A stretch of 64,000 nucleotides of DNA from Lebetimonas natsushimae (GTDB lineage Bacteria; Campylobacterota; Campylobacteria; Campylobacterales; Nautiliaceae): contig NZ_BDME01000001.1 in assembly GCF_002335445.1 (NCBI RefSeq), forward strand, positions 682,001-746,000, in the 5' to 3' direction. Numbering within the stretch: position 1 is the first letter of the stretch; every line of letters begins with the position of its first letter. Below, one piece after another: positions 1 through 64,000 of this stretch. Under the pieces are notes generated by a model that saw nothing but the letters and a program-made list of their open reading frames with translations, was not told the origin of the DNA and ran no database searches. A program made the translations under genes and the position numbers.

Positions 1-1
1 T

Positions 2-346
2 GCTCTTTTTAGTTTACTTAAAATTATGGAACTTTTAACAAGACATAATTTAAAACTGAGTGAAATAGCAAAAATAAAAACTACTTTTTATTACAAAAAA
101 GAAAAAATTGAGTGCCCTCAGTTTAAAAAAGGTAAAGTGATGAAAGAATTTTTAAATTTAGCAAAGACTAAAAAATACAAGAAAAACGGAGGTGTAAAAT
201 TATATGAAGAAGATAATAACTGGATTTTACTGCTTCCGGATGAAACAACTGAACATATAAATATTTATATTCAGGCTGAAAATGAAAAAATTGGTAAAAC
301 AATGTTAAAAAAATACACTGATTTAATAAAACAATGGATAGCTTGA
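2..346 (+). CDS. C-terminal part of a phosphomannomutase / sugar-phosphate nucleotidyltransferase-mutase (partial)
   Basis: The reading frame is open from base 2 with no stop, so this is the 3' end of a gene that begins before the window. An internal ATG at 26 is not its true start. The visible residues resemble domain IV of alpha-D-phosphohexomutases: a helix ending in ELLTRHNLKLSE, then a segment with KGKVM, then NWILLLPDETTEHINIYIQAE, the phosphate-binding tail that ends such proteins. In the bacterial mannose-1-phosphate guanylyltransferase/mutase fusions this is the extreme C-terminus, but the N-terminal part cannot be seen. It overlaps the start of the following GH57 gene by 13 bases, so it belongs to the same operon. 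The family call is fairly secure; the substrate is not. Confidence 0.7.
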   Translation, partial: ALFSLLKIMELLTRHNLKLSEIAKIKTTFYYKKEKIECPQFKKGKVMKEFLNLAKTKKYKKNGGVKLYEEDNNWILLLPDETTEHINIYIQAENEKIGKTMLKKYTDLIKQWIA

Positions 347-2100
347 ATTTACTTTGGCATATGCATCAGCCTTTTTATTATTATAAAAGTAAAATTTATC
401 TTCCGTGGGTTTTTTTGCATGCGATTAAAGATTATTATGATATGGCAAACATTGCAAGTAAATATAATGTAAAAGTCAGTTTTAATTTAACTCCTTCTCT
501 TTTACTTCAGTTGGATGAAATTGATGAAAATAAAGATTATTTTTTATCTTTGCTTTTAAAAAAAAATTTGGAAAACAACGAAAAAGAATATGTTTTAAAT
601 ATTATTAAAAGCGTTTATGTTGAAACAATGGTAAAGCCTTATAAGAAATTTTATTTTCTTTTTAACAAAAATAATTTAACCCAAAAAGACTTTAATGATT
701 TAGAGGTTTTTTATCTTCTCTCCTGGTGCGGAGAGGAGCTTAAAAAAAGAAGATTTATACAAAATTATCTAAATAAAGAGAGTTTTACTTATGAAGAAAA
801 AGAAGAACTTATTTTTTATCTTTTAGAATTTGTAAAAGGGATTATCCCTTTTTATAAAATATTGCAGGATATTGGAAAAATACAAATTACGACAAGCCCT
901 TTTTCCCATCCGATACTGCCGCTTTTGTTTAATATGGAAAATGCAAAAAAGGCGAATCCTAAGGTAGTTTTGCCAAAAATTTATTTTCCCCTAAAAGATG
1001 ATGCTTTTATGCATATAAAAAAAGCAAAAGAAATTTATAAAAAATTTTTTGGATTTTATCCTAAAGCTTTCTGGCCGGCAGAGGGTGGAATAAGTGAAGA
1101 AGTGATAGATGCTTTTAGGGATGAAGGTATCAATATTACATTCAGCGGGGATGATGTTTTAAAAAAAGTAGAAAGTGATATTTATTCCCCTTATGAATAT
1201 AACGGGGTTAAACTGTTTTTCAGGGACAGGTATTTGAGCGATTTAATCGGATTTAATTATAAATATTTTGAAGTAGATGATGCTGTGAATCATTTCAAAA
1301 GGGAAATTGACAACAGACCGGGTAATATAACGGTTATTTTAGACGGGGAAAATGCGTGGGAATATTATAAGAATCCGTATCAGTTTTTGCATAAATTTTA
1401 TGAAATGCTTGAGAGTAAAAATACAAAATTTTTTGATGAGGTTGAGAGTGTAAAAAAACTGAATAAAATAATTCCCGGAAGCTGGATAAACGGGGATTTT
1501 AACACCTGGGTGGGAGACGAGGAGAAAAACAGGGCTTGGGAGATGTTATTTTTATCAAAAAAAGAAATAACTGATGATGAAAATTATCTGTATGTTGAAG
1601 GTAGTGACTGGTTTTGGTGGTATGGAAGAGGACATGAAAGTGTTCAAAATGAAATATATGACGAAATTTTCAGAAATTATTTAATGGATGTTTTTAAAAA
1701 ACATAAAAAGAAGATTCCAGCATTTTTAGTTATTAAAAATTTTCATAAAAAAACTTACTTTGTTCCGCAAAAATTTATTTTAACCCCAAGAATTGATGGA
1801 AAAACCAACTTTTTTGAATGGGTAGGAGCAGGGGAGATAAAAGAAAATTTCGGAGCGCTTGCAGGGAATATTCCAAAAATATATTATGCAATAGATGAAA
1901 AAAATTTATATCTTAGAATCGATGATTCAAAATATGAATTTAGGGAATTTAAAAATGTAAAAGGAGAAATAGTGGAGGCTGTGGGTGAAAGAAGAGAATT
2001 TTTAAGATTTACATTAAAAGGGGAAAATTTTGAGATGATACTTCCAAGCGAAATAATAAAACTTGAACTTAATGAAATTTATAAAAACTGGTTTGTATGA
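334..2100 (+). CDS. Glycoside hydrolase family 57 protein (alpha-amylase / glucanotransferase type)
   Basis: This 588-residue cytoplasmic protein has no signal peptide and carries the conserved GH57 regions in order. LLWHMHQP lies at residues 6-13. ITTSPFSHPILP follows in the position of region 2. FWPAEGG holds the predicted catalytic nucleophile Glu near residue 250. LDGENAWEYY holds the predicted acid/base Asp near 337. WINGDFNTWVGDEEKNRAW matches region 5. GH57 enzymes cleave or rearrange alpha-1,4 (sometimes alpha-1,6) glucans with retention of configuration. The gene is embedded among glycogen synthesis genes and overlaps its neighbours at both ends (13 and 4 bases), so it probably remodels or degrades stored glucan. 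Amylase, amylopullulanase or glucanotransferase activity cannot be separated from sequence alone. Confidence 0.85.
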   Translation: MDSLNLLWHMHQPFYYYKSKIYLPWVFLHAIKDYYDMANIASKYNVKVSFNLTPSLLLQLDEIDENKDYFLSLLLKKNLENNEKEYVLNIIKSVYVETMVKPYKKFYFLFNKNNLTQKDFNDLEVFYLLSWCGEELKKRRFIQNYLNKESFTYEEKEELIFYLLEFVKGIIPFYKILQDIGKIQITTSPFSHPILPLLFNMENAKKANPKVVLPKIYFPLKDDAFMHIKKAKEIYKKFFGFYPKAFWPAEGGISEEVIDAFRDEGINITFSGDDVLKKVESDIYSPYEYNGVKLFFRDRYLSDLIGFNYKYFEVDDAVNHFKREIDNRPGNITVILDGENAWEYYKNPYQFLHKFYEMLESKNTKFFDEVESVKKLNKIIPGSWINGDFNTWVGDEEKNRAWEMLFLSKKEITDDENYLYVEGSDWFWWYGRGHESVQNEIYDEIFRNYLMDVFKKHKKKIPAFLVIKNFHKKTYFVPQKFILTPRIDGKTNFFEWVGAGEIKENFGALAGNIPKIYYAIDEKNLYLRIDDSKYEFREFKNVKGEIVEAVGERREFLRFTLKGENFEMILPSEIIKLELNEIYKNWFV

Positions 2101-3809
2101 TGCTTTTTGGAGTTCATTTACACCAGCCTGTGGATAATTTTGACTGGGTTATAGAAAAGGCGGTTAATGAGTGTTACGGTCCTTTTTTTGAAACTTTAAG
2201 TAAATATCCCGAATTTAAATTTGCTTTTCATTCAAGCGGTTGGATAATGGAAAAAATAAAAAATGATTACAGAGATGTTTTTGAAAGTATAAAAAAGTGT
2301 AATATTGAATTTTTTACAGGCGGCTATTATGAACCTGTTTTGGTTTCCATTCCAAGTGAGGACAGAATTTATCAGATACAAAAATTAAATAATTTTTTAA
2401 AAGAAAATTTTAATGCCGCCCCTTCTGGGCTTTGGCTGACTGAAAGAGTATGGGATGATGAAATTGTAAGTGATTTAAAAAGAGTTGGTGTTGAATACGT
2501 AATTGTGGATGATTATCATTTTTATGCAAGCGGATATAAAAAAATAAACGGATATTATTTAACGGGTATGTTTAAAAAAATTGCACTTTTTCCTATTTCT
2601 AAAGAGCTCCGTTATGCCATCCCTTTTAAAAAAGTTGGTGTTGCAATTAATCTTTTGAAAAATAATCTTGTAATGTTTGATGATATAGAGAAATTTGGGC
2701 TTTGGCCTGAGACAAAAAAAAGAGTTTATAAAGAAAAATGGCTTGAAGAGTTTGTTGAAAAAACGATTGACAAATCTATGCATTTTAGAGATTTTTATAA
2801 AAACAATAAACCTATTGCCTATGCTTTTATAGAAAATCTCTCATACGAAGAAATGACAGAATGGGTACTGGATGCCGAAGATATAATAAAACTGAAAAAA
2901 GAAAAACAAAACTGTCACTTTGCAAAAGGAAGTATCTGGAAGAGATTTTTTTATAAATATAAAGAAAGTAATTATCTTCATAAAAGAATGCTTGAGAGTA
3001 TAAAGAATGAAAGTTATTATAAACTTCAGACAAATGATGTATACTGGCATGGAATTTTTGGCGGGCTTTATCTTCCAAATCTAAGAGATAACGCTTATAA
3101 ATATCTGATTGAGTGTGATAATGGGATGGATGAATGTAAAGACATTGATTTTGACGGAAGTAAAGAAATAAAAAAAGTTTTTGAAAATTCCATTTTTGTT
3201 TTTAATTCTAGGGGTGAGCTTATTGAATTTGACAATAAAATTGAAAAAATCAATTATTTAAATACGATTAAAAGATATAAAGAATTTTACCATCTTCAAG
3301 ATATTGAAAATAAAGAAAAAAAAGAAGTTAAAACAATTCATGAAATGGATATAAAAATAGATAAAAAAATTTATTTTGACGATTATTACAGATATTCTTT
3401 TGTTTTAAGAAAAAAAGATGAGGTGAATTTGGATAAACTTATAAAAAATGAAACTTCTTATTTAGAGTTAGAATATTATGTTAATTTTGAGAATGATAAA
3501 ATTATTTTTAAAAATGAAAAAATTACAAAAATTTTTAAATTGAGTGATAAAAAAATTGAATACGAAATAAAAGGTGAAGCATTGCTTGAATTTAATTTTC
3601 ATTTTTATGATTATGATGAAATAAAAGAGGGTGAATTTGAAGGAGATGGGTTTAAATTTCATGATTTAAGGCTGAAATTTGATAATACGAGATATTTTGT
3701 TTATTTAATAAAAACGTATAATCTTACGGAAAAGGGACTGCAGGAGACAATTCAGGGGGTAAGCATTGTAATAGAAAATCCTGGAAAAGGGGAAATTTGT
3801 TTTGAATAG
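2097..3809 (+). CDS. GH57 4-alpha-glucanotransferase (amylomaltase-like)
   Basis: This 570-residue protein resembles the Thermococcus-type 4-alpha-glucanotransferases. It has FGVHLHQPVDNF at the N-terminus and GLWLTERVWDDE with the predicted nucleophile Glu near residue 119. MFDDIEKFGLWPE carries the predicted acid/base Asp near 195. These spacings fit the known enzyme family (nucleophile about 120, acid/base about 200). The C-terminal half is the beta-rich region expected in this subfamily. The enzyme transfers maltooligosaccharide units and could act with the preceding GH57 enzyme in place of GlgX/MalQ. Start: ATG at 2097 overlaps the preceding stop; ATG at 2100 is an equal alternative. The stop overlaps the following gene by 8 bases. 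Confidence 0.85.
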   Translation: MMLFGVHLHQPVDNFDWVIEKAVNECYGPFFETLSKYPEFKFAFHSSGWIMEKIKNDYRDVFESIKKCNIEFFTGGYYEPVLVSIPSEDRIYQIQKLNNFLKENFNAAPSGLWLTERVWDDEIVSDLKRVGVEYVIVDDYHFYASGYKKINGYYLTGMFKKIALFPISKELRYAIPFKKVGVAINLLKNNLVMFDDIEKFGLWPETKKRVYKEKWLEEFVEKTIDKSMHFRDFYKNNKPIAYAFIENLSYEEMTEWVLDAEDIIKLKKEKQNCHFAKGSIWKRFFYKYKESNYLHKRMLESIKNESYYKLQTNDVYWHGIFGGLYLPNLRDNAYKYLIECDNGMDECKDIDFDGSKEIKKVFENSIFVFNSRGELIEFDNKIEKINYLNTIKRYKEFYHLQDIENKEKKEVKTIHEMDIKIDKKIYFDDYYRYSFVLRKKDEVNLDKLIKNETSYLELEYYVNFENDKIIFKNEKITKIFKLSDKKIEYEIKGEALLEFNFHFYDYDEIKEGEFEGDGFKFHDLRLKFDNTRYFVYLIKTYNLTEKGLQETIQGVSIVIENPGKGEICFE

Positions 3810-4722
3810 TTTAAGATATGATTTATTAAGAGATGAATATGTAATAATAGCTCCAAACAGACTCCATAGGCCCGATATGGTTTATGAAATAAAAACAAAA
3901 TATCCCAAAATTTGTCCTTTTTGTCCGGGAAATGAGAATATGAGCGAAAAAGAAATTTTAAGATTTAATGAATACGGAAAATGGGTTTTAAGGGTGGTAC
4001 CAAATAAATTTAGAAGCCTTGCAATTGAAAATCCTTATTATTTTAAAGAATATGAGGCTGGAGCGTATGGAGCCCATGAAGTTATCATTGATACAAACAG
4101 GCATATTAAGTTTTTTGAATTTGAAAAAAAGGAATTTATAAATTTATTTAAGGCTATAAAACTTAGATATAATGATTTAAAAAATGATGTTAAATTAAAA
4201 CATTTTATCTGTTTTAAAAATGAAGGTATAAAAGCGGGTGCCACCCAATCTCATCCCCATACCCAGATTTTGGCGCTTCCAATTATACCTATATTTAAAA
4301 TAAAAGAATTTGATAGATACAGGGCATTTTTTGAAGAAAATGGAAAAACAATATTTAAAAAGTATTTGGAAATTGAAGATTTAGTGATTTTTGAAAATGA
4401 TGAATTTACGGCTCTTTTGCCAAAGGCATCAAAGTTTGCTTTTGAAATTAGGATAATTAATAAAAAAGGTATTGATTTTAGTGAGGAAAAACTTGCCGAA
4501 GTGTTTGAATTTTTAAAAATTATGCCAAAAATTATTGGCGAATTTGATTTTAATATTATTTTTAATTTTCCACCTTTAGGGGAAAATGGTGAATGGTTTA
4601 ATTTTAATATTGAATTTATACCAAGACTTTTTGGTATAGCGGGCGGCGAATTTGGAGGTATTTATACAAACGTAGTGGCACCGGAGATGGCAAAAAAGGC
4701 TTTTGATGATTTTGGCAATTGA
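3802..4722 (+). CDS. galT: Galactose-1-phosphate uridylyltransferase family protein (GalT, HIT superfamily)
   Basis: This 306-residue GalT-family protein has the N-terminal metal-binding CPFC motif (Cys38, Cys41), and AHEVIID follows near residue 91. The nucleotidylated histidine motif is HPH at residues 151-153, in GATQSHPHTQ. GalT enzymes exchange a nucleotide between UDP-glucose and a hexose 1-phosphate; some relatives act as ADP-glucose phosphorylases. No galK or galE is next to it. Its place in a glycogen operon lacking glgC makes a role in making or recycling nucleotide-glucose worth considering (inference). Translation starts at TTG 3802, overlapping the preceding gene by 8 bases, and the end overlaps the kinase gene. 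Confidence 0.8.
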   Translation: MNSLRYDLLRDEYVIIAPNRLHRPDMVYEIKTKYPKICPFCPGNENMSEKEILRFNEYGKWVLRVVPNKFRSLAIENPYYFKEYEAGAYGAHEVIIDTNRHIKFFEFEKKEFINLFKAIKLRYNDLKNDVKLKHFICFKNEGIKAGATQSHPHTQILALPIIPIFKIKEFDRYRAFFEENGKTIFKKYLEIEDLVIFENDEFTALLPKASKFAFEIRIINKKGIDFSEEKLAEVFEFLKIMPKIIGEFDFNIIFNFPPLGENGEWFNFNIEFIPRLFGIAGGEFGGIYTNVVAPEMAKKAFDDFGN

Positions 4723-5419
4723 TATCGGCGGGACATTTTTCAGATATAAATTCGGTGATGTTTTTGAAATTAAAAAGACAAAAAATATTGATATAATAGA
4801 TGAAATTTTAAAATTAATAAAAACTTTTAAACCTGAGAGGCTTGGAATTTCATTTGCAGGGCAGGTATTTGATGGAAAAATTTTATCTTCTCCAAATATT
4901 AAGGTTAAAGAAATAGATTTAAAAAAATTAATAAAAATCCCGTTTATTTTGGAAAATGATTTAAACTGTGCAGCAGTGGCTGAGAGCAGATATTATAACT
5001 GTGATTTTTTGGTGGCTTTATATTCAGGTACAGGGCTTGGTGCGGGGATTGTTGAAAATGGAAAACTACTTAGGGGATATATGAATTTAGCGGGAGAAAT
5101 TGGACATATTCCTTATAAAGAAACTCCGTTTGTCTGCGGGTGCGGGAAAAATGACTGTCTTGAGTTTTTTGCAAGTTCCAAGGTTGAAAAGGTTGGGACA
5201 TTTGAAGATTATAAAGAGGCTTTAAGTAAAGCTGTCGGAACTGTGGCTGCTTTGTTTAACCCTCAAATTATAGTATTAGGCGGGGGATATTATCTGCATC
5301 ACAGGTTTGAAATAGACCAAAAATATATCCCAAATTTTGATAAATTAAAAATAAAAGTTACAAAATTAAAAGATGCTTCGCTTAGTGGGGCTGAAATTTT
5401 AGTAAAGGAAGAGTTATGA
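4706..5419 (+). CDS. ROK-family sugar kinase, probable glucokinase
   Basis: The 237-residue product starts with the ATP phosphate-binding loop AIDIGGT. It has a catalytic Asp in LENDLNCAA and a second glycine-rich loop SGTGLGAGI. The ROK signature GEIGHIPY is followed by the zinc-binding CGCGKNDCLE motif. ROK glucokinases phosphorylate free glucose to glucose 6-phosphate, which the mutase in this operon could turn into glucose 1-phosphate. It is shorter than many ROK kinases (about 300 residues) but keeps all core motifs. The chosen start is ATG 4706 rather than TTG 4703, because an AAGG sequence ends seven bases before it. It overlaps galT by 17 bases and glgA by 4. Confidence 0.8.
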   Translation: MILAIDIGGTFFRYKFGDVFEIKKTKNIDIIDEILKLIKTFKPERLGISFAGQVFDGKILSSPNIKVKEIDLKKLIKIPFILENDLNCAAVAESRYYNCDFLVALYSGTGLGAGIVENGKLLRGYMNLAGEIGHIPYKETPFVCGCGKNDCLEFFASSKVEKVGTFEDYKEALSKAVGTVAALFNPQIIVLGGGYYLHHRFEIDQKYIPNFDKLKIKVTKLKDASLSGAEILVKEEL

Positions 5420-6852
5420 ATATAATGTTTGCAAGCAGTGAGGTTGCACCATTTGCAAAAACAGGGGGACTTGCAGATGTAAGCGCGGCTTTGCCTAAGG
5501 CTTTAAGTAAATTAGGGCATAATGTAAAAATTATAATGCCAAGATACTATAACATAAACCCTGCAAATTTAGAAAAACTTCCATTTAGTATAGGAGTGCC
5601 CATAGGAGGGCTTGGAACTTTGTGGGCGGGGGTTTATAAAAGTTATCTGCCGGGAAGCAGGGTTGAAGTTTATTTTATAGATTATGAGGAGTTTTTTGGA
5701 AGAAGCGGAATTTATGCCGATGAAAACGGTTATTCTTATGTGGATAATGATAAAAGATTTATATTTTTTACAATTGCCGTTTTTGAACTTGCTTTAGCAC
5801 TGAAATTTGATGTGGATATTTTTCATTTTAACGACTGGCAAACAGCTGCAGGTACAGCCTTACTTAAATACAGATACAACTGGCTTTTTCCTAAATCAAA
5901 AAGTGTTTTGACAATCCATAATCTTGAACATCAGGGGGTATTTAGCAAAGATGCGTTTAATTATTTGATGATTGACTGGAGTCATTTTAATTTATATGAA
6001 TTTGAGGCAATGGGACTTACAAATCTGTTAAAAGGAGGAATTGCGGCTGCAGATAAAATTACAACCGTATCACCCACATATGCAAAAGAGATTCAAACGC
6101 CTGAATTTGGATTTGGACTGCAGGAGCATATAAAAGCCCATTCATATAAACTTGTTGGAATTTTAAACGGGGTTGATTATGATGAATGGAATCCGAAAAC
6201 GGATAAGTTAATTCCTTTTAATTATGATGTTGAAAATATTGAAATAAAGAGAAAAAATAAACTAATCCTGCAGGAGAGAATGGGACTGGAAAAAAACGAA
6301 AGAAAATGTTTAATAGGACTTGTGAGCCGCTTTGCAAAACAAAAGGGGATAGAACTGATTGCCGCATCAATGGTGGGGTTACTTCATTTGAATGCCGATT
6401 TTGTTTTCCTTGGAAGTGGCGAAAAGTGGGCGGAGGGATTTTTTAGCGATATATCTTCAAGATATGCGAATTTCAGGGTTTATGTAGGATACAACAATGA
6501 ACTTGCCCATTTAATAGAAGCCGGAAGCGATATCTTTTTAATGCCAAGTATGTTTGAACCGTGCGGACTTAATCAGATGTATTCCCTGCGTTACGGAACA
6601 CCTCCAATTGTTAGGGCAGTAGGTGGATTAAATGATACAGTTGAAAATTATAATCCTTTCACAAAAGATGGAACAGGGTTTAAATTTTACGACCCGACCC
6701 GTGAGGCGTTAATCAATACGACAAAATGGGCGGTTGATAGTTATTATAAAGATGAGGGATATAAGATAATTCAAAAAAGAGGAATGCAAAAAAGATTTTC
6801 CTGGGAGAGGAGTGCAAAAGAGTATGAAAAAATTTATAAAGAGCTGGTATGA
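5416..6852 (+). CDS. glgA: Glycogen synthase (GT5)
   Basis: This 478-residue protein has the length of bacterial GlgA. The N-terminus reads MFASSEVAPFAKTGGLADV, with the nucleotide-glucose-binding KTGGL at residues 15-19. The C-terminal GT-B half contains GLVSRFAKQKG and the donor-site region MPSMFEPCGLNQMYSLRYGTPP, including the conserved Glu of family GT5. It elongates alpha-1,4-glucan from ADP-glucose (some family members use UDP-glucose). It is coupled to the kinase upstream and the branching enzyme downstream through ATGA overlaps. No glgC for ADP-glucose supply is visible in the cluster. Confidence 0.95.
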   Translation: MNIMFASSEVAPFAKTGGLADVSAALPKALSKLGHNVKIIMPRYYNINPANLEKLPFSIGVPIGGLGTLWAGVYKSYLPGSRVEVYFIDYEEFFGRSGIYADENGYSYVDNDKRFIFFTIAVFELALALKFDVDIFHFNDWQTAAGTALLKYRYNWLFPKSKSVLTIHNLEHQGVFSKDAFNYLMIDWSHFNLYEFEAMGLTNLLKGGIAAADKITTVSPTYAKEIQTPEFGFGLQEHIKAHSYKLVGILNGVDYDEWNPKTDKLIPFNYDVENIEIKRKNKLILQERMGLEKNERKCLIGLVSRFAKQKGIELIAASMVGLLHLNADFVFLGSGEKWAEGFFSDISSRYANFRVYVGYNNELAHLIEAGSDIFLMPSMFEPCGLNQMYSLRYGTPPIVRAVGGLNDTVENYNPFTKDGTGFKFYDPTREALINTTKWAVDSYYKDEGYKIIQKRGMQKRFSWERSAKEYEKIYKELV

Positions 6853-8657
6853 AAGGGTTTGATTTATATCTTTTTAAAGAGGGGACTCACAGATATCTTT
6901 ATAAACATCTTGGAAGTTTTATAAAGAAAAACGGGGTGTTTTTCAGGGTTTGGGCTCCTCATGCAAAAAGTGTAAGTGTAATTGGGGATTTTAACAATTG
7001 GAACAGAAATGCCAATCCTTTAATTAAAAACGGTGAATTTTGGGAAGGATTTGTTGAGGGGGCTAGAAAAGGTGATAAATACAAATATTTTATAATCGGC
7101 GCTTACAATCAGGAGATGGAAAAAATAGACCCTTTTGCCAGATATTTTGAAAAGCCTCCAAAATCTGCAAGTATAATTTGGGAAGATGATTATAGATTTT
7201 CTGATGAATTGTGGCTTAAAAAAAGAAATCAAAATTTTGATAAGCCTTTTAGCATTTATGAAGTTCATCTTGGAAGCTGGAATAAAAAATATGAAAATTA
7301 TGTTGATTTGGCAGAGGCTCTGAGTAGATACATTAAAAAAATGGGTTTTACTCATATAGAAATAATGCCAATTACCGAATATCCGTTTGACGGGTCGTGG
7401 GGATATCAGGCTGTTGGTTATTTTGCACCGACTGCTAGATATGGAAGACCGGAGGAATTTAAAAAATTTGTTGATATTATGCATCAAAATAATATTGGGG
7501 TTATACTTGACTGGGTACCAAGCCATTTTGCGGTTGACGGGCACGGGCTTATTACTTACGACGGTACTGCCCTGTATGAACATCCTTCACCTCTTAAGGG
7601 ATATCATCCTGAATGGAAAAGCCATATTTTTGATTATGAAAAAGGTGAGGTGAGGTCATTTTTAATAAGCTCGGCAATTTACTGGCTGAAAGAATTTCAT
7701 ATAGACGCAATCAGGGTTGATGCCGTGGCTTCTATGATTTATCTTGATTATGCAAGGGATGAATGGATACCAAACAAATATGGAGGCAGGGAAAATCTTG
7801 AAGCCATTAAATTTTTAAAAGATTTAAACAAAGCGTGCTTCAAAGAAGTAAGCGGCATTACAATGATAGCTGAAGAATCAACCGCATATCCGGCTGTTAC
7901 AAAACCGGAAGGGCTTGGTTTTGGATATAAATGGAATATGGGTTGGATGAACGATACGCTTAAATATTTTGAGTATGACCCGGTTTTCAGGCAGTATCAT
8001 CACCACGAGCTTGCTTTTTCTTTTAAATATATGTACAGCGAAAATTATATCCTGCCGCTTTCTCACGATGAAGTGGTTCACGGTAAAAAATCGTTAATTG
8101 GTAAAATGCCAGGAAACTATGAAGAAAAATTTGCAAATTTAAGGACACTTTTTGCTTACATGTATGCACATCCCGGTAAAAAGCTTCTATTTATGGGGGG
8201 AGAAATTGCCCAGTTTAAAGAGTGGGCTTATAAAGAAAGTATTGAATGGTTTTTATTAGATTATGAAAAACACAAAGGTGTTCAGAATTTAGTAAAAAAG
8301 CTCAATAATATTTATAAAAAAGAAAAAGCGCTTTGGCTTGACTGTAACTCGGAAGGATTTGAATGGATAAACGAACTTGATTATCAAAGAAATGTGATTT
8401 CATTCATAAGAAAAAATGAAAATGAAAAAATTATAATCATCTGTAATTTTTCAGGTGCTAAATATGAAAATTATTTAATAGGCGCTCCTGAAGGGGAATA
8501 CAAGGAAATTTTAAATTCTCAAAATAAAAAATTCGGAGGCTTTTTGTCTGATAGGGGAAAAATTTATAAAACACAAAAGAAAGAATGCTGCGGCAGGGAT
8601 TATTCAATAACACTAGATTTATATCCATTCAGTGTGATTTATCTTAAAAAATTTTAA
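6849..8657 (+). CDS. glgB: 1,4-alpha-glucan branching enzyme (GH13)
   Basis: The 602-residue protein has an N-terminal CBM48-type domain (FFRVWAPHAKSVSVIGDFNNW, about residues 32-52). A GH13 barrel follows, with EVHLGSW and YQAVGYFAPTARYG, both typical of GlgB. Catalytic residues are Asp near 291 (IRVDAVASM), Glu near 342 (MIAEES) and the stabilising Asp near 407 (LSHDEVVHGKKS). The C-terminal beta domain ends the protein. It makes alpha-1,6 branches in glycogen. At about 600 residues it is of the shorter type lacking the extra N-terminal domain of the E. coli enzyme. It is the last gene of the tightly overlapping glycogen block, starting with an ATGA overlap on glgA. Confidence 0.95.
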   Translation: MKGFDLYLFKEGTHRYLYKHLGSFIKKNGVFFRVWAPHAKSVSVIGDFNNWNRNANPLIKNGEFWEGFVEGARKGDKYKYFIIGAYNQEMEKIDPFARYFEKPPKSASIIWEDDYRFSDELWLKKRNQNFDKPFSIYEVHLGSWNKKYENYVDLAEALSRYIKKMGFTHIEIMPITEYPFDGSWGYQAVGYFAPTARYGRPEEFKKFVDIMHQNNIGVILDWVPSHFAVDGHGLITYDGTALYEHPSPLKGYHPEWKSHIFDYEKGEVRSFLISSAIYWLKEFHIDAIRVDAVASMIYLDYARDEWIPNKYGGRENLEAIKFLKDLNKACFKEVSGITMIAEESTAYPAVTKPEGLGFGYKWNMGWMNDTLKYFEYDPVFRQYHHHELAFSFKYMYSENYILPLSHDEVVHGKKSLIGKMPGNYEEKFANLRTLFAYMYAHPGKKLLFMGGEIAQFKEWAYKESIEWFLLDYEKHKGVQNLVKKLNNIYKKEKALWLDCNSEGFEWINELDYQRNVISFIRKNENEKIIIICNFSGAKYENYLIGAPEGEYKEILNSQNKKFGGFLSDRGKIYKTQKKECCGRDYSITLDLYPFSVIYLKKF

Positions 8658-8663
8658 TATAAT
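8658..8663 (+). promoter_or_regulatory. -10 box for the phosphohexomutase gene
   Basis: A TATAAT box lies one base after the glgB stop and 18 bases before the GTG start at 8682; AAGGAG at 8671-8676 is the ribosome binding site. No clear -35 is seen, as is usual for sigma-70 promoters in Campylobacterota. It could let the mutase be expressed apart from the glycogen block. Confidence 0.5.
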
Positions 8664-8681
8664 TTAAAAAAAGGAGAAACA

Positions 8682-10055
8682 GTGGATATCAGGCATATTT
8701 TCAGGGAATATGACATAAGAGGAATTTTTGAGAAGGATTTAAACGAAAAAGTTGTTAAATTAATCGGATATTTTTTAGGGGAAAAAATAAAAGGTGAATA
8801 TGTATTGGTAAGTTTTGATGCAAGGACTCACTCTCCAATTCTTAAAGACTGGCTGGTTAGCGGACTTAACAAAGCTGGTAAAAAAGTAATAAATGCTGGA
8901 ATGCTTCCGACCGGAGTTAATTATTTTGGAAATTTTGTGCCTTTATGTCTTGAAGGCAAAGGAAAAGTAAATGTAGGTGGAAGTGTTCAAATAACCGGTT
9001 CGCACAATCCTCCTGAATACAACGGATTTAAAATAACTATTGATAAAAAACCTTTTTTTGGAAAAGATATTTATTCTCTTGGAGATGAAATTATTAAAAA
9101 TATTGATTTGGAAATTGAAAATAATACTGAAGCAATTGAATATAATTTAAAAGAAGATTATGTAAATTATATTGTAAATCAGTTTTCTCATCTTAAAAAT
9201 ATGGAATTAAATGCAGTGTTTGATTGTGGAAACGGGGTTGCCGGGGTAGTTCTTAAGGATATTTTAGAAAAACTTAAAATTCAAAATTACGAAATTTTAT
9301 TTGAAGAGCCGGACGGAACATTTCCAAACCATCATCCAGACCCTACTATTGAAAAGAATTTAAAATGGGTGAGTGTTGCTATTAAAAACGGAAGGGATTA
9401 CGGTTTCGCTTATGACGGGGATGCTGACAGAATTGCATTTTTGGATAAAAAATATAACTATAAAGGTGATATTTTACTTTACTTTTTTGCAAAAAATATG
9501 AAAAATCCTTGTGTTATAAGCGAAGTAAAAGCTTCTCAGATTGTTTATGATGCAATAGATAAATTTGGAAAAGCCATAATGTATAAAACAGGACACAGCA
9601 ACCTAAAAACTCTTCTTTATGAGAAAAACTGTGATATGGCGGCGGAAGTCAGCGGGCATATTTTCTTTAACGACAGATACTTCGGGGTGGATGATGCAAT
9701 TTATGTAACGTTTAGAATAATGGAACTTATTGATAAAGGCTTTGATTTTGCGGGAGAATATGAAAAATTGCCAAAAGTTTATAATACAGATGAAATAAAA
9801 ATAAAAACAACAGAAGATAAAAAATTTAGAATCATTGAAAATATTAAAAAATATTTAGAAGAAAATAAAGGTAAACTAAATATAAAAAAAATAATTGATA
9901 TTGACGGCGTGAGAGTTGTTTTTGAAAACGGATGGGGGCTAGTGAGAGCCAGTAACACTACTCCTGTGCTTGTTACAAGATTTGAAGCAAATTCTAAAGA
10001 AGCATTGGAAAAAATAGAAAAGACAATGAAAGAAATAATTAATAAATTTCTATAA
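8682..10055 (+). CDS. Phosphomannomutase/phosphoglucomutase
   Basis: This 457-residue alpha-D-phosphohexomutase has all four domains. The phosphoserine loop TGSHNPPEYNGFK has the catalytic Ser near residue 107. The metal loop DGDADR lies in domain II, SGHIFF is the sugar-specificity loop, and VRASNTTPVL is the C-terminal phosphate-binding loop. It interconverts hexose 6- and 1-phosphates, connecting the glucokinase product to nucleotide-sugar and glycogen synthesis as well as to cell-surface mannose sugars. The GTG start is supported by AAGGAG six bases upstream. Whether it prefers glucose or mannose phosphates cannot be told from sequence. Confidence 0.9.
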   Translation: MDIRHIFREYDIRGIFEKDLNEKVVKLIGYFLGEKIKGEYVLVSFDARTHSPILKDWLVSGLNKAGKKVINAGMLPTGVNYFGNFVPLCLEGKGKVNVGGSVQITGSHNPPEYNGFKITIDKKPFFGKDIYSLGDEIIKNIDLEIENNTEAIEYNLKEDYVNYIVNQFSHLKNMELNAVFDCGNGVAGVVLKDILEKLKIQNYEILFEEPDGTFPNHHPDPTIEKNLKWVSVAIKNGRDYGFAYDGDADRIAFLDKKYNYKGDILLYFFAKNMKNPCVISEVKASQIVYDAIDKFGKAIMYKTGHSNLKTLLYEKNCDMAAEVSGHIFFNDRYFGVDDAIYVTFRIMELIDKGFDFAGEYEKLPKVYNTDEIKIKTTEDKKFRIIENIKKYLEENKGKLNIKKIIDIDGVRVVFENGWGLVRASNTTPVLVTRFEANSKEALEKIEKTMKEIINKFL

Positions 10056-10058
10056 TGA

Positions 10059-10064
10059 TATAAT
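10059..10064 (+). promoter_or_regulatory. -10 box for purH
   Basis: A TATAAT box (GATATAATTT context) sits 20 bases before the purH ATG, and another copy is at 10051-10056, overlapping the end of the preceding gene. AAAGGAAG before the start is the ribosome binding site. Confidence 0.5.
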
Positions 10065-10084
10065 TTCAAAAAAAAAGGAAGTTA

Positions 10085-11599
10085 ATGAGAGCATTACTCA
10101 GCGTATCTGATAAAACTGGAATTGTGGATTTTGCAAAAAACCTTGAAAATCTTGGATTTGAAATAATTTCAACCGGCGGGACAAGAAGAGTTTTGGAAGA
10201 AAATGGAATTAAAGTTATTGATATAAGTGAAATTACAAAATTTCCTGAATGTTTTGGTGGAAGGGTTAAAACTTTAAATCCTTATGTGCATGGAGGAATA
10301 CTATATAGAAGCGGGATAGATGATGAAGAGGCTAAAAAACTTGGGATTGAAAGAATTGATTTAGTATGCGTTAATCTTTATCCATTTAAAGAGACAATTG
10401 AAAGAACTGACGATTTTGATGAGATAATTGAAAATATTGATATCGGCGGTCCTACAATGGTTAGAAGTGCGGCTAAAAACTTTAAAGATGTAATTATTGT
10501 AACCGACCCAAATGATTATGACAAAGTAATTGACGCACTTAAAAACAATAAAAACACTCTTGAATTCAGACGTGAACTTATGATTAAGGCTTTTGAACAT
10601 ACTGCAGCATATGACAGTATGATTGCAAATTATATGAATGAAAGATTTAACGGCGGATTTGGAGATAAAAGATTTATAGTAGGGAAAAAAGTATTTAATA
10701 CCCGTTATGGGGAAAATCCTCATCAAAGAGGTGCGTTATATGAATTTGAAGATTTTTACAATAATTTAAATATTTTAAAGGGTGAGCCGAGTTTTAACAA
10801 CTTAACTGATATAAACGGGGCTGTAAAAATCGCCGTTTCTCTTGGAGAAGGTGCAATAAGTATTATTAAACACGCAAATCCTTGCGGTGCTGCAAAAAAA
10901 GATGATTTAGTTACAACCTGGCAAAAAGCGCTTGAATGTGACCCGATTAGTGCATACGGGGGAGTGGTAGCAGTTAACGGAATTGTTGATAAAGAGTTGG
11001 CAGAGGAGATTAATAAAATTTTTGTTGAGGTTTTAATTGCTGGAAAAATTACTGATGAAGCGGTGAAAGTATTTGAGAAGAAAAAAAGAATTAAATTATT
11101 TGATTTAGGAAAACCTCATTTGGAAATTCCAGGTGATGTTTGGGATTTTAAACATATTGAGGGCGGATTTGTATTCCAAGATGCCGACAGGGTGGAAGAT
11201 GATGAAGTTGCAAATGCTAAATGTGTAACTGAAAAATGTATTGATGATAAAAGAGATTTGGAAATGGCCTGGAAAATAGCGGCTTTAACTAAATCAAACT
11301 GTGTTGTATTTGTAAAAGATTCTCAAATGGTGGCAATCGGTATGGGAATGACAAGCAGGGTTGATGCAACCCGTTGTGCGGTTGAAAAAGCTAAATCATT
11401 GGGACTAAATATTGAAGGGGCATCACTTGCAAGCGAAGCATTTTTTCCGTTTAGAGACAGCGTGGATTATGCCGCAAGTGTCGGAGTTAAAGCAATAATT
11501 CAACCTGGCGGAAGTATCAGGGATGATGAAGTAATAGAAGCGGCAAATGAACACGGCATCGCAATGTATTTTACAGGAAAAAGACACTTTTTACATTAA
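10085..11599 (+). CDS. purH: Bifunctional AICAR formyltransferase / IMP cyclohydrolase
   Basis: The 504-residue product carries out the last two steps of purine synthesis (AICAR to FAICAR to IMP). The N-terminal IMP cyclohydrolase domain (about 1-190) begins [12 protein letters not shown] and contains [14 protein letters not shown] and [14 protein letters not shown]. The C-terminal transformylase domain contains [18 protein letters not shown] and the final DAFFPFRD-like segment ([14 protein letters not shown]) with [12 protein letters not shown]. All are hallmark PurH segments and the length is normal. It is probably monocistronic: it has its own -10 box, and a strong hairpin follows the stop. 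Confidence 0.97.
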
Positions 11600-11605
11600 T
11601 AAATT

Positions 11606-11629
11606 AAAAGCAACTTTTTTGTTGCTTTT
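11606..11629 (+). terminator. Bidirectional Rho-independent terminator between purH and the YeiH-type gene
   Basis: A perfect nine-base inverted repeat (AAAAGCAAC / GTTGCTTTT) surrounds a six-T loop. A and T runs on the flanks make it able to work in both directions. It begins seven bases after the purH stop and overlaps the last codon of the convergent transporter gene. Confidence 0.8.
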
Positions 11630-12656
11630 ATAAGTTTATACTGATTTTTGTTATAAAATATCCGCCAATTAAAAGCCAGATAAATAAAATTCCCGCTAAA
11701 TAGATTGGTTTTAATCCCACACCTTTAAATTTATTTATATTTGTCTCCATTCCCAAAGCCGTCATTGCCATAGTCAGGGCAAATGTATCAAGTGTATTTA
11801 TTGTATTTACAATTTTTAATGGAAGTAAATTTAGTGAATTGAATCCGGCTACTACAATAAACCATATGGCAAACCAGGGAATTGCAATTTTTGTTTTTTT
11901 ATTAGAAATTTTGTTTTTTGCTGTTTTTGCGAGAAAAATTCCTAAAATGATTAAAAAAGGCGAAATCAGCATAACCCTTATCATTTTAACAATAACAGCC
12001 TCTTTTGCAACTTCAGCTGAAATGGCACTTCCGGCACCTACCACATGGGCCACTTCGTGGATTGTTGAACCTATATATATTCCCATCTCTTTTGGAGTAA
12101 AATCTAAAATTCCGCTTTTGTAAAGAATCGGGTATAAAAACATAGCTGTTGTTCCAAAAATTACTACAGTAGCCACTGCTATTGCACTTTTATAAGCTTC
12201 CGCCTTTACAACCGGTTCAGTTGCCAAAACTGCTGCGGCACCGCATATTGAACTTCCGGCACTTGTTAAAATTGTTGTGTCCCTGTCAAGCTTTAATATT
12301 TTAGTACCTATAATATATCCTATAATAAATGTAAAAGTTACAATCATTGTTGAAGCAAAAATTCCGGGAATTCCTACTGCTGCTATATTTTGAAAAGTAA
12401 TTCTGAATCCGTAAAATATGATAGCACCCCTAAGAAGGGTTTTAGTGGAAAATATAATTCCGGGGTTCCATTCTTCCGGCAGGTGACCTCTCAGGGTGTT
12501 TGCATAAAAAGCTCCTATTATAATACCGATAATCAGAGGAGATAACCCTAATTTTTTAAAAAAACTAAAACTTGCAATATACCAAGCTGCAGTTGCAAAC
12601 AAAGCAACAAATAAAATCCCGTTTAATGTATGTGGAAGCTGTTCTTTTTTAAACAT
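11628..12656 (-). CDS. YeiH/UPF0324 family membrane transporter (putative sulfate/sulfonate exporter family)
   Basis: This is a 342-residue membrane protein with about ten hydrophobic segments. It has the conserved elements of the YeiH (UPF0324) family: GIIIGAFYANT near the N-terminus, a central SAGSSICGAAAVLATEPVV segment, and GSTIHEVAHVVGAG. Members are described as putative sulfate or sulfonate exporters, and the substrate is largely unproven. It is divergent from a LysR-type gene, the common arrangement for YeiH and its regulator YeiE, which suggests the regulator controls it. The end overlaps the bidirectional terminator. Confidence 0.8.
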   Translation of the reverse strand: MFKKEQLPHTLNGILFVALFATAAWYIASFSFFKKLGLSPLIIGIIIGAFYANTLRGHLPEEWNPGIIFSTKTLLRGAIIFYGFRITFQNIAAVGIPGIFASTMIVTFTFIIGYIIGTKILKLDRDTTILTSAGSSICGAAAVLATEPVVKAEAYKSAIAVATVVIFGTTAMFLYPILYKSGILDFTPKEMGIYIGSTIHEVAHVVGAGSAISAEVAKEAVIVKMIRVMLISPFLIILGIFLAKTAKNKISNKKTKIAIPWFAIWFIVVAGFNSLNLLPLKIVNTINTLDTFALTMAMTALGMETNINKFKGVGLKPIYLAGILFIWLLIGGYFITKISINL

Positions 12657-12691
12657 ATTCTCTCCTTTTTTTGTGGCATTATATTTATAAA

Positions 12692-12714
12692 TTTTTAATT
12701 TAAAAAATTAAAAA
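12692..12714. promoter_or_regulatory. Candidate LysR-type operator (inverted repeat)
   Basis: TTTTTAATTT and AAATTAAAAA form a perfect ten-base inverted repeat with a three-base spacer, in the middle of the 95-base divergent gap between the transporter and LysR genes. The position fits an autoregulatory LysR site. The sequence is all A/T in an AT-rich genome, so chance is a real alternative. Confidence 0.35.
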
Positions 12715-12751
12715 AATTTGTTAAAATAATTAAAAAAATTAATGGATTTAA

Positions 12752-13618
12752 ATGACTCTTAAAGAACTTCAGATATTTTATAAATTAAGTAAATTAAATT
12801 CTCCAAGCATTGTGGCAAAAAAGTTGAATCTCTCTCAGGGAGCGGTTTCGCTTGCTCTTAAATCTTTGGAAAAGGATTTGGGGGTAAAACTGTTTGATAG
12901 GATAGGAAAAAAACTTGTTTTAAATGAATACGGAAGAATTTTTAAAGCAAAAACATATAACAATTATTTAGAACTGATGGATGCCAGGAATTTGTTTAAA
13001 GAAAACAGATTAATGGGGGAGCTGCAAATATTAGCGAGTAAAACGATAGGAAGTTTTATATTGCCGAATATAATTTTTGAATTTAAACAAAAATATCCTG
13101 ATATAAAAGTAGTTAAACAGAATGAAAATTCAGAATATATTGTAAATTCAATAATGAATGGGAAAATTGATTTTGGTTTCATTGAAAGTGAGATTGAGAA
13201 AAATGAAATTGTCAAAGAAAAAATAGGGGAAGATAAATTAATTATTGTAAGCAGTGATAATAATTTGAAGAAAAAGTATTTTATAGATGAACTTTTTAAT
13301 AAAAAATGGATTTTAAGAGAAACTGGTTCCGGGACGAGAGAGATGTTTTTAAATGCAATAAAAGGGATAGATTTGCCTATTTCTTATGAGACAAATTCTA
13401 TAAGTGAAATAAAGATTCTTTTGAAAAATCCTGACACTATTACATGTATTTCCGAATATGCTGTAAAAGATGAGCTTAAAAAAAAGGAATTATTTGAAAT
13501 TGAAGTTAAAAATTTATATTTAAAAAGGAATCTTTATCTTGTTTATCACAAAAATAAAATAAAAACTAAAATTTTTGAAAAATTCACTGAATTTGTAAAA
13601 AAGAAATTAGATAATTAA
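12752..13618 (+). CDS. LysR-family transcriptional regulator
   Basis: This 288-residue protein has an N-terminal winged helix-turn-helix (residues 1-60: LKELQIFYKLSKLNS, VAKKLNLSQGAVSLALKSLEKDLGVKLFDR) and a C-terminal periplasmic-binding-like effector domain with the typical ETGSGTREMF segment. It is transcribed away from the YeiH-type transporter, as YeiE is from YeiH, so it likely controls that gene and itself. An earlier ATG at 12742 gives only six codons in another frame and is ignored. The 3' end overlaps the convergent DUF3137 gene by 12 bases. Confidence 0.9.
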   Translation: MTLKELQIFYKLSKLNSPSIVAKKLNLSQGAVSLALKSLEKDLGVKLFDRIGKKLVLNEYGRIFKAKTYNNYLELMDARNLFKENRLMGELQILASKTIGSFILPNIIFEFKQKYPDIKVVKQNENSEYIVNSIMNGKIDFGFIESEIEKNEIVKEKIGEDKLIIVSSDNNLKKKYFIDELFNKKWILRETGSGTREMFLNAIKGIDLPISYETNSISEIKILLKNPDTITCISEYAVKDELKKKELFEIEVKNLYLKRNLYLVYHKNKIKTKIFEKFTEFVKKKLDN

Positions 13619-14446
13619 ATTTTTATTATCAAAATATTTGTGAAGCTCTAAAAAGTAAATATAAAAATTTTCTGCTTTTATTAAATTTTTTTTATTAAAA
13701 TCTAATATGTTTACAGGCTTAGGAGAGATATTTGCAAATGAGAGTATACATAAATTATTTTGAATGAACATTTTAAACGGACCTATATCATTATAAATTT
13801 TTATTAAATTATCCATAAAATTATGATTAAAAATCATCCTGCCTTCAATCTGATCTGGTCCGTAAACATCAAAAATCTGTTCAAATTCGGGATAGTCCAG
13901 TTTAATTCTTTCATCATCATAAAAAATAGGCAAAATATCGCTTAAATGAAAAGTATTTGGAGTTAATAAATAGCGGTTTTTTGCATTGTAAAAAAATTTA
14001 CATACATAAATTGTTCCTGAAAATACTGTTTTTTCTGTTTTTTTAATATTTCCGTCATCATCTTTTTCTTCTATTTCTTTCGTAGTCTCAACATAAGAAA
14101 ATTCGTAATTTTCTCCTTTTGTATAATCCCATCCGTCATATTTATCATAATCCGTATTTTCAATTAATGAATAATAGGCTTTGTCAATAACTTTTTTTGG
14201 AAAATAAACTGCCTTATGTTTTTTTGCAATATTTTTAAAAATGTAATCTAAAAATTCATCAAAATTTTTTCTGATTATTATTATATTTATTATTAAAAAT
14301 AAATCTATAATACCTATAACCATAAAGAAAAATATATTATTTAAGTTGTATTTTTCAAATATCAAAAACATAGCAAAATTAAAAATTATAAAAAAAGAAA
14401 AAAATAAAAAAAATCTGAATTTTAAAAGTTTTAATTCTTCTATCAA
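13607..14446 (-). CDS. DUF3137-like membrane protein
   Basis: The 279-residue protein begins with two hydrophobic helices (about residues 10-32 and 38-58). A soluble region follows with FSGTIYVCKF and the segment FDVYGPDQIEGRMIFNHNFM. This matches the pattern of DUF3137 proteins, whose genes often sit beside lemA. Its start overlaps the end of the upstream lemA gene by four bases (ATGA), so the two are translationally coupled. The biochemical role is unknown; an envelope-associated complex with LemA is inferred from linkage only. It overlaps lysR tail to tail. Confidence 0.6.
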   Translation of the reverse strand: MIEELKLLKFRFFLFFSFFIIFNFAMFLIFEKYNLNNIFFFMVIGIIDLFLIINIIIIRKNFDEFLDYIFKNIAKKHKAVYFPKKVIDKAYYSLIENTDYDKYDGWDYTKGENYEFSYVETTKEIEEKDDDGNIKKTEKTVFSGTIYVCKFFYNAKNRYLLTPNTFHLSDILPIFYDDERIKLDYPEFEQIFDVYGPDQIEGRMIFNHNFMDNLIKIYNDIGPFKMFIQNNLCILSFANISPKPVNILDFNKKNLIKAENFYIYFLELHKYFDNKNLII

Positions 14447-14994
14447 AATTCAACTTTTATATTTTCTTTTTGATTTTCAGGAATTTCAAATACCTCTTTT
14501 TTTGTTAAATGCATTATTGATGCAATTATATTTGTCGGAAACATTTCTATTGCATTATTATAATCGGTTACAGCCTGGTTATATGCCCTTCTTGCAGCTG
14601 CAATTTCACTTTCAATCATTGTTAATGTGTCCTGAAGCTGTAAAAAATTTTGATTTGCTTTAAGTTCCGGATAATTTTCCACATTTACTAAAATCTTATC
14701 AAGAAGTGAGCTTATTTTATTTTCCATTTCAGCTTTTTGCTCTAAATTTTGAGTTTTCATTGCTTCGCTTCTAAGACGCGTAATTTCTTCTAAAACCTCT
14801 TTTTCGTGTTTCATGTAACCTTTTACACTCTCAACTAAATTTGGAATTAGGTTATATCTTTTTTTAAGAAGTGCGTTTATACTTCCTTCAACGTTCTCTA
14901 TTTGATTTTTTCTTGCAATTAGTGAATTATACATCAGAATTATTAGTATAATTACAAAAACTACAATTCCAATTATCATATAAGCTTGATTCAT
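14443..14994 (-). CDS. lemA: LemA family protein
   Basis: This 183-residue protein has one N-terminal membrane helix (about residues 5-24), then the family-typical YNSLIARKNQIENVEGSI, LKKRYNLIPNLVESVKGYMKHEKEVLEEIT and a later ARRAYNQAVTDYNNAIEMFP. The rest is mainly helical. LemA proteins are widespread; despite the name (from a Listeria epitope) their molecular role remains unclear. It is the first gene of a two-gene operon with the DUF3137-like gene. Confidence 0.9.
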   Translation of the reverse strand: MNQAYMIIGIVVFVIILIILMYNSLIARKNQIENVEGSINALLKKRYNLIPNLVESVKGYMKHEKEVLEEITRLRSEAMKTQNLEQKAEMENKISSLLDKILVNVENYPELKANQNFLQLQDTLTMIESEIAAARRAYNQAVTDYNNAIEMFPTNIIASIMHLTKKEVFEIPENQKENIKVEF

Positions 14995-15085
14995 CTTTTC
15001 CCTTTTTTTAAAAATTATAGCAAATTTAACAATATTGTTTTTTTTAGAAAATTATTTTGGAATTTTTGAATTTTAACGATACAGA

Positions 15086-15128
15086 AATAAAATTTTCAAG
15101 AATTAGATTTTTTTAAAATTCTTGAAAA
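15086..15128 (-). terminator. Rho-independent terminator of the radical SAM gene
   Basis: A perfect 12-base inverted repeat occupies 15093-15104 and 15117-15128 (TTTTCAAGAATT / AATTCTTGAAAA) with a 12-base loop. On the minus strand it is followed by a T-rich run. The right arm and loop lie inside the last codons and stop of the radical SAM gene, so the hairpin is partly coding. Confidence 0.65.
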
Positions 15129-16055
15129 ATAGTAATGCTTATTATAAAAAGTTTTTTTTATTAGTTGTTTTTTTATAAGGTTTTCAACATCTTTCCATGA
15201 AGCATTGGATTTTTGTAAAAATTTTTCAAGAGCGTCTTCTCTTATAGGATGGACTGAAGTAATAGCAAGCAAATCTTTTTCAAAATCATTTGTATAAGTA
15301 AAATTATTGCCTTCGTATTGAACCAAAAGTTCGGTATTTAACCCGTAACTATTAAAAATCAAGTAAGCTCTGTTTATATCTTCATCATCTGGAATTTGGA
15401 TATTATTCTCAGCAGGCGGTCGGATGGGAATTGAAATATAAGCTTTATTAGGATTTAGAGTTTTTATAAATTCGGCTGTTTTTTTAAGTGATTCTTCATC
15501 GTCATTTATGTTTTTTACAAGCATTGTTTCGGTATTTAATAACCCTTTGTATTTTTTTGAAAAATCAATGTATCCTTTTTTAATATCTTCAAAATTTAGT
15601 TTTCCATGAGGTCTATCTATCTTTTTCCAGACAGATTTAACAGCTGAGTCTACTTTTAAACTGATCCACTCAAATTGCATTAAATCGTTTTGCACATCTT
15701 CCCTGTACATTAAAGAGCCGTTGGTTATTATTGCAAGTTTAATGTTAAATTCTTTTAAAAGATTTGCTTCTTTTGCCAAATTTATATCCAAAGTTGATTC
15801 TCCATCCGGAACAAACGCAACATAATCGATTTTTTCGTTTTTTTCTTTTAAAGAAGAAATTCTTTTTTTTGCGCTTAAATAAATATCTTCCGGATTATAA
15901 AAAGATTTTCTTTCAATACTCATTTTTAAAGTGTTTCCGAGTTGGCAGTAAATACAGGCGTATGAACATACTTTTGCCGGAATATTGTTTATTCCGAGGC
16001 TTCTTCCGAGTCTTCTTGAAGGAACTGGTCCGTAAGTTAGTTTATCTATATCCAT
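15096..16055 (-). CDS. Radical SAM protein (uncharacterised, GPVPSRRLGRSLG type)
   Basis: This 319-residue protein begins YGPVPSRRLGRSLGINNIP, followed by the iron-sulfur motif CSYACIYC (Cys-x3-Cys-x2-Cys, near residues 29-36), so it binds a 4Fe-4S cluster and S-adenosylmethionine. DGESTLD and ITNGSL follow as typical barrel elements. The C-terminal 80 residues look like a small winged helix (HPIREDALEKFLQ). The family is common in anaerobes and methanogens and has no firm reaction. It appears monocistronic and ends in the hairpin noted at 15086-15128. Confidence 0.85.
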   Translation of the reverse strand: MDIDKLTYGPVPSRRLGRSLGINNIPAKVCSYACIYCQLGNTLKMSIERKSFYNPEDIYLSAKKRISSLKEKNEKIDYVAFVPDGESTLDINLAKEANLLKEFNIKLAIITNGSLMYREDVQNDLMQFEWISLKVDSAVKSVWKKIDRPHGKLNFEDIKKGYIDFSKKYKGLLNTETMLVKNINDDEESLKKTAEFIKTLNPNKAYISIPIRPPAENNIQIPDDEDINRAYLIFNSYGLNTELLVQYEGNNFTYTNDFEKDLLAITSVHPIREDALEKFLQKSNASWKDVENLIKKQLIKKTFYNKHYYFSRILKKSNS

Positions 16056-16109
16056 TTTTTTGCCTTATAATTTTTGATGGTTAATTATATCACACAGTAA
16101 TTAACATAG

Positions 16110-16115
16110 TATAAT
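16110..16115 (+). promoter_or_regulatory. -10 box for the hemerythrin-like gene
   Basis: TATAAT (AGTATAATTC context) lies 28 bases before the ATG at 16143; AAAGGGAA just before the start serves as ribosome binding site. Confidence 0.5.
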
Positions 16116-16142
16116 TCTGAAACTCAAATTTAAAGGGAATTT

Positions 16143-16574
16143 ATGTTACAGCCGATAATAGACCATCAAAAAGAGGTTAAAGAAATTTATAAAAAAATGA
16201 AATTTTTAAGGGATAATTTTAATATGCAAAACCCGGATGCTTTTTATGAAGAACTTTTGGATCTCATTAAAGAAATAAGAAAAGAATTGGATTATCATTT
16301 TAATCTGCAGTTTTATTCAGTAACAAATGAAAAAGCTAAAAAATTTGTTATGGAAAATAAACTGGTCAGGGATATGCTTTTTAGAATGCTTGATTTCATT
16401 AAAGCAAAATGCGTTGAAAAATCTATGGATGCATTTTTGAAATTTGATGATTTTGAAGAGATTTTAAGGGCTTATTTTAAAAAAGAAAAAGGGCTTTTTA
16501 TTCAGGAATTGAAATCTGTTTTGAATGAAGAGGAATTAAAAGAGATTGAAGAAAATTTGCAAAAATTGATTTAA
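16143..16574 (+). CDS. Hemerythrin-like helical protein with an incomplete iron-ligand set
   Basis: This is a 143-residue all-helical protein. Its layout follows the HHE/hemerythrin four-helix bundle: IIDHQKEVKEI (His8) in helix A, ELDYHFNLQF (His52) in helix B, a third helix near residue 70-85, and LRAYFKKEKGLFIQELKSVLNEEEL, which mimics the closing HxxxExxLFP region followed by LSxEEL. The third helix has no His (MENKLV) and the fourth has Tyr where His is expected, so binding of a full di-iron centre is doubtful. The family call comes from pattern only. It may be a structural or regulatory derivative. Confidence 0.45.
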   Translation: MLQPIIDHQKEVKEIYKKMKFLRDNFNMQNPDAFYEELLDLIKEIRKELDYHFNLQFYSVTNEKAKKFVMENKLVRDMLFRMLDFIKAKCVEKSMDAFLKFDDFEEILRAYFKKEKGLFIQELKSVLNEEELKEIEENLQKLI

Positions 16575-16604
16575 TATGATAAATTAAGCCAAAAAGGAGT
16601 TAGA

Positions 16605-16868
16605 ATGGATTTTTTTGATGAGAATAAATCACCAAAAGACAAATTTTTTGAAATTGTTTTTAATGCAAACAGAAATTTGGTAATAGAAGAACTTGAAGAA
16701 TTAATTAAAAGAATGGCGGCACTTGAAATACTGGCTGAAGAGTGTTTTGGTGATGAGGTAGATCAAAAAATAAATGAAATTATTTTTAATAAATTAGACG
16801 AACTTGAAGAAACGGAAACTGATTTATATATAGATACAATGGCTAAAATTCTTACAAAAAATGAATAA
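16605..16868 (+). CDS. Small acidic protein of unknown function
   Basis: This 87-residue, highly acidic protein is predicted to be helical, with many Glu and Asp residues and a single Cys. No membrane segment or known domain is recognised. AAAAGGAG precedes the ATG, which supports real translation. It overlaps the following secreted-protein gene by 8 bases and shares an operon with it and probably with the polyprenyl synthase. Confidence 0.6.
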   Translation: MDFFDENKSPKDKFFEIVFNANRNLVIEELEELIKRMAALEILAEECFGDEVDQKINEIIFNKLDELEETETDLYIDTMAKILTKNE

Positions 16869-17238
16869 ATTTTTTTTGTTTTTCCTGCCTTTTTTGCTTC
16901 TTGCAGTACCGATTAGATTTCCTTATACCGTTAAACTAAAAAAAGATGAGCTTTTTAAAATGGATGTTTATTATTTAAACAGGGTTTATCCGTTTGAAAT
17001 GAGAAGGACTCTTTTTATTAATGATGTAATTACCGTGCTTTATAAGTATGATAATTTTCCAAGGCAGGTGGAACTTCAAAAAAAGTTTTCACAGGACGCA
17101 TTTAAAGTGCCTGTTGCTTTAATTCCTGAAAATTATCCTTATTTTTATATTAAATTTGATGATTTTAATGGTAAAATTGCAACATTCACAATATATTTGT
17201 TTAACGGTAAAAAAGTAAGAGCCAATTTAAAGGAATAA
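16861..17238 (+). CDS. Small exported protein of unknown function
   Basis: The 125-residue product starts with a hydrophobic signal-like segment (MNKFFLFFLPFLLLAVP) and continues as a basic, beta-rich, cysteine-free domain with many aromatic residues. It is probably periplasmic. It lies between an acidic small protein (8-base overlap) and the polyprenyl synthase gene, which starts one base after its stop. I do not recognise the family. Confidence 0.6.
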   Translation: MNKFFLFFLPFLLLAVPIRFPYTVKLKKDELFKMDVYYLNRVYPFEMRRTLFINDVITVLYKYDNFPRQVELQKKFSQDAFKVPVALIPENYPYFYIKFDDFNGKIATFTIYLFNGKKVRANLKE

Positions 17239-17239
17239 A

Positions 17240-18100
17240 ATGTATTTTGATATTTTAGATGATATGTTTAAAGATTTTGAGGAATACAAAGATATTCAAA
17301 AAGGAAAAGGTGTTAGGGGAAAATTAATAACTATTATAAATCCTGATGCCCAGAAACTTGCAGCTGTAGTTGAGGCTATACATTTAGCAAGCCTTTTGCA
17401 TGATGATGTAATTGACGAAGCAGATATGAGACGCGGGGTAAAATCCATAAATGCAAAATACGGGGAATTTACCGCTGTTATGCTAGGTGATATTATTTAT
17501 TCAAGAGCTTTTTATGAACTGACGGATTTTGGGGAGAAGATAGCAAAAACTGTTTCAAATGCCGTTTATCTTCTCTCTCAGGGAGAGCTTGAAGATGTAA
17601 AACTATCAAGTAATATAAATCTTGATAAAAACAAATATATGCAGATGATTTATAAAAAAACCGCTTCTTTAATAGAAGCGGCGTGCAGAGCAGCCGCACT
17701 CTCAAAAGGATATGATGAAAATGATTTTGGACTTTATGGCAAAAATATAGGCTTGGCTTTTCAGATAGTTGATGATGTTTTGGATATTACCCAGGATGAA
17801 AAAACACTCGGTAAACCCAATATGCATGATTTTAAAGAAGGCAAAACAACCCTTCCTTATATTTATCTGTTTGAAAAACTGGATAATAAAGACAGAGAAA
17901 AATTAAAATCACTTTTTAAAAAAGATTTGAGTGTAGATGAAAAAAACTGGATAAAAGAAAAAATGCAAGAAGAGATGGTTATAGAAAAATGTTTATTGGA
18001 AGCTAAAAATTTGGTTGACGGGGCTAAAAAAGCCATCGAAAAATATAATATAAAAGATTTGGAATTAATAGCGGATAAAATTGTAAACAGGTCTAAATAA
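17240..18100 (+). CDS. ispB: Polyprenyl diphosphate synthase
   Basis: This 286-residue trans-prenyltransferase has both aspartate-rich motifs: LLHDDVIDEADMRRG (first, near residue 55-60) and FQIVDDVLDIT (second, near 175-182). GKTTLPYIYLFEKL follows. It condenses isopentenyl diphosphate with an allylic diphosphate to make the isoprenoid chain, probably for menaquinone and/or undecaprenyl precursors. Chain length cannot be fixed by eye, so ispB is a best guess over ispA. dxs at 53 kb supplies the same pathway. Its 3' end overlaps the convergent parA-like gene by 8 bases. Confidence 0.85.
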   Translation: MYFDILDDMFKDFEEYKDIQKGKGVRGKLITIINPDAQKLAAVVEAIHLASLLHDDVIDEADMRRGVKSINAKYGEFTAVMLGDIIYSRAFYELTDFGEKIAKTVSNAVYLLSQGELEDVKLSSNINLDKNKYMQMIYKKTASLIEAACRAAALSKGYDENDFGLYGKNIGLAFQIVDDVLDITQDEKTLGKPNMHDFKEGKTTLPYIYLFEKLDNKDREKLKSLFKKDLSVDEKNWIKEKMQEEMVIEKCLLEAKNLVDGAKKAIEKYNIKDLELIADKIVNRSK

Positions 18101-18755
18101 TTTCTTTTAGTAATTTTTCATAAGCCCTGCTTACAGGACTTTTGGGATATTTTTCCACTACACTCATTCTCTCAAACGGCATTGCTTCTATTTTTTCATC
18201 TTTTGGAATGTAAGTTTTTAGGTATTGTGATTTTGGTAGTTTTAAAACGCATTTGATTATTTCTTTATGTGTAGGTTTATTTTCATATCCGTTTACAAAT
18301 AATTTTATATTTTTATTTAAATTTTCTTTTAAAAGTTGATTATAAGTTCTAAGCGATAATATATTTGGTAACACTGGTACTATTACAATATCGGAATATT
18401 TTACAATATCTTTTGTAAGGGGGCTTAATACCGCCGGTGCGTCAATTATTATTATGTCATATAAACTTTTTAAATCCTGTAAAATTGTTTTAATTGAATT
18501 TTTATATCTCTCAAGTGAAGTATCAGCCGGAATTATGTCAATATTTGGATATTTTGTATTTTTGATTATTTTTTCAATAGATTTTTTAAAAATTTTTCTT
18601 TTTTTAGGATTCTTATTGAAAAAATAACTGCTAGCACCCTGAATATCCAAATCCCAAAGTAAGACTTTATTATTCTTTGCGGCAGTAAATGTGAGATTGA
18701 TAGATGTGGTTGTTTTTCCTACGCCCCCTTTTATATTGTAAATGGCAATTATCAA
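18093..18755 (-). CDS. ParA/MinD-family ATPase, orphan
   Basis: This 220-residue protein has the deviant Walker A motif KGGVGKTTTSINL at residues 9-21. DLDIQGASSYFF is the Walker A' region and IIIDAPAVLSPL the Walker B. It is shorter than chromosomal ParA/Soj and has no parB, minE or parS-like neighbour. Such orphan ParA-like ATPases can position other cell components; its cargo is unknown. The start is TTG at 18755, preceded by AAAAAGGAG. It faces ispB tail to tail. Confidence 0.85.
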   Translation of the reverse strand: MIIAIYNIKGGVGKTTTSINLTFTAAKNNKVLLWDLDIQGASSYFFNKNPKKRKIFKKSIEKIIKNTKYPNIDIIPADTSLERYKNSIKTILQDLKSLYDIIIIDAPAVLSPLTKDIVKYSDIVIVPVLPNILSLRTYNQLLKENLNKNIKLFVNGYENKPTHKEIIKCVLKLPKSQYLKTYIPKDEKIEAMPFERMSVVEKYPKSPVSRAYEKLLKEII

Positions 18756-18787
18756 AAAATCTCCTTTTTAACTTCAGCTTTACTTGG

Positions 18788-18793
18788 TATAAT
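18788..18793 (+). promoter_or_regulatory. -10 box for ppk2
   Basis: TATAAT in the context GGTATAATATC lies 25 bases before the ppk2 ATG at 18818, in the divergent gap with the parA-like gene; GGGGG at 18806-18811 may act as a weak ribosome binding site. Confidence 0.5.
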
Positions 18794-18817
18794 ATCAAAA
18801 ATTGCTGGGGGTTGTAA

Positions 18818-19723
18818 ATGCAAGAAATCAATATAAATGAAATAAGAAATCCTGAGTATGTGTTAGTTGGTAATAAAAAGATGAGATTGGATGATCTTAT
18901 TAATGATTATGTTGAATTAAAAAGATCTAATAAAAAGGCGTTAAAAAAATATCTTCAAGAACAGGAACTTAAACCTTATCAGGCTGAACTCATTAAACTG
19001 CAGACATATTTAGAGAAAAAAAATTTAAGAATGATAGTTTTATTTGAAGGCCGTGATGCTGCGGGAAAAGGCGGGACAATCAGAAGAATTGTCAGATATA
19101 TGAATGAAAAGCATTACAGGGTTGTGGCACTCGGGAAACCCAGTGATGTGCAAAAGACACAGTGGTATTTTCAAAGATATGTAGAACAGTTTCCAAGAGG
19201 TGGGGAAATGGTTTTGTTTGATAGGAGCTGGTATAACAGGGCTATGGTAGAGCCTGTTTTTGGATTTTGTACAAAAGAGGAGTATGAAATTTTTATGCAG
19301 GAATGTCCTATGTTTGAAAAATCTCTTGTAATGGAGGGGACTATTTTAGTAAAAATATATCTTTCAATCTCAAAAGAAGAGCAGGCCAAAAGGTTCGAAA
19401 AAAGAAGAAGAGACCCTCTTAGACAATGGAAACTTAGCGAAATTGATTTGCAGGCTCAGGATAAATGGGATGAATTTACTGAAATGAAATATAAAATGTT
19501 AAAAGCTACCCATACCCATTATGCACCGTGGACTGTTATCAGAAGTGATAATAAACATCTTGCAAGACTTAACGCTATGAAAGTGATTTTAAATGCTGTT
19601 GATTATGATGATAGAAATAAAGAACTTAATTATGTTCCTGATGAAGGAATAGTGGTAAGCGGGGCTAGGGAAATTGAAATAATGGAAGCGGACAGAATTA
19701 GAAGTGGAAAATTCGTTAGTTAA
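18818..19723 (+). CDS. ppk2: Polyphosphate kinase 2
   Basis: This 301-residue protein has the PPK2 core: Walker A FEGRDAAGKGGTIRRI, LGKPSDVQKTQWYFQRY, PRGGEMVLFDRSWYNRAMVEPVFGF (Walker B and lid region), and EKRRRDPLRQWKLS. PPK2 enzymes move phosphate between polyphosphate and nucleotides, commonly making GTP or ATP from GDP/ADP. The length suits a single-domain class I enzyme. It stands alone with its own -10 box. The intergenic space after it carries a copy of the dispersed GGATAATGGAAAA repeat. Confidence 0.93.
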   Translation: MQEININEIRNPEYVLVGNKKMRLDDLINDYVELKRSNKKALKKYLQEQELKPYQAELIKLQTYLEKKNLRMIVLFEGRDAAGKGGTIRRIVRYMNEKHYRVVALGKPSDVQKTQWYFQRYVEQFPRGGEMVLFDRSWYNRAMVEPVFGFCTKEEYEIFMQECPMFEKSLVMEGTILVKIYLSISKEEQAKRFEKRRRDPLRQWKLSEIDLQAQDKWDEFTEMKYKMLKATHTHYAPWTVIRSDNKHLARLNAMKVILNAVDYDDRNKELNYVPDEGIVVSGAREIEIMEADRIRSGKFVS

Positions 19724-19752
19724 TGGATAATTGATAATGGAAAATGGATAAT
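19721..19752 (+). repeat. Dispersed AT-rich direct repeat (GGATAATGG type), copy 1
   Basis: The short gap between ppk2 and trpD consists of repeating units such as ATGGATAATTGATAATGG and AAAATGGATAATG. The same unit occurs near 25060-25105 and 48475-48495 and in frame inside prmC at 33459-33487. It has no coding role here. Confidence 0.6.
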
Positions 19753-19764
19753 GAAGGAGTGAAA

Positions 19765-20754
19765 ATGGATTATAACGTGGCAAAAGAGAAATTTGAGAGA
19801 CTTTTTAAAAATGAAATGAGCGAGGATGAGGCTAAAAATTTCTTGGTTGAACTGTACAAAAAAGGTGAAGAAGCCAGTGAAATAGCAGCTGCAGCCGATG
19901 TGATGCGGGCTCATTCCATTAAACTTCCTGTAAGTGAAGATTTGAGGGAAAAATTAATTGACATAGTAGGAACCGGAGGGGATAAATCAAACAGTTTCAA
20001 TATCTCTTCAACCACAGCTCTTTTAATATCATCTATTGGCAGTTTCGTGGCGAAACACGGAAACAGAAGCATTACAAGTAAATCCGGAAGTGCGGATATG
20101 TTGGAAGCGCTTGGTATAAATCTTAATTTAAGCCCCCAAAATCAGGTAAAAATGTTAGAAGAGGTTGGTTTTACCTTTATTTTTGCAATCAATCACCACC
20201 CTGCAATGAAACATATCATGCCTATCAGAAAAAGTCTGCCTCACAGGACAATTTTTAATATTTTGGGTCCTCTTACAAATCCTGCCGGGGCAAAAAAATA
20301 TCTTTTGGGGGTGTTTTCTCCCGATTTTGTAGAAAAAATAGCTGCGGCTCTTACTTTAATGGATATAAATTCAGCAATGGTGGTAAGTTCTCTTGACGGG
20401 ATGGATGAAATATCAATTGCTGCACCGACTAAAGCCGTTTATTATAACGGGGTAAGGCTTGAAGATTTAACTATCAGGCCTGAGAGCTTTGGGATTAGGG
20501 GAAATAAAGAGGATTTAATCGGGGGAGATGCAAAGCAAAACGCTAAAATCACAAGAGGAATTTTAGAGGGAGTTATTAAAGGGCCTAAAAGAGATGCGGT
20601 TTTATTAAATGCAGCTGCTGCACTTTTTGTTGATGGAAAAGTTAATTCAGTTGAAGAAGGTATAAAAGTTGCCGCTGAAGCGATAGACAGTGGCAAAGCT
20701 ATAAAACATCTTGAAAAAATTATAAAGCTCAGTAATAAACTTAGTGAAAAGTGA
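19765..20754 (+). CDS. trpD: Anthranilate phosphoribosyltransferase
   Basis: The 329-residue product transfers phosphoribose to anthranilate, the second step of the tryptophan branch. It shows VGTGGDKSNSFNIST-type binding (GTGGDKSNSFN), KHGNRSITSKSGSADMLEALG, and RTIFNILGPLTNPA, all diagnostic of TrpD. The ATG at 19765, with AAGGAG six bases upstream, is preferred to an in-frame ATG at 19744 that lies within the upstream repeat. No other trp gene is in the window. The end is a low-complexity GTGAAAA repeat that continues into tsaE. Confidence 0.95.
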   Translation: MDYNVAKEKFERLFKNEMSEDEAKNFLVELYKKGEEASEIAAAADVMRAHSIKLPVSEDLREKLIDIVGTGGDKSNSFNISSTTALLISSIGSFVAKHGNRSITSKSGSADMLEALGINLNLSPQNQVKMLEEVGFTFIFAINHHPAMKHIMPIRKSLPHRTIFNILGPLTNPAGAKKYLLGVFSPDFVEKIAAALTLMDINSAMVVSSLDGMDEISIAAPTKAVYYNGVRLEDLTIRPESFGIRGNKEDLIGGDAKQNAKITRGILEGVIKGPKRDAVLLNAAAALFVDGKVNSVEEGIKVAAEAIDSGKAIKHLEKIIKLSNKLSEK

Positions 20755-20757
20755 AAA

Positions 20758-21171
20758 ATGAAAAGTGAAAAATTTGAGGTAAAAAGTATTGAAGATTTAA
20801 AAAAAATTATAGATTGTATAAAAAATTCCGGCAAAAATATTATTATTTTAAGCGGGACACTTGGAAGTGGTAAAACAACGCTGGTTAAGGAATTTGTAAA
20901 AAGTTTGGGAATTAAACAAGATGCTACATCCCCAACCTTTGCCATTCAAAATATTTATGATAATAAAGTATTTCACTATGATTTGTATAATAAGGGAATT
21001 AGTGAATTTTTGGCTTTGGGACTTTTGGAAGAGTTTGAAAAAGAAGGATATCATTTTATAGAATGGGGAGAAGATTTAATTCCCGTTTTGGAAAATTACG
21101 GATTTGATTATCTTATAATAAAAATAAAAATAGACGGAAATAAAAGGTTTTATGAATGTCAAAACTTATAG
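20758..21171 (+). CDS. tsaE: tRNA threonylcarbamoyladenosine biosynthesis ATPase
   Basis: This 137-residue P-loop protein has Walker A SGTLGSGKTTLVK (near residue 36-48), SPTFAIQNIY, the HYDLY motif and the FIEWGE segment that marks TsaE. It works with TsaB and TsaD to make t6A37 in ANN-decoding tRNAs. It starts three bases after trpD and overlaps lptB by 16 bases. The tsaE-lptB-rpoN order is conserved across Campylobacterota. Its first codons lie in a GTGAAAA-type repeat, so a slightly later initiation point cannot be excluded. Confidence 0.93.
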   Translation: MKSEKFEVKSIEDLKKIIDCIKNSGKNIIILSGTLGSGKTTLVKEFVKSLGIKQDATSPTFAIQNIYDNKVFHYDLYNKGISEFLALGLLEEFEKEGYHFIEWGEDLIPVLENYGFDYLIIKIKIDGNKRFYECQNL

Positions 21172-21875
21172 CAAAGGATTTAAAAAAATCATTTAAAAAA
21201 ACTTTGATAATAAAAGGTGTAAGTCTTGAAGCAAAAAGAGGGGAAATTGTAGGACTGCTCGGTCCAAACGGGGCTGGGAAAACTACTACTTTTTATTTAA
21301 TTTGCGGACTTTTAAAGCCTGATAGTGGTAAAGTTATTTTTGAAAATAATGATATTACAAAACTCCCGCTTTACAAAAAAGCAAGACTGGGAATTGGTTA
21401 TCTGCCGCAGGAAAGTTCTATTTTTAGGGATTTAAGTGTAGAGGATAATTTATATATTGTTGCAGAAGAATATTATAAAAACGATAAAAAAAATAAAATT
21501 GTAGAAGATTTGCTTGAAAAATTTAATATAGAACCAATTAGGAAAAGAAAAGGTATTAATCTAAGCGGGGGAGAAAGACGTAGGGTTGAAATAGCCAGGG
21601 CGCTTGTTGTAAAACCCAAATTTTTGTTTTTAGATGAGCCTTTTGCTGGGGTTGATCCTGTAAATGTAAACGATATTAAGCATTTAATTTCTTTTTTGGC
21701 AAAAGAAAATATAGGTATAATTATTACAGACCATAATGTAAGGGAAACATTATCTATATGTAACAGGGCTTATGTATTAAAAGACGGGGAAATTTTAACA
21801 GAGGGAAGGCCTGAAGATATTATTTCCCATAAAGAAGTTAGAAAAAGTTATTTGGGAGAGGATTTTAGTCTATGA
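21156..21875 (+). CDS. lptB: Lipopolysaccharide export ABC transporter ATP-binding protein
   Basis: This 239-residue ABC ATPase has Walker A GPNGAGKTTTFY, a Q-loop in GYLPQESSIFRDLSVEDNL (the LptB-specific region), signature LSGGERRRVEIARAL and Walker B FLFLDEPFAGVDP, then the H-loop ITDHNVRE. LptB powers removal of LPS from the inner membrane with LptF and LptG. A YjgP/YjgQ-type permease gene, probably a partner, is at 44.4 kb. The gene overlaps rpoN by four bases. Confidence 0.92.
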   Translation: MSKLIAKDLKKSFKKTLIIKGVSLEAKRGEIVGLLGPNGAGKTTTFYLICGLLKPDSGKVIFENNDITKLPLYKKARLGIGYLPQESSIFRDLSVEDNLYIVAEEYYKNDKKNKIVEDLLEKFNIEPIRKRKGINLSGGERRRVEIARALVVKPKFLFLDEPFAGVDPVNVNDIKHLISFLAKENIGIIITDHNVRETLSICNRAYVLKDGEILTEGRPEDIISHKEVRKSYLGEDFSL

Positions 21876-23104
21876 AACTAAAAACAAAAGTTTCAAACAA
21901 ACTTTCAACCAAACTTATTAATTTTTTACCTTTTTTAAAAGCAAGTGTTGATGATTTATTTGAAGAAATATATGAAATATCAAAAACCAATCCTTTTTTG
22001 GAAGTTAAAAATAAAAGATTTGTGACAGTCAGTAATCTAAAAAATGCAAATACAAATGAAATAGAAGCCCTTACTATGTCCAGGGAGACGCTTTATGAAT
22101 CTCTTACAAAACAGATAGAAAACTCTCATTTTTTTCCGACTCAAAAATCAAAGGCAATAGCTTATGAAATAATTCAGGATTTAAATAATGAAGGTTATTT
22201 TGAAGGGGATATAAAAAAAATTGCTGAGAAACTTGGGGTAAGTAAAGAGAAAGTAGAAAGTGTAAGACAAAGATTTGTTTATTTGCAGCCTTCTGGAGTT
22301 GGGGCAAAAGATATGAAAGAAGCTATGCTTTTTCAGCTTGAAACCATTGAAATGGATGAAAAAATATATAAATTATCAAAAGCTATTGTTAAAGATTTAG
22401 AACATATTGACAGATATGTAAGTGAAGATGGATATGAAAAGGCTTTAAAAATTATAAAACAACTTAATATTATCCCTGCAGGAGAATTTTTTAAAGACGA
22501 GGAGATAATTCCTGAAATAATTGTTTTAAATAATGACGGAAATTTGGAAATCAGACTTAATGATGAACATTATCCGGAAGTTAATATAAACAAAGAAAAT
22601 TTAAATGACGAATATGTAAAAGATAAATTTAAAGAGGCCAGGAGTATAGTGGAAGCTCTTGAAATGAGAAAAGAGACTCTTAAAAAAATTGCTTTGATGA
22701 TTGTTGAATTGCAATATGATTTTTTTACCGGAGGGATTATTAAACCTATGAAGATAAAAGATTTGGCAGACGAATTGGGGTATGCTCCTTCAACCATAAG
22801 CAGGGCAATCGCTAATAAATATCTTTTGTGTGACAAAGGAATTATACCTCTTAAAAATTTCTTTTCTTTTGGTTTGGACGAAGAAATATCTGCAAGACAG
22901 ATAAAAGAAGAGATAAAACAACTGATTAAAAATGAAGATAAAAACAAACCGCTCAGTGATGATAAAATTACTGAAATTATAAATAATAAATATAATTTAC
23001 ATCTTGTAAGGCGTACAATTTCAAAATACAGGGACCAGCTTGAAATTCCAAGCAGCCGTGAGAGGAAAAAACTTTATAAAATTTCTCTAGCTTCTAATAA
23101 TTAG
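21872..23104 (+). CDS. rpoN: RNA polymerase sigma-54 factor
   Basis: This 410-residue sigma-54 has the core-binding region in the first 200 residues, the helix-turn-helix IKDLADELGYAPSTISRAIANKYLL near residue 310-335, and the RpoN box VRRTISKYRDQL near the C-terminus. It is shorter than the E. coli protein, mostly in the Gln-rich region I, which here has few Gln residues. In Campylobacterota it typically drives the middle and late flagellar genes, and fliF-fliG-fliH lie in this window. Its 3' end overlaps convergent ybeY by 18 bases. Confidence 0.95.
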   Translation: MKLKTKVSNKLSTKLINFLPFLKASVDDLFEEIYEISKTNPFLEVKNKRFVTVSNLKNANTNEIEALTMSRETLYESLTKQIENSHFFPTQKSKAIAYEIIQDLNNEGYFEGDIKKIAEKLGVSKEKVESVRQRFVYLQPSGVGAKDMKEAMLFQLETIEMDEKIYKLSKAIVKDLEHIDRYVSEDGYEKALKIIKQLNIIPAGEFFKDEEIIPEIIVLNNDGNLEIRLNDEHYPEVNINKENLNDEYVKDKFKEARSIVEALEMRKETLKKIALMIVELQYDFFTGGIIKPMKIKDLADELGYAPSTISRAIANKYLLCDKGIIPLKNFFSFGLDEEISARQIKEEIKQLIKNEDKNKPLSDDKITEIINNKYNLHLVRRTISKYRDQLEIPSSRERKKLYKISLASNN

Positions 23105-23500
23105 ACTTTCTGGCAGATTAAATTTTTTAATAATTTCTGCTTCTTTCTCCCTCATTTCTCCATTGTCGATTTCATGGTCGTATCCGAGGAGATGCAATAA
23201 ACCGTGTATAAATAAAAGTATTATTTCCTCATCAATTGAATGTCCGAAATTCTCAGCTCCCTCTTTTGCCCTGTCTATTGAAATTACAATACTTCCAAGC
23301 GGCATTCCCGGAATATCTTCAAGTGGGAAACTTAAAACATCAGTAGGTCTATCTATTTGTCTGTATTCTTTGTTTAGAATTTGAATTTCGTTATTATCTG
23401 TTAGGATAAGTTCTATATCTTTATCTGTAAGAGATTTATAAATTGGAATCAGTTTATTTAAATCAAAGTTGTAATCGGTTCTATTGTCAAAATCTATCAT
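23087..23500 (-). CDS. ybeY: Endoribonuclease YbeY
   Basis: The 137-residue product carries the zinc-binding HGLLHLLGYDH (HxxxHxxxxxH) motif near the C-terminus and EYRQIDRPTDVLSFP, the other family signature. YbeY acts in 16S rRNA 3' maturation and ribosome quality control. I place the start at MIDFDNR (ATG at 23500), which matches family N-termini and has AAAGGG upstream. An upstream in-frame ATG at 23530 would add ten residues. It is convergent with rpoN and overlaps it. Confidence 0.93.
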   Translation of the reverse strand: MIDFDNRTDYNFDLNKLIPIYKSLTDKDIELILTDNNEIQILNKEYRQIDRPTDVLSFPLEDIPGMPLGSIVISIDRAKEGAENFGHSIDEEIILLFIHGLLHLLGYDHEIDNGEMREKEAEIIKKFNLPESLIIRS

Positions 23501-23541
23501 TAAAGCCCTTTTTTTAGTAAAATTATACAAAAAGGTTAGGT

Positions 23542-24216
23542 GTGAAAGCTATAGTTATTTTAAGCGGCGGAATGGATTCTACTACAACTCTTTTTATTGC
23601 TTTGCATCAGGGTTATGAAGTAATACCTGTTCATTTCAATTATGGACAAAGAACTGAAAAAAGAGAATTAAAATCGTTCAATGATATCTGCGAGTATGCC
23701 GGAATTAAAAACAGATATATAATTGATATACCGTTTTTTAAACAAATCGGTGCAAGCGCTCTGGTTGATGAAAATTTAGAAGTTCCAACTGGTGGGCTAA
23801 AGCCCGGAATTCCAATTACATATGTGCCTTTTAGAAACGGGATTTTTCTATCAATTGCAGCTGCAATTGCTGAAAAAGAGGGGGCAAATGCTATTTTTAT
23901 AGGGGTCGTTGAAGAAGACAGCAGCGGATATCCGGACTGCAGGGAAGATTTTATTAAAAAAATGCAAGATGCAATAAATGAAGGTACAAAGCCTGAAACA
24001 CAAATTGAAATAAAAACGCCTTTGATTCATTTAAAAAAAGAGGATATTGTAAAAGAAGCAATAAAATACAACGTGCCGCTTGAACTTACCTGGAGCTGTT
24101 ATCAAAATGAAGATGAGGCTTGCGGGGTATGTGACAGCTGCAGACTGAGACTCAAGGGATTTGAAAAAGCGGGGGTTAAAGACAAAATACCTTATAAGAA
24201 AATGAAGGAGAAATAA
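23542..24216 (+). CDS. queC: 7-cyano-7-deazaguanine synthase
   Basis: This 224-residue protein has the PP-loop motif ILSGGMDSTTTL near residue 5-16 and the C-terminal zinc site CGVCDSCRLRLKGF. These define QueC, which makes preQ0 for queuosine in tRNA. Start: GTG at 23542, with AAAGGTTAG upstream. The TAA stop overlaps the argB ATG by one base, so the two are cotranscribed despite unrelated pathways. Confidence 0.95.
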   Translation: MKAIVILSGGMDSTTTLFIALHQGYEVIPVHFNYGQRTEKRELKSFNDICEYAGIKNRYIIDIPFFKQIGASALVDENLEVPTGGLKPGIPITYVPFRNGIFLSIAAAIAEKEGANAIFIGVVEEDSSGYPDCREDFIKKMQDAINEGTKPETQIEIKTPLIHLKKEDIVKEAIKYNVPLELTWSCYQNEDEACGVCDSCRLRLKGFEKAGVKDKIPYKKMKEK

Positions 24217-25055
24217 TGCAAAAAAAAATAAAAATAGTTGAAACACTTTTAGATGCACTGCCTTTTATAAGAGAATTTTACGGTAAAACAATTGTAATTA
24301 AATACGGTGGGGCGGCTCAGATTGATGAAAGATTGAAAGAAAGTTTTGCAATTGACATTACAATGCTTTATATGGTGGGAATTAAACCTGTTATAGTTCA
24401 TGGAGGAGGAAAAAGAATTACTGAAATTTTAAATGCTCTTAATGTAAAAACAGAATTTAGAGACGGAGTAAGGGTAACTACTAAAGAATCTATCAAAATT
24501 GCAGAAATGGTTCTAAGTGGGGAGATTAATAAAGAAATTGTAAATATGCTAAATCAGCATGGGGCAAAAGCTATTGGGATAAACGGGAAAGATATGTCTT
24601 TTATGAAAGCCAAATCTTTAATAGGATATACCGGGGAAATTACTTCGGTAAACGGAGTGTTTTTAAATAAACTGCTTTTGGAAAATTTAATCCCTGTAAT
24701 TGCACCGATTGCAGCAGGTGAATCTCCAACTCATCCGGGATATAATATAAACGCAGACACAGCGGCCAGTGAAATAGCCAGTAGCATAGGGGCTAAAAGG
24801 GTTATATTTTTAACAGATACCCCGGGAGTTTTGGATAAAAATAAAAAATTATTGTCATCCCTTACAAAAAAAGAGATTGACAATTTAAAAGCTGATGGTA
24901 CAATTGCCGGCGGTATGATTCCAAAAGTTGATGCAGCGCTTAGAGCAGTTGAAAAAGGTGTGGAAAAAGCACATATTATTGACGGACGAGTGGAGCATTC
25001 AATTTTGCTGGAACTCCTTACAAGTGAGGGGATTGGAACTGAAATTAAAAATTAA
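24216..25055 (+). CDS. argB: N-acetylglutamate kinase
   Basis: This 279-residue amino-acid kinase has IVIKYGGAAQ (phosphate-binding Lys), VIVHGGGKRI, NINADTAASEIA and GGMIPKVDAAL, the hallmark stretches of ArgB. It phosphorylates N-acetylglutamate in arginine synthesis. The N-terminal helix (IVETLLDALPFIREF) is typical of the arginine-inhibited hexameric type. It starts within the queC stop codon. The following gap holds repeat copy 2. Confidence 0.95.
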   Translation: MQKKIKIVETLLDALPFIREFYGKTIVIKYGGAAQIDERLKESFAIDITMLYMVGIKPVIVHGGGKRITEILNALNVKTEFRDGVRVTTKESIKIAEMVLSGEINKEIVNMLNQHGAKAIGINGKDMSFMKAKSLIGYTGEITSVNGVFLNKLLLENLIPVIAPIAAGESPTHPGYNINADTAASEIASSIGAKRVIFLTDTPGVLDKNKKLLSSLTKKEIDNLKADGTIAGGMIPKVDAALRAVEKGVEKAHIIDGRVEHSILLELLTSEGIGTEIKN

Positions 25056-25112
25056 AAATGTAAAGTGAAAATGAAAAATGGATAATGGAGAATTGAAAAT
25101 TGGTAAAGAATT
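25053..25112 (+). repeat. Dispersed AT-rich repeat, copy 2
   Basis: After the argB stop the gap is built of GTGAAAATGAAAAATGG, GGATAATGGAGAATTG and AAAATTGGTAAAG units, related to the repeats at 19721 and 48475. It lies between argB and the protease gene and has no other recognisable feature. Confidence 0.55.
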
Positions 25113-25130
25113 AAAAAATAAGGAGTGAAG

Positions 25131-26348
25131 TTGGTTAATGTTTTAATAGGTCTTTACGGGCTTTATATTTTTATAAAAATTGTTTTGGAAATCAGGGAAG
25201 TTTTTTATATTAAAAAAGTTTTTCCCGAAATTGTTTCATTTATGGATGTTGAGGATTATAAAAATGCCGCTTTTTATGCAATATACAAACACACTTTAAA
25301 TATTTTTAATGCATTAATCAGTATGTTTTTGGTTGTATTATGGATGAGTGGAGGTCTTTTTATTATTAATTTTCTGTTGTATAAGGGAACAATGCTCAGC
25401 GAACTGGAAATATTATTGATGTTTTTTGCAATTAATTATGTTTTGACTCTTCCAATTAATATCTGGGAAAAACAGATAGATAAAAAATTTGGATTTAATG
25501 TAGCGCCCTGGAAACTGTTTTTTGTAGACGAAATTAAAAAAATTATATTATTTTTGGTTTTAGGAGGAGCATTTTTTGCAGGACTTATCTATTTTATAGA
25601 ACATTTCAAAAACTGGTGGATTATAGGGTTTATTTTTACTTTTACAATGGTAATTTTAATAAATATTCTATATCCGATATTCGCAAGTATGTTTAATAAA
25701 TTTGAGCCTCTCAAAGATGAAGAGCTTAAAAATGATATCGAAAAGTTGATGGGAAAAGTTGGGTTTAAATCAAATGGTATTTTTGTAATGGATGCAAGTA
25801 AAAGAGATACAAGGCTCAATGCTTATTTTGCGGGACTTGGGAAAAGTAAAAGGGTTGTATTATTTGATACATTACTTAAAAAACTTAATAAGAATGAAAT
25901 TTTGGCAGTACTCGGGCATGAACTCGGACATTTTAAACATAAAGATATTTTAAAAAATATCGCTGTTGTAGGTGTTATGCTTTTTATTGTTTTTGCAATT
26001 TTTGGAAATTTGCCAGATAGCCTTTTTAAAGAACTTCATATCCCAAAAACCGGAGTGAATATCATTATATTGGCACTGCTTTTTATGGATATGATTATGT
26101 TTATATTTCAACCATTTGTGAATTTAATAAGCCGTCACAATGAATTTGAGGCAGATGAAATGGGAAGTGAGCTTGTAAGTAGCAAAGCTTTAGCAAGCGC
26201 TCTTAAAAAACTTGTAAATGAAAATAAACATTTTCCACATGTAAGCAGACTTTATTCGTTTATTTATTATTCACATCCACCAATTCTAGAGAGACTTGAA
26301 AAATTAGAAAAGGTTAAAAATGAAAGTACTGATAACAGGAATAAGTAG
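25131..26348 (+). CDS. M48 family metalloprotease (Ste24/CAAX endopeptidase-like)
   Basis: This 405-residue integral membrane protease has several hydrophobic helices in the first 220 residues. The zinc site is LGHELGHFKHKD (HExxH), with a later downstream zinc ligand region HNEFEADEMG. It follows the Ste24 layout (WEKQIDKKFGFN, DASKRDTRLNAYFAGLG). In bacteria such enzymes act in membrane protein turnover or stress response. I prefer TTG at 25131, five bases after AAGGAG; the in-frame GTG at 25125 would use the last base of that ribosome binding site. Its 3' end overlaps the SDR gene by 29 bases. Confidence 0.9.
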   Translation: MVNVLIGLYGLYIFIKIVLEIREVFYIKKVFPEIVSFMDVEDYKNAAFYAIYKHTLNIFNALISMFLVVLWMSGGLFIINFLLYKGTMLSELEILLMFFAINYVLTLPINIWEKQIDKKFGFNVAPWKLFFVDEIKKIILFLVLGGAFFAGLIYFIEHFKNWWIIGFIFTFTMVILINILYPIFASMFNKFEPLKDEELKNDIEKLMGKVGFKSNGIFVMDASKRDTRLNAYFAGLGKSKRVVLFDTLLKKLNKNEILAVLGHELGHFKHKDILKNIAVVGVMLFIVFAIFGNLPDSLFKELHIPKTGVNIIILALLFMDMIMFIFQPFVNLISRHNEFEADEMGSELVSSKALASALKKLVNENKHFPHVSRLYSFIYYSHPPILERLEKLEKVKNESTDNRNK

Positions 26349-26979
26349 GGGAATTGGGGCAGGGCTTGTGGAAGAATATTTAAATAGGGGTGATGAAGTT
26401 TATGGGATAGGAAGAAGCTGCCCTTTTGATATTCCTTTTTATAAGATTGATTTAACAAATATTGAAAATTTATATAAAGCAATTGATTCATTTGATATAA
26501 ATTTTGATTTGGCAGTCCTAAATGCCGGAATTTTAGGGGAGATTAAGTTACTTAAAGAATGGAGCGTAAAAGAATTACAGGATATTTTTATGGTAAATGT
26601 CTGGAGTAATAAAGTTTTAGTTGATTTATTAGATGGCAAAGTAAAGAAAATTGTAATAATGAGCAGCGGAGCAGCTGTAAACGGAAATCCGGGCTGGGGA
26701 GGATATGCCCTTAGTAAATGTGCGGTTAATATGATGGTAAGTATTTATTCAAAGGAGATTAATACTCCAATTTTTGCAGTGGCTCCCGGAGTAATTGATA
26801 CTGATATGGTAAGAAAAGTAATTTCGGCTGACAGGGGAAAATTCAGCTCAGTTGTAAGAGTTGATAAAAGCAGGGTTGAATTAGAAATAGGAGTTGAAAG
26901 GCTTGTTAAACTTTTTGATAATCTTGATAAATTTGAAAGCGGTTCTTTTATAGATATAAGAAATGTCGAATTTATTTAA
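26320..26979 (+). CDS. Short-chain dehydrogenase/reductase
   Basis: This 219-residue classical SDR has an N-terminal cofactor motif ITGISRGIGAGL (TGxxxGxG), NAGILGE in the middle of the Rossmann fold, a Ser in IMSSGAA and the catalytic YALSK (YxxxK), then the VAPGVIDTDMV segment. Nucleotide preference and substrate are unknown. It sits between the protease and flavoprotein genes with overlaps of 29 and 17 bases, so all three share one transcript. Confidence 0.88.
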   Translation: MKVLITGISRGIGAGLVEEYLNRGDEVYGIGRSCPFDIPFYKIDLTNIENLYKAIDSFDINFDLAVLNAGILGEIKLLKEWSVKELQDIFMVNVWSNKVLVDLLDGKVKKIVIMSSGAAVNGNPGWGGYALSKCAVNMMVSIYSKEINTPIFAVAPGVIDTDMVRKVISADRGKFSSVVRVDKSRVELEIGVERLVKLFDNLDKFESGSFIDIRNVEFI

Positions 26980-28114
26980 TACAATTATTTTAGGGGGAGG
27001 TGCCAGCGGGCTTTTTTTAGGGAGTCTGCTAAGAAAAAATTATTTAATAATTGAACATAATAAGGAAATCGGGGCTAAAATAAAAGTTAGTGGCGGCGGA
27101 AAGTGTAATATCACAAATAAAATTGTAAGCGAAAATAATTACAGAGGCGATAAAGAGTTAGTAAAAAAAACATTAAACAGATTTTCAAATAAAAATTTGT
27201 TAAATTGGCTTAAAAATAATAATTTAGAAGTAATTGAAGCTAAAAAGAATCAATATTTTTTTAAAAGTTCTGAAGTTTTAGTGAGTTTTTTTAAAAGAAA
27301 TGTAAAGAATATATATAAAGCTAAAATTGTTGAAGTCAAGTTTGAAAATGATAAATTTAAAGTTGTAACCGATAAAAAAATTTTTTATGCAAAAAACGTG
27401 GTCGTGGCTACCGGCGGAATTAGTTTTAGAAAACTGGGAGCCAGTGATATTGGGTATAGGATAGCTGAGAGTTTTTCTCATTCAATTATACCTCCTCGCC
27501 CGTCACTTGTAAGGTTTACTGTTCAAAGGAGTGAAAGCTGGTTTAAAAATTTAAGCGGGGTTGGTTTTGGGGCTGAGGTTAGTGTAGGTGATAAAAAATT
27601 TAAGCAAAATATTCTTTTTTCCCACAAAGGTATAACAGGACCGGCAATACTTAATGCGTCTTTATGGTGGGATAAAGGAAAGATTATAATTAATTTTTTA
27701 AAAAAAGATGTTTTTTCTTATTTTAAAAATCCAAATAAACAAATCTCAACCCAGCTTCCTCTTCCAAAAAGATTTGTTAAAGAGTTTTTAATTTCACAAA
27801 ATCTCAAAGATAAAAAAATAAAAGAGCTAAAACCCTCAGAAAAAGAAAAATTAAGGTTATTGAATAGTTATGAATTTGCACCGGCAGGAACTTTTGGATT
27901 AGAGAGGGCCGAGGTTACAAAAGGCGGGGTTAATACAAATGAGCTAAGTGTTTTTTTAGAAAGTAAATTTCAAAAAGGACTTTATTTTGCAGGTGAAGTT
28001 GTTGATATAACGGGTGAGCTTGGAGGGTATAATTTTCAGTGGGCATTTAGCTCTGCTTATAGTGTATATTTAGGTATAATTTCGCTCAAAAAAGGCGAAA
28101 ATGAAACATATTGA
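26963..28114 (+). CDS. BaiN/HI0933-family FAD-dependent oxidoreductase
   Basis: This 383-residue flavoprotein begins with the FAD dinucleotide motif LGGGASGLFLG. It carries the family-specific GAKIKVSGGGKCNITN, VVATGGISFRKLGASDIGYRIAE and a C-terminal GLYFAGEVVDITGELGGYNFQWAFSSAY. Members are called NAD(P)/FAD-dependent oxidoreductases or BaiN-like and mostly lack a proven substrate. The gene overlaps the next gene, the predicted SMC partner, by 14 bases. Confidence 0.88.
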   Translation: MSNLFNTIILGGGASGLFLGSLLRKNYLIIEHNKEIGAKIKVSGGGKCNITNKIVSENNYRGDKELVKKTLNRFSNKNLLNWLKNNNLEVIEAKKNQYFFKSSEVLVSFFKRNVKNIYKAKIVEVKFENDKFKVVTDKKIFYAKNVVVATGGISFRKLGASDIGYRIAESFSHSIIPPRPSLVRFTVQRSESWFKNLSGVGFGAEVSVGDKKFKQNILFSHKGITGPAILNASLWWDKGKIIINFLKKDVFSYFKNPNKQISTQLPLPKRFVKEFLISQNLKDKKIKELKPSEKEKLRLLNSYEFAPAGTFGLERAEVTKGGVNTNELSVFLESKFQKGLYFAGEVVDITGELGGYNFQWAFSSAYSVYLGIISLKKGENETY

Positions 28115-29150
28115 ACTGCTTAATTTAATATGTAAACACAGAAAAATAATTGATTTAGCCTATAAACAGAAAAAACTCCTCTCAGTTCCAGAGCCTCTTG
28201 TAGAAATTGGCCTTTTTAATAAAATCGGGGGATTTTATTATATTAATGAAATTTATTTAAATTTTGTAGACACCCTGCTTAGCCGTGCGGATTTAAGCTA
28301 TATTGCAGAAGATTTTGAAAAAGAGTTTAGGAAACTCCTTGAATATAAAAATGAATATCAGTTTAAAAAAACTTCGGTGCTTTATGATTTGATAATTTCA
28401 CTTGTCACAAAAATTTATCAGGGAATGAAAAACAGGGATAAAAGGGTTTTGGCTTTAATTGAAAATTTTGAAAAAGATGAAGAGTCCAATCTTGATTTTT
28501 TAATAAATGAAGCTAAAAAAATTTTACTTGATATTGAAGAAATTATGCAAAAAAATGAAACTATTTATAATCTGTTTGAAGAGTTTTTGAAATTTCAAGA
28601 GTTTGAAAATTTAATAAAAGATATTTTGGTTGATATTACCGCTTTGAATCAAAATATTGATTCATACCTTAAAAGACTCAGAGAATTTATAACCCAGACT
28701 GAGAAAAAAAGAAGATTTAATCAAAAACTTTTTAAAATTGCCAATATGATATTAAATGAAGATGTTAAAATTGATAATTTCCTTACAACCAAAAAATTTG
28801 TAAATAAACAAAAAATAGAGGTCTTTCCTGACAGTGCATATATGGATTATGAAAAGGCAGTTAAAGTTATAGGAAAATTTACAAAAGAAAAAAAAGTAAA
28901 AAAATCAAAAGTCAAAAAAGATATAAAAGAGGTAATAGAACTTATCAATTTAAAGCAGCTGCTTGAATATATAAAAGGCAGCGATGATATATTCAAAAGT
29001 ATTATTGAATATCTGCCAAGGATTGACAGGGAGCTTATTAATGAAAGTGTAAGGGTTTTTGTTTATATACTTAACCATTATGACAGGGAAATTGAATATA
29101 AAAAAGGGTATAATGAATATAATGTAAGGATTGTTAAATGGAAAGCATAG
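28101..29150 (+). CDS. Predicted kleisin-like / MksF-type subunit of an SMC-like complex
   Basis: This 349-residue, mostly helical protein has no membrane segment. The N-terminus looks like a winged-helix unit (LLNLICKHRKIIDLAYKQK, then KIGGFYYI). The centre is long helices including DITALNQNIDSYLKRLREF and TEKKRRFNQKLFKIANMIL. A charged Lys-rich linker lies near residue 265-275 and a C-terminal folded part ends the protein. This architecture and the order (this gene, a small partner, a large SMC-like ATPase) match MksF/JetA in MksBEF and Wadjet systems. I infer the role mainly from gene order; the sequence alone is not diagnostic. It overlaps the following gene by 13 bases. Confidence 0.45.
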   Translation: MKHIELLNLICKHRKIIDLAYKQKKLLSVPEPLVEIGLFNKIGGFYYINEIYLNFVDTLLSRADLSYIAEDFEKEFRKLLEYKNEYQFKKTSVLYDLIISLVTKIYQGMKNRDKRVLALIENFEKDEESNLDFLINEAKKILLDIEEIMQKNETIYNLFEEFLKFQEFENLIKDILVDITALNQNIDSYLKRLREFITQTEKKRRFNQKLFKIANMILNEDVKIDNFLTTKKFVNKQKIEVFPDSAYMDYEKAVKVIGKFTKEKKVKKSKVKKDIKEVIELINLKQLLEYIKGSDDIFKSIIEYLPRIDRELINESVRVFVYILNHYDREIEYKKGYNEYNVRIVKWKA

Positions 29151-29653
29151 TGTTTGATGTTTTAAGCAAAGGAATAATTGTTTCTACCAATTCGTCTAAA
29201 TATAAAGAAGTAGCTGCATATCTGCTAGATGAAGAAAATTTTCATAATTTTAATTCATTGGTATCAAAACTTGGATTTTATCTGGTGGGGGAAAACGGAT
29301 ATTTTTATTTATCAAAAGAGTTAAATTCTACTGAAGAAGAAAAATTTTTTAATTCTCATAAGCAGATAATTTTGGCAATTGCCCAGTTAAAAAAAGTATT
29401 CATTCATTTAGATAAAGGGCATAAAATTAAAAAAAGTGAATTTATAAAAAGATTTGATTCTAAAAAGGATGAAAAAATTATAAAAGCGCTTTTTGATAAA
29501 AATGATTTAATGGAAATCACAGATAAACTTTTTAATATGTTGGAGAAAAATTTTGTGCTTGAATCAAAAAGTACTGATGAATATGTGGTTTTAAATTCAA
29601 TTAATTATTATCTTGATATTGTAAATTCTATAAGCGAGGTAGGTGATGAATAA
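29138..29653 (+). CDS. Predicted MksE/JetB-type small subunit of an SMC-like complex
   Basis: This 171-residue soluble protein appears to hold tandem winged-helix elements: SKGIIVSTNSSKYKEVAAYLLDEE, KLGFYLVGENGYFYLSKE, then a helical middle and NKLFNMLEKNFVLESKSTDEYVVLNS. MksE, MukE and JetB proteins are about 170-220 residues long, with two winged helices, and sit between the kleisin and SMC genes, as here. The gene overlaps its neighbours by 13 and 8 bases, so the three proteins are probably made together. Assignment is from size, context and fold impression. Confidence 0.5.
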   Translation: MESIVFDVLSKGIIVSTNSSKYKEVAAYLLDEENFHNFNSLVSKLGFYLVGENGYFYLSKELNSTEEEKFFNSHKQIILAIAQLKKVFIHLDKGHKIKKSEFIKRFDSKKDEKIIKALFDKNDLMEITDKLFNMLEKNFVLESKSTDEYVVLNSINYYLDIVNSISEVGDE

Positions 29654-32600
29654 AATATATTTTTTTAATGCGGCTAATTTTAATTTTGCCGAGATTGATT
29701 TAAAAAAGAAAAATGTATTTTTTGTAGGAGATAACGGAAGCGGTAAAACCACGGCAATCAGGGCAATTCATTATTATTACAATTCAGATATGAAAGCTTT
29801 GGGAATTGACCCAAATAAAGAGAGTTTTAAAGATTTTTATTTCAAATATGACAATTCTTTTATTGTGTATGAATTTGATGATTATTTTGTATTGATGTAT
29901 AAAAGAAGAGGTGAGATTAAAAAAAGGTTCAGCCATCAAAAATTTGATATAAACCGTGTTTTAAAAGGTGATGAAATAGTCCCTCTTGAAGAAGTGATAA
30001 ATTATGCAAAAGAGGCTGGAAGTTATATGCCTCAAACTAACGATGAATTTAAAAAAATTATTTATGGACTTGATAGAAGGCATCTTGATTTTAAACTGAC
30101 TTCAATTAAAAATTATAATACGTTTATAAACCTTTATAATAAAATATTTAATGTAAATAAAGCCGTATTTGATGCTAAAAGTATAAAAGAGACTATTTTT
30201 ACTACACTTGATAGAATAGAAGCCGGTGAGATTGAATATGAGGATTTTTTAGAAAGAGTTAATAATTTCAGGCAATATTTTATTTTTTATAAATCTTTTA
30301 AATTGCAAGAAAGTAATATTGAAAAATTGTACTTGCTAAAAAATGATTTAATAAAGCTCCAGGAAGAAATAAATGATTTAATTAAAAAAATTTCATATAA
30401 AAAAGAGATTGAAGAAAAAGAAGTAGATAAAATAATTGAAAAAATAGGTTTACTAGAAAAAAGAAAAAGAAATCTAAATAAAATAATCGGACTTTTGGAT
30501 AAAAAAATAAAAAATTATATAAACTGTTTTGATAAAGAGATATTAAAATTAAACTCTCAACTAGAGGAGATTAATAAATTAAAAGAAAAATTTTCTTTAG
30601 AAAAACTTCAAAAAGTTGAAAATAAAGTAAATAAAAAAGAGGAGATTAATTCAAAGCTGATTATATTTAAAACCTCTTTAAATGAGTTAATGAAAGGTAT
30701 AAAATCCCAGGTAGATGAAATAGAAGAAGCTATTAATAGACTTAAAAGAGAAATAAGAATTTTAAAAGAAGAGATAAAAGCAGAGGAAATAAGACTCAAA
30801 AGAAATTTGGAAGAAATGTATCAGCAAAAAATAGAAGAAAAAAATGAAGAATTTATAAAAAGAGAAAAAGAATTAATAGAAAATATAGAAAAATTGGAAA
30901 AAGAAACTGAAAATTTTGTAGAAAAAAGAAATGTTTATCAAAAAGAGCTAAACGATGTTTCATTTAAGTACAGGGAAATTGAAAATGATTTAAAAAAAGA
31001 ATTTGAAAACAGATTTAATGAGTTAAATAACGAAATTAAAAATTTAAAAAGAGAAAAAGAAAATTTAGAAGATGAAAATTATAAATTAAAAAGAATTCTT
31101 AAAAAATTAAAAGATGAATTAAATGAAAATATTGAAAAGACAGAAATTTATTATAAAAAAGAATTAAGTGAAATTGATAAAAAAATAACCTTTTATCAAA
31201 ATATTTTAAAAACAAAACCAAATTCGTTTAAAGAATTTTTAGCTCAAAATGTGGAAAACTGGGAAGAAGAACTTTACCCTGTAATTGATGAGAATCTGCT
31301 TAATATGGATATAAACGAGCTAAAACCAAAAGTTGTAAGTGAAAGAATTTTTGGAATTGAATTAAATAAAGCTGTTTTGAAATCTATTCCCACAATGAAA
31401 GAAGCCGAAGAAGAAATAGAAAAGCTTAATGATCTAAAGACTGCTTTAAATGAAGAAAAAATTCAAAAAATAAATATCTTAAAAAAAGATTATGAATCAA
31501 AAGAAATTGAAATTACTTCGCAAATTGAGGTTAATAATGAAAAAATAAAAGAGATTGAAGAAAAAATAGAACTTCTTGAAAATGAAAAAAATGAATTAAA
31601 TAAAAAATTACAAAAAGATTTAGAAAAATTAAAAAATAAAAAAAATGAAGAAGAAAAACTTATAAAAATAAATATTTCAAAAACTGAAGCTGTTATTAAA
31701 GATTTGAGAGATAAAATTGAAAATATCCGAAGAGAGATAAAAAGAAATAAAAAAGAGTTAGAAAATATTAAAAAAGAACTTTTAAAACAAAAAGAAAAAG
31801 AATTTATTGAAAAAAAAGAGATATTAAAAAAAGAATACAAAGAAAAAGAGAAGTTGAAAAATGAAAAAATTAATGAGCTTACTCAAAAAAAAGAAAAAAT
31901 TTCAAAAGATGAAAGAATAATTGAACTCCAAAAAGAGATAGAAAATTTAAAAAATAAACTAAAAGAAATAGAAAAAGCTGAATATTTCTTAAGAGAATAT
32001 AATGAAAAAAAAGAATTTATTGAAAAATTGCCTGTTATTAAAGAAAATATAGGAAAATTTGAGACTTACAAACAGAGAATTAATCAAACTTATGAAAAAC
32101 TATATAAAAAATTAAATAATAAAATAAACAAAACTGAAATAAATATAAATGAATTGAATAAAAAACTTGAAATAATAAAAGAGGGATTAAAAAAAGTATC
32201 CGGCTTAAATTTAAGTGATGAAAAAATAGAAACTAATGAATATTTAAGCAATTTGGTTGATGAATATAAATTAAAAGATGGCGAATTTAGGGATAAGAAA
32301 CTCAGTTTTAAAGAAGTTGCAAGTAAAATTAAAACTGCGCTTAATAGATTTGCAATAACCGGACTAGAAGTCAATTTTAATATAGAAAAACTCTCAGACT
32401 TAATCAAAGACGAGCTTGAAAAAGTGGACGAGCTTTATTTATTTAAAAATAAAAAATTTGAAGTATTGAATAAAACGAGATTAAAAGAACTTAAAAACCT
32501 TTTAGGAGGACTTCTTGAAAAAAGACTTGATAATTTTGAAAGAAGTAAGGAAGATTTTATAAATCAGGTAAGAAGAATCAATCAGAATCTCTCAAAAGTA

Positions 32601-33197
32601 AATTTTGGAATAATCAGAAATATAAAAATTGAATTGGAAGAAAATAAAAAAAGTGTTTTAAAAATTTTTGAGAATATAAAAAAAGATATTGATGAATTAT
32701 TAGAATTTTTAGCGGAAGAATCGTTGTTTTTTGATAATATTATGAGTGAAAGAAAACTCAAAAAAATTGAAGAAGCATTTAATACAATTAAAAAAGAGAT
32801 AAATAAAGAGAGTTTTTCATTAATAGATGTTGTTGATATTAATGTCAAATTTATTGAAAATGAAAAAGAAAACACCCTGAAAGTCATTAAAAATGAAAGT
32901 TCTACCGGTGGTAGTATTCTCCTAAAAATTGCAATTGCCGTAAGTTTGCTTGAACTGTTTATAAAAGAAAAAGCGGATTTATTTTTGATCTTAGACGAGG
33001 TCAGTGTACTTTCTACCAAAAATCAAAAACTGCTTAAAGAATATGTAAACGAAAGAGGACTAGGGGTGATTTATGTAACGCCTGATTTGCCTCTTGTGGA
33101 TGTAGAGGGAATTGATATTTATAAATTCAGAAATATTGGCGGTGAATTTGAGGTAGTAAAACTTATAGCAGATGATGGGATAAAAATTGAAAATTAA
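29646..33197 (+). CDS. SMC/MksB-like coiled-coil ATPase
   Basis: The product is about 1183 residues long and has SMC architecture. The N-terminal head has Walker A GDNGSGKTTAIRAI (near residue 28-41). A Lys/Glu-rich coiled coil runs from about 230 to 530. A central globular region with NVENWEEELYPVIDENLL and FGIELNKAVLKSIP follows at about 530-610. A second coiled coil reaches about 960. The C-terminal head has the signature-like SSTGGSILLKIAIAVS (near 1085) and Walker B LFLILDEVSVLS (near 1112-1123). No CxxC zinc hook is present, which argues against Rad50/SbcC. Start: ATG 29646 is preferred to the adjacent GTG 29643. It likely forms a DNA-loop-extruding or DNA-clamping complex with the two upstream products; chromosome organisation or plasmid defence are both possible. 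Confidence 0.8.
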   Translation: MNKIYFFNAANFNFAEIDLKKKNVFFVGDNGSGKTTAIRAIHYYYNSDMKALGIDPNKESFKDFYFKYDNSFIVYEFDDYFVLMYKRRGEIKKRFSHQKFDINRVLKGDEIVPLEEVINYAKEAGSYMPQTNDEFKKIIYGLDRRHLDFKLTSIKNYNTFINLYNKIFNVNKAVFDAKSIKETIFTTLDRIEAGEIEYEDFLERVNNFRQYFIFYKSFKLQESNIEKLYLLKNDLIKLQEEINDLIKKISYKKEIEEKEVDKIIEKIGLLEKRKRNLNKIIGLLDKKIKNYINCFDKEILKLNSQLEEINKLKEKFSLEKLQKVENKVNKKEEINSKLIIFKTSLNELMKGIKSQVDEIEEAINRLKREIRILKEEIKAEEIRLKRNLEEMYQQKIEEKNEEFIKREKELIENIEKLEKETENFVEKRNVYQKELNDVSFKYREIENDLKKEFENRFNELNNEIKNLKREKENLEDENYKLKRILKKLKDELNENIEKTEIYYKKELSEIDKKITFYQNILKTKPNSFKEFLAQNVENWEEELYPVIDENLLNMDINELKPKVVSERIFGIELNKAVLKSIPTMKEAEEEIEKLNDLKTALNEEKIQKINILKKDYESKEIEITSQIEVNNEKIKEIEEKIELLENEKNELNKKLQKDLEKLKNKKNEEEKLIKINISKTEAVIKDLRDKIENIRREIKRNKKELENIKKELLKQKEKEFIEKKEILKKEYKEKEKLKNEKINELTQKKEKISKDERIIELQKEIENLKNKLKEIEKAEYFLREYNEKKEFIEKLPVIKENIGKFETYKQRINQTYEKLYKKLNNKINKTEININELNKKLEIIKEGLKKVSGLNLSDEKIETNEYLSNLVDEYKLKDGEFRDKKLSFKEVASKIKTALNRFAITGLEVNFNIEKLSDLIKDELEKVDELYLFKNKKFEVLNKTRLKELKNLLGGLLEKRLDNFERSKEDFINQVRRINQNLSKVNFGIIRNIKIELEENKKSVLKIFENIKKDIDELLEFLAEESLFFDNIMSERKLKKIEEAFNTIKKEINKESFSLIDVVDINVKFIENEKENTLKVIKNESSTGGSILLKIAIAVSLLELFIKEKADLFLILDEVSVLSTKNQKLLKEYVNERGLGVIYVTPDLPLVDVEGIDIYKFRNIGGEFEVVKLIADDGIKIEN

Positions 33198-33957
33198 AGA
33201 TGCTTTGAAATTAAAAAATGGAGATTATATTTTAGAAAAAATACTAAATAAAGATAAAGTCTGGCTTTTTTTAAATGATGATAAAAAGATCCCAAAAGAG
33301 TTTTTTGAAATATATGAGAAAGTAGAAAGCGGATATCCTATTGAATATATTTTTAATGAAGTTTATTTTTACGGAGATAAATTTTTCATAAAAGAGGGCG
33401 TTTTAATTCCAAGAGATGATACTGAGGTTGTGGTTGAAAGGGCGATAAAATTAATTAATAAATTGAAAATTGAAAATGGAAAATTAAAGGTAATAGACTG
33501 TTGCACAGGAAGCGGGGTAATTGCAATTGAAATTGCAAAACACACAAATGCTACAGTAATAGCTACTGATATAAATGAAATTGCCCTTGAAGTTGCCAAA
33601 AAGAATGCAAAGCTGCATAATGTAGAGGCTGAATTTAAAAAATGCGATTTATTTAATGAATGTGCCGATGTTTTGATTGCAAATCCCCCTTATGTAGAAA
33701 TTACTCATAAAAAGCCAAATGACTACGAGCCGGACGAAGCGTTTTACGGGGGAGTTGACGGGCTTGATATAGTTAAAAAAATTATTTTAAAAGCAAAAAA
33801 AATGAATTTTAAAGCTTTGGTTTTGGAAATTGGCTATAATCAACAATTATTATTAACAAAATTTTTAAAAGAACAAAATATTAATAATTTTGAATTTTTT
33901 AAAGATCTGGCAGGAAATATAAGGGGAGTAGAAATTATTTTAGATGAAAATAGTTAG
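33187..33957 (+). CDS. prmC: Peptide chain release factor N5-glutamine methyltransferase
   Basis: This 256-residue enzyme has motif I VIDCCTGSGVIAIEIA and the catalytic NPPY in VLIANPPYVEI, preceded by the N-terminal helical domain with YIFNEVYFYGDKFFI and GVLIPRDDTE. It methylates the GGQ glutamine of release factors 1 and 2. Start: TTG 33187, overlapping the SMC-like gene by 11 bases. Odd feature: a copy of the AATTGAAAATGGAAAATT repeat lies in frame at 33459-33487, giving KLKIENGKLK just before motif I. Its 3' end overlaps the convergent marC by 23 bases. Confidence 0.92.
   Translation: MKIKDALKLKNGDYILEKILNKDKVWLFLNDDKKIPKEFFEIYEKVESGYPIEYIFNEVYFYGDKFFIKEGVLIPRDDTEVVVERAIKLINKLKIENGKLKVIDCCTGSGVIAIEIAKHTNATVIATDINEIALEVAKKNAKLHNVEAEFKKCDLFNECADVLIANPPYVEITHKKPNDYEPDEAFYGGVDGLDIVKKIILKAKKMNFKALVLEIGYNQQLLLTKFLKEQNINNFEFFKDLAGNIRGVEIILDENS
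33459..33487 (+). repeat. Dispersed AT-rich repeat inside prmC, copy 3
   Basis: AATTGAAAATTGAAAATGG and GGAAAATTAAAGG units matching the intergenic repeats lie in frame in prmC, encoding a short Lys/Glu/Asn segment between the N-terminal domain and methyltransferase motif I. Confidence 0.55.
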
Positions 33958-34510
33958 TTATTCCATCAAGAAACATTTGAACTGAAAGAGCAATTAATAA
34001 CATTCCCATTAATTTTTCTGCAGCGTTAAAAAATTTATACGGTATAAATTCAGCTAAATAAGTGAAAAAAAGTATTATAAGTGAGGTTAAAGTCCAGGCA
34101 ATAATTGATGCAATGAATAAAATATTAAAATCATAATTATTTGATAATAATAAAAGCACTGCAAGCAGTGACGGCCCCGCTATCATTGGAATGGCAATCG
34201 GAACTATCAGTAAATCGTTTTTATCCGTAAATTCCGTTTCATTTGAGGAAAAAATCATTTTTATTGCTATTAAAAATAAAATTATTCCTCCTGCAATTGA
34301 TACTGATGCTTCGCTGAGTCCAAAAAACTCTAAAATTTTTTTGCCAAAAAGAATAAAAATGAAAATTAAGAATAGAGATATTAATAATTCTCTTATAAGA
34401 ATTTTAAGTTTTGTTTTTTTATCATACTGTTTTAATAAGGATATTAATACCGGTAAATTCCCGAATGGATCCATTATTAAAAAAAGTGTAAGTGTTATTT
34501 TTAAAATCAT
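33935..34510 (-). CDS. MarC family integral membrane protein
   Basis: This 191-residue, six-helix membrane protein starts LTLFLIMDPFGNLPVLISLLK, the family signature. It also has SIAGGIILFLIAIKMIF and a PIAIPMIAGPSLLAVLLLLS segment (PLAIPLxAGPG type). MarC proteins (UPF0056) have no established substrate; the early link to multidrug resistance in E. coli was not upheld. It is translationally coupled (ATGA) to the small exported protein upstream and runs into prmC with a 23-base tail overlap. Confidence 0.9.
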   Translation of the reverse strand: MILKITLTLFLIMDPFGNLPVLISLLKQYDKKTKLKILIRELLISLFLIFIFILFGKKILEFFGLSEASVSIAGGIILFLIAIKMIFSSNETEFTDKNDLLIVPIAIPMIAGPSLLAVLLLLSNNYDFNILFIASIIAWTLTSLIILFFTYLAEFIPYKFFNAAEKLMGMLLIALSVQMFLDGITNYFHLK

Positions 34511-34782
34511 TTTTCTAATTTTTCATTCATTTTTATATATTCGGGTCTTGTTTCGACACACTGCATAGCCGGCGATGTATTTGTATTGTCTCTAAAAATT
34601 ACAACACAGTGCATTCTCGGGTAACCCTGAGTGTCAAATTCATATACCCTCGGATTAACCCCTGAAGCTTCAATTGTATACGAAAGAGTGTTAACAGTTT
34701 TTTTGAAAATTCCAACTATTGTGTTCCAGTTAAAAGCAAAACTGAAATTAATAAAAATTGCAATAAATATTATCTTTTTCAT
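34507..34782 (-). CDS. Small exported protein of unknown function
   Basis: The 91-residue product has a signal-like start (MKKIIFIAIFINFSFAFNW). The mature part holds two cysteines (HCVVIFRD, AMQCVETRP) that could form a disulfide. No family is recognised. The AAAGGC before the ATG and the coupling to marC by an ATGA overlap support expression. It is divergent from mutS, sharing a 42-base gap. Confidence 0.6.
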   Translation of the reverse strand: MKKIIFIAIFINFSFAFNWNTIVGIFKKTVNTLSYTIEASGVNPRVYEFDTQGYPRMHCVVIFRDNTNTSPAMQCVETRPEYIKMNEKLEK

Positions 34783-34797
34783 ATTGTGCCTTTTTGA

Positions 34798-34803
34798 TAT
34801 AAT
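34798..34803 (+). promoter_or_regulatory. -10 box for the MutS gene
   Basis: TATAAT in the context TTTTTGATATAATTA lies 22 bases before the ATG at 34825, in the narrow divergent gap with the small exported-protein gene. Confidence 0.5.
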
Positions 34804-34824
34804 TATATATAAAAAAAGGCAATA

Positions 34825-37578
34825 ATGGATATTAATAAACTCCTTAATTCCAAAGGGAGACTTTTAACTGAAATTTATTTTGAACTCCAAAAATATTATG
34901 ATGAAATTTATCCAAACGCTGTTGTTTTAATGGAGGTAGGGACGTTTTTTGAAACATATGAGGCTGAAGGTATAGGGAAAGCTAGAGAAATTGCAAATGT
35001 TTTAAATATTCAGCTTACCAAAAAAAACAAATCCATTCCCGAAATTGATAAAAAAAATCCTTTAATGGCCGGATTTCCCAATCATGCACTTGATAGGTAT
35101 CTTGAAAAACTGATTGATGAAAATAAATACACGCTAATTCTCATAAAACAAAAAGGTACTCCTCCAAATGTAAAAAGATATCTATCAGAAATAATATCCC
35201 CGGGGGTTAATCTTGAATATTCTAAAACATACGAAAATTATGTAACTTCAATAATTATAGAAAAATATTCAGCTTATCATGTGGGGTTTGCAAATATTGA
35301 TGTAAATACGGGAAAAAGTTATATTTATGAAAATTACTCCACAAAAGATGACCCAAGTTTTGCCTTGGATGAATTATTTAGACTTTTGCAGACCTATAGA
35401 TCAAATGAAATTATTTTAACTCTTAAAAATGTTGACTGCGATGAAATAGTAAATTATCTGGAACTTAGCGGAAAAAATATAATTATCAACAGAGCAAGAA
35501 TGAATATAAATTACCAAAATGAAATTTTTAAAAATGTTTACAATATTAATTCTCTTCTAAGCCCCATTGAAATCATGAATTTGGAAAAATACCCTCTAAT
35601 TACAGAAGCTCTTGGAATTTTACTTGAATTTGTAATAGCCCATAATAATGAACTTATTAAACATATTCAACTGCCGGTTTTAATAGAAGATGAAAATTTT
35701 GTATATCTAGGTAACAATCCTATAAAACAGCTTGAAATTGATAAAGTTTTAAAACTTATAGATAAAACAAAAACTCCAATGGGGAAAAGGTTAATAAAAG
35801 AAAGACTTTATAATCCTATAAAAGACGAAGAAGAGCTTAATAAAAGATATAAAGCTGTAAGTTTTATGCTAAACAGATATCACGAATTTGAAGAACTGCT
35901 CAAAAATATTTATGATTTGGAAAAAATCGACAGAAAAATAAAATTAAAACGTCTTCATCCTTTTGAACTTAATTTTTTGGTAAGTTCTTTGAAATCTTGC
36001 AGTGATATATATTTAAAACTTAAAAAAAGAACAACTAAGATTGATAATTATTTAAATTATATAGAGCGTCAATTTGATTTGGAAAAGGTAAATGTAAAAC
36101 TTGAAGATATTAAAGAAAGTTTTTTTAAAGACGGGGTTGATAAAGAATTAGATGAGCTTAATAATGAAAAAAAATATTATGTTAATCAACTTTTAAAATT
36201 AAAAGAAAATATAGAAAGCTTAGGGGATGTAAAGGTAGAAATCAATAAATTGGAAAAAGAGGGGTTTTATTTATCTCTTACAAAAAACAGATTTAATTTA
36301 ATTAAAGATAAATTTTTAAACAGTTTTTTAGAAATTGATAATAAAACACTGTTTTTTAAAGATTTGAAAATAAAAAATTTAACAAACAGTGTAAAGATTA
36401 CAGGAGAAATTATAGATGAAATCAGTGATAAAATTTTGGCACTTGAAAATAAAATTATTAAAAAAACTTTTAAGCTGTATTTAAAAACTTTAAATGAAAT
36501 GAATCGGGAATTTGATATTTTAAATAATCTATCAAATGAAATTGCCAAAATTGATGTGGCTGTGAGCAGTGCAAAAATTGCTAAAAAATTTAATTATTTT
36601 AAACCTAAAATTTCCAATAAAAGAGCAGTCTTTAAAGATTTACGTCATCCGTTAATAGAAATTAACCAGGAAAACGGGATATATGTACCAAATAATATTG
36701 ATTTTAATGAATATGACGGAATGCTTTTATATGGAATAAACAGTTCTGGTAAAAGCTCACTTATGAAAAGTGTCGGAATTGCTCTCTTTTTGGCTCAGAG
36801 TGGATTTTTTGTTCCGGCTGAAATGGAGTATAAACCGGTTGACGGCATTTTTACAAGGATTGAAGCAAAAGATAATCTTTCAAAAGGGCTCTCAACATTT
36901 GCCGTTGAAATGCTTGAACTTAAAAATATTTTTAACAGAGCTACAAGTAATTCTGTTGTTTTAGGGGATGAAATAGCTCATGGAACTGAAACCCTCTCAG
37001 CCCTTAGTATTGTAGCAAGTGCAGTAGTGAAACTTGCTAAAAGGAAAATAAATTTTCTTTTTGCCACACATCTTCATCAATTAATGGATTTAGATGAAAT
37101 TAAATTTCTGCCGAATGTAGTTGCTAAACATCTTGAAGTTCATTTTGACGGAGAAAAACTTATTTATGATAGGAAATTAAAAGATGGAAGTGGAAGTAGT
37201 GTATATGGTTTAGAATTTGCAAAATCTATTTATATGGATAAGGAGTTTTTGGAAACTGCTGAAAGTATAAGAAAAAAATTAAATAAAGAATATACTGAAT
37301 TTGAACTGTTAATTAAAAAGAAAAAAAGCAGATATAATAAAAATTTAATAGTTACAACCTGTGCAATATGTGGAAAGCCTGTTGATGATGTCCATCATAT
37401 TATCCCTCAGGAAAACGCAAAAGACGGGTTTGTAGGGCATATTCCAATTCATCATAAATATAATCTTATACCACTTTGTAAAAAGCATCATAAAATGGTA
37501 CATGAAGGTAAAATCAGAATTACCGGATTTGTGACTACTTCAAAAGGAATTGAATTACATTGGGAAGAAGAGACTTAA
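34825..37578 (+). CDS. MutS homologue with C-terminal HNH endonuclease domain (MutS7-like)
   Basis: The 917-residue protein has a MutS mismatch-recognition start with [11 protein letters not shown] (residues 36-46, equivalent to the GxFYE motif). Connector and lever regions follow. The ATPase has Walker [17 protein letters not shown] near 635-650, then [20 protein letters not shown] and Walker [13 protein letters not shown] near 710-720, plus FATHLHQL. After the ATPase, residues 846-893 form an HNH nuclease: [27 protein letters not shown]. This fusion marks the MutS7-type lineage known from some Campylobacterota, Bacteroidetes, giant viruses and octocoral mitochondria. It could combine mismatch recognition and strand nicking without MutL. 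Its stop overlaps the convergent gene by four bases. Confidence 0.92.
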
Positions 37579-39428
37579 GAGTTTAGAATTTCTACAGCTT
37601 TAAGCATAAGAAGTCCTGCCTCATTTACGCTGTTTCTTCCCAAATATTTAGCTTCTCTGGCTGCAATATAAGCTTTATCGAAACTTTCTTTGCTGAGGCC
37701 AGATTTTTTAACAGCTTCTTTTATATTTTCAGGGAGGATTCTAACTTTTTTCTCTTTTACATACATACTACCAGTTTCTGCGATAGCTTTTACAACTCTA
37801 TAAATTGTTGGATTGATTGGTGCCCCAAAACCTTCTGGAACTCCACTCATAGCCTCATCCATCATTTTTCCGTATTCTGTTTCAACAATGTGCCCATCAG
37901 GCAATACTTCTAAAAACCCTTTTGATTCAAGTTTGTCAACTGCTTCAAATATTCTTGTTCTTTCTTCTTCATCTTTTCCTGCCAAAATATCCTCACATGA
38001 AATTCCAGTATCCGGAATCATTTTAAAAATATCCATTTCATATCTTGTCATAAATGGTAATTTTTTATGAGTTGCAATTTCTTCATACATAAGCCCTGAT
38101 TTAGTTGGCTCATATGTTCCTAAAATTCTCTCTTTTCTAGCTTCTTCTACCCATTCTCTGTTTGGTGCTGAGAAAACTTTATTTGAAATAGCAAGTGTTT
38201 TTACAGACCAGCTGTGAATTGCTCTTTCGTCTTTTTGGTCTTCAATTACTTTTTTGCCGTCTTCTGTTACAAAATATACTGCTTTTCCTTTTTCATCCAC
38301 ACCTTCGGTAATTAATCCAAAAGCTTCAAGTGAATACAGATATTCTCTTAAATTAAAATTATCATCAAACCATTTTTTCTTATCTTCTAAATCAGAGAAT
38401 TTTTTAGCAATTTCTTGTTTTTTCTTAGGCATTTCATCAAGTCTTCTGCCATATTTTTCAATAAGTTTTTTATATTCTTTAATTTTTCTTTCTATTAATT
38501 CTGCTCTAATTTCTTCAAATGTAGGTGTTTCTTCCGGATTGTTAGGTACTTTCTCATCCCAGATTTTTTGAATGGTTTTTAGAGTTTCAATTTCTTCTTG
38601 TTCAATAGCAAATGTTTTTAGAGGTTTGTCTGTTTTATCTCTATAGATTCTATAAACATCAAGAGCTTTTTCCCCAGCTTTTGTTAGTTCATCTACATTT
38701 GTTACATATCCAAGAGTTTCGAGGTTGGCCAAAGAGTCTAATTCAATTTCTTCTCCGTCAGCCACCTTTGCAATATCTTCTAAAATTGACAAATCAAGAA
38801 CACTTCCTTCATTTGCCCAACCTCCGTAAGTTAATGTTTCTTTTACAGCCTGACCTAGTTCTGTAAAAGTAAAATATTCTCCCACAGGAATTGAATATGC
38901 AATTAATCTCATTGCTTCTAGTAAATCTTTGTTATTTCCTTCAATTGCTAAATAATGTGCATCGGTTGGTCCCATTGGAGATTTTCTGATGTAATCTGCC
39001 AATTTAGCATCTATTACTAATTCTGGACTTATTATTTTATACGCTTCATATAAATCAAGTGCTTCCTGAGTAAGTTCGCCGTTTTTAGCAAATCCTCTTT
39101 TTTCAAGTTCCGTATTTGTAATTTTAGTAGTTTTATTTTTATTTTTTGCAGCTGCATCAATCATTGCAATAACTTCGCTGCTGACCCATTTAAATTCATC
39201 TTTCCATTCATCTATTGATTGGATTTTGTCTTTTACCCTGTTTAAAACGTTGGCAATAATTTCCCCTCCATAAGTAAATTCCGCAACAGCCGGCATTGGA
39301 AATCTTATAATTCCGCTTAAAGTCAATTCTTCGACTGCTTCATTGTTAAGTGCTTCTGTTTTAATTGTTTTTGTGTCTGAATTTAATAACTCTAATATTA
39401 TCTTTGCTGCTTCTTTTTTAATTACCAT
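37575..39428 (-). CDS. DUF505-like protein with repeated winged-helix-like units
   Basis: This 617-residue acidic and soluble protein has no membrane segment. Its composition suggests a series of winged-helix-like modules: similar elements recur, such as [20 protein letters not shown] (near 110-130) and [21 protein letters not shown] (near 235-256), with further [18 protein letters not shown]-type hairpins. It also contains a charged helical stretch rich in Lys/Glu near 310-350. I believe it belongs to DUF505, a family of archaea and thermophilic bacteria with no known function; this is from memory and is moderately sure. GAGGAGG gives a very strong ribosome binding site, which suggests high expression. 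It is monocistronic and convergent with MutS. Confidence 0.6.
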
Positions 39429-39534
39429 TTCTGCGCCTCCTCTTTTTTATTTTTTATAATTATAACAAATCATTTTATTTTAGTCAATATCACTAAAGGT
39501 TTAAATTAAAAGGTTTTTAGAAGAAAAAAAAGAG

Positions 39535-40260
39535 TTAGTTTTCTTCTTTATATGGATTTATAACCTTTGCAATCCATATAGAAAGACCGTATAAAACAAG
39601 AAGTGGAGTTGCCATAGCAAGCTGTGAAAATAAATCAGGAGGAGTTAAAACTGCTGCAACAATAAAGATAATAACTACAGCGTATCGGAAGAAATCTTTA
39701 AGGGTTTTGTCTGTAATAAGTCCCAGTTTTGCTAAAAAATACGAAAGTACCGGTAATTCAAATGCGATACCAAAACCTATCATTATTTTTAATGATACAC
39801 TCACATATTCGCTGATTTTAAGCATTGCCACGAAATTTTGACCGCCAAAATTGATTAAAACCTTAAATCCTATCGGAAATACAACAAAATATGCAAATGC
39901 CGCACCTATATAAAACATCAAAGTTCCAAATACTACAAAAGGCAGTACTAATTTTTTTTCATTTTCATATAGACCTGGAGCAATAAATTTCCATAACTGA
40001 TATAAAATCACAGGCAGGGATGCAAAAAGTGCCGTATAAAGTGACACTTTTACAGCAGTCATAAATGGTTCTACAAGATTTGTAAAAATCATTTCCGAAT
40101 TTTGAGAAGTATGCAAAACATCTGTTGCGGGTTTTGCCAAAAAGGCAAAAATTTGTTTCCAAAACAAAAACGCAATTATGAATAGAATAAAAAATATAAC
40201 TACAATTTTTATCAGTCTACTTCTAAGTTCCGCAATATGCGGTCTTAATTCATCAAGCAT
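39535..40260 (-). CDS. tatC: Sec-independent protein translocase TatC
   Basis: This 241-residue protein has six membrane helices and TatC hallmarks: [12 protein letters not shown] at the N-terminus, a first periplasmic loop with [22 protein letters not shown], and the periplasmic loop ending before [11 protein letters not shown]. TatC recognises twin-arginine signal peptides of folded exported proteins. It overlaps tatA by eight bases and is coexpressed with it. A T-rich loop follows the stop but no convincing terminator. Confidence 0.95.
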
Positions 40261-40495
40261 TTACATCTTTTTTTTCAGTTTTTTCAACTGTCGCATCTGT
40301 AACGTTTTTATTTTCTTCTATTTTTTCAACTTTTTCAACATTTTTACTGGTTTCTTCTTCTCCTTCTTTTACGGCATCTTTAAAGTTTTTAATACCCTTT
40401 CCAAGACCCTGGGCAAGTTCAGGTATTTTTTTGCCCCCGAAAAGTAGTAATACGATTACCAAGATTACAATTATTTGCCAAGTACCAATTCCCAT
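40253..40495 (-). CDS. tatA: Twin-arginine translocase TatA
   Basis: This 80-residue protein has one N-terminal membrane helix ([22 protein letters not shown]), the [21 protein letters not shown] amphipathic helix that defines TatA, and a charged, low-complexity Glu/Lys/Val tail. It forms the translocation pore with TatC. I choose ATG at 40495 (MGIGTWQ, typical for the family), with AAAGGA six bases upstream, rather than an in-frame ATG at 40513. It is followed directly by tatC; no separate tatB is in this window. Confidence 0.92.
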
Positions 40496-40583
40496 AATAA
40501 ATCCTTTTTGCAAAATTTTAGCATAATTTTAAAAAAAATATAGATATTTTGATAAAATTTTATAAATTAAAAAAAGGGAATGT

Positions 40584-41204
40584 ATGAAATTAGCTGTTTT
40601 TGATTTTGATTCAACGCTTATGGATGGTGAAACAATAGATTTTTTAGCCGAACCTCTTGGACTTAAAAATAAAGTGTCTGCAATTACAGAAATGGCAATG
40701 AGAGGTGAACTTGATTTTTTTGAATCTCTTATAATGAGGGTAAAACTGCTTGAAGGGCTGGAAGTTAAAAAAGTTAATGAAATTTGTCATAATCTGCCTT
40801 ATATGCCGGGAGCTGAGGAAACTATTAAAGCTTTAAAAAAAGACGGAGTCAAAGTAGTCGTTTTTAGCGGCGGATTTAGAAATGCTACAAGTTATGCAAA
40901 AAAAATTTTGGGATTTGACGCCGATTTTAGTAACACGTTGCATTCAAAAAATGGTATTTTGACGGGTCTTGTCGGCGGGGAGATGATGTTTTCCCATTCT
41001 AAGGGTGATATGTTGAAAAGAATTCAGGAAATTTTAGGAATTACATCAGAAGAAACAATGGCGGTAGGTGATGGCGCTAATGATTTGAGTATGTTTAAAT
41101 ATGCTAAAACAAAAGTTGCTTTTTGTGCAAAGGAAGTTTTAAAAAAAGAGGCTAATATTATAATAGAAGAAAAAGATTTGACAAAAATTCTGGAATTTAT
41201 TTAA
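40584..41204 (+). CDS. serB: Phosphoserine phosphatase
   Basis: This 206-residue HAD hydrolase begins with motif I VFDFDSTLMDGETIDFLA (Asp7 and Asp9). VVVFSGGFRNAT is motif II, followed by KGDMLKRI, and AVGDGANDLSMF is motif IV. The substrate-binding Glu follows motif I as in SerB. It makes serine from phosphoserine. It lacks the N-terminal ACT-like part of E. coli SerB, as in other Campylobacterota. tal follows nine bases after its stop. Confidence 0.9.
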   Translation: MKLAVFDFDSTLMDGETIDFLAEPLGLKNKVSAITEMAMRGELDFFESLIMRVKLLEGLEVKKVNEICHNLPYMPGAEETIKALKKDGVKVVVFSGGFRNATSYAKKILGFDADFSNTLHSKNGILTGLVGGEMMFSHSKGDMLKRIQEILGITSEETMAVGDGANDLSMFKYAKTKVAFCAKEVLKKEANIIIEEKDLTKILEFI

Positions 41205-41213
41205 GGAGCAAGC

Positions 41214-42158
41214 ATGACAAGTATTTGGGTTGATTATTTAGACAGGGAATTTTTAGATAATGAATTTAAAGATATGGTTGAGAGTGGAATGGTAAACGGT
41301 CTTACAAGTAATCCCGCAATTTTTGCAAACGCCCTTAAAAAAGATGTCTATAAAGAAGATGTTGCAAGATTAAAAGATAAAACGCCTAAAGAAATTTATG
41401 AAGAAAATGCTGTAAAAGATATACAAAAAGCTTGTGATGTTTTAAAAGAAAATTATGAAAAAGGAAATGACGGGTTTGCAAGTATTGAAGTGGACCCACG
41501 TCTTATTAACGACACAAAAGGGACTATTGACGAGGCACTAAGGCTTTATGATAAAATCGAGAGGGAAAATGTAATGATAAAAATTCCGGCAAATGAGGCT
41601 GGATATAAAGCAATGGAGGAACTTGCCAAAAAAGGGATAAATATAAATGCAACTTTGGTTTTTTCTCCTAATCAGGCGTTGAGGGCTTTTGAGGCAATAG
41701 ATAAAGGCAATGTAAAGGGGGTAATTTCAATTTTTGTAAGCAGGTTTGACAGAAAATTAAATCCTCAACTTGGCATGCAGAATTTGGCAAAAGACAGAGT
41801 CGGGTTTTTTAATGCCATAAAAATATACAATTTGATAGAAGATGAAAAAAGTGAAAACATAAAAGCCCTTTTTGCCTCAACGGGTGTAAAACAGGATTAT
41901 CTACCAAAAGATTATTATGTTCAGAATTTATATTTGCCAAATAGTGTATTGACCTTGCCTCTTGACGTAATTGAAGCAATTAAAGATAAGGAACTGGAAG
42001 AGAGTTTTCACTTTCAGACAAAACACATAGACGCATTTTTCAGTTTTTTAACTCCTGCTAGAATAAATATGCAAAAAGTTTATCAGGAATTGTTTGAAGA
42101 AGGGGTAAAAGCATTTGAGAAAGCATTTAATGATATGCTTTTATCAATAAAGGAATAA
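41214..42158 (+). CDS. tal: Transaldolase
   Basis: This 314-residue barrel enzyme of the longer TalB/mycobacterial-like type reads IWVDYLDREFLD, NGLTSNPAIFANAL, SIEVDPRLI, and MIKIPANEAGYKAMEEL with the Schiff-base Lys in IKIPA. NATLVFSPNQALRAFEA and ISIFVSRFDR follow. It transfers the dihydroxyacetone unit between sugars in the non-oxidative pentose phosphate pathway. AAGGAG precedes the start. serB, tal and pilT are closely spaced in one operon. Confidence 0.92.
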   Translation: MTSIWVDYLDREFLDNEFKDMVESGMVNGLTSNPAIFANALKKDVYKEDVARLKDKTPKEIYEENAVKDIQKACDVLKENYEKGNDGFASIEVDPRLINDTKGTIDEALRLYDKIERENVMIKIPANEAGYKAMEELAKKGININATLVFSPNQALRAFEAIDKGNVKGVISIFVSRFDRKLNPQLGMQNLAKDRVGFFNAIKIYNLIEDEKSENIKALFASTGVKQDYLPKDYYVQNLYLPNSVLTLPLDVIEAIKDKELEESFHFQTKHIDAFFSFLTPARINMQKVYQELFEEGVKAFEKAFNDMLLSIKE

Positions 42159-42159
42159 A

Positions 42160-43284
42160 ATGACTAGAGAACAACTTGTAAAATATTTAAATTTTTTAGT
42201 ACAAAAAGAAGGAAGCGATTTACATATAAAGGCTGGGGACGGTATTAGAGTAAGAATACAGGGAAAACTTGTACCGATTGAAAGTCCGAAATTAACTAGA
42301 GAAAGTGTAATAGAATTGCTTAAAGAAATTTTAAGAAGTAGATTTGATGAGATGGTTAAGAAAAAAGAAATAGATTTTAATTATAAGCTGGATGAGAATT
42401 ACCGTTTTAGGGGGAATGCTTTTTTTCAAATTGACGGTCCAAGCATAGTATTTAGAACAATTCCCGTTAATATACCGACAATAGAAGATTTAAAATTGCC
42501 TCCCGTTATAAAAAAATTTACAGAAATAGAAAGAGGGCTGGTTTTGGTAACCGGTGTAACAGGTAGCGGTAAATCAACAACACTTGCAGCTATGATAGAT
42601 GAAATAAATAATAAAAAAGCAAAACATATTATTACAATTGAGGACCCGGTTGAGTTTGTTCATAAAGATAAAAAATGTTTAATAAACCAAAGAAGTTTGG
42701 GGGAAGACACTTTAAGTTTTTCAAACGCGCTTAGGGCAGCTTTAAGAGAAGACCCTGATATTATTTTAGTCGGGGAGATGAGGGATTTGGAAACAATTGA
42801 AATTGCCTTGCATGCAGCCGAGACAGGTCATCTTGTTTATTCAACATTACATACATTGGATGCAAAAGAAACAATAAACAGAATTATAGGTGTATTTCCG
42901 CCGAGTGAACAGCATAGAATTAGAATGACTCTTGGAAGTGTGCTGGAAGGAGTTATTTCTCAAAGGTTAGTGCCTACAGTGGACGGAAAAAGAACAGCTG
43001 CAATGGAAATATTAATTAAAACACCAAGAATCAGAGAACTCATTTTTCAGGATAGGGATGAAGAGATCAGAGATACTATTGAAGAAGGTAAAAAAATATA
43101 TGGTACTCAAAGTTTTGATCAGCATTTAGTTGATTTGGTACTTGAGGGAAGAGTGGATGAAAAAACTGCTCTTGAATACGCTACAAGCAGGGATGATTTT
43201 ATTCTTAAACTTAAAAAAGCTAAACTTGACAAAGGTATTGAGGTAATAAGTGATGAAAAAATCGGTTTAAAAATTGATAATTAA
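42160..43284 (+). CDS. pilT: Type IV pilus retraction ATPase (PilT)
   Basis: This 374-residue secretion ATPase has the N-terminal PAS-like half with GSDLHIKAG and VRIQGKLVPI. Walker A is VTGVTGSGKSTTLAAMID, the Asp box is ITIEDPVEFVH, then LREDPDIILVGEMRD (Walker B), HAAETGHLVYSTLHT (His box) and a C-terminal portion that includes the retraction-type region. PilT depolymerises type IV pili for twitching or DNA uptake. No other pilus gene is in the window. It starts one base after tal, and rplY has its own promoter downstream. Confidence 0.92.
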   Translation: MTREQLVKYLNFLVQKEGSDLHIKAGDGIRVRIQGKLVPIESPKLTRESVIELLKEILRSRFDEMVKKKEIDFNYKLDENYRFRGNAFFQIDGPSIVFRTIPVNIPTIEDLKLPPVIKKFTEIERGLVLVTGVTGSGKSTTLAAMIDEINNKKAKHIITIEDPVEFVHKDKKCLINQRSLGEDTLSFSNALRAALREDPDIILVGEMRDLETIEIALHAAETGHLVYSTLHTLDAKETINRIIGVFPPSEQHRIRMTLGSVLEGVISQRLVPTVDGKRTAAMEILIKTPRIRELIFQDRDEEIRDTIEEGKKIYGTQSFDQHLVDLVLEGRVDEKTALEYATSRDDFILKLKKAKLDKGIEVISDEKIGLKIDN

Positions 43285-43295
43285 AAAATTTTTGA

Positions 43296-43301
43296 TATAA
43301 T
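43296..43301 (+). promoter_or_regulatory. -10 box for rplY
   Basis: TATAAT (TTGATATAATTTC context) lies after the pilT stop, 29 bases before the rplY ATG; TAAGGAG at 43318-43324 is the ribosome binding site. Confidence 0.55.
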
Positions 43302-43329
43302 TTCACCTCAATAAATTTAAGGAGTAAAC

Positions 43330-43866
43330 ATGTTACAAGGAATTATCAGAGAGAGTACCTCAAAAAAAGACACTAAAAAACTCAGGAGGGATGGTTATCT
43401 GATTGCAAACGTTTATGGAAAAGGTCTTGAAAACATAAACGCTGCATTCAAAATGGGTGATTTTATTAAATATATGAAAAATAAAGAACATTTAATTTTT
43501 CCTGTAAAACTTGGGGATAAAGAATTAAAAGTTGTTGTTCAGGAATATCAAAAACACCCGGTAACAGGAGAACTTTTACATGTGGATTTATTAGTTGCAC
43601 AAGACGGTGTAAAATCATATTATCATGTTCCTATTAAAGTAAAAGGAACTCCTATTGGTCTTAAAAACAAAGGTGTATTGATTTATCACAGAAGAAGAAT
43701 TAAAGTGAAAGCTGCACCGGAAAATCTACCAGATTATTTTGAACTTGATGTAAGCAATCTAGATGTTGGTGACAATATTCTAATTAGAGATATAAAGATG
43801 CCAGAAGGTGTTGAATGCTACTTAAATCCTTCAATTCCAGTAGTAGGGGTAATTAAAGCTAAATAA
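43330..43866 (+). CDS. rplY: Ribosomal protein bL25 (CTC form)
   Basis: This 178-residue protein has an N-terminal 5S rRNA-binding domain ([26 protein letters not shown]) and a C-terminal beta domain ([23 protein letters not shown], then VGVIKAK), which is the longer CTC-type L25. It binds 5S rRNA in the large subunit and is associated with stress in some bacteria. It has its own promoter and precedes pth by 35 bases, an order conserved in many bacteria. Confidence 0.95.
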
Positions 43867-43901
43867 TTTCCCCTTTTTTATTTTAAAGTGAAAAGTAAAC
43901 G

Positions 43902-44441
43902 GTGAAAAAACTAATTGTAGGGCTTGGAAATCCGGGTAAAAAATATGCGTTAAACCGTCATAATGTAGGTTTTATGGCAGTTGATTATTTAGTAGATGAA
44001 TTTAATGCGAGTAAATCAGGTAATTATAAAGGCGAACTTTTCAGTTTTAAAGATTTCTTATTTTTAAAACCTTCAACATATATGAATTTAAGCGGAGAAA
44101 GTGTAATACTTGTTAAAAATTTTTATAAAATAGACAATGAAAATATAATAGTGATCCATGACGATTTGGATCTAAAACTAGGCGCCCTTAAATTTAAAAG
44201 AGGAGGCAGCAGCGGCGGTCATAACGGACTTAAGTCTATTGACAAATATATCGGAAATGATTATTATAGAATAAGAATCGGAATTGGCAGACCTGAGAGA
44301 AAAGAAGAAGTGGTAAATTATGTATTAAGTGATTTTTCTAAGGATGAATTAGAATGTGTAAAAACCACTTTTCCGATAATAAAAAAAGCAGTTTTTGAAA
44401 TAGATAAAGCCGCTTCAAAATATTCAAGGAAATCTTGTTAA
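43902..44441 (+). CDS. pth: Peptidyl-tRNA hydrolase
   Basis: This 179-residue enzyme begins LIVGLGNPGKKYALNRHNVGFM, with the catalytic His in HNVGF. It has FLKPSTYMNLSG, VIHDDLDL and RGGSSGGHNGLKSI, which are canonical Pth segments. It releases tRNA from stalled peptidyl-tRNA. Start: GTG 43902. The stop codon shares a base with the ATG of the permease gene. Confidence 0.96.
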   Translation: MKKLIVGLGNPGKKYALNRHNVGFMAVDYLVDEFNASKSGNYKGELFSFKDFLFLKPSTYMNLSGESVILVKNFYKIDNENIIVIHDDLDLKLGALKFKRGGSSGGHNGLKSIDKYIGNDYYRIRIGIGRPERKEEVVNYVLSDFSKDELECVKTTFPIIKKAVFEIDKAASKYSRKSC

Positions 44442-45463
44442 TGTATTTTGTATATTTATTAAAAAAATATATTAAAAATTTTTTTATTTTTTTGTTTAGT
44501 TTGTCTTTTTTATATTTATTAATAGACATAATAGCTAACTTTTCAAAACTTCCGAATTCTTCTAATTTACAAATCTTATATTCTGTGTATGTTTTAGGGT
44601 ATTCTTTTGAAAATTTTTATCCTTTAGCATTAATTTTTTCTTTTTTATACAGTATTTATTATTTGATTAAATATAACTATATGGTTTCTTTTTATTCTCT
44701 CGGATTTTCAAAAAGAAAAATATTATTTCCATTTTTATTTTTAGCATTTATTGTTTATTTATTATTTTTAGTATTGGACAATACAAATTATGTATATTTA
44801 AATCAAAAAGCAAAAAATATAATTTCTAGTAAAAAAATAAAAAAGGAAAATCTCTTTTTAAAACATAAAAATAACATTGTATATATTAAAGAATTAAAAC
44901 CTCTTTTAAAAAAAGCTATAGGTTTAAAAATTTTTGTTTTAAATAATATGGAGTTAAAAAAAATTATCAATATTAAAGAAGCCATTTATCAGAATAATGT
45001 CTGGAATGGTACAGATGTAACTATAATAACTATAAATAATGATAAAATGAATGTAAAGAAATTACATAATTTATCGGTTTTAAAAAATTTTGAGCCACTG
45101 GTTTTATCTAACCTTAAAAGATTAGATTCATTATCCATTAAAGATGCCTTGCTTGCAATTAAAATTTTTAAGGATATTAAATTAAATAAAATAATTGCGG
45201 TTTTACTTTATAAAATACTTACACCGTTGAGTATTATTTTGTTGTTAATTTATTTTATGTACATTTCCCCTATACATCAGAGAATTTCAAATATTTCAGT
45301 ATTTATGATAAAATCAATTTTTTTTGTAATTTTTATATGGGGAATTAATTTATTGATTTATAAATTTGTCAAACAGGGAGTATTGTCTCCTTTTGTTTTA
45401 TTTCTTCCATTACTTTTTATTGTTATATTAGATTTTTATGTAATAAAAAAGGAGAATTTATGA
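44441..45463 (+). CDS. LptF/LptG (YjgP/YjgQ) family permease
   Basis: This 340-residue membrane protein has hydrophobic segments near residues 6-30, 55-75, 95-115 and three C-terminal ones. A soluble beta-rich periplasmic region lies between (KEENLFLKHKNNIVYIKELKPL onwards). It matches the YjgP/YjgQ layout, the transmembrane partners of LptB for LPS export. Conservation is low, as usual for this family, so F or G is not assigned. I choose ATG 44441 over TTG 44435 because AAGGA lies at a better distance. It overlaps lysA by four bases. It is strikingly A/T- and Lys/Ile-rich. Confidence 0.8.
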   Translation: MYFVYLLKKYIKNFFIFLFSLSFLYLLIDIIANFSKLPNSSNLQILYSVYVLGYSFENFYPLALIFSFLYSIYYLIKYNYMVSFYSLGFSKRKILFPFLFLAFIVYLLFLVLDNTNYVYLNQKAKNIISSKKIKKENLFLKHKNNIVYIKELKPLLKKAIGLKIFVLNNMELKKIINIKEAIYQNNVWNGTDVTIITINNDKMNVKKLHNLSVLKNFEPLVLSNLKRLDSLSIKDALLAIKIFKDIKLNKIIAVLLYKILTPLSIILLLIYFMYISPIHQRISNISVFMIKSIFFVIFIWGINLLIYKFVKQGVLSPFVLFLPLLFIVILDFYVIKKENL

Positions 45464-46665
45464 ATTTTAAAGAATTGGCGGCTAAGTATGATACACCATT
45501 ATATGTATATGATTTTAATCATTTTACAGAGCAATTTAATAAATTAAAAAAATCTTTTAAAGCCAGAAAAAGTATTATTGCATATGCGGTTAAAGCTAAT
45601 TCAAATTTGAGTGTGATAAATCATTTTGCAAAACTTGGAAGCGGTGCTGATTGTGTAAGTATAGGAGAGGTAAAAAGGGCGTTATTAGCAGGAGTCGATA
45701 AATATAAGATAATTTTTAGCGGAGTTGGAAAAAGAGATGATGAAATTAAAGAAGCTCTAAAAAGTGATATTTTAATGCTGAATATTGAAAGTGAAGCGGA
45801 GCTTAAAAGAATTGAGGAAATTGCAAAACAATTAGGTAAAGTTGCAAGAATCAGCATCAGGGTAAATCCGAATATAGACCCTAAAACACATCCATATATT
45901 TCAACAGGGCTTCATGAAAACAAATTCGGAGTTGATATAGAAACAGCAAAAAAATTATATCTTTATGCCAAAAAGAGTGAGTTTTTAAATCCTATAGGTA
46001 TTCATTTTCATATAGGAAGTCAGCTGACCGAATTAGAACCCATAAAAGAAGCAAGCCAGATAGTTGCAGATCTGGTTAGAAGTTTAAAAGCTGTAAATAT
46101 TGATATTAAATTTTTCGATGTAGGCGGGGGGCTTGGAATCAGATATAAAGATGAAAAATTAATTGAACCTTATGATTACGCTCAGGCTATTTTGTCAACT
46201 CTAAGCGGTCTTGATGTGACAATAATTTGCGAACCGGGCAGATTTTTGGTCGGAAACGGCGGATGGTTTTTGACAAAGGTATTATACGAAAAAGAAAACG
46301 GAGACAAGAGATTTGTAATTGTAGATGGGGCTATGAATGATTTGATAAGACCAAGCCTTTATAATGCGTATCACAAAGTAGAAGTTTTAACCGACAATAA
46401 AGAAATGAGCAAAGCCAATTTAGTTGGACCGGTATGTGAAAGCGGTGATTTTTTTGCTAAAAATGTAGATCTGCCAAAAACAAATCCAGGAGATTTGGTT
46501 GTAATCCATTCAGCAGGTGCTTACGGATTTACAATGAGCAGTAATTATAATACGCGTCCAAGGGCTGCAGAGATTGCAGTGATGGATGAAAAAGACAGAC
46601 TTATAAGAAGAAGAGAAACATTTGAAGATTTAATAGCCTGTGAAATAGATTATTTGAAAGAATAA
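45460..46665 (+). CDS. lysA: Diaminopimelate decarboxylase
   Basis: This 401-residue fold-III PLP enzyme binds the cofactor through Lys in YAVKANSNLSVI (near residue 47). It has HENKFGVD, GIHFHIGSQLTE, DVGGGLGIRYKDE, EPGRFLVGNGG and CESGDFFAK, with GAYGFTMSSNYN near the C-terminus. It makes lysine from meso-diaminopimelate. The ATG overlaps the end of the permease gene (ATGA). The next gene, a HAD protein, starts one base after its stop. Confidence 0.96.
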   Translation: MNFKELAAKYDTPLYVYDFNHFTEQFNKLKKSFKARKSIIAYAVKANSNLSVINHFAKLGSGADCVSIGEVKRALLAGVDKYKIIFSGVGKRDDEIKEALKSDILMLNIESEAELKRIEEIAKQLGKVARISIRVNPNIDPKTHPYISTGLHENKFGVDIETAKKLYLYAKKSEFLNPIGIHFHIGSQLTELEPIKEASQIVADLVRSLKAVNIDIKFFDVGGGLGIRYKDEKLIEPYDYAQAILSTLSGLDVTIICEPGRFLVGNGGWFLTKVLYEKENGDKRFVIVDGAMNDLIRPSLYNAYHKVEVLTDNKEMSKANLVGPVCESGDFFAKNVDLPKTNPGDLVVIHSAGAYGFTMSSNYNTRPRAAEIAVMDEKDRLIRRRETFEDLIACEIDYLKE

Positions 46666-46666
46666 A

Positions 46667-47407
46667 ATGAAGGCTTTTTTTATTGATGTCCAGGGGACAT
46701 TAATAGACGATAAAAAATTTTTTCCTCTTCCAGGGGCGATTGAATTTATAAATTACTTAAACAAAAACGATTATCCTTTTGTTTTAATAACCAACAATAC
46801 AAAAAAAGAAGATTTTAAAAATTATCTTGCAGGTTTAGGTTTTAATTTTAAATATTATTTAGATCCGTTAATGGTTGCTGACAGATATATAAAAGGAAGT
46901 ATTGCCCCTTTTGGAAATGAAAAATTTGTAGAAATTATGTCAAAAAAATATAAAGTTGATTTTAAAAATCCAGACAACGTAGTGTTGGGAATTAAAATAT
47001 TTCCTCCTGATGAAATTGCTGATATTATTGAATATTTGCTTAACGGGGCTAATTTAATAGGTATGCATAAAACTTCACTCTATCATAAAAATAATAAGCG
47101 TTATCCCGGGCTTGGTGCTATTTTAGAAATGCTACATTATGCTACAAACAGGGAATATAAAGTTGTAGGAAAGCCTTCTTTTGAATTTTTTGAAGCGGCT
47201 AGAAAAAAAATTAATTTAAATTATGATAAAATTACCATAATTAGTGATGATTTAATCGGTGATTTGATTCCGGCTGCTAAACTTGGTATGAAAACGGCTT
47301 TGGTTTTAAGCGGAAAAATAAAAAGTATTCGCGAAGTAAATAAAAATGTAGATTTTGTAGCTGAAAATATAGGAGAATATTTAAAAAGGAAAGAGTTTTG
47401 GATTTAA
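46667..47407 (+). CDS. HAD-superfamily (subfamily IIA-like) protein with DVQGT motif
   Basis: This 246-residue protein has a HAD core with FFIDVQGTLIDD at the start, FVLITNNTKKEDF as motif II and ISDDLIGDLIPAAKLGM as motif IV, with a C2-type cap (subfamily IIA, NagD-like). Motif I has Gln where phosphatases have the second Asp (DxDGT), so catalysis may be changed or lost. The conserved setting between lysA and pheA suggests a housekeeping role, but the substrate is unknown. It overlaps pheA by ten bases. Confidence 0.8.
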   Translation: MKAFFIDVQGTLIDDKKFFPLPGAIEFINYLNKNDYPFVLITNNTKKEDFKNYLAGLGFNFKYYLDPLMVADRYIKGSIAPFGNEKFVEIMSKKYKVDFKNPDNVVLGIKIFPPDEIADIIEYLLNGANLIGMHKTSLYHKNNKRYPGLGAILEMLHYATNREYKVVGKPSFEFFEAARKKINLNYDKITIISDDLIGDLIPAAKLGMKTALVLSGKIKSIREVNKNVDFVAENIGEYLKRKEFWI

Positions 47408-48459
47408 ATAAACTAAGAAAAGAGATTGATGCCATTGACAATGAAATTTTGAAATTACTAAATAAAAGAATGAAAATTGTAAAAAAAGTGGGGGAGATTA
47501 AAAATTCTTCTAACACTCCAATTTACAGACCTGAGAGGGAAAAGGCAATAATTGAGCGATTATGCGGACTTAGTAAAAGGGAAAACGGGATTTTACAAAA
47601 AGAACATATCGAAGCTATATTTTTAGAAATTTTTGCAATAAGCAGAACACTTGAGAGACAGGAAAGAGTGGCTTTTTTGGGACCGGTGGGTACTTATACG
47701 CATCAGGCGGCTGAGCATAAATTCGGAGCGAATGCCAGATATCTTCCGCTTCTTAATATTGAGGCGGTGTTTAAAGCGGTACATAATAAAGAAGCAAAAT
47801 ACGGGGTGATACCTATTGAAAACAATACAGAAGGCGTAGTGGGTATTACGCTTGACAGTTTAAAAAAATATGATGTTAAAATTGTATCAGAAATATGTCT
47901 TGATATACATCATTCTTTTGCTTCGCTTCAGGACGACCTCTCAAAAATCAAAAGAATTTATTCACACCCTCAGGGTTATAATCAATGTCTTAATTTTCTT
48001 GAAACCCATGGGTTACTTGATATAGAATTTATTCCAACCGAATCTACGGCAAAGGCTGCAAAACTTGCAAGCAAAGATGAATTGTCTGGGGCAATATGTT
48101 CAAAGATAGCGGCAAAGCTTTATAATGTGCCTTTACTTTTTGAAAAAATAGAAGACAATTTGGCAAACAGGACAAGATTTATAATAATTAGTGATTTTAA
48201 AACCCAAAAAAGCGGAAATGATAAAACAAGTGTAATAGCTAAAACCCCACATAAAACCGGTGCTCTTTTTGATTTGCTTAAAAAATTTAAAGACAGAAAT
48301 ATAAATCTTTTGAAAATTGAAAGCAGACCAAACAAAGATGATACGTTTAATACCTGGTTTTATATTGATTTTGAAGGACATATAGACGATAAAAAAGTTT
48401 CCGAAGTGATTAAAGAAGAAAACATGATTTGGCTTGGAAGTTATATTAAAGAATGCTAA
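47398..48459 (+). CDS. pheA: Bifunctional chorismate mutase / prephenate dehydratase
   Basis: This 353-residue protein has an AroQ-type chorismate mutase domain (residues 1-90, LRKEIDAIDNEILKLLNKRM). The prephenate dehydratase domain follows (VAFLGPVGTYTHQAAEHKFG, VIPIENNTEGVVG, IYSHPQGYNQC and the NRTRFIII motif), then a C-terminal ACT domain with KIESRPNKD, the phenylalanine-feedback site. It makes phenylpyruvate. Start: TTG 47398, inside the end of the preceding gene. The gap after it has repeat copy 4. Confidence 0.96.
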   Translation: MDLNKLRKEIDAIDNEILKLLNKRMKIVKKVGEIKNSSNTPIYRPEREKAIIERLCGLSKRENGILQKEHIEAIFLEIFAISRTLERQERVAFLGPVGTYTHQAAEHKFGANARYLPLLNIEAVFKAVHNKEAKYGVIPIENNTEGVVGITLDSLKKYDVKIVSEICLDIHHSFASLQDDLSKIKRIYSHPQGYNQCLNFLETHGLLDIEFIPTESTAKAAKLASKDELSGAICSKIAAKLYNVPLLFEKIEDNLANRTRFIIISDFKTQKSGNDKTSVIAKTPHKTGALFDLLKKFKDRNINLLKIESRPNKDDTFNTWFYIDFEGHIDDKKVSEVIKEENMIWLGSYIKEC

Positions 48460-48474
48460 ATTGGCTGAGACTGT

Positions 48475-48495
48475 ATAATGGATAATGGAAAATTA
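48475..48495 (+). repeat. Dispersed AT-rich repeat, copy 4
   Basis: TATAATGGATAATGG and GGAAAATTAAGG occupy the short gap between pheA and hisC, matching the units at 19721 and 25053. The hisC ribosome binding site (AAGGAG) begins right at the end of the unit. Confidence 0.55.
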
Positions 48496-48506
48496 AGGAG
48501 AATATA

Positions 48507-49580
48507 ATGTTTGAAAATTTAGCAGATTTAAAAATATACGAAGCTGGAAAACCTATTGAGCTAGTTGTTAGAGAATATGGAATAGAACCAAAAGATATAA
48601 TAAAACTTGCAAGTAATGAAAATCCATACGGTCCTCCTCCAAAAGCAATTCAGGCTGTCAAACAAACAGCAAATCTTATGCACAGGTATCCTGATGACAG
48701 TTTTTATGAATTAAAAGAGGGGCTTGCTAAAAAATTTGATATTAAAGACTCAAATATAATAATTGGGGCTGGAAGTGACCAAGTTTTGGAATTTGCAATT
48801 CATGCAGTAATGCCAAAAAAAGTTTTAATGGCGAGAATTACATTTGCAATGTATGAAATTTATTCGAAACAGTTTGGTGCTAAGATTTTAAAAACCCCAT
48901 CAAGTATGCATAATTTAGATGAATTTTATGAAATTTATAAACAAGAAAAGCCTGAAATTATATTTTTATGCATACCCAATAATCCTTTAGGTGAATGTTT
49001 AGATGCAAAAGATGTATATGAATTTATTGAAAAAATAGATGAAGAAACTTTAATTATAATAGACGGGGCATATCAGGAGTTCGCAAGTTTTAAAGATAAA
49101 AATAAAGAGATTAAACCAAAAGACGTTTTAAAGTACCAAAACGTTTTATATACCGGGACATTTTCTAAAGCGTACGGACTCGGGGGAATGAGGGTCGGTT
49201 ATGGGATTGCTAATGAGTTTATTATAAAAAATCTTCACAAGTTGAGACCTCCTTTTAATATTACCACTCTTTCACTAAAAGCGGCAATTGAAGCATTAAA
49301 AGATGAAGAATTTGTAAAAATAGGAATTGAAAAAAATTTTGAAGAAATGAAAAAATATGAAAAATTTGCAAAAGAACATAATTTAAAATATATAGAAAGT
49401 TATACCAATTTTATTGTTTTATATATAAAAAATTCCACTTTAATTGCACAAAATTTGTTAAAAAAAGGTATAATTGTAAGAGATATGGCGAGTTACGGAT
49501 TTGATGCATTAAGAATTACAATAGGTAAAAAAGAGGAAAATGAAAAATTATTTACAATATTAAAAGGTTTGATTAATTGA
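48507..49580 (+). CDS. hisC: Histidinol-phosphate aminotransferase
   Basis: This 357-residue class I/II aminotransferase has [38 protein letters not shown] and the PLP-Lys motif [17 protein letters not shown] near residue 219. Its C-terminus has the HisC-type [13 protein letters not shown]. It makes histidinol phosphate and may also serve aromatic amino acid transamination. In Campylobacterota it commonly lies just upstream of fliF, as here, with a four-base overlap. Confidence 0.94.
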
Positions 49581-51256
49581 GTTTTGAAGAATTGTTTAAA
49601 CAGATAATTGCTTTTAGTAATAATTTAAACAAAAAACAAAAAATCGTTATAGGCGTAAGTATTGCAATTGTAATACTGTTAATCTCTTTTTTAATAGTTT
49701 ATAATTCTGCGTCTGCTAAAAAATATAATAATTATGCTGTTTTGTTTGAAAATTTAAAACCTAAAGATGCAGCTCTTATAGCCCAGTATTTAGACAAAAA
49801 ACAAATTTCTTATATTATTCCCCAGGACGGAGTTATTGAGGTTCCAAAAAATAAAGTTCAAAAATTAAGAATCGATATCGCAGCCCAGGGTCTTCCAAAA
49901 TCAGGAAATATTGGATTTGAACTATTTGATAAAAACAGTTTTGGAGCCACAGCGTTTGAAGAGAAAATTAAATATTTAAGGGCGTTGGAAGGTGAACTGG
50001 CAAATACAATTGAATCTATTGATGCTGTGGAAGAGGCAAAAGTAAATATTGCTTTGCCAAAAGAAAGTGTCTTTGTTTCGAAGCAAATTCCTCCGACAGC
50101 TTCAGTAATGATTAAATTAAAACCAAATATGATTTTGACCCCGAAGCAGATCAAAGGAATAAAATATCTTGTTGCTGCAGCTGTACCAAAACTTAAACCA
50201 GAAAATGTAAAAATAATTGACCAATATGGAAATTTGCTTGGTGAAAATGATGAATTAACCGCCAATAATGAACTTTTAAAAACAGAAATGATTTATAAAA
50301 AAAGACTGGAAAAAGAGCTTGAGAATAAAATTGTATCAATATTGGCTCCGGTTGTTGGCGGAAGCGATAAAGTTGTTGCAAAGGTTAATTTAGACATTGA
50401 TTTTTCTAAAGTGAAATCACATGCCACAATTTATTCTCCTGATAATGTTGTGAGAAGCGAACAGACTTTGGAAGAGGAAAAAACAGGATATGGGGATAAA
50501 AAAGTAGGCGGGGTGCCAGGGGCAGTAAGTAATATTGGACCGGTTCAGGGGTTAAAATCTAATCAGATAAAAAATAAATATTCAAAAAGTGAAACTACTA
50601 CAAATTATGAAATTTCAACAACGATAAAAGATACAATCGCTCCTCTTGCAAAAATCAAAAGGGTTACAGCGGCGGTTGTTGTAGACGGACATTATAAAAA
50701 AGATAAAAATGGTAAAATTGTTTTTGTGCCGTTAGATAAAATTGAAATAGCAAATATTACCAATTTAGTAAAAAATGTAATAGGATTTGACTCTAAAAGA
50801 GGAGACAGTGTAAGTGTAAGCAGTTTTCAATTTAATAATGTAAATAATAGCAATAAATCTACAGTGGAAACAGTTATGGGAAATATTGAATTATATTTAG
50901 GAGCGTTTGGCAATATTATAAAATATTTAATTTTAGCTATAGTACTGTTTATTTTTTATAAAAAAGTAATTGTTCCTTTTTCCAGAAAAATGCTTGAAGT
51001 GAAACCTGAAGAAAAAGTTGAAAAGCCAAAAAAAGTATTGGAAATAGAAGAAGAGGAAGAAGACACATATGATAAAATAAAAGAATTAAAAGAAAAAGTT
51101 GAAACCCAGTTAGGAATTAGTTCGAGTGTAAATGAAGAGGAATTAAAATATGAAGTACTGCTTGAGAGAATTACTAAAATGGTGGAGGAAAAACCTCAGG
51201 AGGTTGCAAAAGTATTAGAAAATTTATTAAAAGAAGAAATTGAAAAAGGACTTTAG
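49577..51256 (+). CDS. fliF: Flagellar MS-ring protein FliF
   Basis: This 559-residue protein has two membrane helices (about residues 22-42 and 452-472). The first ring-building motif includes [20 protein letters not shown] and [21 protein letters not shown], with [29 protein letters not shown] (the FliF/YscJ homology). The second is [20 protein letters not shown]. The C-terminal cytoplasmic tail ends with the FliG-binding segment. It forms the MS ring of the flagellar basal body. Start: TTG 49577 with a four-base overlap on hisC. fliG begins right after its stop. Confidence 0.96.
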
Positions 51257-52282
51257 ATGGCTTTATCACCTCAGCAGCAGGCTGTACTGGATGAATTATC
51301 AATGCCTGAAAAAATTGCAATTTTATTAATTCAGTTAGGTGAAGATTTAACAGCTCAGATTTTTTCATATATGGACGTTGACGCAATTACAGAAATCAGT
51401 AAATATATTGCAACTGCAAAAACTATAGATAAGGCTATAGCAGCTGCCGTATTGGAAGAATTTTATGTTATCTTCCAGTCTAACCAATATATTGCAAGCG
51501 GCGGATTGGAATATGCAAAAGAAATACTTTATAAAGCATTAGGTCCAGAAGAAGCTAAAAAAGTTTTAGATAAGCTAGCCAAATCACTTCAAAGTGAACA
51601 GAATTTTGGATTTTTACAGAAAGTTAAACCCCAACAACTTGCAGATTTTATTATTAACGAACATCCTCAGACAATTGCACTTATTTTGGCCCATATGGAT
51701 CCAACCAGTGCAGCTGAGACGCTTAGTTATTTTCCAGATGAATTGAGGGCTGAGGTGTTAATTAGGATGAGTAATTTAGGTGATATTTCACCACAGATTA
51801 TTAAAAAAGTCAGCGCAATACTTGAAACTAAATTAGAATCATTAACAGGATATAAAGTAGAAATCGGAGGTGTAAGGTTTGTAGCCGAAATATTCAACAG
51901 ACTCGGCCAAAAGGCTGCAAAAGAAACACTAAAATATATTGAACAGATAAATGCAGACCTTGCTGAAAAAATAAAAGAAAAAATGTTCACATTTGAAGAC
52001 ATTATTAAACTTGATAATACTGCCATAAGAGAAATATTGAAAGAAGTGGATAAACAGACATTGATGATAGCCCTAAAAGGTGCGCCTGAAGAACTTAAGC
52101 AAAAATTTTTATCAAATATGTCCCAAAGAGCGGCTGCGGCATTTGAAGAAGAAATGCAGTTTTTAGGGCCTGTAAAGGTTAAAGACGTTGAAGCTGCTCA
52201 GAGACAAGTAGTTGAGGTTGTCCAAAAACTTGCTGAAGAAGGAAAAATAGCTGTTGGCGCTGAGGAGGAGGTAATTGAGTAA
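51257..52282 (+). CDS. fliG: Flagellar motor switch protein FliG
   Basis: This 341-residue protein has the three armadillo-like domains of FliG. The middle region contains NEHPQTIALILAHMDPTSAAETLSYFP (EHPQ motif). The C-terminal domain has DIIKLDNTAIREILKEVDKQTLMIALKGAPEELKQKFLSNMSQRAA, with the charged torque-generating residues. It couples the stator to rotor rotation and sets switching direction. It starts immediately after the fliF stop and overlaps fliH by eight bases. Confidence 0.97.
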   Translation: MALSPQQQAVLDELSMPEKIAILLIQLGEDLTAQIFSYMDVDAITEISKYIATAKTIDKAIAAAVLEEFYVIFQSNQYIASGGLEYAKEILYKALGPEEAKKVLDKLAKSLQSEQNFGFLQKVKPQQLADFIINEHPQTIALILAHMDPTSAAETLSYFPDELRAEVLIRMSNLGDISPQIIKKVSAILETKLESLTGYKVEIGGVRFVAEIFNRLGQKAAKETLKYIEQINADLAEKIKEKMFTFEDIIKLDNTAIREILKEVDKQTLMIALKGAPEELKQKFLSNMSQRAAAAFEEEMQFLGPVKVKDVEAAQRQVVEVVQKLAEEGKIAVGAEEEVIE

Positions 52283-53054
52283 AATTATTTCAAAAGACAA
52301 TTCCGATACGCATGTTGTCAAATCTTATAAGTTTAAAGAATTAGATGATACCGATTTTCAAAAAGTTTCTTTTCAAGAATCCCAAAAAAATGAAACAGTA
52401 AACGAATCGCAGGATAAAGTGTCTCAAAGCAGTGTTTCAAATCAAAATGATGAATTAATTGAAAGACTTTTAAATAAAATAGAAGAATTAAGCAATAATA
52501 TTATTAATATCGAAAATAATTTTAATAATCAACTGAATGAATGTAAAAAGCAGATTGAAACTGAAAAACAGAAAGCTTATGAAGAAGGTTATAAAAAAGG
52601 CTTGGAAGAGGGTAAGAAAGAAATTGAATCATTGTTGGGAGAAAAGATTAAATTGTTGGAAGATTCAATAGAAAAAATTGATAAAATAAATGAAACATTC
52701 GAAGAGAAAATAATTTCTATAGAAAAAGAATTAATTTCTGTGGCTTTGGATATTGCAAAAGAGGTAATTCAAAAAGAAGTTAGTGAAAATTCTAAAGAAA
52801 TAGCATATAATCTTGCAAAATCTTTAATGGATGAAATCAAAGAGGCTACAAAAATAAAAATAAAAGTAAATCCTAAAGATGCACAGTTTCTCAAAAGTAA
52901 AGATTTAAAAAATGTGGAAATTTTAGAAGATCCTGCCGTAAAAGAAGGTGGGGTTGTTATAATAAGCGATGTTGGAAATATTGATGCAGAAATTATAAGT
53001 AGGTTTAAAGCAATAAAAGAAGCAATTTTAGAGGAGAGAAATAGTGAAAATTGA
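52275..53054 (+). CDS. fliH: Flagellar assembly protein FliH
   Basis: This 259-residue protein has a variable, Ser/Gln/Asn-rich N-terminal third. The typical coiled-coil region with YEEGYKKGLEEGKKEIESLLG follows. The C-terminal domain has SVALDIAKEVIQKEV and KVNPKDAQFLK, the FliH/YscL features. It regulates the export ATPase FliI. Start: TTG 52275, overlapping fliG. It overlaps dxs by eleven bases. Confidence 0.93.
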   Translation: MSKIISKDNSDTHVVKSYKFKELDDTDFQKVSFQESQKNETVNESQDKVSQSSVSNQNDELIERLLNKIEELSNNIINIENNFNNQLNECKKQIETEKQKAYEEGYKKGLEEGKKEIESLLGEKIKLLEDSIEKIDKINETFEEKIISIEKELISVALDIAKEVIQKEVSENSKEIAYNLAKSLMDEIKEATKIKIKVNPKDAQFLKSKDLKNVEILEDPAVKEGGVVIISDVGNIDAEIISRFKAIKEAILEERNSEN

Positions 53055-54864
53055 TGTTAAAAAAATGAATATTGAAGAGTTGAATAATTTAGCAAATAAA
53101 ATTAGAAAAAGAATCCTTGATGTTGTATCAAAAAAAGGAGGACATTTAAGCTCAACTCTTGGAGCCGTCGATTTAATTATAGGGATGCATTATGTGTTTG
53201 ATGTAGAAAAAGATCCTTTTATTTTTGATGTGTCGCATCAGGCATATGCGCATAAACTTTTAACCGGCAGATGGGAAGAATTTGAAACGCTAAGACAGTT
53301 TGGCGGTATCAGCGGATATACAAAACCAAAAGAGAGTAAATATGATTATTTTTCTGCGGGCCATTCTTCTACTTCAATATCGGTTGCGGTTGGTGCGGCA
53401 AAAGCGATTAAGTTGAAAAAAGAAGACAGAATACCTGTTGTTTTAATAGGTGATGGCGCTATGGGTGCCGGTATGGTATATGAAGCAATGAATGAACTAG
53501 GGGACCTTAAACTTCCCGTTGTAATTATTTTGAATGACAATGAAATGAGTATCGGAAGACCGATTGGTGCTGTAAGTAAATATTTAACAAAGTTAAAAGC
53601 AAAAAAACCTTATCAGAATTTTAAGGATAAATTTAAAAAACTGCTTGATTTTATGCCGGAAGATGTAAAATTTACAGCAAAAAAAATGGAAGAATTTTTC
53701 AGTGTAAACGGTATATTTTTTGAAGAAATGGGACTGGAGTATATTGGACCGATTGACGGGCATAATATTGAAGAAATTATAGAAACTTTAAAAATAGCAA
53801 AAGAACTTAAAAAACCGGTTGTAGTTCATGCAAAAACTATAAAAGGTAAAGGTTATAAACAGGCTGAAGGGTATTACGAGCACTGGCATGGAGTTGGACC
53901 ATTTGATGTAAAGACAGGCAAATCTCTTAAAAAAAGTTCTCTTTCGGCGACTAAAGTATTTGCCGAGAGCTTGCTTGAAATAGCCAAAAAAGATGAAAAA
54001 GTTGTCGGGGTTACTGCAGCAATGCCAAGCGGAACCGGAATGAAAGATTTGATGAATGCATTTCCTGAAAGGTTTTGGGATGTCGGGATTGCCGAACAGC
54101 ATGCGGTAACATCCATGGCGCCTCTGGCAAAAGAGGGATTTATCCCTTTTGTGGCAATTTATTCCACATTTTTACAAAGAGGATATGATCAGATCATTCA
54201 CGATATATGTCTTGACAATTATCCTGTGAGGTTTGCAATTGACAGGGCCGGGATAGTAGGGGCTGACGGTGAAACACATCAGGGTGTTTTTGATGTGGGA
54301 TATTTAAGAATACTTCCCAATATGACCCTTTTTGCCCCAAGGGATTTTGAAACATTAAAAAAGGCTGTTGAATTTGCGTATAAGTTTGACAAAGGGCCTT
54401 GTGCATTCAGATATCCAAGGGGTTCGTTTGAGCTTGACAGCGGAACTTTTGAAGCTAATGCTTTTGAGCTTGGAAAAGGCGAAATTTTAATAGAAAGTAA
54501 AAATATTATGTTGATTGGATATGGAAACGGCGTTGGGAAAGCTTATAAAGTATATAATTTATTAAAAGAAAAAGGGATTGAGAGTGGTATTGTTGATTTA
54601 AGATTTGTAAAACCTTTTGATGAAAATTTATTAAGAAATCTTAAAGCGAAAAAATGGTATGTAATAAGTGATAATGCTAAAGAAGGCGGAATAGCTGAAA
54701 TGCTTAGTGATTTTGCAAATAAAGAGAATTTGGAAGTTGAAATTAAGAGCTTTGAATATCCAGATATTTTTATTCCTCACGGTGATGTAAAAGAAGTTGA
54801 AAAATATTTGGGTGTTGACGAAGAAAGTATTGCAGAAAAAATTATAAAAGATATAAATGGCTAA
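53044..54864 (+). CDS. dxs: 1-deoxy-D-xylulose-5-phosphate synthase
   Basis: This 606-residue thiamine-diphosphate enzyme has GGHLSSTLGAVDLI and the cofactor motif GDGAMGAGMVYEAMNELG through NDNEMSIGRPIGA. The active-site Glu lies in VGIAEQHAVTSMAPLAKEG, and the transketolase C-terminal domain follows. It makes DXP at the entry to the MEP isoprenoid pathway. It starts at GTG 53044 with fliH overlap, and the flagella-dxs junction is conserved in Campylobacterota. The decayed msrA starts inside its last codons. Confidence 0.96.
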   Translation: MKIDVKKMNIEELNNLANKIRKRILDVVSKKGGHLSSTLGAVDLIIGMHYVFDVEKDPFIFDVSHQAYAHKLLTGRWEEFETLRQFGGISGYTKPKESKYDYFSAGHSSTSISVAVGAAKAIKLKKEDRIPVVLIGDGAMGAGMVYEAMNELGDLKLPVVIILNDNEMSIGRPIGAVSKYLTKLKAKKPYQNFKDKFKKLLDFMPEDVKFTAKKMEEFFSVNGIFFEEMGLEYIGPIDGHNIEEIIETLKIAKELKKPVVVHAKTIKGKGYKQAEGYYEHWHGVGPFDVKTGKSLKKSSLSATKVFAESLLEIAKKDEKVVGVTAAMPSGTGMKDLMNAFPERFWDVGIAEQHAVTSMAPLAKEGFIPFVAIYSTFLQRGYDQIIHDICLDNYPVRFAIDRAGIVGADGETHQGVFDVGYLRILPNMTLFAPRDFETLKKAVEFAYKFDKGPCAFRYPRGSFELDSGTFEANAFELGKGEILIESKNIMLIGYGNGVGKAYKVYNLLKEKGIESGIVDLRFVKPFDENLLRNLKAKKWYVISDNAKEGGIAEMLSDFANKENLEVEIKSFEYPDIFIPHGDVKEVEKYLGVDEESIAEKIIKDING

Positions 54865-55377
54865 AGCTGTATTTGGAGGCGGGTGTTTTTGATGTTTGGA
54901 TGCAGTTTTTGGAAAAGTTGAGGGTATAAAAAATGTAATTTGCAGATATTCAGAAGGAAGAGAAGCTAATCCAACTTATGAACAGGTCTGCAGCGGTGTT
55001 ATAGGAGATGCAGAGGTTGTAATGATTGATTATGATGAAAATAATATAAGTTATGAAGATTTATTTGATGTATTTTTTGAAATATACTATTCAACTCAGC
55101 TTAATAAACGGGGTAACGATATAGGCACCTAGTACCGTTCAATTATTCTTTGTATGGATAAAAATCAAAAGAGATTGCAAAAAGAAAAATATATGAGCTT
55201 AAAAATAAAGGTATTAATGTAGTAACAGAACTTGAAAAATTTGAAAAATTTTACCCGGCAGAAGAATATCATCAAAATTTTTTTGCAAAAAATCCAGATA
55301 ATCCTTATTGTCAGTATGTAATTTTACCCAAAGTGGAAAAATTTTTATATAATAATAAAAAAAGGAGTGGGAAATGA
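54857..55377 (+). pseudogene. msrA: Degraded peptide methionine sulfoxide reductase gene (msrA)
   Basis: The reading frame begins AKAVFGGGCF. A TGA at 54890 then replaces the Trp codon of the invariant GGCFWC active-site motif. It continues CLDAVFGKVEG, SEGREANPTYEQVCSGVIGDAEV and LNKRGNDIGT, then meets TAG at 55130 where CAG (Gln) is expected in GTQYRS. After YRSIILCMDK a one-base deletion in an A-run near 55160-55165 shifts the frame. In the new frame the family tail continues: SKEIAKRKIYELKNKG, EKFEKFYPAEEYHQNFF, NPYCQYVILPKVEKF. Three separate lesions mean no full MsrA can be made. The almost intact remainder points to recent decay or sequence errors. No msrB is visible nearby. Confidence 0.85.
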
Positions 55378-55658
55378 AATTAGAAGATTTGGTAAAAATA
55401 GGTGTTGGTAGTATTTTTTTGGCAAAAGAAAAAATGCAGGAATTAATTGAAGAGGCTAAAAAGAGAGGAGAACTTACAGAAAAAGAAGCAGAAGAACTGA
55501 TAAATGAGATGAAAAAAGAATCTGAAGAAAAGCTAGAAGAAATCAGAAAAATGATAAAAGACGAAGTTAAAAAACAGCTTGATGAATTAGGTGTTGCTAC
55601 AAAAGAGGATATAAAAAGAATAGAAGAAAAAATTGAAAAATTAAATGTTCAAAAATAG
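55374..55658 (+). CDS. Phasin-like / coiled-coil small protein
   Basis: This 94-residue, strongly charged helical protein has an N-terminal hydrophobic start (LEDLVKIGVGSIFLAKEKMQELIEEAKKRGELTEKEAEELINEM). That pattern is typical of short polyhydroxyalkanoate granule-associated (phasin/PhaF-like) proteins that often precede ABC1-kinase genes. The rest is a coiled coil (DEVKKQLDELGVATKEDIKRIEEKIEKL). Ribosome binding site AAGGAG lies eight bases upstream, at the end of the msrA remnant. It overlaps the kinase gene by 14 bases. No PHA synthase gene is present in the window. Confidence 0.6.
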   Translation: MKLEDLVKIGVGSIFLAKEKMQELIEEAKKRGELTEKEAEELINEMKKESEEKLEEIRKMIKDEVKKQLDELGVATKEDIKRIEEKIEKLNVQK

Positions 55659-57264
55659 TATTTATGAACTTAAACGCACAAAAGATATTATATTTATATT
55701 GGCAAAAAACGGATTCGGGGATTTAGTTGAAAGTTTGGGAATTCCGGTTCCTTTTAAAAAAAACAAACCTAAATTATCAAGAAATGAAAGAATAAGAAAA
55801 GTAATAGAAGAACTTGGTCCAACGTTTATAAAATTGGCCCAGATTCTTTCTCTCCGCCCTGATTTGATTCCTATTGAACTGGCAAAAGAATTTGAAAAAC
55901 TTCAGGATAATGTAACTCCTGTCCCTTTTGATGAAATAAAGAGTGTTATTGAAGAAGAATTGGAAAAAAATTTTGATGAATATTTTGAAGGTGATTTTAC
56001 ACTTTTGGCCAGTGCATCCATAGGGCAGGTATATAAAGCCAAATTGAAAACCGGAGAAATCGTAGCTGTTAAAGTATTAAAGCCTGAAATAGAGGAAAAA
56101 ATTTATGCTGATATAAACATACTTCTAAGACTTGCGAAAATAGTAAGGGAAAAATTACTAGTTTACGGAATAGACAGTATAAAAATTGTAGAAGAATTTG
56201 CAAAATCAATTAAAAAAGAACTTGATTTTAATATAGAAGCCCTTAATTTGAAAAGATTTTCCGCAAATTTTAAGAACAATCCTAGTATTAAAATACCAAA
56301 ACTTTATTTTGTTTCTAAAAAACTGCTGGTTTTGGAATATATTGACGGTATAAAAATTTCTGATATTGATAAATTGAAAAAAAACGGATATGACCCAAAA
56401 GAAATCGCAAAAAAAGGTTTTGATTTAATATGTGAGCAGATTTTCATCCATAGATTTTTTCATGCGGATCCGCATCCGGGTAATTTAATGGTTTATGATG
56501 GAAAGATAGTTTTTTTAGATTTTGGAATAATGGGGCGGCTTAGTGAGGAAGACAGAAGATATATTATTGAACTTGTTTTTTATGTTATAAAAAATGAGGA
56601 GGAAAAGGCTGCCGAATATATTCTTAAACTATCTAAAGTTTCTAAAAATACAGATGTTTCTTCTTTTAAAAAAGAGGTTGCGGATATAATCTCTACATAT
56701 TTTTATTCATCTTTGAAAAATATAGAAATAAAAAAATTAATAGAAGATCTGCTTGTCAGTATGAGTAGAAACAATGTTTATTTAAAAGAAGATAATTATC
56801 TGTTTGTTAAGTCTATAGTTACAATGGAAGGGGTCGGAAAAAAACTTTATCCAGATTTTAATGCAGTGGAGGAGATTAAACCTTTTATTCTTAAAGTATA
56901 CAAAAAAGAATTTTCCATTTTAAGTTTTATTAAAAAATCCCATGAATTAAATTTATCAATCATTGAATTTTTTAATAAAACACCTTCTAATATCAATGAA
57001 ATAATAGATAAACTCAAAAATGGTGAGTTAAAAATTGAATTTGAACATGTGGGATTGGAGGAAATGGAAAAAACTACTAAAAATTCTTTCAATGAACTGT
57101 CTTTAGCCATTATAATCGCCTCAATTTTAATAGGTTCTTCAATGTTGCTTTCTTTTTATGTGCCTCCTTTAATCGGGCACATATCTGTCCTGGGACTTGG
57201 AGGGTTTATTTTTGCTTTTGTTTTGGGGGTATTGTTAATATTAGCCATTATAAGACAAAAATAA
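55645..57264 (+). CDS. ABC1/UbiB family atypical kinase
   Basis: This 539-residue protein has the ABC1/ADCK layout: GPTFIKLAQILSLRPDLIP (equivalent to the KxGQ motif but with Ala for Gly), Ala-rich loop ASASIGQVYKA, and VAVKVLKPE with the ATP-binding Lys. KKELDFNIEALNLKRF follows, then HADPHPGNLMVYDGKIVFLDFGIMG (catalytic and metal-binding). The C-terminus holds two membrane helices (about residues 485-535). UbiB-type proteins support quinone synthesis. These bacteria use menaquinone, so its target is uncertain. It overlaps the phasin-like gene. Confidence 0.88.
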   Translation: MFKNSIYELKRTKDIIFILAKNGFGDLVESLGIPVPFKKNKPKLSRNERIRKVIEELGPTFIKLAQILSLRPDLIPIELAKEFEKLQDNVTPVPFDEIKSVIEEELEKNFDEYFEGDFTLLASASIGQVYKAKLKTGEIVAVKVLKPEIEEKIYADINILLRLAKIVREKLLVYGIDSIKIVEEFAKSIKKELDFNIEALNLKRFSANFKNNPSIKIPKLYFVSKKLLVLEYIDGIKISDIDKLKKNGYDPKEIAKKGFDLICEQIFIHRFFHADPHPGNLMVYDGKIVFLDFGIMGRLSEEDRRYIIELVFYVIKNEEEKAAEYILKLSKVSKNTDVSSFKKEVADIISTYFYSSLKNIEIKKLIEDLLVSMSRNNVYLKEDNYLFVKSIVTMEGVGKKLYPDFNAVEEIKPFILKVYKKEFSILSFIKKSHELNLSIIEFFNKTPSNINEIIDKLKNGELKIEFEHVGLEEMEKTTKNSFNELSLAIIIASILIGSSMLLSFYVPPLIGHISVLGLGGFIFAFVLGVLLILAIIRQK

Positions 57265-57291
57265 ATATATAAATTTTGAACTAATTTTTAG

Positions 57292-57297
57292 TATAAT
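57292..57297 (+). promoter_or_regulatory. -10 box for the haem/HD-GYP sensor gene
   Basis: TATAAT (TAGTATAATTAT context) lies 17 bases before the TTG start at 57314, with AAAAGGGA at 57302-57309 as ribosome binding site. Confidence 0.5.
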
Positions 57298-57313
57298 TAT
57301 TAAAAGGGAAAAA

Positions 57314-59026
57314 TTGTTTAAAGAAATAAAAACTATAAAAAAATTAGTAATATATCTTATTATATTTTGGACTTTTGTTATTACATTTTTTATTTTTTTT
57401 GATATATACAAGAGTTATATTTACGCTAGAAATGAAGCATTGTCACAAGCTAAAGTAAAAACACAGGATGATATAAATTTTAGGCACTGGGTTGCTTCAC
57501 ATGGTGGAGTTTATGTGCCTATCGATAAAAACACTCCTCCAAATCCTTATTTAGCCCATTTAAAAAACAGGGATGTGGAAACGTTTGATGGTCAACATTT
57601 AACACTTATGAATCCTGCTTACGCATTAAGACAATTATTATCAACATCATCTTCAAAATATAAAGACAAAATTACTAGCAATATTTTATTAAATCCTAAT
57701 AACAAACCGGATGAATGGGAAAAAAAGGCTTTAAAGATTGTTATTAAAAATGAAAAGCCCTATTATGAATTTAAAAATCACGATTATTTAAGATATATGG
57801 TTCCATTTAAAGTAGAAAAAAGTTGTTTAAAGTGTCATGCTTTTCAGGGATATAGAGTTGGGGATATAAGAGGAGCAATTTCTGTTACAATTGATGCAAA
57901 ACCTATATTTAGAAAATATGTTTTATTAGATAAAAGTTATATTTTAGAATTAATTTTATTATGGTTAGTGGGGAACATATTTATTTTTATATGGTATAAA
58001 AAACTTAGAAAATCTATTTTAGATAAAATGGAAATATATGAAGAAGTTATTTATGGACTTGTTGATTTAGTGGAACAGCGCGATACATATACCGCAGGTC
58101 ATTCTAAAAGAGTTGCTGAATATTCTGTAATGATTGCTAAAGAAATGGGATATGATAAAAATACCTTAGATCTTTTATACAGGGCAGGTATGCTGCATGA
58201 TATTGGAAAAATTGTAACACCGGATTCTATTCTTTTAAAACCTGGAAAATTAGATAAAATTGAATTTGAATTGATTAAAGAACATGTTACAATAGGTTAT
58301 GAATTTTTGAAAAAAATAGAAATATATAAAGATATAGCTGAAATTATTAAATATCATCATGAAAGATATGACGGTAAAGGTTATACAGAGGGCTTAAAAG
58401 GAGATGAAATTCCTATTTTATCAGCAATTTTAGCAGTTGCGGATGCATTTGATGCAATGACAACTAACAGGATTTATAAGGGAAGAAAAGATATTAATAC
58501 AGCTCTGAAAGAAATTAAGGAATTAGCCGGAGAGCAATTTCATCCTAAAGTTGCGGAAGCAGCACAGAAAGCATTGAAAAATGTAAAAATTAAAAATGTT
58601 TCTCAGGTTCCTAAAACAAAACTTGAATTAGAAAGATTTGTATATTTTTTTAAAGATTCACTTACGGGCTGTTATAATCAAAAATATTTGGAATTTGTAT
58701 TATCTAAAAATAATGATGAATTTTTTAATTATAAATATATAGTTTTTATATATTTGCACAATTTCGGAGAGTACAATAAAAAATATGGATGGAAAAATGG
58801 GGATAAAGAACTAGCAAGAATTGCTAGAGAATTACGTAAAGTTTTTTCATCAGGCGTTGTTTTTAGAAAAGAGGGTGACGATTTTGTTGTGTTATGTAAA
58901 AATAAAATTTCAATAGATGAAAAAAAATTAAAAAATATTGTAAATGATACTATAATAACTATTTCATATGAACAAAAAGAATTAGATGAAAATTTAAGAG
59001 AAAAATTGATTGAAGAACTTATTTAA
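57314..59026 (+). CDS. Membrane sensor: Tll0287-like haem domain, HD-GYP and degenerate GGDEF
   Basis: This 570-residue protein has an N-terminal membrane helix (about residues 10-30). A periplasmic DUF3365/Tll0287-like domain has a covalent-haem motif CLKCH near residue 175, followed by RGAISV, and a second membrane helix lies near 214-232. A cytoplasmic HD-GYP domain follows: HSKRVAEYS, MLHDIGK, HHERYDGKGYTEGL (GYT rather than GYP) and VADAFDAMTTNRIYKG. A C-terminal GGDEF-like domain has DSLTGCYNQKYLE and YGWKNGDKELARIAREL, with EGDDF in place of GGDEF. It probably senses redox, oxygen or a haem ligand outside and degrades cyclic di-GMP inside. Start: TTG 57314. The tail overlaps the convergent gene by eight bases. 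Confidence 0.85.
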   Translation: MFKEIKTIKKLVIYLIIFWTFVITFFIFFDIYKSYIYARNEALSQAKVKTQDDINFRHWVASHGGVYVPIDKNTPPNPYLAHLKNRDVETFDGQHLTLMNPAYALRQLLSTSSSKYKDKITSNILLNPNNKPDEWEKKALKIVIKNEKPYYEFKNHDYLRYMVPFKVEKSCLKCHAFQGYRVGDIRGAISVTIDAKPIFRKYVLLDKSYILELILLWLVGNIFIFIWYKKLRKSILDKMEIYEEVIYGLVDLVEQRDTYTAGHSKRVAEYSVMIAKEMGYDKNTLDLLYRAGMLHDIGKIVTPDSILLKPGKLDKIEFELIKEHVTIGYEFLKKIEIYKDIAEIIKYHHERYDGKGYTEGLKGDEIPILSAILAVADAFDAMTTNRIYKGRKDINTALKEIKELAGEQFHPKVAEAAQKALKNVKIKNVSQVPKTKLELERFVYFFKDSLTGCYNQKYLEFVLSKNNDEFFNYKYIVFIYLHNFGEYNKKYGWKNGDKELARIARELRKVFSSGVVFRKEGDDFVVLCKNKISIDEKKLKNIVNDTIITISYEQKELDENLREKLIEELI

Positions 59027-59774
59027 TTGGTAAATAACCGTTAGATGTTAAAATTTTTTGACCCTCTTTTGAAAGTAGAAAATGTGCAAAATCTCTGACT
59101 GACTTCTTTTTTAAACCTTTTTTTGAAATAACGAAATACTGATTAATTGGAGAATATAATTTTGGATTAATTTCTATCCAATTTATTCCTTTTTTATTAT
59201 ATTTAGATGGTAACAAATTAATTGCAGATTTTGGAATAAATGCTACTTTGTTTTTTGACCAGATTACATCATCAACGACTTCTGCAATGTTTTTTTTGTA
59301 TTCTATTTTGTTTTTTATTTTTTCATATAAATGTAAATTTTTTAAAACTTCAATAGTTCTATTACCATAAACTGTTTGCTGTTTGTTTCCAATTAAAATT
59401 TTTTTAATTTTTTTATTTTTTAAGAAATTATAATTTTTATCATTTAAATTTTTAAAAAATATGATTAGCGAACCTTTTGTATAAAGTTTAGGTTTTGTAA
59501 CAGCTTTGTGTGCATTATATACTTTTAATGCTCCTTTTTTATCTGCTGAAAGAAACATATCATAAGGGTATCCATTTAAGATGTCTTTAACTGCTTTGCC
59601 AGTTGATTCATATTGAACTAAAATATGATCGTTTGGATATTTTTGATAAAATTTTTTAAAAATTTTTTTCATTACAAATTCCATATTTGTTGAAGAAAGA
59701 ACAATACCATATTTATTTAAATCCATTGAAAATAATGTAATCAATAAGCTAAAAGAAATAATTAATTTTTTCAT
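59019..59774 (-). CDS. ModA-like periplasmic substrate-binding protein
   Basis: This 251-residue exported protein has a signal-like start (KKLIISFSLLITLFS). It follows the molybdate/extracellular solute-binding layout: IVLSSTNMEF, NGYPYDMFLSADKKGALKVYN (typical of ModA), ILIGNKQQTVYGNRTIEVLKNL and FAHFLLSKEGQKILTSNGYLPI. The ligand may be molybdate, tungstate or another oxyanion. No modB or modC permease/ATPase is near. It is very Lys/Ile-rich. Its end overlaps the convergent sensor gene by eight bases. Confidence 0.75.
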   Translation of the reverse strand: MKKLIISFSLLITLFSMDLNKYGIVLSSTNMEFVMKKIFKKFYQKYPNDHILVQYESTGKAVKDILNGYPYDMFLSADKKGALKVYNAHKAVTKPKLYTKGSLIIFFKNLNDKNYNFLKNKKIKKILIGNKQQTVYGNRTIEVLKNLHLYEKIKNKIEYKKNIAEVVDDVIWSKNKVAFIPKSAINLLPSKYNKKGINWIEINPKLYSPINQYFVISKKGLKKKSVRDFAHFLLSKEGQKILTSNGYLPIK

Positions 59775-60130
59775 TTTTTTCCTTTGAAAGGTTTTATTTA
59801 AGTAAAATAATTATAATATTTATCAAGCATTAAAATCGTATTGACGTTATTCAAAATATTATGTTGTTGAGTTAATGTGTTATTTATAAATAATATTATA
59901 AATCCTTTTGAATTACATATACAATAACTCTGTTTTTTTTGTTTGAAAAAATCAGATTATCAGATATTTTTAAAGCAAAATATTTTCTTTACAACAAGAC
60001 TTTCAAATTTCTCATTATATTATTATACATTATGAATATTATAGCATATAAAAATAAGCTATTTTTGTGGAATAACAAAAGACATTATTTATAAAAAATT
60101 CAAATTTAAGCAGTTTTGAAGATTTCTAAT
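59775..60130. other. Gene-free interval between the ModA-like gene and tRNA-Leu
   Basis: These 356 bases are very AT-rich and hold no reading frame of note. Short palindromic or near-repeat words such as ATAATATT and AATATTAT recur, but no hairpin terminator, riboswitch-like core or promoter with good spacing stands out. It is the longest non-coding stretch in the window. Confidence 0.7.
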
Positions 60131-60216
60131 TGGTACCGGCGGTGGGACTCGAACCCACATGAGCAGAGCTCATCGGATTTTGAGTCCGACGCGTCTACCA
60201 GTTCCGCCACGCCGGC
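60131..60216 (-). tRNA. tRNA-Leu (anticodon CAA)
   Basis: On the minus strand the 86-base sequence folds as a class II tRNA. The acceptor stem is GCCGGCG paired with CGCCGGT (G-U at the first pair), and the D-loop has GGTAGACGCG. The anticodon stem TCGGA / TCCGA encloses loop CTCAAAA (anticodon CAA). A long variable arm TGAGCTCTGCTCA and T-arm GTGGG TTCGAGT CCCAC follow. Discriminator A is followed by an encoded CCA. The long variable arm and anticodon fit leucine, reading UUG. Confidence 0.95.
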
Positions 60217-60231
60217 TTGTTGTGGAATGAA

Positions 60232-60237
60232 ATTATA
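60232..60237 (-). promoter_or_regulatory. -10 box for tRNA-Leu
   Basis: On the minus strand GCTATAATTTC places TATAAT 15 bases before the tRNA 5' end, allowing a leader of about eight bases. Confidence 0.6.
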
Positions 60238-60239
60238 GC

Positions 60240-60282
60240 AAAAAAAAAGAAAAAAAAGAATTATTTGTTAAGTAATTCTTTT
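60240..60282 (-). terminator. Rho-independent terminator of the HU gene
   Basis: On the minus strand the ten-base arms AAAAGAATTA and TAATTCTTTT (60273-60282 and 60254-60263) enclose a nine-base loop and are followed by a long, almost pure T run. One arm and the loop encode the last residues of HU, so the hairpin is partly coding. Confidence 0.75.
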
Positions 60283-60536
60283 AATTTTTTACCTACTTTG
60301 AATTTTACTGATTTAGTTTCAGGGATTTGTACTTCTTTACCTGTTCCCGGAACTCTTGCAACTCTCGGTGCTCTTGTTACAACTTCAAAACTACCAAATC
60401 CTATAAAACTAACTTTTTTACCTGCTTTCAATGCTTCTTCAATAGCTTCAATTGTTGCATCAATTGCTGCTTGAGAATCTTTTTTGCTAAGACCTGTTTT
60501 CTCTGCTACCGCTGCGATAAGTTCTGATTTTTTCAT
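60261..60536 (-). CDS. hup: DNA-binding protein HU
   Basis: This 91-residue protein is a typical HU: MKKSELIAAVAEKTGLSKKD, FGSFEVVTRAPRVARVPGTGKEVQIPE (the beta-arm region with the Pro that intercalates) and VKFKVGKKLKELL. It bends and compacts chromosomal DNA. A strong AAGGAGGAAAAA precedes its ATG. Its transcript ends in the overlapping hairpin noted at 60240-60282, upstream of the tRNA-Leu promoter. Confidence 0.97.
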   Translation of the reverse strand: MKKSELIAAVAEKTGLSKKDSQAAIDATIEAIEEALKAGKKVSFIGFGSFEVVTRAPRVARVPGTGKEVQIPETKSVKFKVGKKLKELLNK

Positions 60537-60615
60537 TTTTTCCTCCTTAATTTAATGTACAAAAAATTTTACTCTTTTTTTTTACTAAAAATCAAGTATT
60601 TATGGTAATTTTTGA

Positions 60616-60621
60616 TATAAT
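60616..60621 (+). promoter_or_regulatory. -10 box for the CoA-binding protein gene
   Basis: TATAAT (TTGATATAATTTT context) lies 21 bases before the ATG at 60642, with AAAAAGG just upstream of the start. Confidence 0.5.
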
Positions 60622-60641
60622 TTTGTCAAAAAAGGTAAAAA

Positions 60642-61088
60642 ATGTCATCTTGCGAGTTACCTTCAGCAAAAAAAGCCGATAAAAATATATGTAAATTACT
60701 TAAAAATACTAAAACAATAGTCGTTGTGGGTCTTTCTCCAAAACCTCACAGGGCTTCAAATCAGGTAGCAAAGTATATGCAGGATAAAGGATATAAAATT
60801 ATTCCTGTTTATCCGAGGGAAGATGAAATTTTGGGAGAAAAAGTATATAGAAGTTTAGACGAAATAGATTTTGAAGTGGATATTGTTGATATTTTCAGAA
60901 AAAGTGAGGATACTCCACCTATTGTAGAAAAAGCTGTAAAATTACCTGGAATTAAATGTGTGTTTTTACAGGAAAGCATAAAGAACAATAAATCAAAAGA
61001 GATAGCAGAAAATGCAGGAATTTTTTATGTAGAAGATAAATGCATAATGGTAGAACATATCAGATGTGAGAAAGAAGGTTTGTTATGA
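60642..61088 (+). CDS. CoA-binding protein (YccU-like)
   Basis: This 148-residue Rossmann-fold protein reads TIVVVGLSPKPHRASNQVAKYMQDKGYKIIPVYP, then VYRSLDEIDFEVDIVDIFRKSED and CVFLQESIKNN, with a C-terminal CIMVEH. That is the YccU/CoA_binding_2 family. It probably binds coenzyme A; a function is not established. The first residues include an extra Cys (SSCELP). The ATGA overlap with ilvA shows cotranscription. Confidence 0.88.
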   Translation: MSSCELPSAKKADKNICKLLKNTKTIVVVGLSPKPHRASNQVAKYMQDKGYKIIPVYPREDEILGEKVYRSLDEIDFEVDIVDIFRKSEDTPPIVEKAVKLPGIKCVFLQESIKNNKSKEIAENAGIFYVEDKCIMVEHIRCEKEGLL

Positions 61089-62293
61089 TAAATTTAGAAA
61101 AAATAAAAGAAGCTAAAACAAGGGTAAATAAGGTAATTTACAAAACACCGTTTGCTTATGCCCCCACTCTTTCTCAAAAAGTGGGGAATGAAATATATTT
61201 AAAAAAAGAAAATTTACAAATTACAGGTGCTTTTAAGTTAAGAGGTGCTTTTAATAAAATTGCTTCCCTTCCGGAAGAAAAAAGAAAAAAAGGAGTTATT
61301 GCGGCAAGTGCCGGTAATCATGCCCAAGGTGTTGCATTCAGCGCAAATTATTTTAATATTCCATCAATCATAGTTATGCCAGAAGCTACCCCTTTAACAA
61401 AAGTAAGTGGTGTTAAAGAATATGGCGGAGAAGTTGTACTTGCAGGAAACAATTATGATGAAGCGTATGAATATGCTGTAAAATTGGCCAAAGAAAAAGG
61501 GTATGAATTTATTCATCCTTTTGCTGATTTTGATGTAATGGCCGGGCAGGGGACTATTGCACTTGAGATGCTTGAGAGAGTTCCTGATTTGGATTATATA
61601 ATTGTGCCGATTGGGGGAGGCGGATTAATCAGTGGTATTGCCTCAGCCGCAAAACAGATTAATCCCAAAATAAAGGTTATTGGAGTTACGGCTGCCGGAG
61701 CTCCTGCTATGAGACTTAGTTTTCTCAGCGGTTCTGTACAAGACAGCGCATTTGTAAAAACAATCGCAGACGGTATAGCTGTAAGAGACACTTCGCCTAT
61801 AACTTATGAAATCATAAAAGAAACAGTTGATGATATAGTTGAGGTTGATGATGAAGAGATAGCAAATGCTATATTATTTTTAATGGAAAGACAAAAAGTT
61901 GTTGTTGAAGGGGCGGGGGCAGTAGGTGTTGCAGCTCTTTTGCATCACAAAATAAAATTTTCTGCCCCTAAAAAAGTGGGTGTTGTTTTAAGCGGTGGAA
62001 ATATTGATGTTACAATGATTAATTTAATTATTGAAAAAGGTCTATTAAAATCTCACAGAAAAATGAAATTAATTGTAACTCTTGTTGATAAACCGGGTTC
62101 ACTTATGAGACTTACAGAAATATTAACGGAACAAAAAGCGAACATAGTTCAAATCGGTTATGACAGGACTGATTTGAATTTGGCAATAGGTGATGCAAAT
62201 GTGACAATCGCACTTGAAACAAGAGGGCTTGAACATCAAGAGGCAATAAAAAGAGCACTTCATAAAAATAAATATAAATTTGTAGTAGAATAA
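61085..62293 (+). CDS. ilvA: Threonine ammonia-lyase
   Basis: This 402-residue PLP enzyme has the Lys in ITGAFKLRGAFNK (near residue 50), AASAGNHAQGVAF, the PLP-phosphate loop IVPIGGGGLISGIA and a C-terminal ACT domain (LIVTLVDKPGSLMRLTEIL). It converts threonine to 2-oxobutanoate for isoleucine synthesis. It is of the shorter, one-ACT type. It is followed by gatB nine bases later and preceded by the CoA-binding gene, forming one operon. Confidence 0.95.
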   Translation: MINLEKIKEAKTRVNKVIYKTPFAYAPTLSQKVGNEIYLKKENLQITGAFKLRGAFNKIASLPEEKRKKGVIAASAGNHAQGVAFSANYFNIPSIIVMPEATPLTKVSGVKEYGGEVVLAGNNYDEAYEYAVKLAKEKGYEFIHPFADFDVMAGQGTIALEMLERVPDLDYIIVPIGGGGLISGIASAAKQINPKIKVIGVTAAGAPAMRLSFLSGSVQDSAFVKTIADGIAVRDTSPITYEIIKETVDDIVEVDDEEIANAILFLMERQKVVVEGAGAVGVAALLHHKIKFSAPKKVGVVLSGGNIDVTMINLIIEKGLLKSHRKMKLIVTLVDKPGSLMRLTEILTEQKANIVQIGYDRTDLNLAIGDANVTIALETRGLEHQEAIKRALHKNKYKFVVE

Positions 62294-62302
62294 GGAGAAT
62301 AA

Positions 62303-63724
62303 ATGAAATATGAAGTAGTAATAGGGCTTGAAGTACACGTACAACTTAATACAAAAACAAAAATATTCTGTAGCTGTGCTACAAGTTTTGGAGACACTCC
62401 AAATACTAATACATGTCCTGTGTGTTTAGGATTACCAGGGGCTTTACCTGTTCTTAACAAAGAAGCAGTAAGAAAAGCGGTCATGTTTGGTAAAGCTGTA
62501 AATGCTACAATAAATAAAAGAAGTATTTTTGCGAGAAAAAATTACTTTTATCCGGATTTGCCAAAAGGTTATCAAATAAGCCAGTTCGAAATCCCAATTG
62601 TTGAACACGGTGAATTATTCATAGAAGTTGACGGAAAAACAAAAAGAATAGGAATTACGAGAGCCCATTTGGAAGAAGATGCAGGAAAAAATATGCATGA
62701 GGGAGAATATTCAAAAGTTGATCTCAATAGAGCCGGAACCCCTTTGCTTGAGATTGTAAGTGAACCTGATATGAGAAGCAGCGATGAAGCGATTGCATAT
62801 CTTAAAAAACTTCATGCAATTGTAAAATATCTCGGAATCAGTGATGCAAATATGCAGGAGGGAAGTTTCAGGTGTGATGCAAATGTTTCAGTAAGACCTA
62901 TGGGACAAAAAGAATTCGGTACAAGGGTTGAAATTAAAAACATAAATTCATTCAGATTTATTAAGCAGGCAATCGAATATGAGATTCAGAGGCATATTGA
63001 AGCATACGAATATGATGAATATGATAAAGAAGTGGTGCAGGAAACAAGACTTTTTGACAGTAAAACTGGTGAAACCAGAAGTATGAGGGGAAAAGAAGAG
63101 AGTGCTGATTACAGATATTTTCCGGATCCGGATTTACTTCCGCTTGATGTTCCTGAAGAATTTTTTGATATTGAAATTCCTGAACTTCCTGATGAAAAAA
63201 AAGAAAGATACATAAAAGAATATAAACTCAAAGAATATGATGCTGGAGTTTTAACAAGCGAGCCTGCATTGGCTGAATTTTTTGAAAAAATGGTTTCTCT
63301 TGGCGTTGAACCAAATGCGGCAAACAGATGGCTTGCAATTGAACTTTTAGGAAGACTAAACAAACAAAATATTTCAATTGAAAATTCTCCTGTATCAGCT
63401 GAAAAACTTGCACTTATTGCAATAAGGGAAAAAGAGGCTGTAATTAGCGGAGCCGGAGGTAAAAAAGTATTAGACCTTTTAATGGAAGAAGACATTGAAG
63501 TTGATGCGGCTATTGAGAAATTAGGACTAAAACAAATAAGCGATGAGGGGGCGATTGAAAAAATCGTGGATGAGGTTTTAGCTGCGAATGAAGATAAAGT
63601 AGCTGAATATAAAGCCGGAAAAGAAAAACTTTTTGGATTTTTTGTGGGACAGGTTATGAAAGCAAGCCGTGGAAAAGCAAATCCACAGGTTGTAAATAAA
63701 CTCCTTAAAAGTAAGCTTTCTTGA
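62303..63724 (+). CDS. gatB: Aspartyl/glutamyl-tRNA amidotransferase subunit B
   Basis: This 473-residue protein starts [19 protein letters not shown] with the zinc-binding CSC and CPVCLG motifs. [42 protein letters not shown] and [18 protein letters not shown] follow, and the C-terminal helical tail domain ([12 protein letters not shown]) ends the protein. With GatA and GatC it amidates Glu-tRNA-Gln and Asp-tRNA-Asn. AAGGAG precedes the ATG. The stop overlaps the TTG of the ion channel gene. Confidence 0.97.
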
Positions 63725-64000
63725 AAAGAGAATCAAAACTTGTAAAAGCCCTTGTGGCTTTTGCTTTTTATTTGGATGGAAACGAAAAATATATAAAATT
63801 TAAAAGAAAAACAGACAGACTTCTTAACGACCCTACTTATATGCCTAATAAAATATTTGACATATTTATGCTTATTTTAGTAAGTATCAGTGTTGCAATA
63901 TTACTATATGATGTTAAGCATAATATAAATCCTTTTTTGGAAAAATTTGATTTTTATGTAGTTACTACAATTTTTGTAATTGAATATATTCTAAGGGTGT
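63721..64000 (+). CDS. Ion transporter / voltage-gated potassium channel-like protein (partial, 5' end)
   Basis: The frame opens at TTG 63721, overlapping the gatB stop by four bases, and runs to the end of the window (about 93 residues). A basic N-terminus is followed by [21 protein letters not shown] (first membrane segment) and then [18 protein letters not shown], the second-segment signature of voltage-gated-type ion channels. The pore and gate lie beyond the window, so the ion is a guess (potassium is commonest for such bacterial proteins). Confidence 0.7.

What the first reader, a model, noticed from the sequence alone, without database searches (positions are those of the whole stretch)
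28101..33197. Three-gene SMC-like complex (MksFEB/Wadjet-like) inside a housekeeping operon, with no JetD-type nuclease
Seen: a 349-residue helical protein, a 171-residue winged-helix-like protein and an SMC-architecture ATPase of about 1183 residues with Walker A, signature and Walker B motifs, overlapping head to tail. Known: MksBEF and Wadjet (JetABC) share this order and size pattern; Wadjet adds JetD, a TOPRIM-type nuclease, to cut plasmids. Inferred: this is an SMC complex lacking an adjacent nuclease, so it is either a chromosome organiser or a defence system with a distant effector. It is fused by overlaps to a flavoprotein gene upstream and prmC downstream, not set in a defence island.
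Basis: partly seen in the sequence, partly recalled or inferred. Interest (0 to 1): 0.72.

Follow-up and report, generated by a model that had tools for sequence, protein, structure and literature searches.

The report
DNA-looping motor without its nuclease
A vent bacterium carries the three-part DNA-looping motor of a plasmid-cutting defence system but no cutting subunit anywhere in its genome; relatives suggest the cutter was dropped more than once while the motor stayed under strong selection, so the motor probably does a job of its own.

Summary
Three overlapping genes (28101-33197) encode a probable MksF kleisin (349 aa), an MksE-family protein (171 aa, Pfam over cut-off) and an SMC ATPase (1183 aa, DUF3584, no zinc hook), coupled to a flavoprotein gene and prmC. 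No JetD exists in this 1.64-Mb genome by three profiles. Relatives explain it. Of 21 Nautiliaceae genomes 10 carry mksFEB: three with a short, Topo VIA-like JetD (246 aa) between mksB and prmC, one with WD40 and metallophosphoesterase genes there, six (window included) with no adjacent JetD. A same-genus genome has a clean empty site. In other Campylobacterota the short JetD usually precedes mksF; a Sulfurovum-type clade lacks it too. JetD-less copies are under purifying selection (dN/dS at most 0.18) as strong as JetD-bearing ones. ScpA and ScpB are missing, so this is the genome's only recognisable SMC complex, yet close relatives do without it. Best reading: a divergent Wadjet/MksBEFG lineage that repeatedly shed its nuclease and persists as an MksBEF-like accessory condensin (motor activity and function inferred, not shown). 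Nuclease-less MksBEF is already known in Pseudomonas; new are the lineage, the short JetD and the within-family series of states at one site.

The parts
28101..29150 (+). mksF: probable MukF/MksF/JetA-type kleisin, 349 aa
   Evidence: ORF; conserved with mksE/mksB in 25 aligned Campylobacterota sequences; AlphaFold2 model pLDDT 74.5 with winged-helix-like ends around a helical bundle; best Foldseek hits are MukF chains (E 1.6e-3) with JetA also listed. No Pfam/NCBIfam hit.
29138..29653 (+). mksE: MksE-family KITE protein, 171 aa
   Evidence: Pfam PF21980 MksE, E 6.8e-14, 53 bits against cut-off 27; alignment A2.
29646..33197 (+). mksB: SMC-type ATPase, 1183 aa (an in-frame GTG lies one codon upstream at 29643)
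   Evidence: Pfam DUF3584 E 4.3e-17; full-length alignment A1; only one cysteine, so no CxxC zinc hook.
29727..29753 (+). Walker A of MksB, GDNGSGKTT
   Evidence: translation; core invariant in A1
31215..31412 (+). conserved non-coiled stretch mid-protein (KPNSFKEFL...IPTMKEAEEEIE), probable mini-hinge of MksB
   Evidence: conserved island between the two coiled-coil arms in A1; the hinge assignment is inference
32895..32915 (+). ABC signature of MksB, ESSTGGS
32979..32999 (+). Walker B of MksB, LFLILDE
33187..33197 (+). mksB/prmC overlap: the slot that holds a short jetD in G039, G085 and G300 and is empty here
   Evidence: junction comparison
26963..28114 (+). upstream flavoprotein (HI0933/TIGR00275 family); context, not part of the complex
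   Evidence: in same-genus G223 it abuts prmC directly
33187..33957 (+). prmC, release-factor glutamine methyltransferase; context
   Evidence: TIGR03534 over cut-off

Best explanation
The locus encodes a divergent, Campylobacterota-type MksBEF/JetABC complex that has lost its JetD nuclease. Shown: the three subunits, the absence of JetD genome-wide, a JetD-type gene in the homologous slot of relatives, purifying selection on nuclease-less copies, absence of ScpA and ScpB. Inferred: MksB dimers held by the MksF kleisin with MksE (KITE) use ATP to entrap DNA and extrude loops; without JetD an encounter with circular DNA ends in compaction rather than cutting, so the complex works as an accessory MksBEF-type condensin on the chromosome (and perhaps on plasmids). 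It is dispensable, because close relatives have neither it nor SMC-ScpAB.
For: Family assignment. No JetD in the 100%-complete genome by PF09983, by the lineage's own JetD profile, or by DUF7281, while the lineage profiles score E 1e-76 to 1e-120 for full-length copies in JetD-bearing relatives. Adjacent short JetD in G039, G085, G300, and upstream of mksF in four other families; its model matches Topo VIA/Spo11 and it keeps the Glu and DxD TOPRIM motifs. JetD-less copies: dN/dS 0.04-0.13 (G302/G308) and 0.00-0.15 (close Sulfurovum-type pairs), against 0.03-0.21 for JetD-bearing pairs. Conserved motor residues are kept after JetD loss. Asymmetry: all 11 genomes with a clear short JetD among 298 carry mks genes, whereas mksFEB without JetD is common. 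ScpA 0 of 24 and ScpB 0 of 121 over cut-off; no other SMC-size frame in the genome. Precedent: P. [quoted passage not shown]
Against: No functional data. Patchy presence (10 of 21 Nautiliaceae; absent from the same-genus genome) is more typical of defence than of a condensin, and there is no sign that a nuclease-contacting surface has decayed, though that test has little power. Relatives' operons carry nested defence genes. MksF has no sequence-level match to known kleisins and its structure match is weak.
Confidence: 0.55

Rival explanations
1. It is still a defence system: a JetABC sensor that restricts plasmids without cutting (by extrusion and compaction, as proposed for Smc5/6), or that recruits an unrelated host nuclease.
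For: Patchy distribution with clean empty sites; variable slot between mksB and prmC filled by JetD, McrBC plus JetD, or WD40 plus metallophosphoesterase; helicase and methylase genes inserted inside the operon of Sulfurimonas relatives; conserved residues unchanged after JetD loss; G288 has its JetD on a different contig, so trans arrangements may occur.
Against: No JetD-type gene in the window's genome by three profiles; no consistent replacement gene next to the JetD-less copies in either JetD-less group.
Confidence: 0.3
2. A decaying remnant of a Wadjet-type system that has lost its nuclease and is on its way out.
For: Absence of the cluster in G223, G027, G038, G305, G307; G288 keeps only the last codons of jetD upstream of mksF; G176 has a truncated mksB.
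Against: Intact frames in all Nautiliaceae copies that are not cut by a contig end; dN/dS 0.04-0.13 between two JetD-less genomes at 82% MksB identity, not far from neighbouring prmC 0.07 and mutS 0.06; the window copy lies 0.72 changes per site from its nearest JetD-less relative and is still intact.
Confidence: 0.1
3. Not an SMC complex of this kind: the ATPase is SbcC/Rad50 or RecN and the small genes are unrelated.
For: NCBIfam gives only weak, below-cut-off SMC and TrlF matches.
Against: MksE match over cut-off beside a DUF3584 ATPase, fixed three-gene order in about 30 genomes, one cysteine in the ATPase so no zinc hook, 1183 aa where all other SMC_N-like frames of the genome are at most 744 aa.
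Confidence: 0.03

Closest known systems
MksBEF of Pseudomonas aeruginosa (nuclease-less; chromosome organisation)
   Same: Three genes for kleisin, KITE and SMC ATPase, no nuclease; presumed origin from JetABCD by JetD loss (PMC10586767).
   Different: There it coexists with SMC-ScpAB (PMC7485682); here ScpA and ScpB were not found. The subunits are only distantly related: MksE matches Pfam MksE, MksF has no sequence-level match.
Wadjet / JetABCD / MksBEFG (anti-plasmid)
   Same: Same three core subunits; relatives in the same family carry a JetD-type TOPRIM gene in the operon.
   Different: No JetD in this genome; where present in this lineage JetD is ~250 aa instead of ~390 aa and sits either before mksF or after mksB; PADLOC's JetA/JetB models do not match and JetC matches only weakly.
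MukBEF of E. coli
   Same: The kleisin model's best structural neighbours are MukF chains; same subunit logic.
   Different: MukBEF is a main condensin of its hosts; this one is accessory and patchy, and the sequences are not close.
Three-gene mksFEB relatives on Bacteroidota plasmids (Persicobacter pPP3, L137)
   Same: MksB profile match 279 bits and MksE 60 bits, three genes in the same order, no JetD profile match nearby.
   Different: The presumed MksF is barely detected by profile comparison (hhalign probability 21%); 1230-aa ATPase; encoded on large plasmids.

Membership tests
MksBEF (MukBEF-like SMC complex) | SMC-type ATPase with Walker A, signature and Walker B on a long coiled-coil protein of the MukB/DUF3584 group | tested here: met
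   PF12128 over cut-off; motifs conserved across homologues
MksBEF (MukBEF-like SMC complex) | MksE-type KITE subunit | tested here: met
   PF21980 53 bits, cut-off 27
MksBEF (MukBEF-like SMC complex) | MksF kleisin with winged-helix ends | tested here: inconclusive
   No sequence match; AlphaFold2 model of moderate confidence whose best Foldseek hits are MukF, none below E 0.001
MksBEF (MukBEF-like SMC complex) | three genes in order F-E-B in one operon | tested here: met
   overlapping ORFs; same order throughout relatives
MksBEF (MukBEF-like SMC complex) | chromosome organisation activity | not testable with these tools
   needs Hi-C, imaging or biochemistry
Wadjet (JetABCD / MksBEFG) | JetD/MksG TOPRIM nuclease encoded with the complex | tested here: not met
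   absent from locus and whole genome; present in relatives G039, G085, G300
Wadjet (JetABCD / MksBEFG) | JetA/JetB/JetC recognised by defence-system models | tested here: not met
   PADLOC: no JetA or JetB match; JetC2 at E 6.6e-4 over a coiled-coil stretch only
Wadjet (JetABCD / MksBEFG) | restriction of small circular plasmids | not testable with these tools
   needs transformation assays
SMC-ScpAB | ScpA kleisin and ScpB KITE encoded | tested here: not met
   ScpA 0 of 24 genomes including this one; ScpB none over cut-off in 121
SbcC/Rad50 | CxxC zinc hook at mid coiled coil | tested here: not met
   a single cysteine, at residue 294 of 1183

The most novel reading that the evidence does not exclude
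In Campylobacterota that have no SMC-ScpAB, a plasmid-cutting Wadjet lineage has repeatedly shed its nuclease and been turned into the cell's only SMC complex: a natural series (no complex, motor only, motor plus JetD, motor plus other genes) at one chromosomal site that captures the defence-to-condensin transition proposed for MksBEF and MukBEF.
Probability: 0.35. Interest if true: 0.72.

Novelty: new variant of a known kind. Interest (0 to 1): 0.48.

Why it matters
A review proposes that MksBEF, and perhaps MukBEF, arose from plasmid-cutting Wadjet systems (PMC10586767), but in the known cases that step is deep in the past. Here JetD-bearing, JetD-less and empty versions of one operon sit at the same chromosomal site in one bacterial family, so the order of events and the function of the motor without the nuclease become directly testable. 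It also points to a bacterial group with no detectable SMC-ScpAB and, in about half the genomes of this family, no SMC complex found at all, and it adds a short (~250 aa) JetD that present defence-system models barely detect.

Tried and rejected
Distant JetD in the window's genome: the only lineage-profile hit is E 0.2 over 28 positions with two stop codons, rejected as noise. SbcC/Rad50 or RecN identity rejected: size, one cysteine, MksE neighbour. Decay of a JetD-contacting surface in JetD-less copies: no site in F, E or B is kept in the Nautiliaceae JetD-bearing copies and changed in all or all but one of the JetD-less ones, but label permutations also give about zero, so the test has little power. 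Sequence searches of the PDB with MksF, MksE, MksB and short-JetD profiles gave no convincing relative, only helical or coiled-coil chance hits. Viral contigs gave no relative of MksB by this search. A replacement effector common to the JetD-less copies was looked for in flanks of both JetD-less groups and not seen. The 2011 MksBEF paper is not in the library. Promoter and terminator scans gave no excess over shuffles.

Full report
What is there. Three genes overlap head to tail at 28101-33197 on the + strand: 349 aa, 171 aa and 1183 aa (the listed ORF starts at GTG 29643; the next codon is ATG, where homologues begin). The middle protein is a member of Pfam MksE (PF21980, 53 bits, cut-off 27); the long one matches DUF3584 (61 bits, cut-off 31), with Walker A, signature and Walker B conserved among ten homologues, and it has one cysteine only, so no Rad50 hook. 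The first protein matches no family by sequence; its predicted structure (pLDDT 74.5) has winged-helix-like ends round a helical bundle and its best structural neighbours are MukF chains, with JetA lower in the list, though none is below E 0.001. I take it as the kleisin mainly from operon position and size, with the structure as support.

Operon context. Upstream is a TIGR00275 flavoprotein, downstream prmC, both overlapping. In G223, a genome of the same genus, SDR, flavoprotein and prmC are contiguous with no mks genes, a clean empty site. G038 and G307 have SDR next to prmC, G305 M48 next to prmC, and G027 has one different gene (a solute-binding protein, opposite strand) between SDR and prmC. 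So in all but one Nautiliaceae genome where flanks are available the cluster occupies one precise interval, and its presence or absence keeps a tight junction with prmC.

JetD. Pfam JetD_C finds nothing in the genome. A profile built from the lineage's own short JetDs finds only an E 0.2 fragment with two stops and, with 16 rows, nothing; DUF7281, the other Pfam family these proteins match, finds nothing. The genome is estimated 100% complete in 8 contigs. Positive controls are strong: full-length short JetDs in relatives score E 1e-76 to 1e-120 with these profiles.

Relatives in the family. Of 21 Nautiliaceae genomes 10 carry mksB. Between mksB and prmC there is a short JetD in G085; McrB, McrC and short JetD in G039; short JetD running to the contig end in G300; a WD40 repeat protein plus metallophosphoesterase in G004; nothing in the window, G301, G302, G308 and G309. 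G311 carries mksFEB elsewhere, without JetD. The MksB tree mixes the states: the window groups with JetD-less G302/G308 (95/94), JetD-less G004 groups with JetD-bearing G039/G300 (96/91), and the order of the deeper branches is open. A tree of three flanking genes is broadly compatible with vertical descent and repeated loss of the cluster, though several of its forks are weak. JetD at the same slot in G085 and in G039/G300 makes one ancestral presence with at least two losses the simplest history; later gain by recombination is not excluded.

Relatives outside the family. In five genomes of four other families (G014, G104, G220, G237, G278; the last cut by the contig end) and in most Sulfurimonas-type genomes the short JetD lies immediately upstream of mksF. 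A well-supported clade of nine Sulfurovum-type sequences has mksFEB (or mksB where F and E were not recovered) with no JetD found next to it, commonly between maf and an aminotransferase/PBP1 gene pair; a genome-wide search of eight of its members found none, with the caveat that these are metagenome-assembled genomes. In two Sulfurimonas-type loci a helicase/PLD-nuclease protein and an Eco57I-type methylase sit between jetD and mksF. G288 keeps only the last codons of jetD in front of mksF but has a full-length jetD on another contig. Across 298 phylum genomes every clear short JetD (11 of 11) is in a genome with mks genes; by the Pfam MksE model alone it is 10 of 11 (Fisher p 7e-14, relatedness not corrected), and the eleventh, G176, proved to have jetD-mksF-mksE and a truncated mksB.

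Selection. Pairs of JetD-less copies have dN/dS of 0.04-0.13 (G302/G308), 0.00-0.15 (close Sulfurovum-type pairs) and 0.03-0.18 (a distant pair); JetD-bearing pairs 0.03-0.21; prmC and mutS of G302/G308 0.07 and 0.06. Synonymous sites are saturated in several distant pairs, so the close pairs carry the argument. The window's own copy has no close enough JetD-less partner for this test. The motor is therefore maintained without JetD in its nearest JetD-less relatives, and by its intact state presumably here.

Is it the only SMC complex? ScpA was found in none of 24 genomes and ScpB in none of 121 above cut-off, with good positive controls; the SMC_N profile finds no other frame of SMC size in this genome. 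But G223 and G027, which have no mksFEB, show no SMC-size SMC_N frame either, so it cannot be essential for this group.

Mechanism. Established for the family: JetABC entraps and extrudes DNA, JetD cuts (PMC10586767, PMC10123090). P. aeruginosa MksBEF, without JetD, contributes to chromosome organisation and likely arose from JetABCD by JetD loss (PMC10586767). I infer the same for this locus at about 0.55. The defence-without-JetD rival stays at about 0.3 because the cluster is patchy and nested with defence genes in relatives. Tests that would separate them are listed under next steps.

Known and new. A nuclease-less MksBEF is known. New here, as far as the searched library shows, are a divergent Campylobacterota lineage that PADLOC does not call, a short JetD, and one chromosomal site where empty, motor-only, motor-plus-JetD and motor-plus-other-gene states coexist within a family.

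Noticed in passing
34825-37578: MutS (domains I, III, V) with a C-terminal HNH nuclease domain (PF13391), resembling the MutS7 type known (from memory) in epsilonproteobacteria and octocoral mitochondria; it lies near prmC in the Nautiliaceae loci whose flanks reach that far.
   Followed up: partly
L038 13061-17514: WD40 repeat protein (838 aa) and metallophosphoesterase (646 aa) in the mksB-prmC slot of G004, a possible alternative effector pair for the same SMC complex.
   Followed up: partly
L107 1386-8375 and L094 1235-8383: SNF2-type helicase/PLD-nuclease protein plus Eco57I-type methylase inserted between short jetD and mksF in Sulfurimonas-type genomes.
   Followed up: partly
L034 3600-3760 and L071 8911-9696: In G288 the jetD next to mksF is reduced to its last codons, while a full-length jetD lies on another contig.
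   Followed up: yes
L137 5732-11195; L138; L136: Bacteroidota plasmids (Persicobacter pPP3, JZB09 plasmid 2, Bacteroides finegoldii plasmid 5) carry MksE/MksB relatives; no match to the short-JetD profile was found in their flanks.
   Followed up: partly
L025 13219-14094; L026 3941-4831: A second Campylobacterota subtype with ~1230-aa MksB and a ~290-aa DUF7281 protein directly downstream, a further JetD variant.
   Followed up: partly
37575-39428 (-): DUF505 protein (761 bits) of unknown function, conserved beside mutS in the same-genus genome G223.
   Followed up: no
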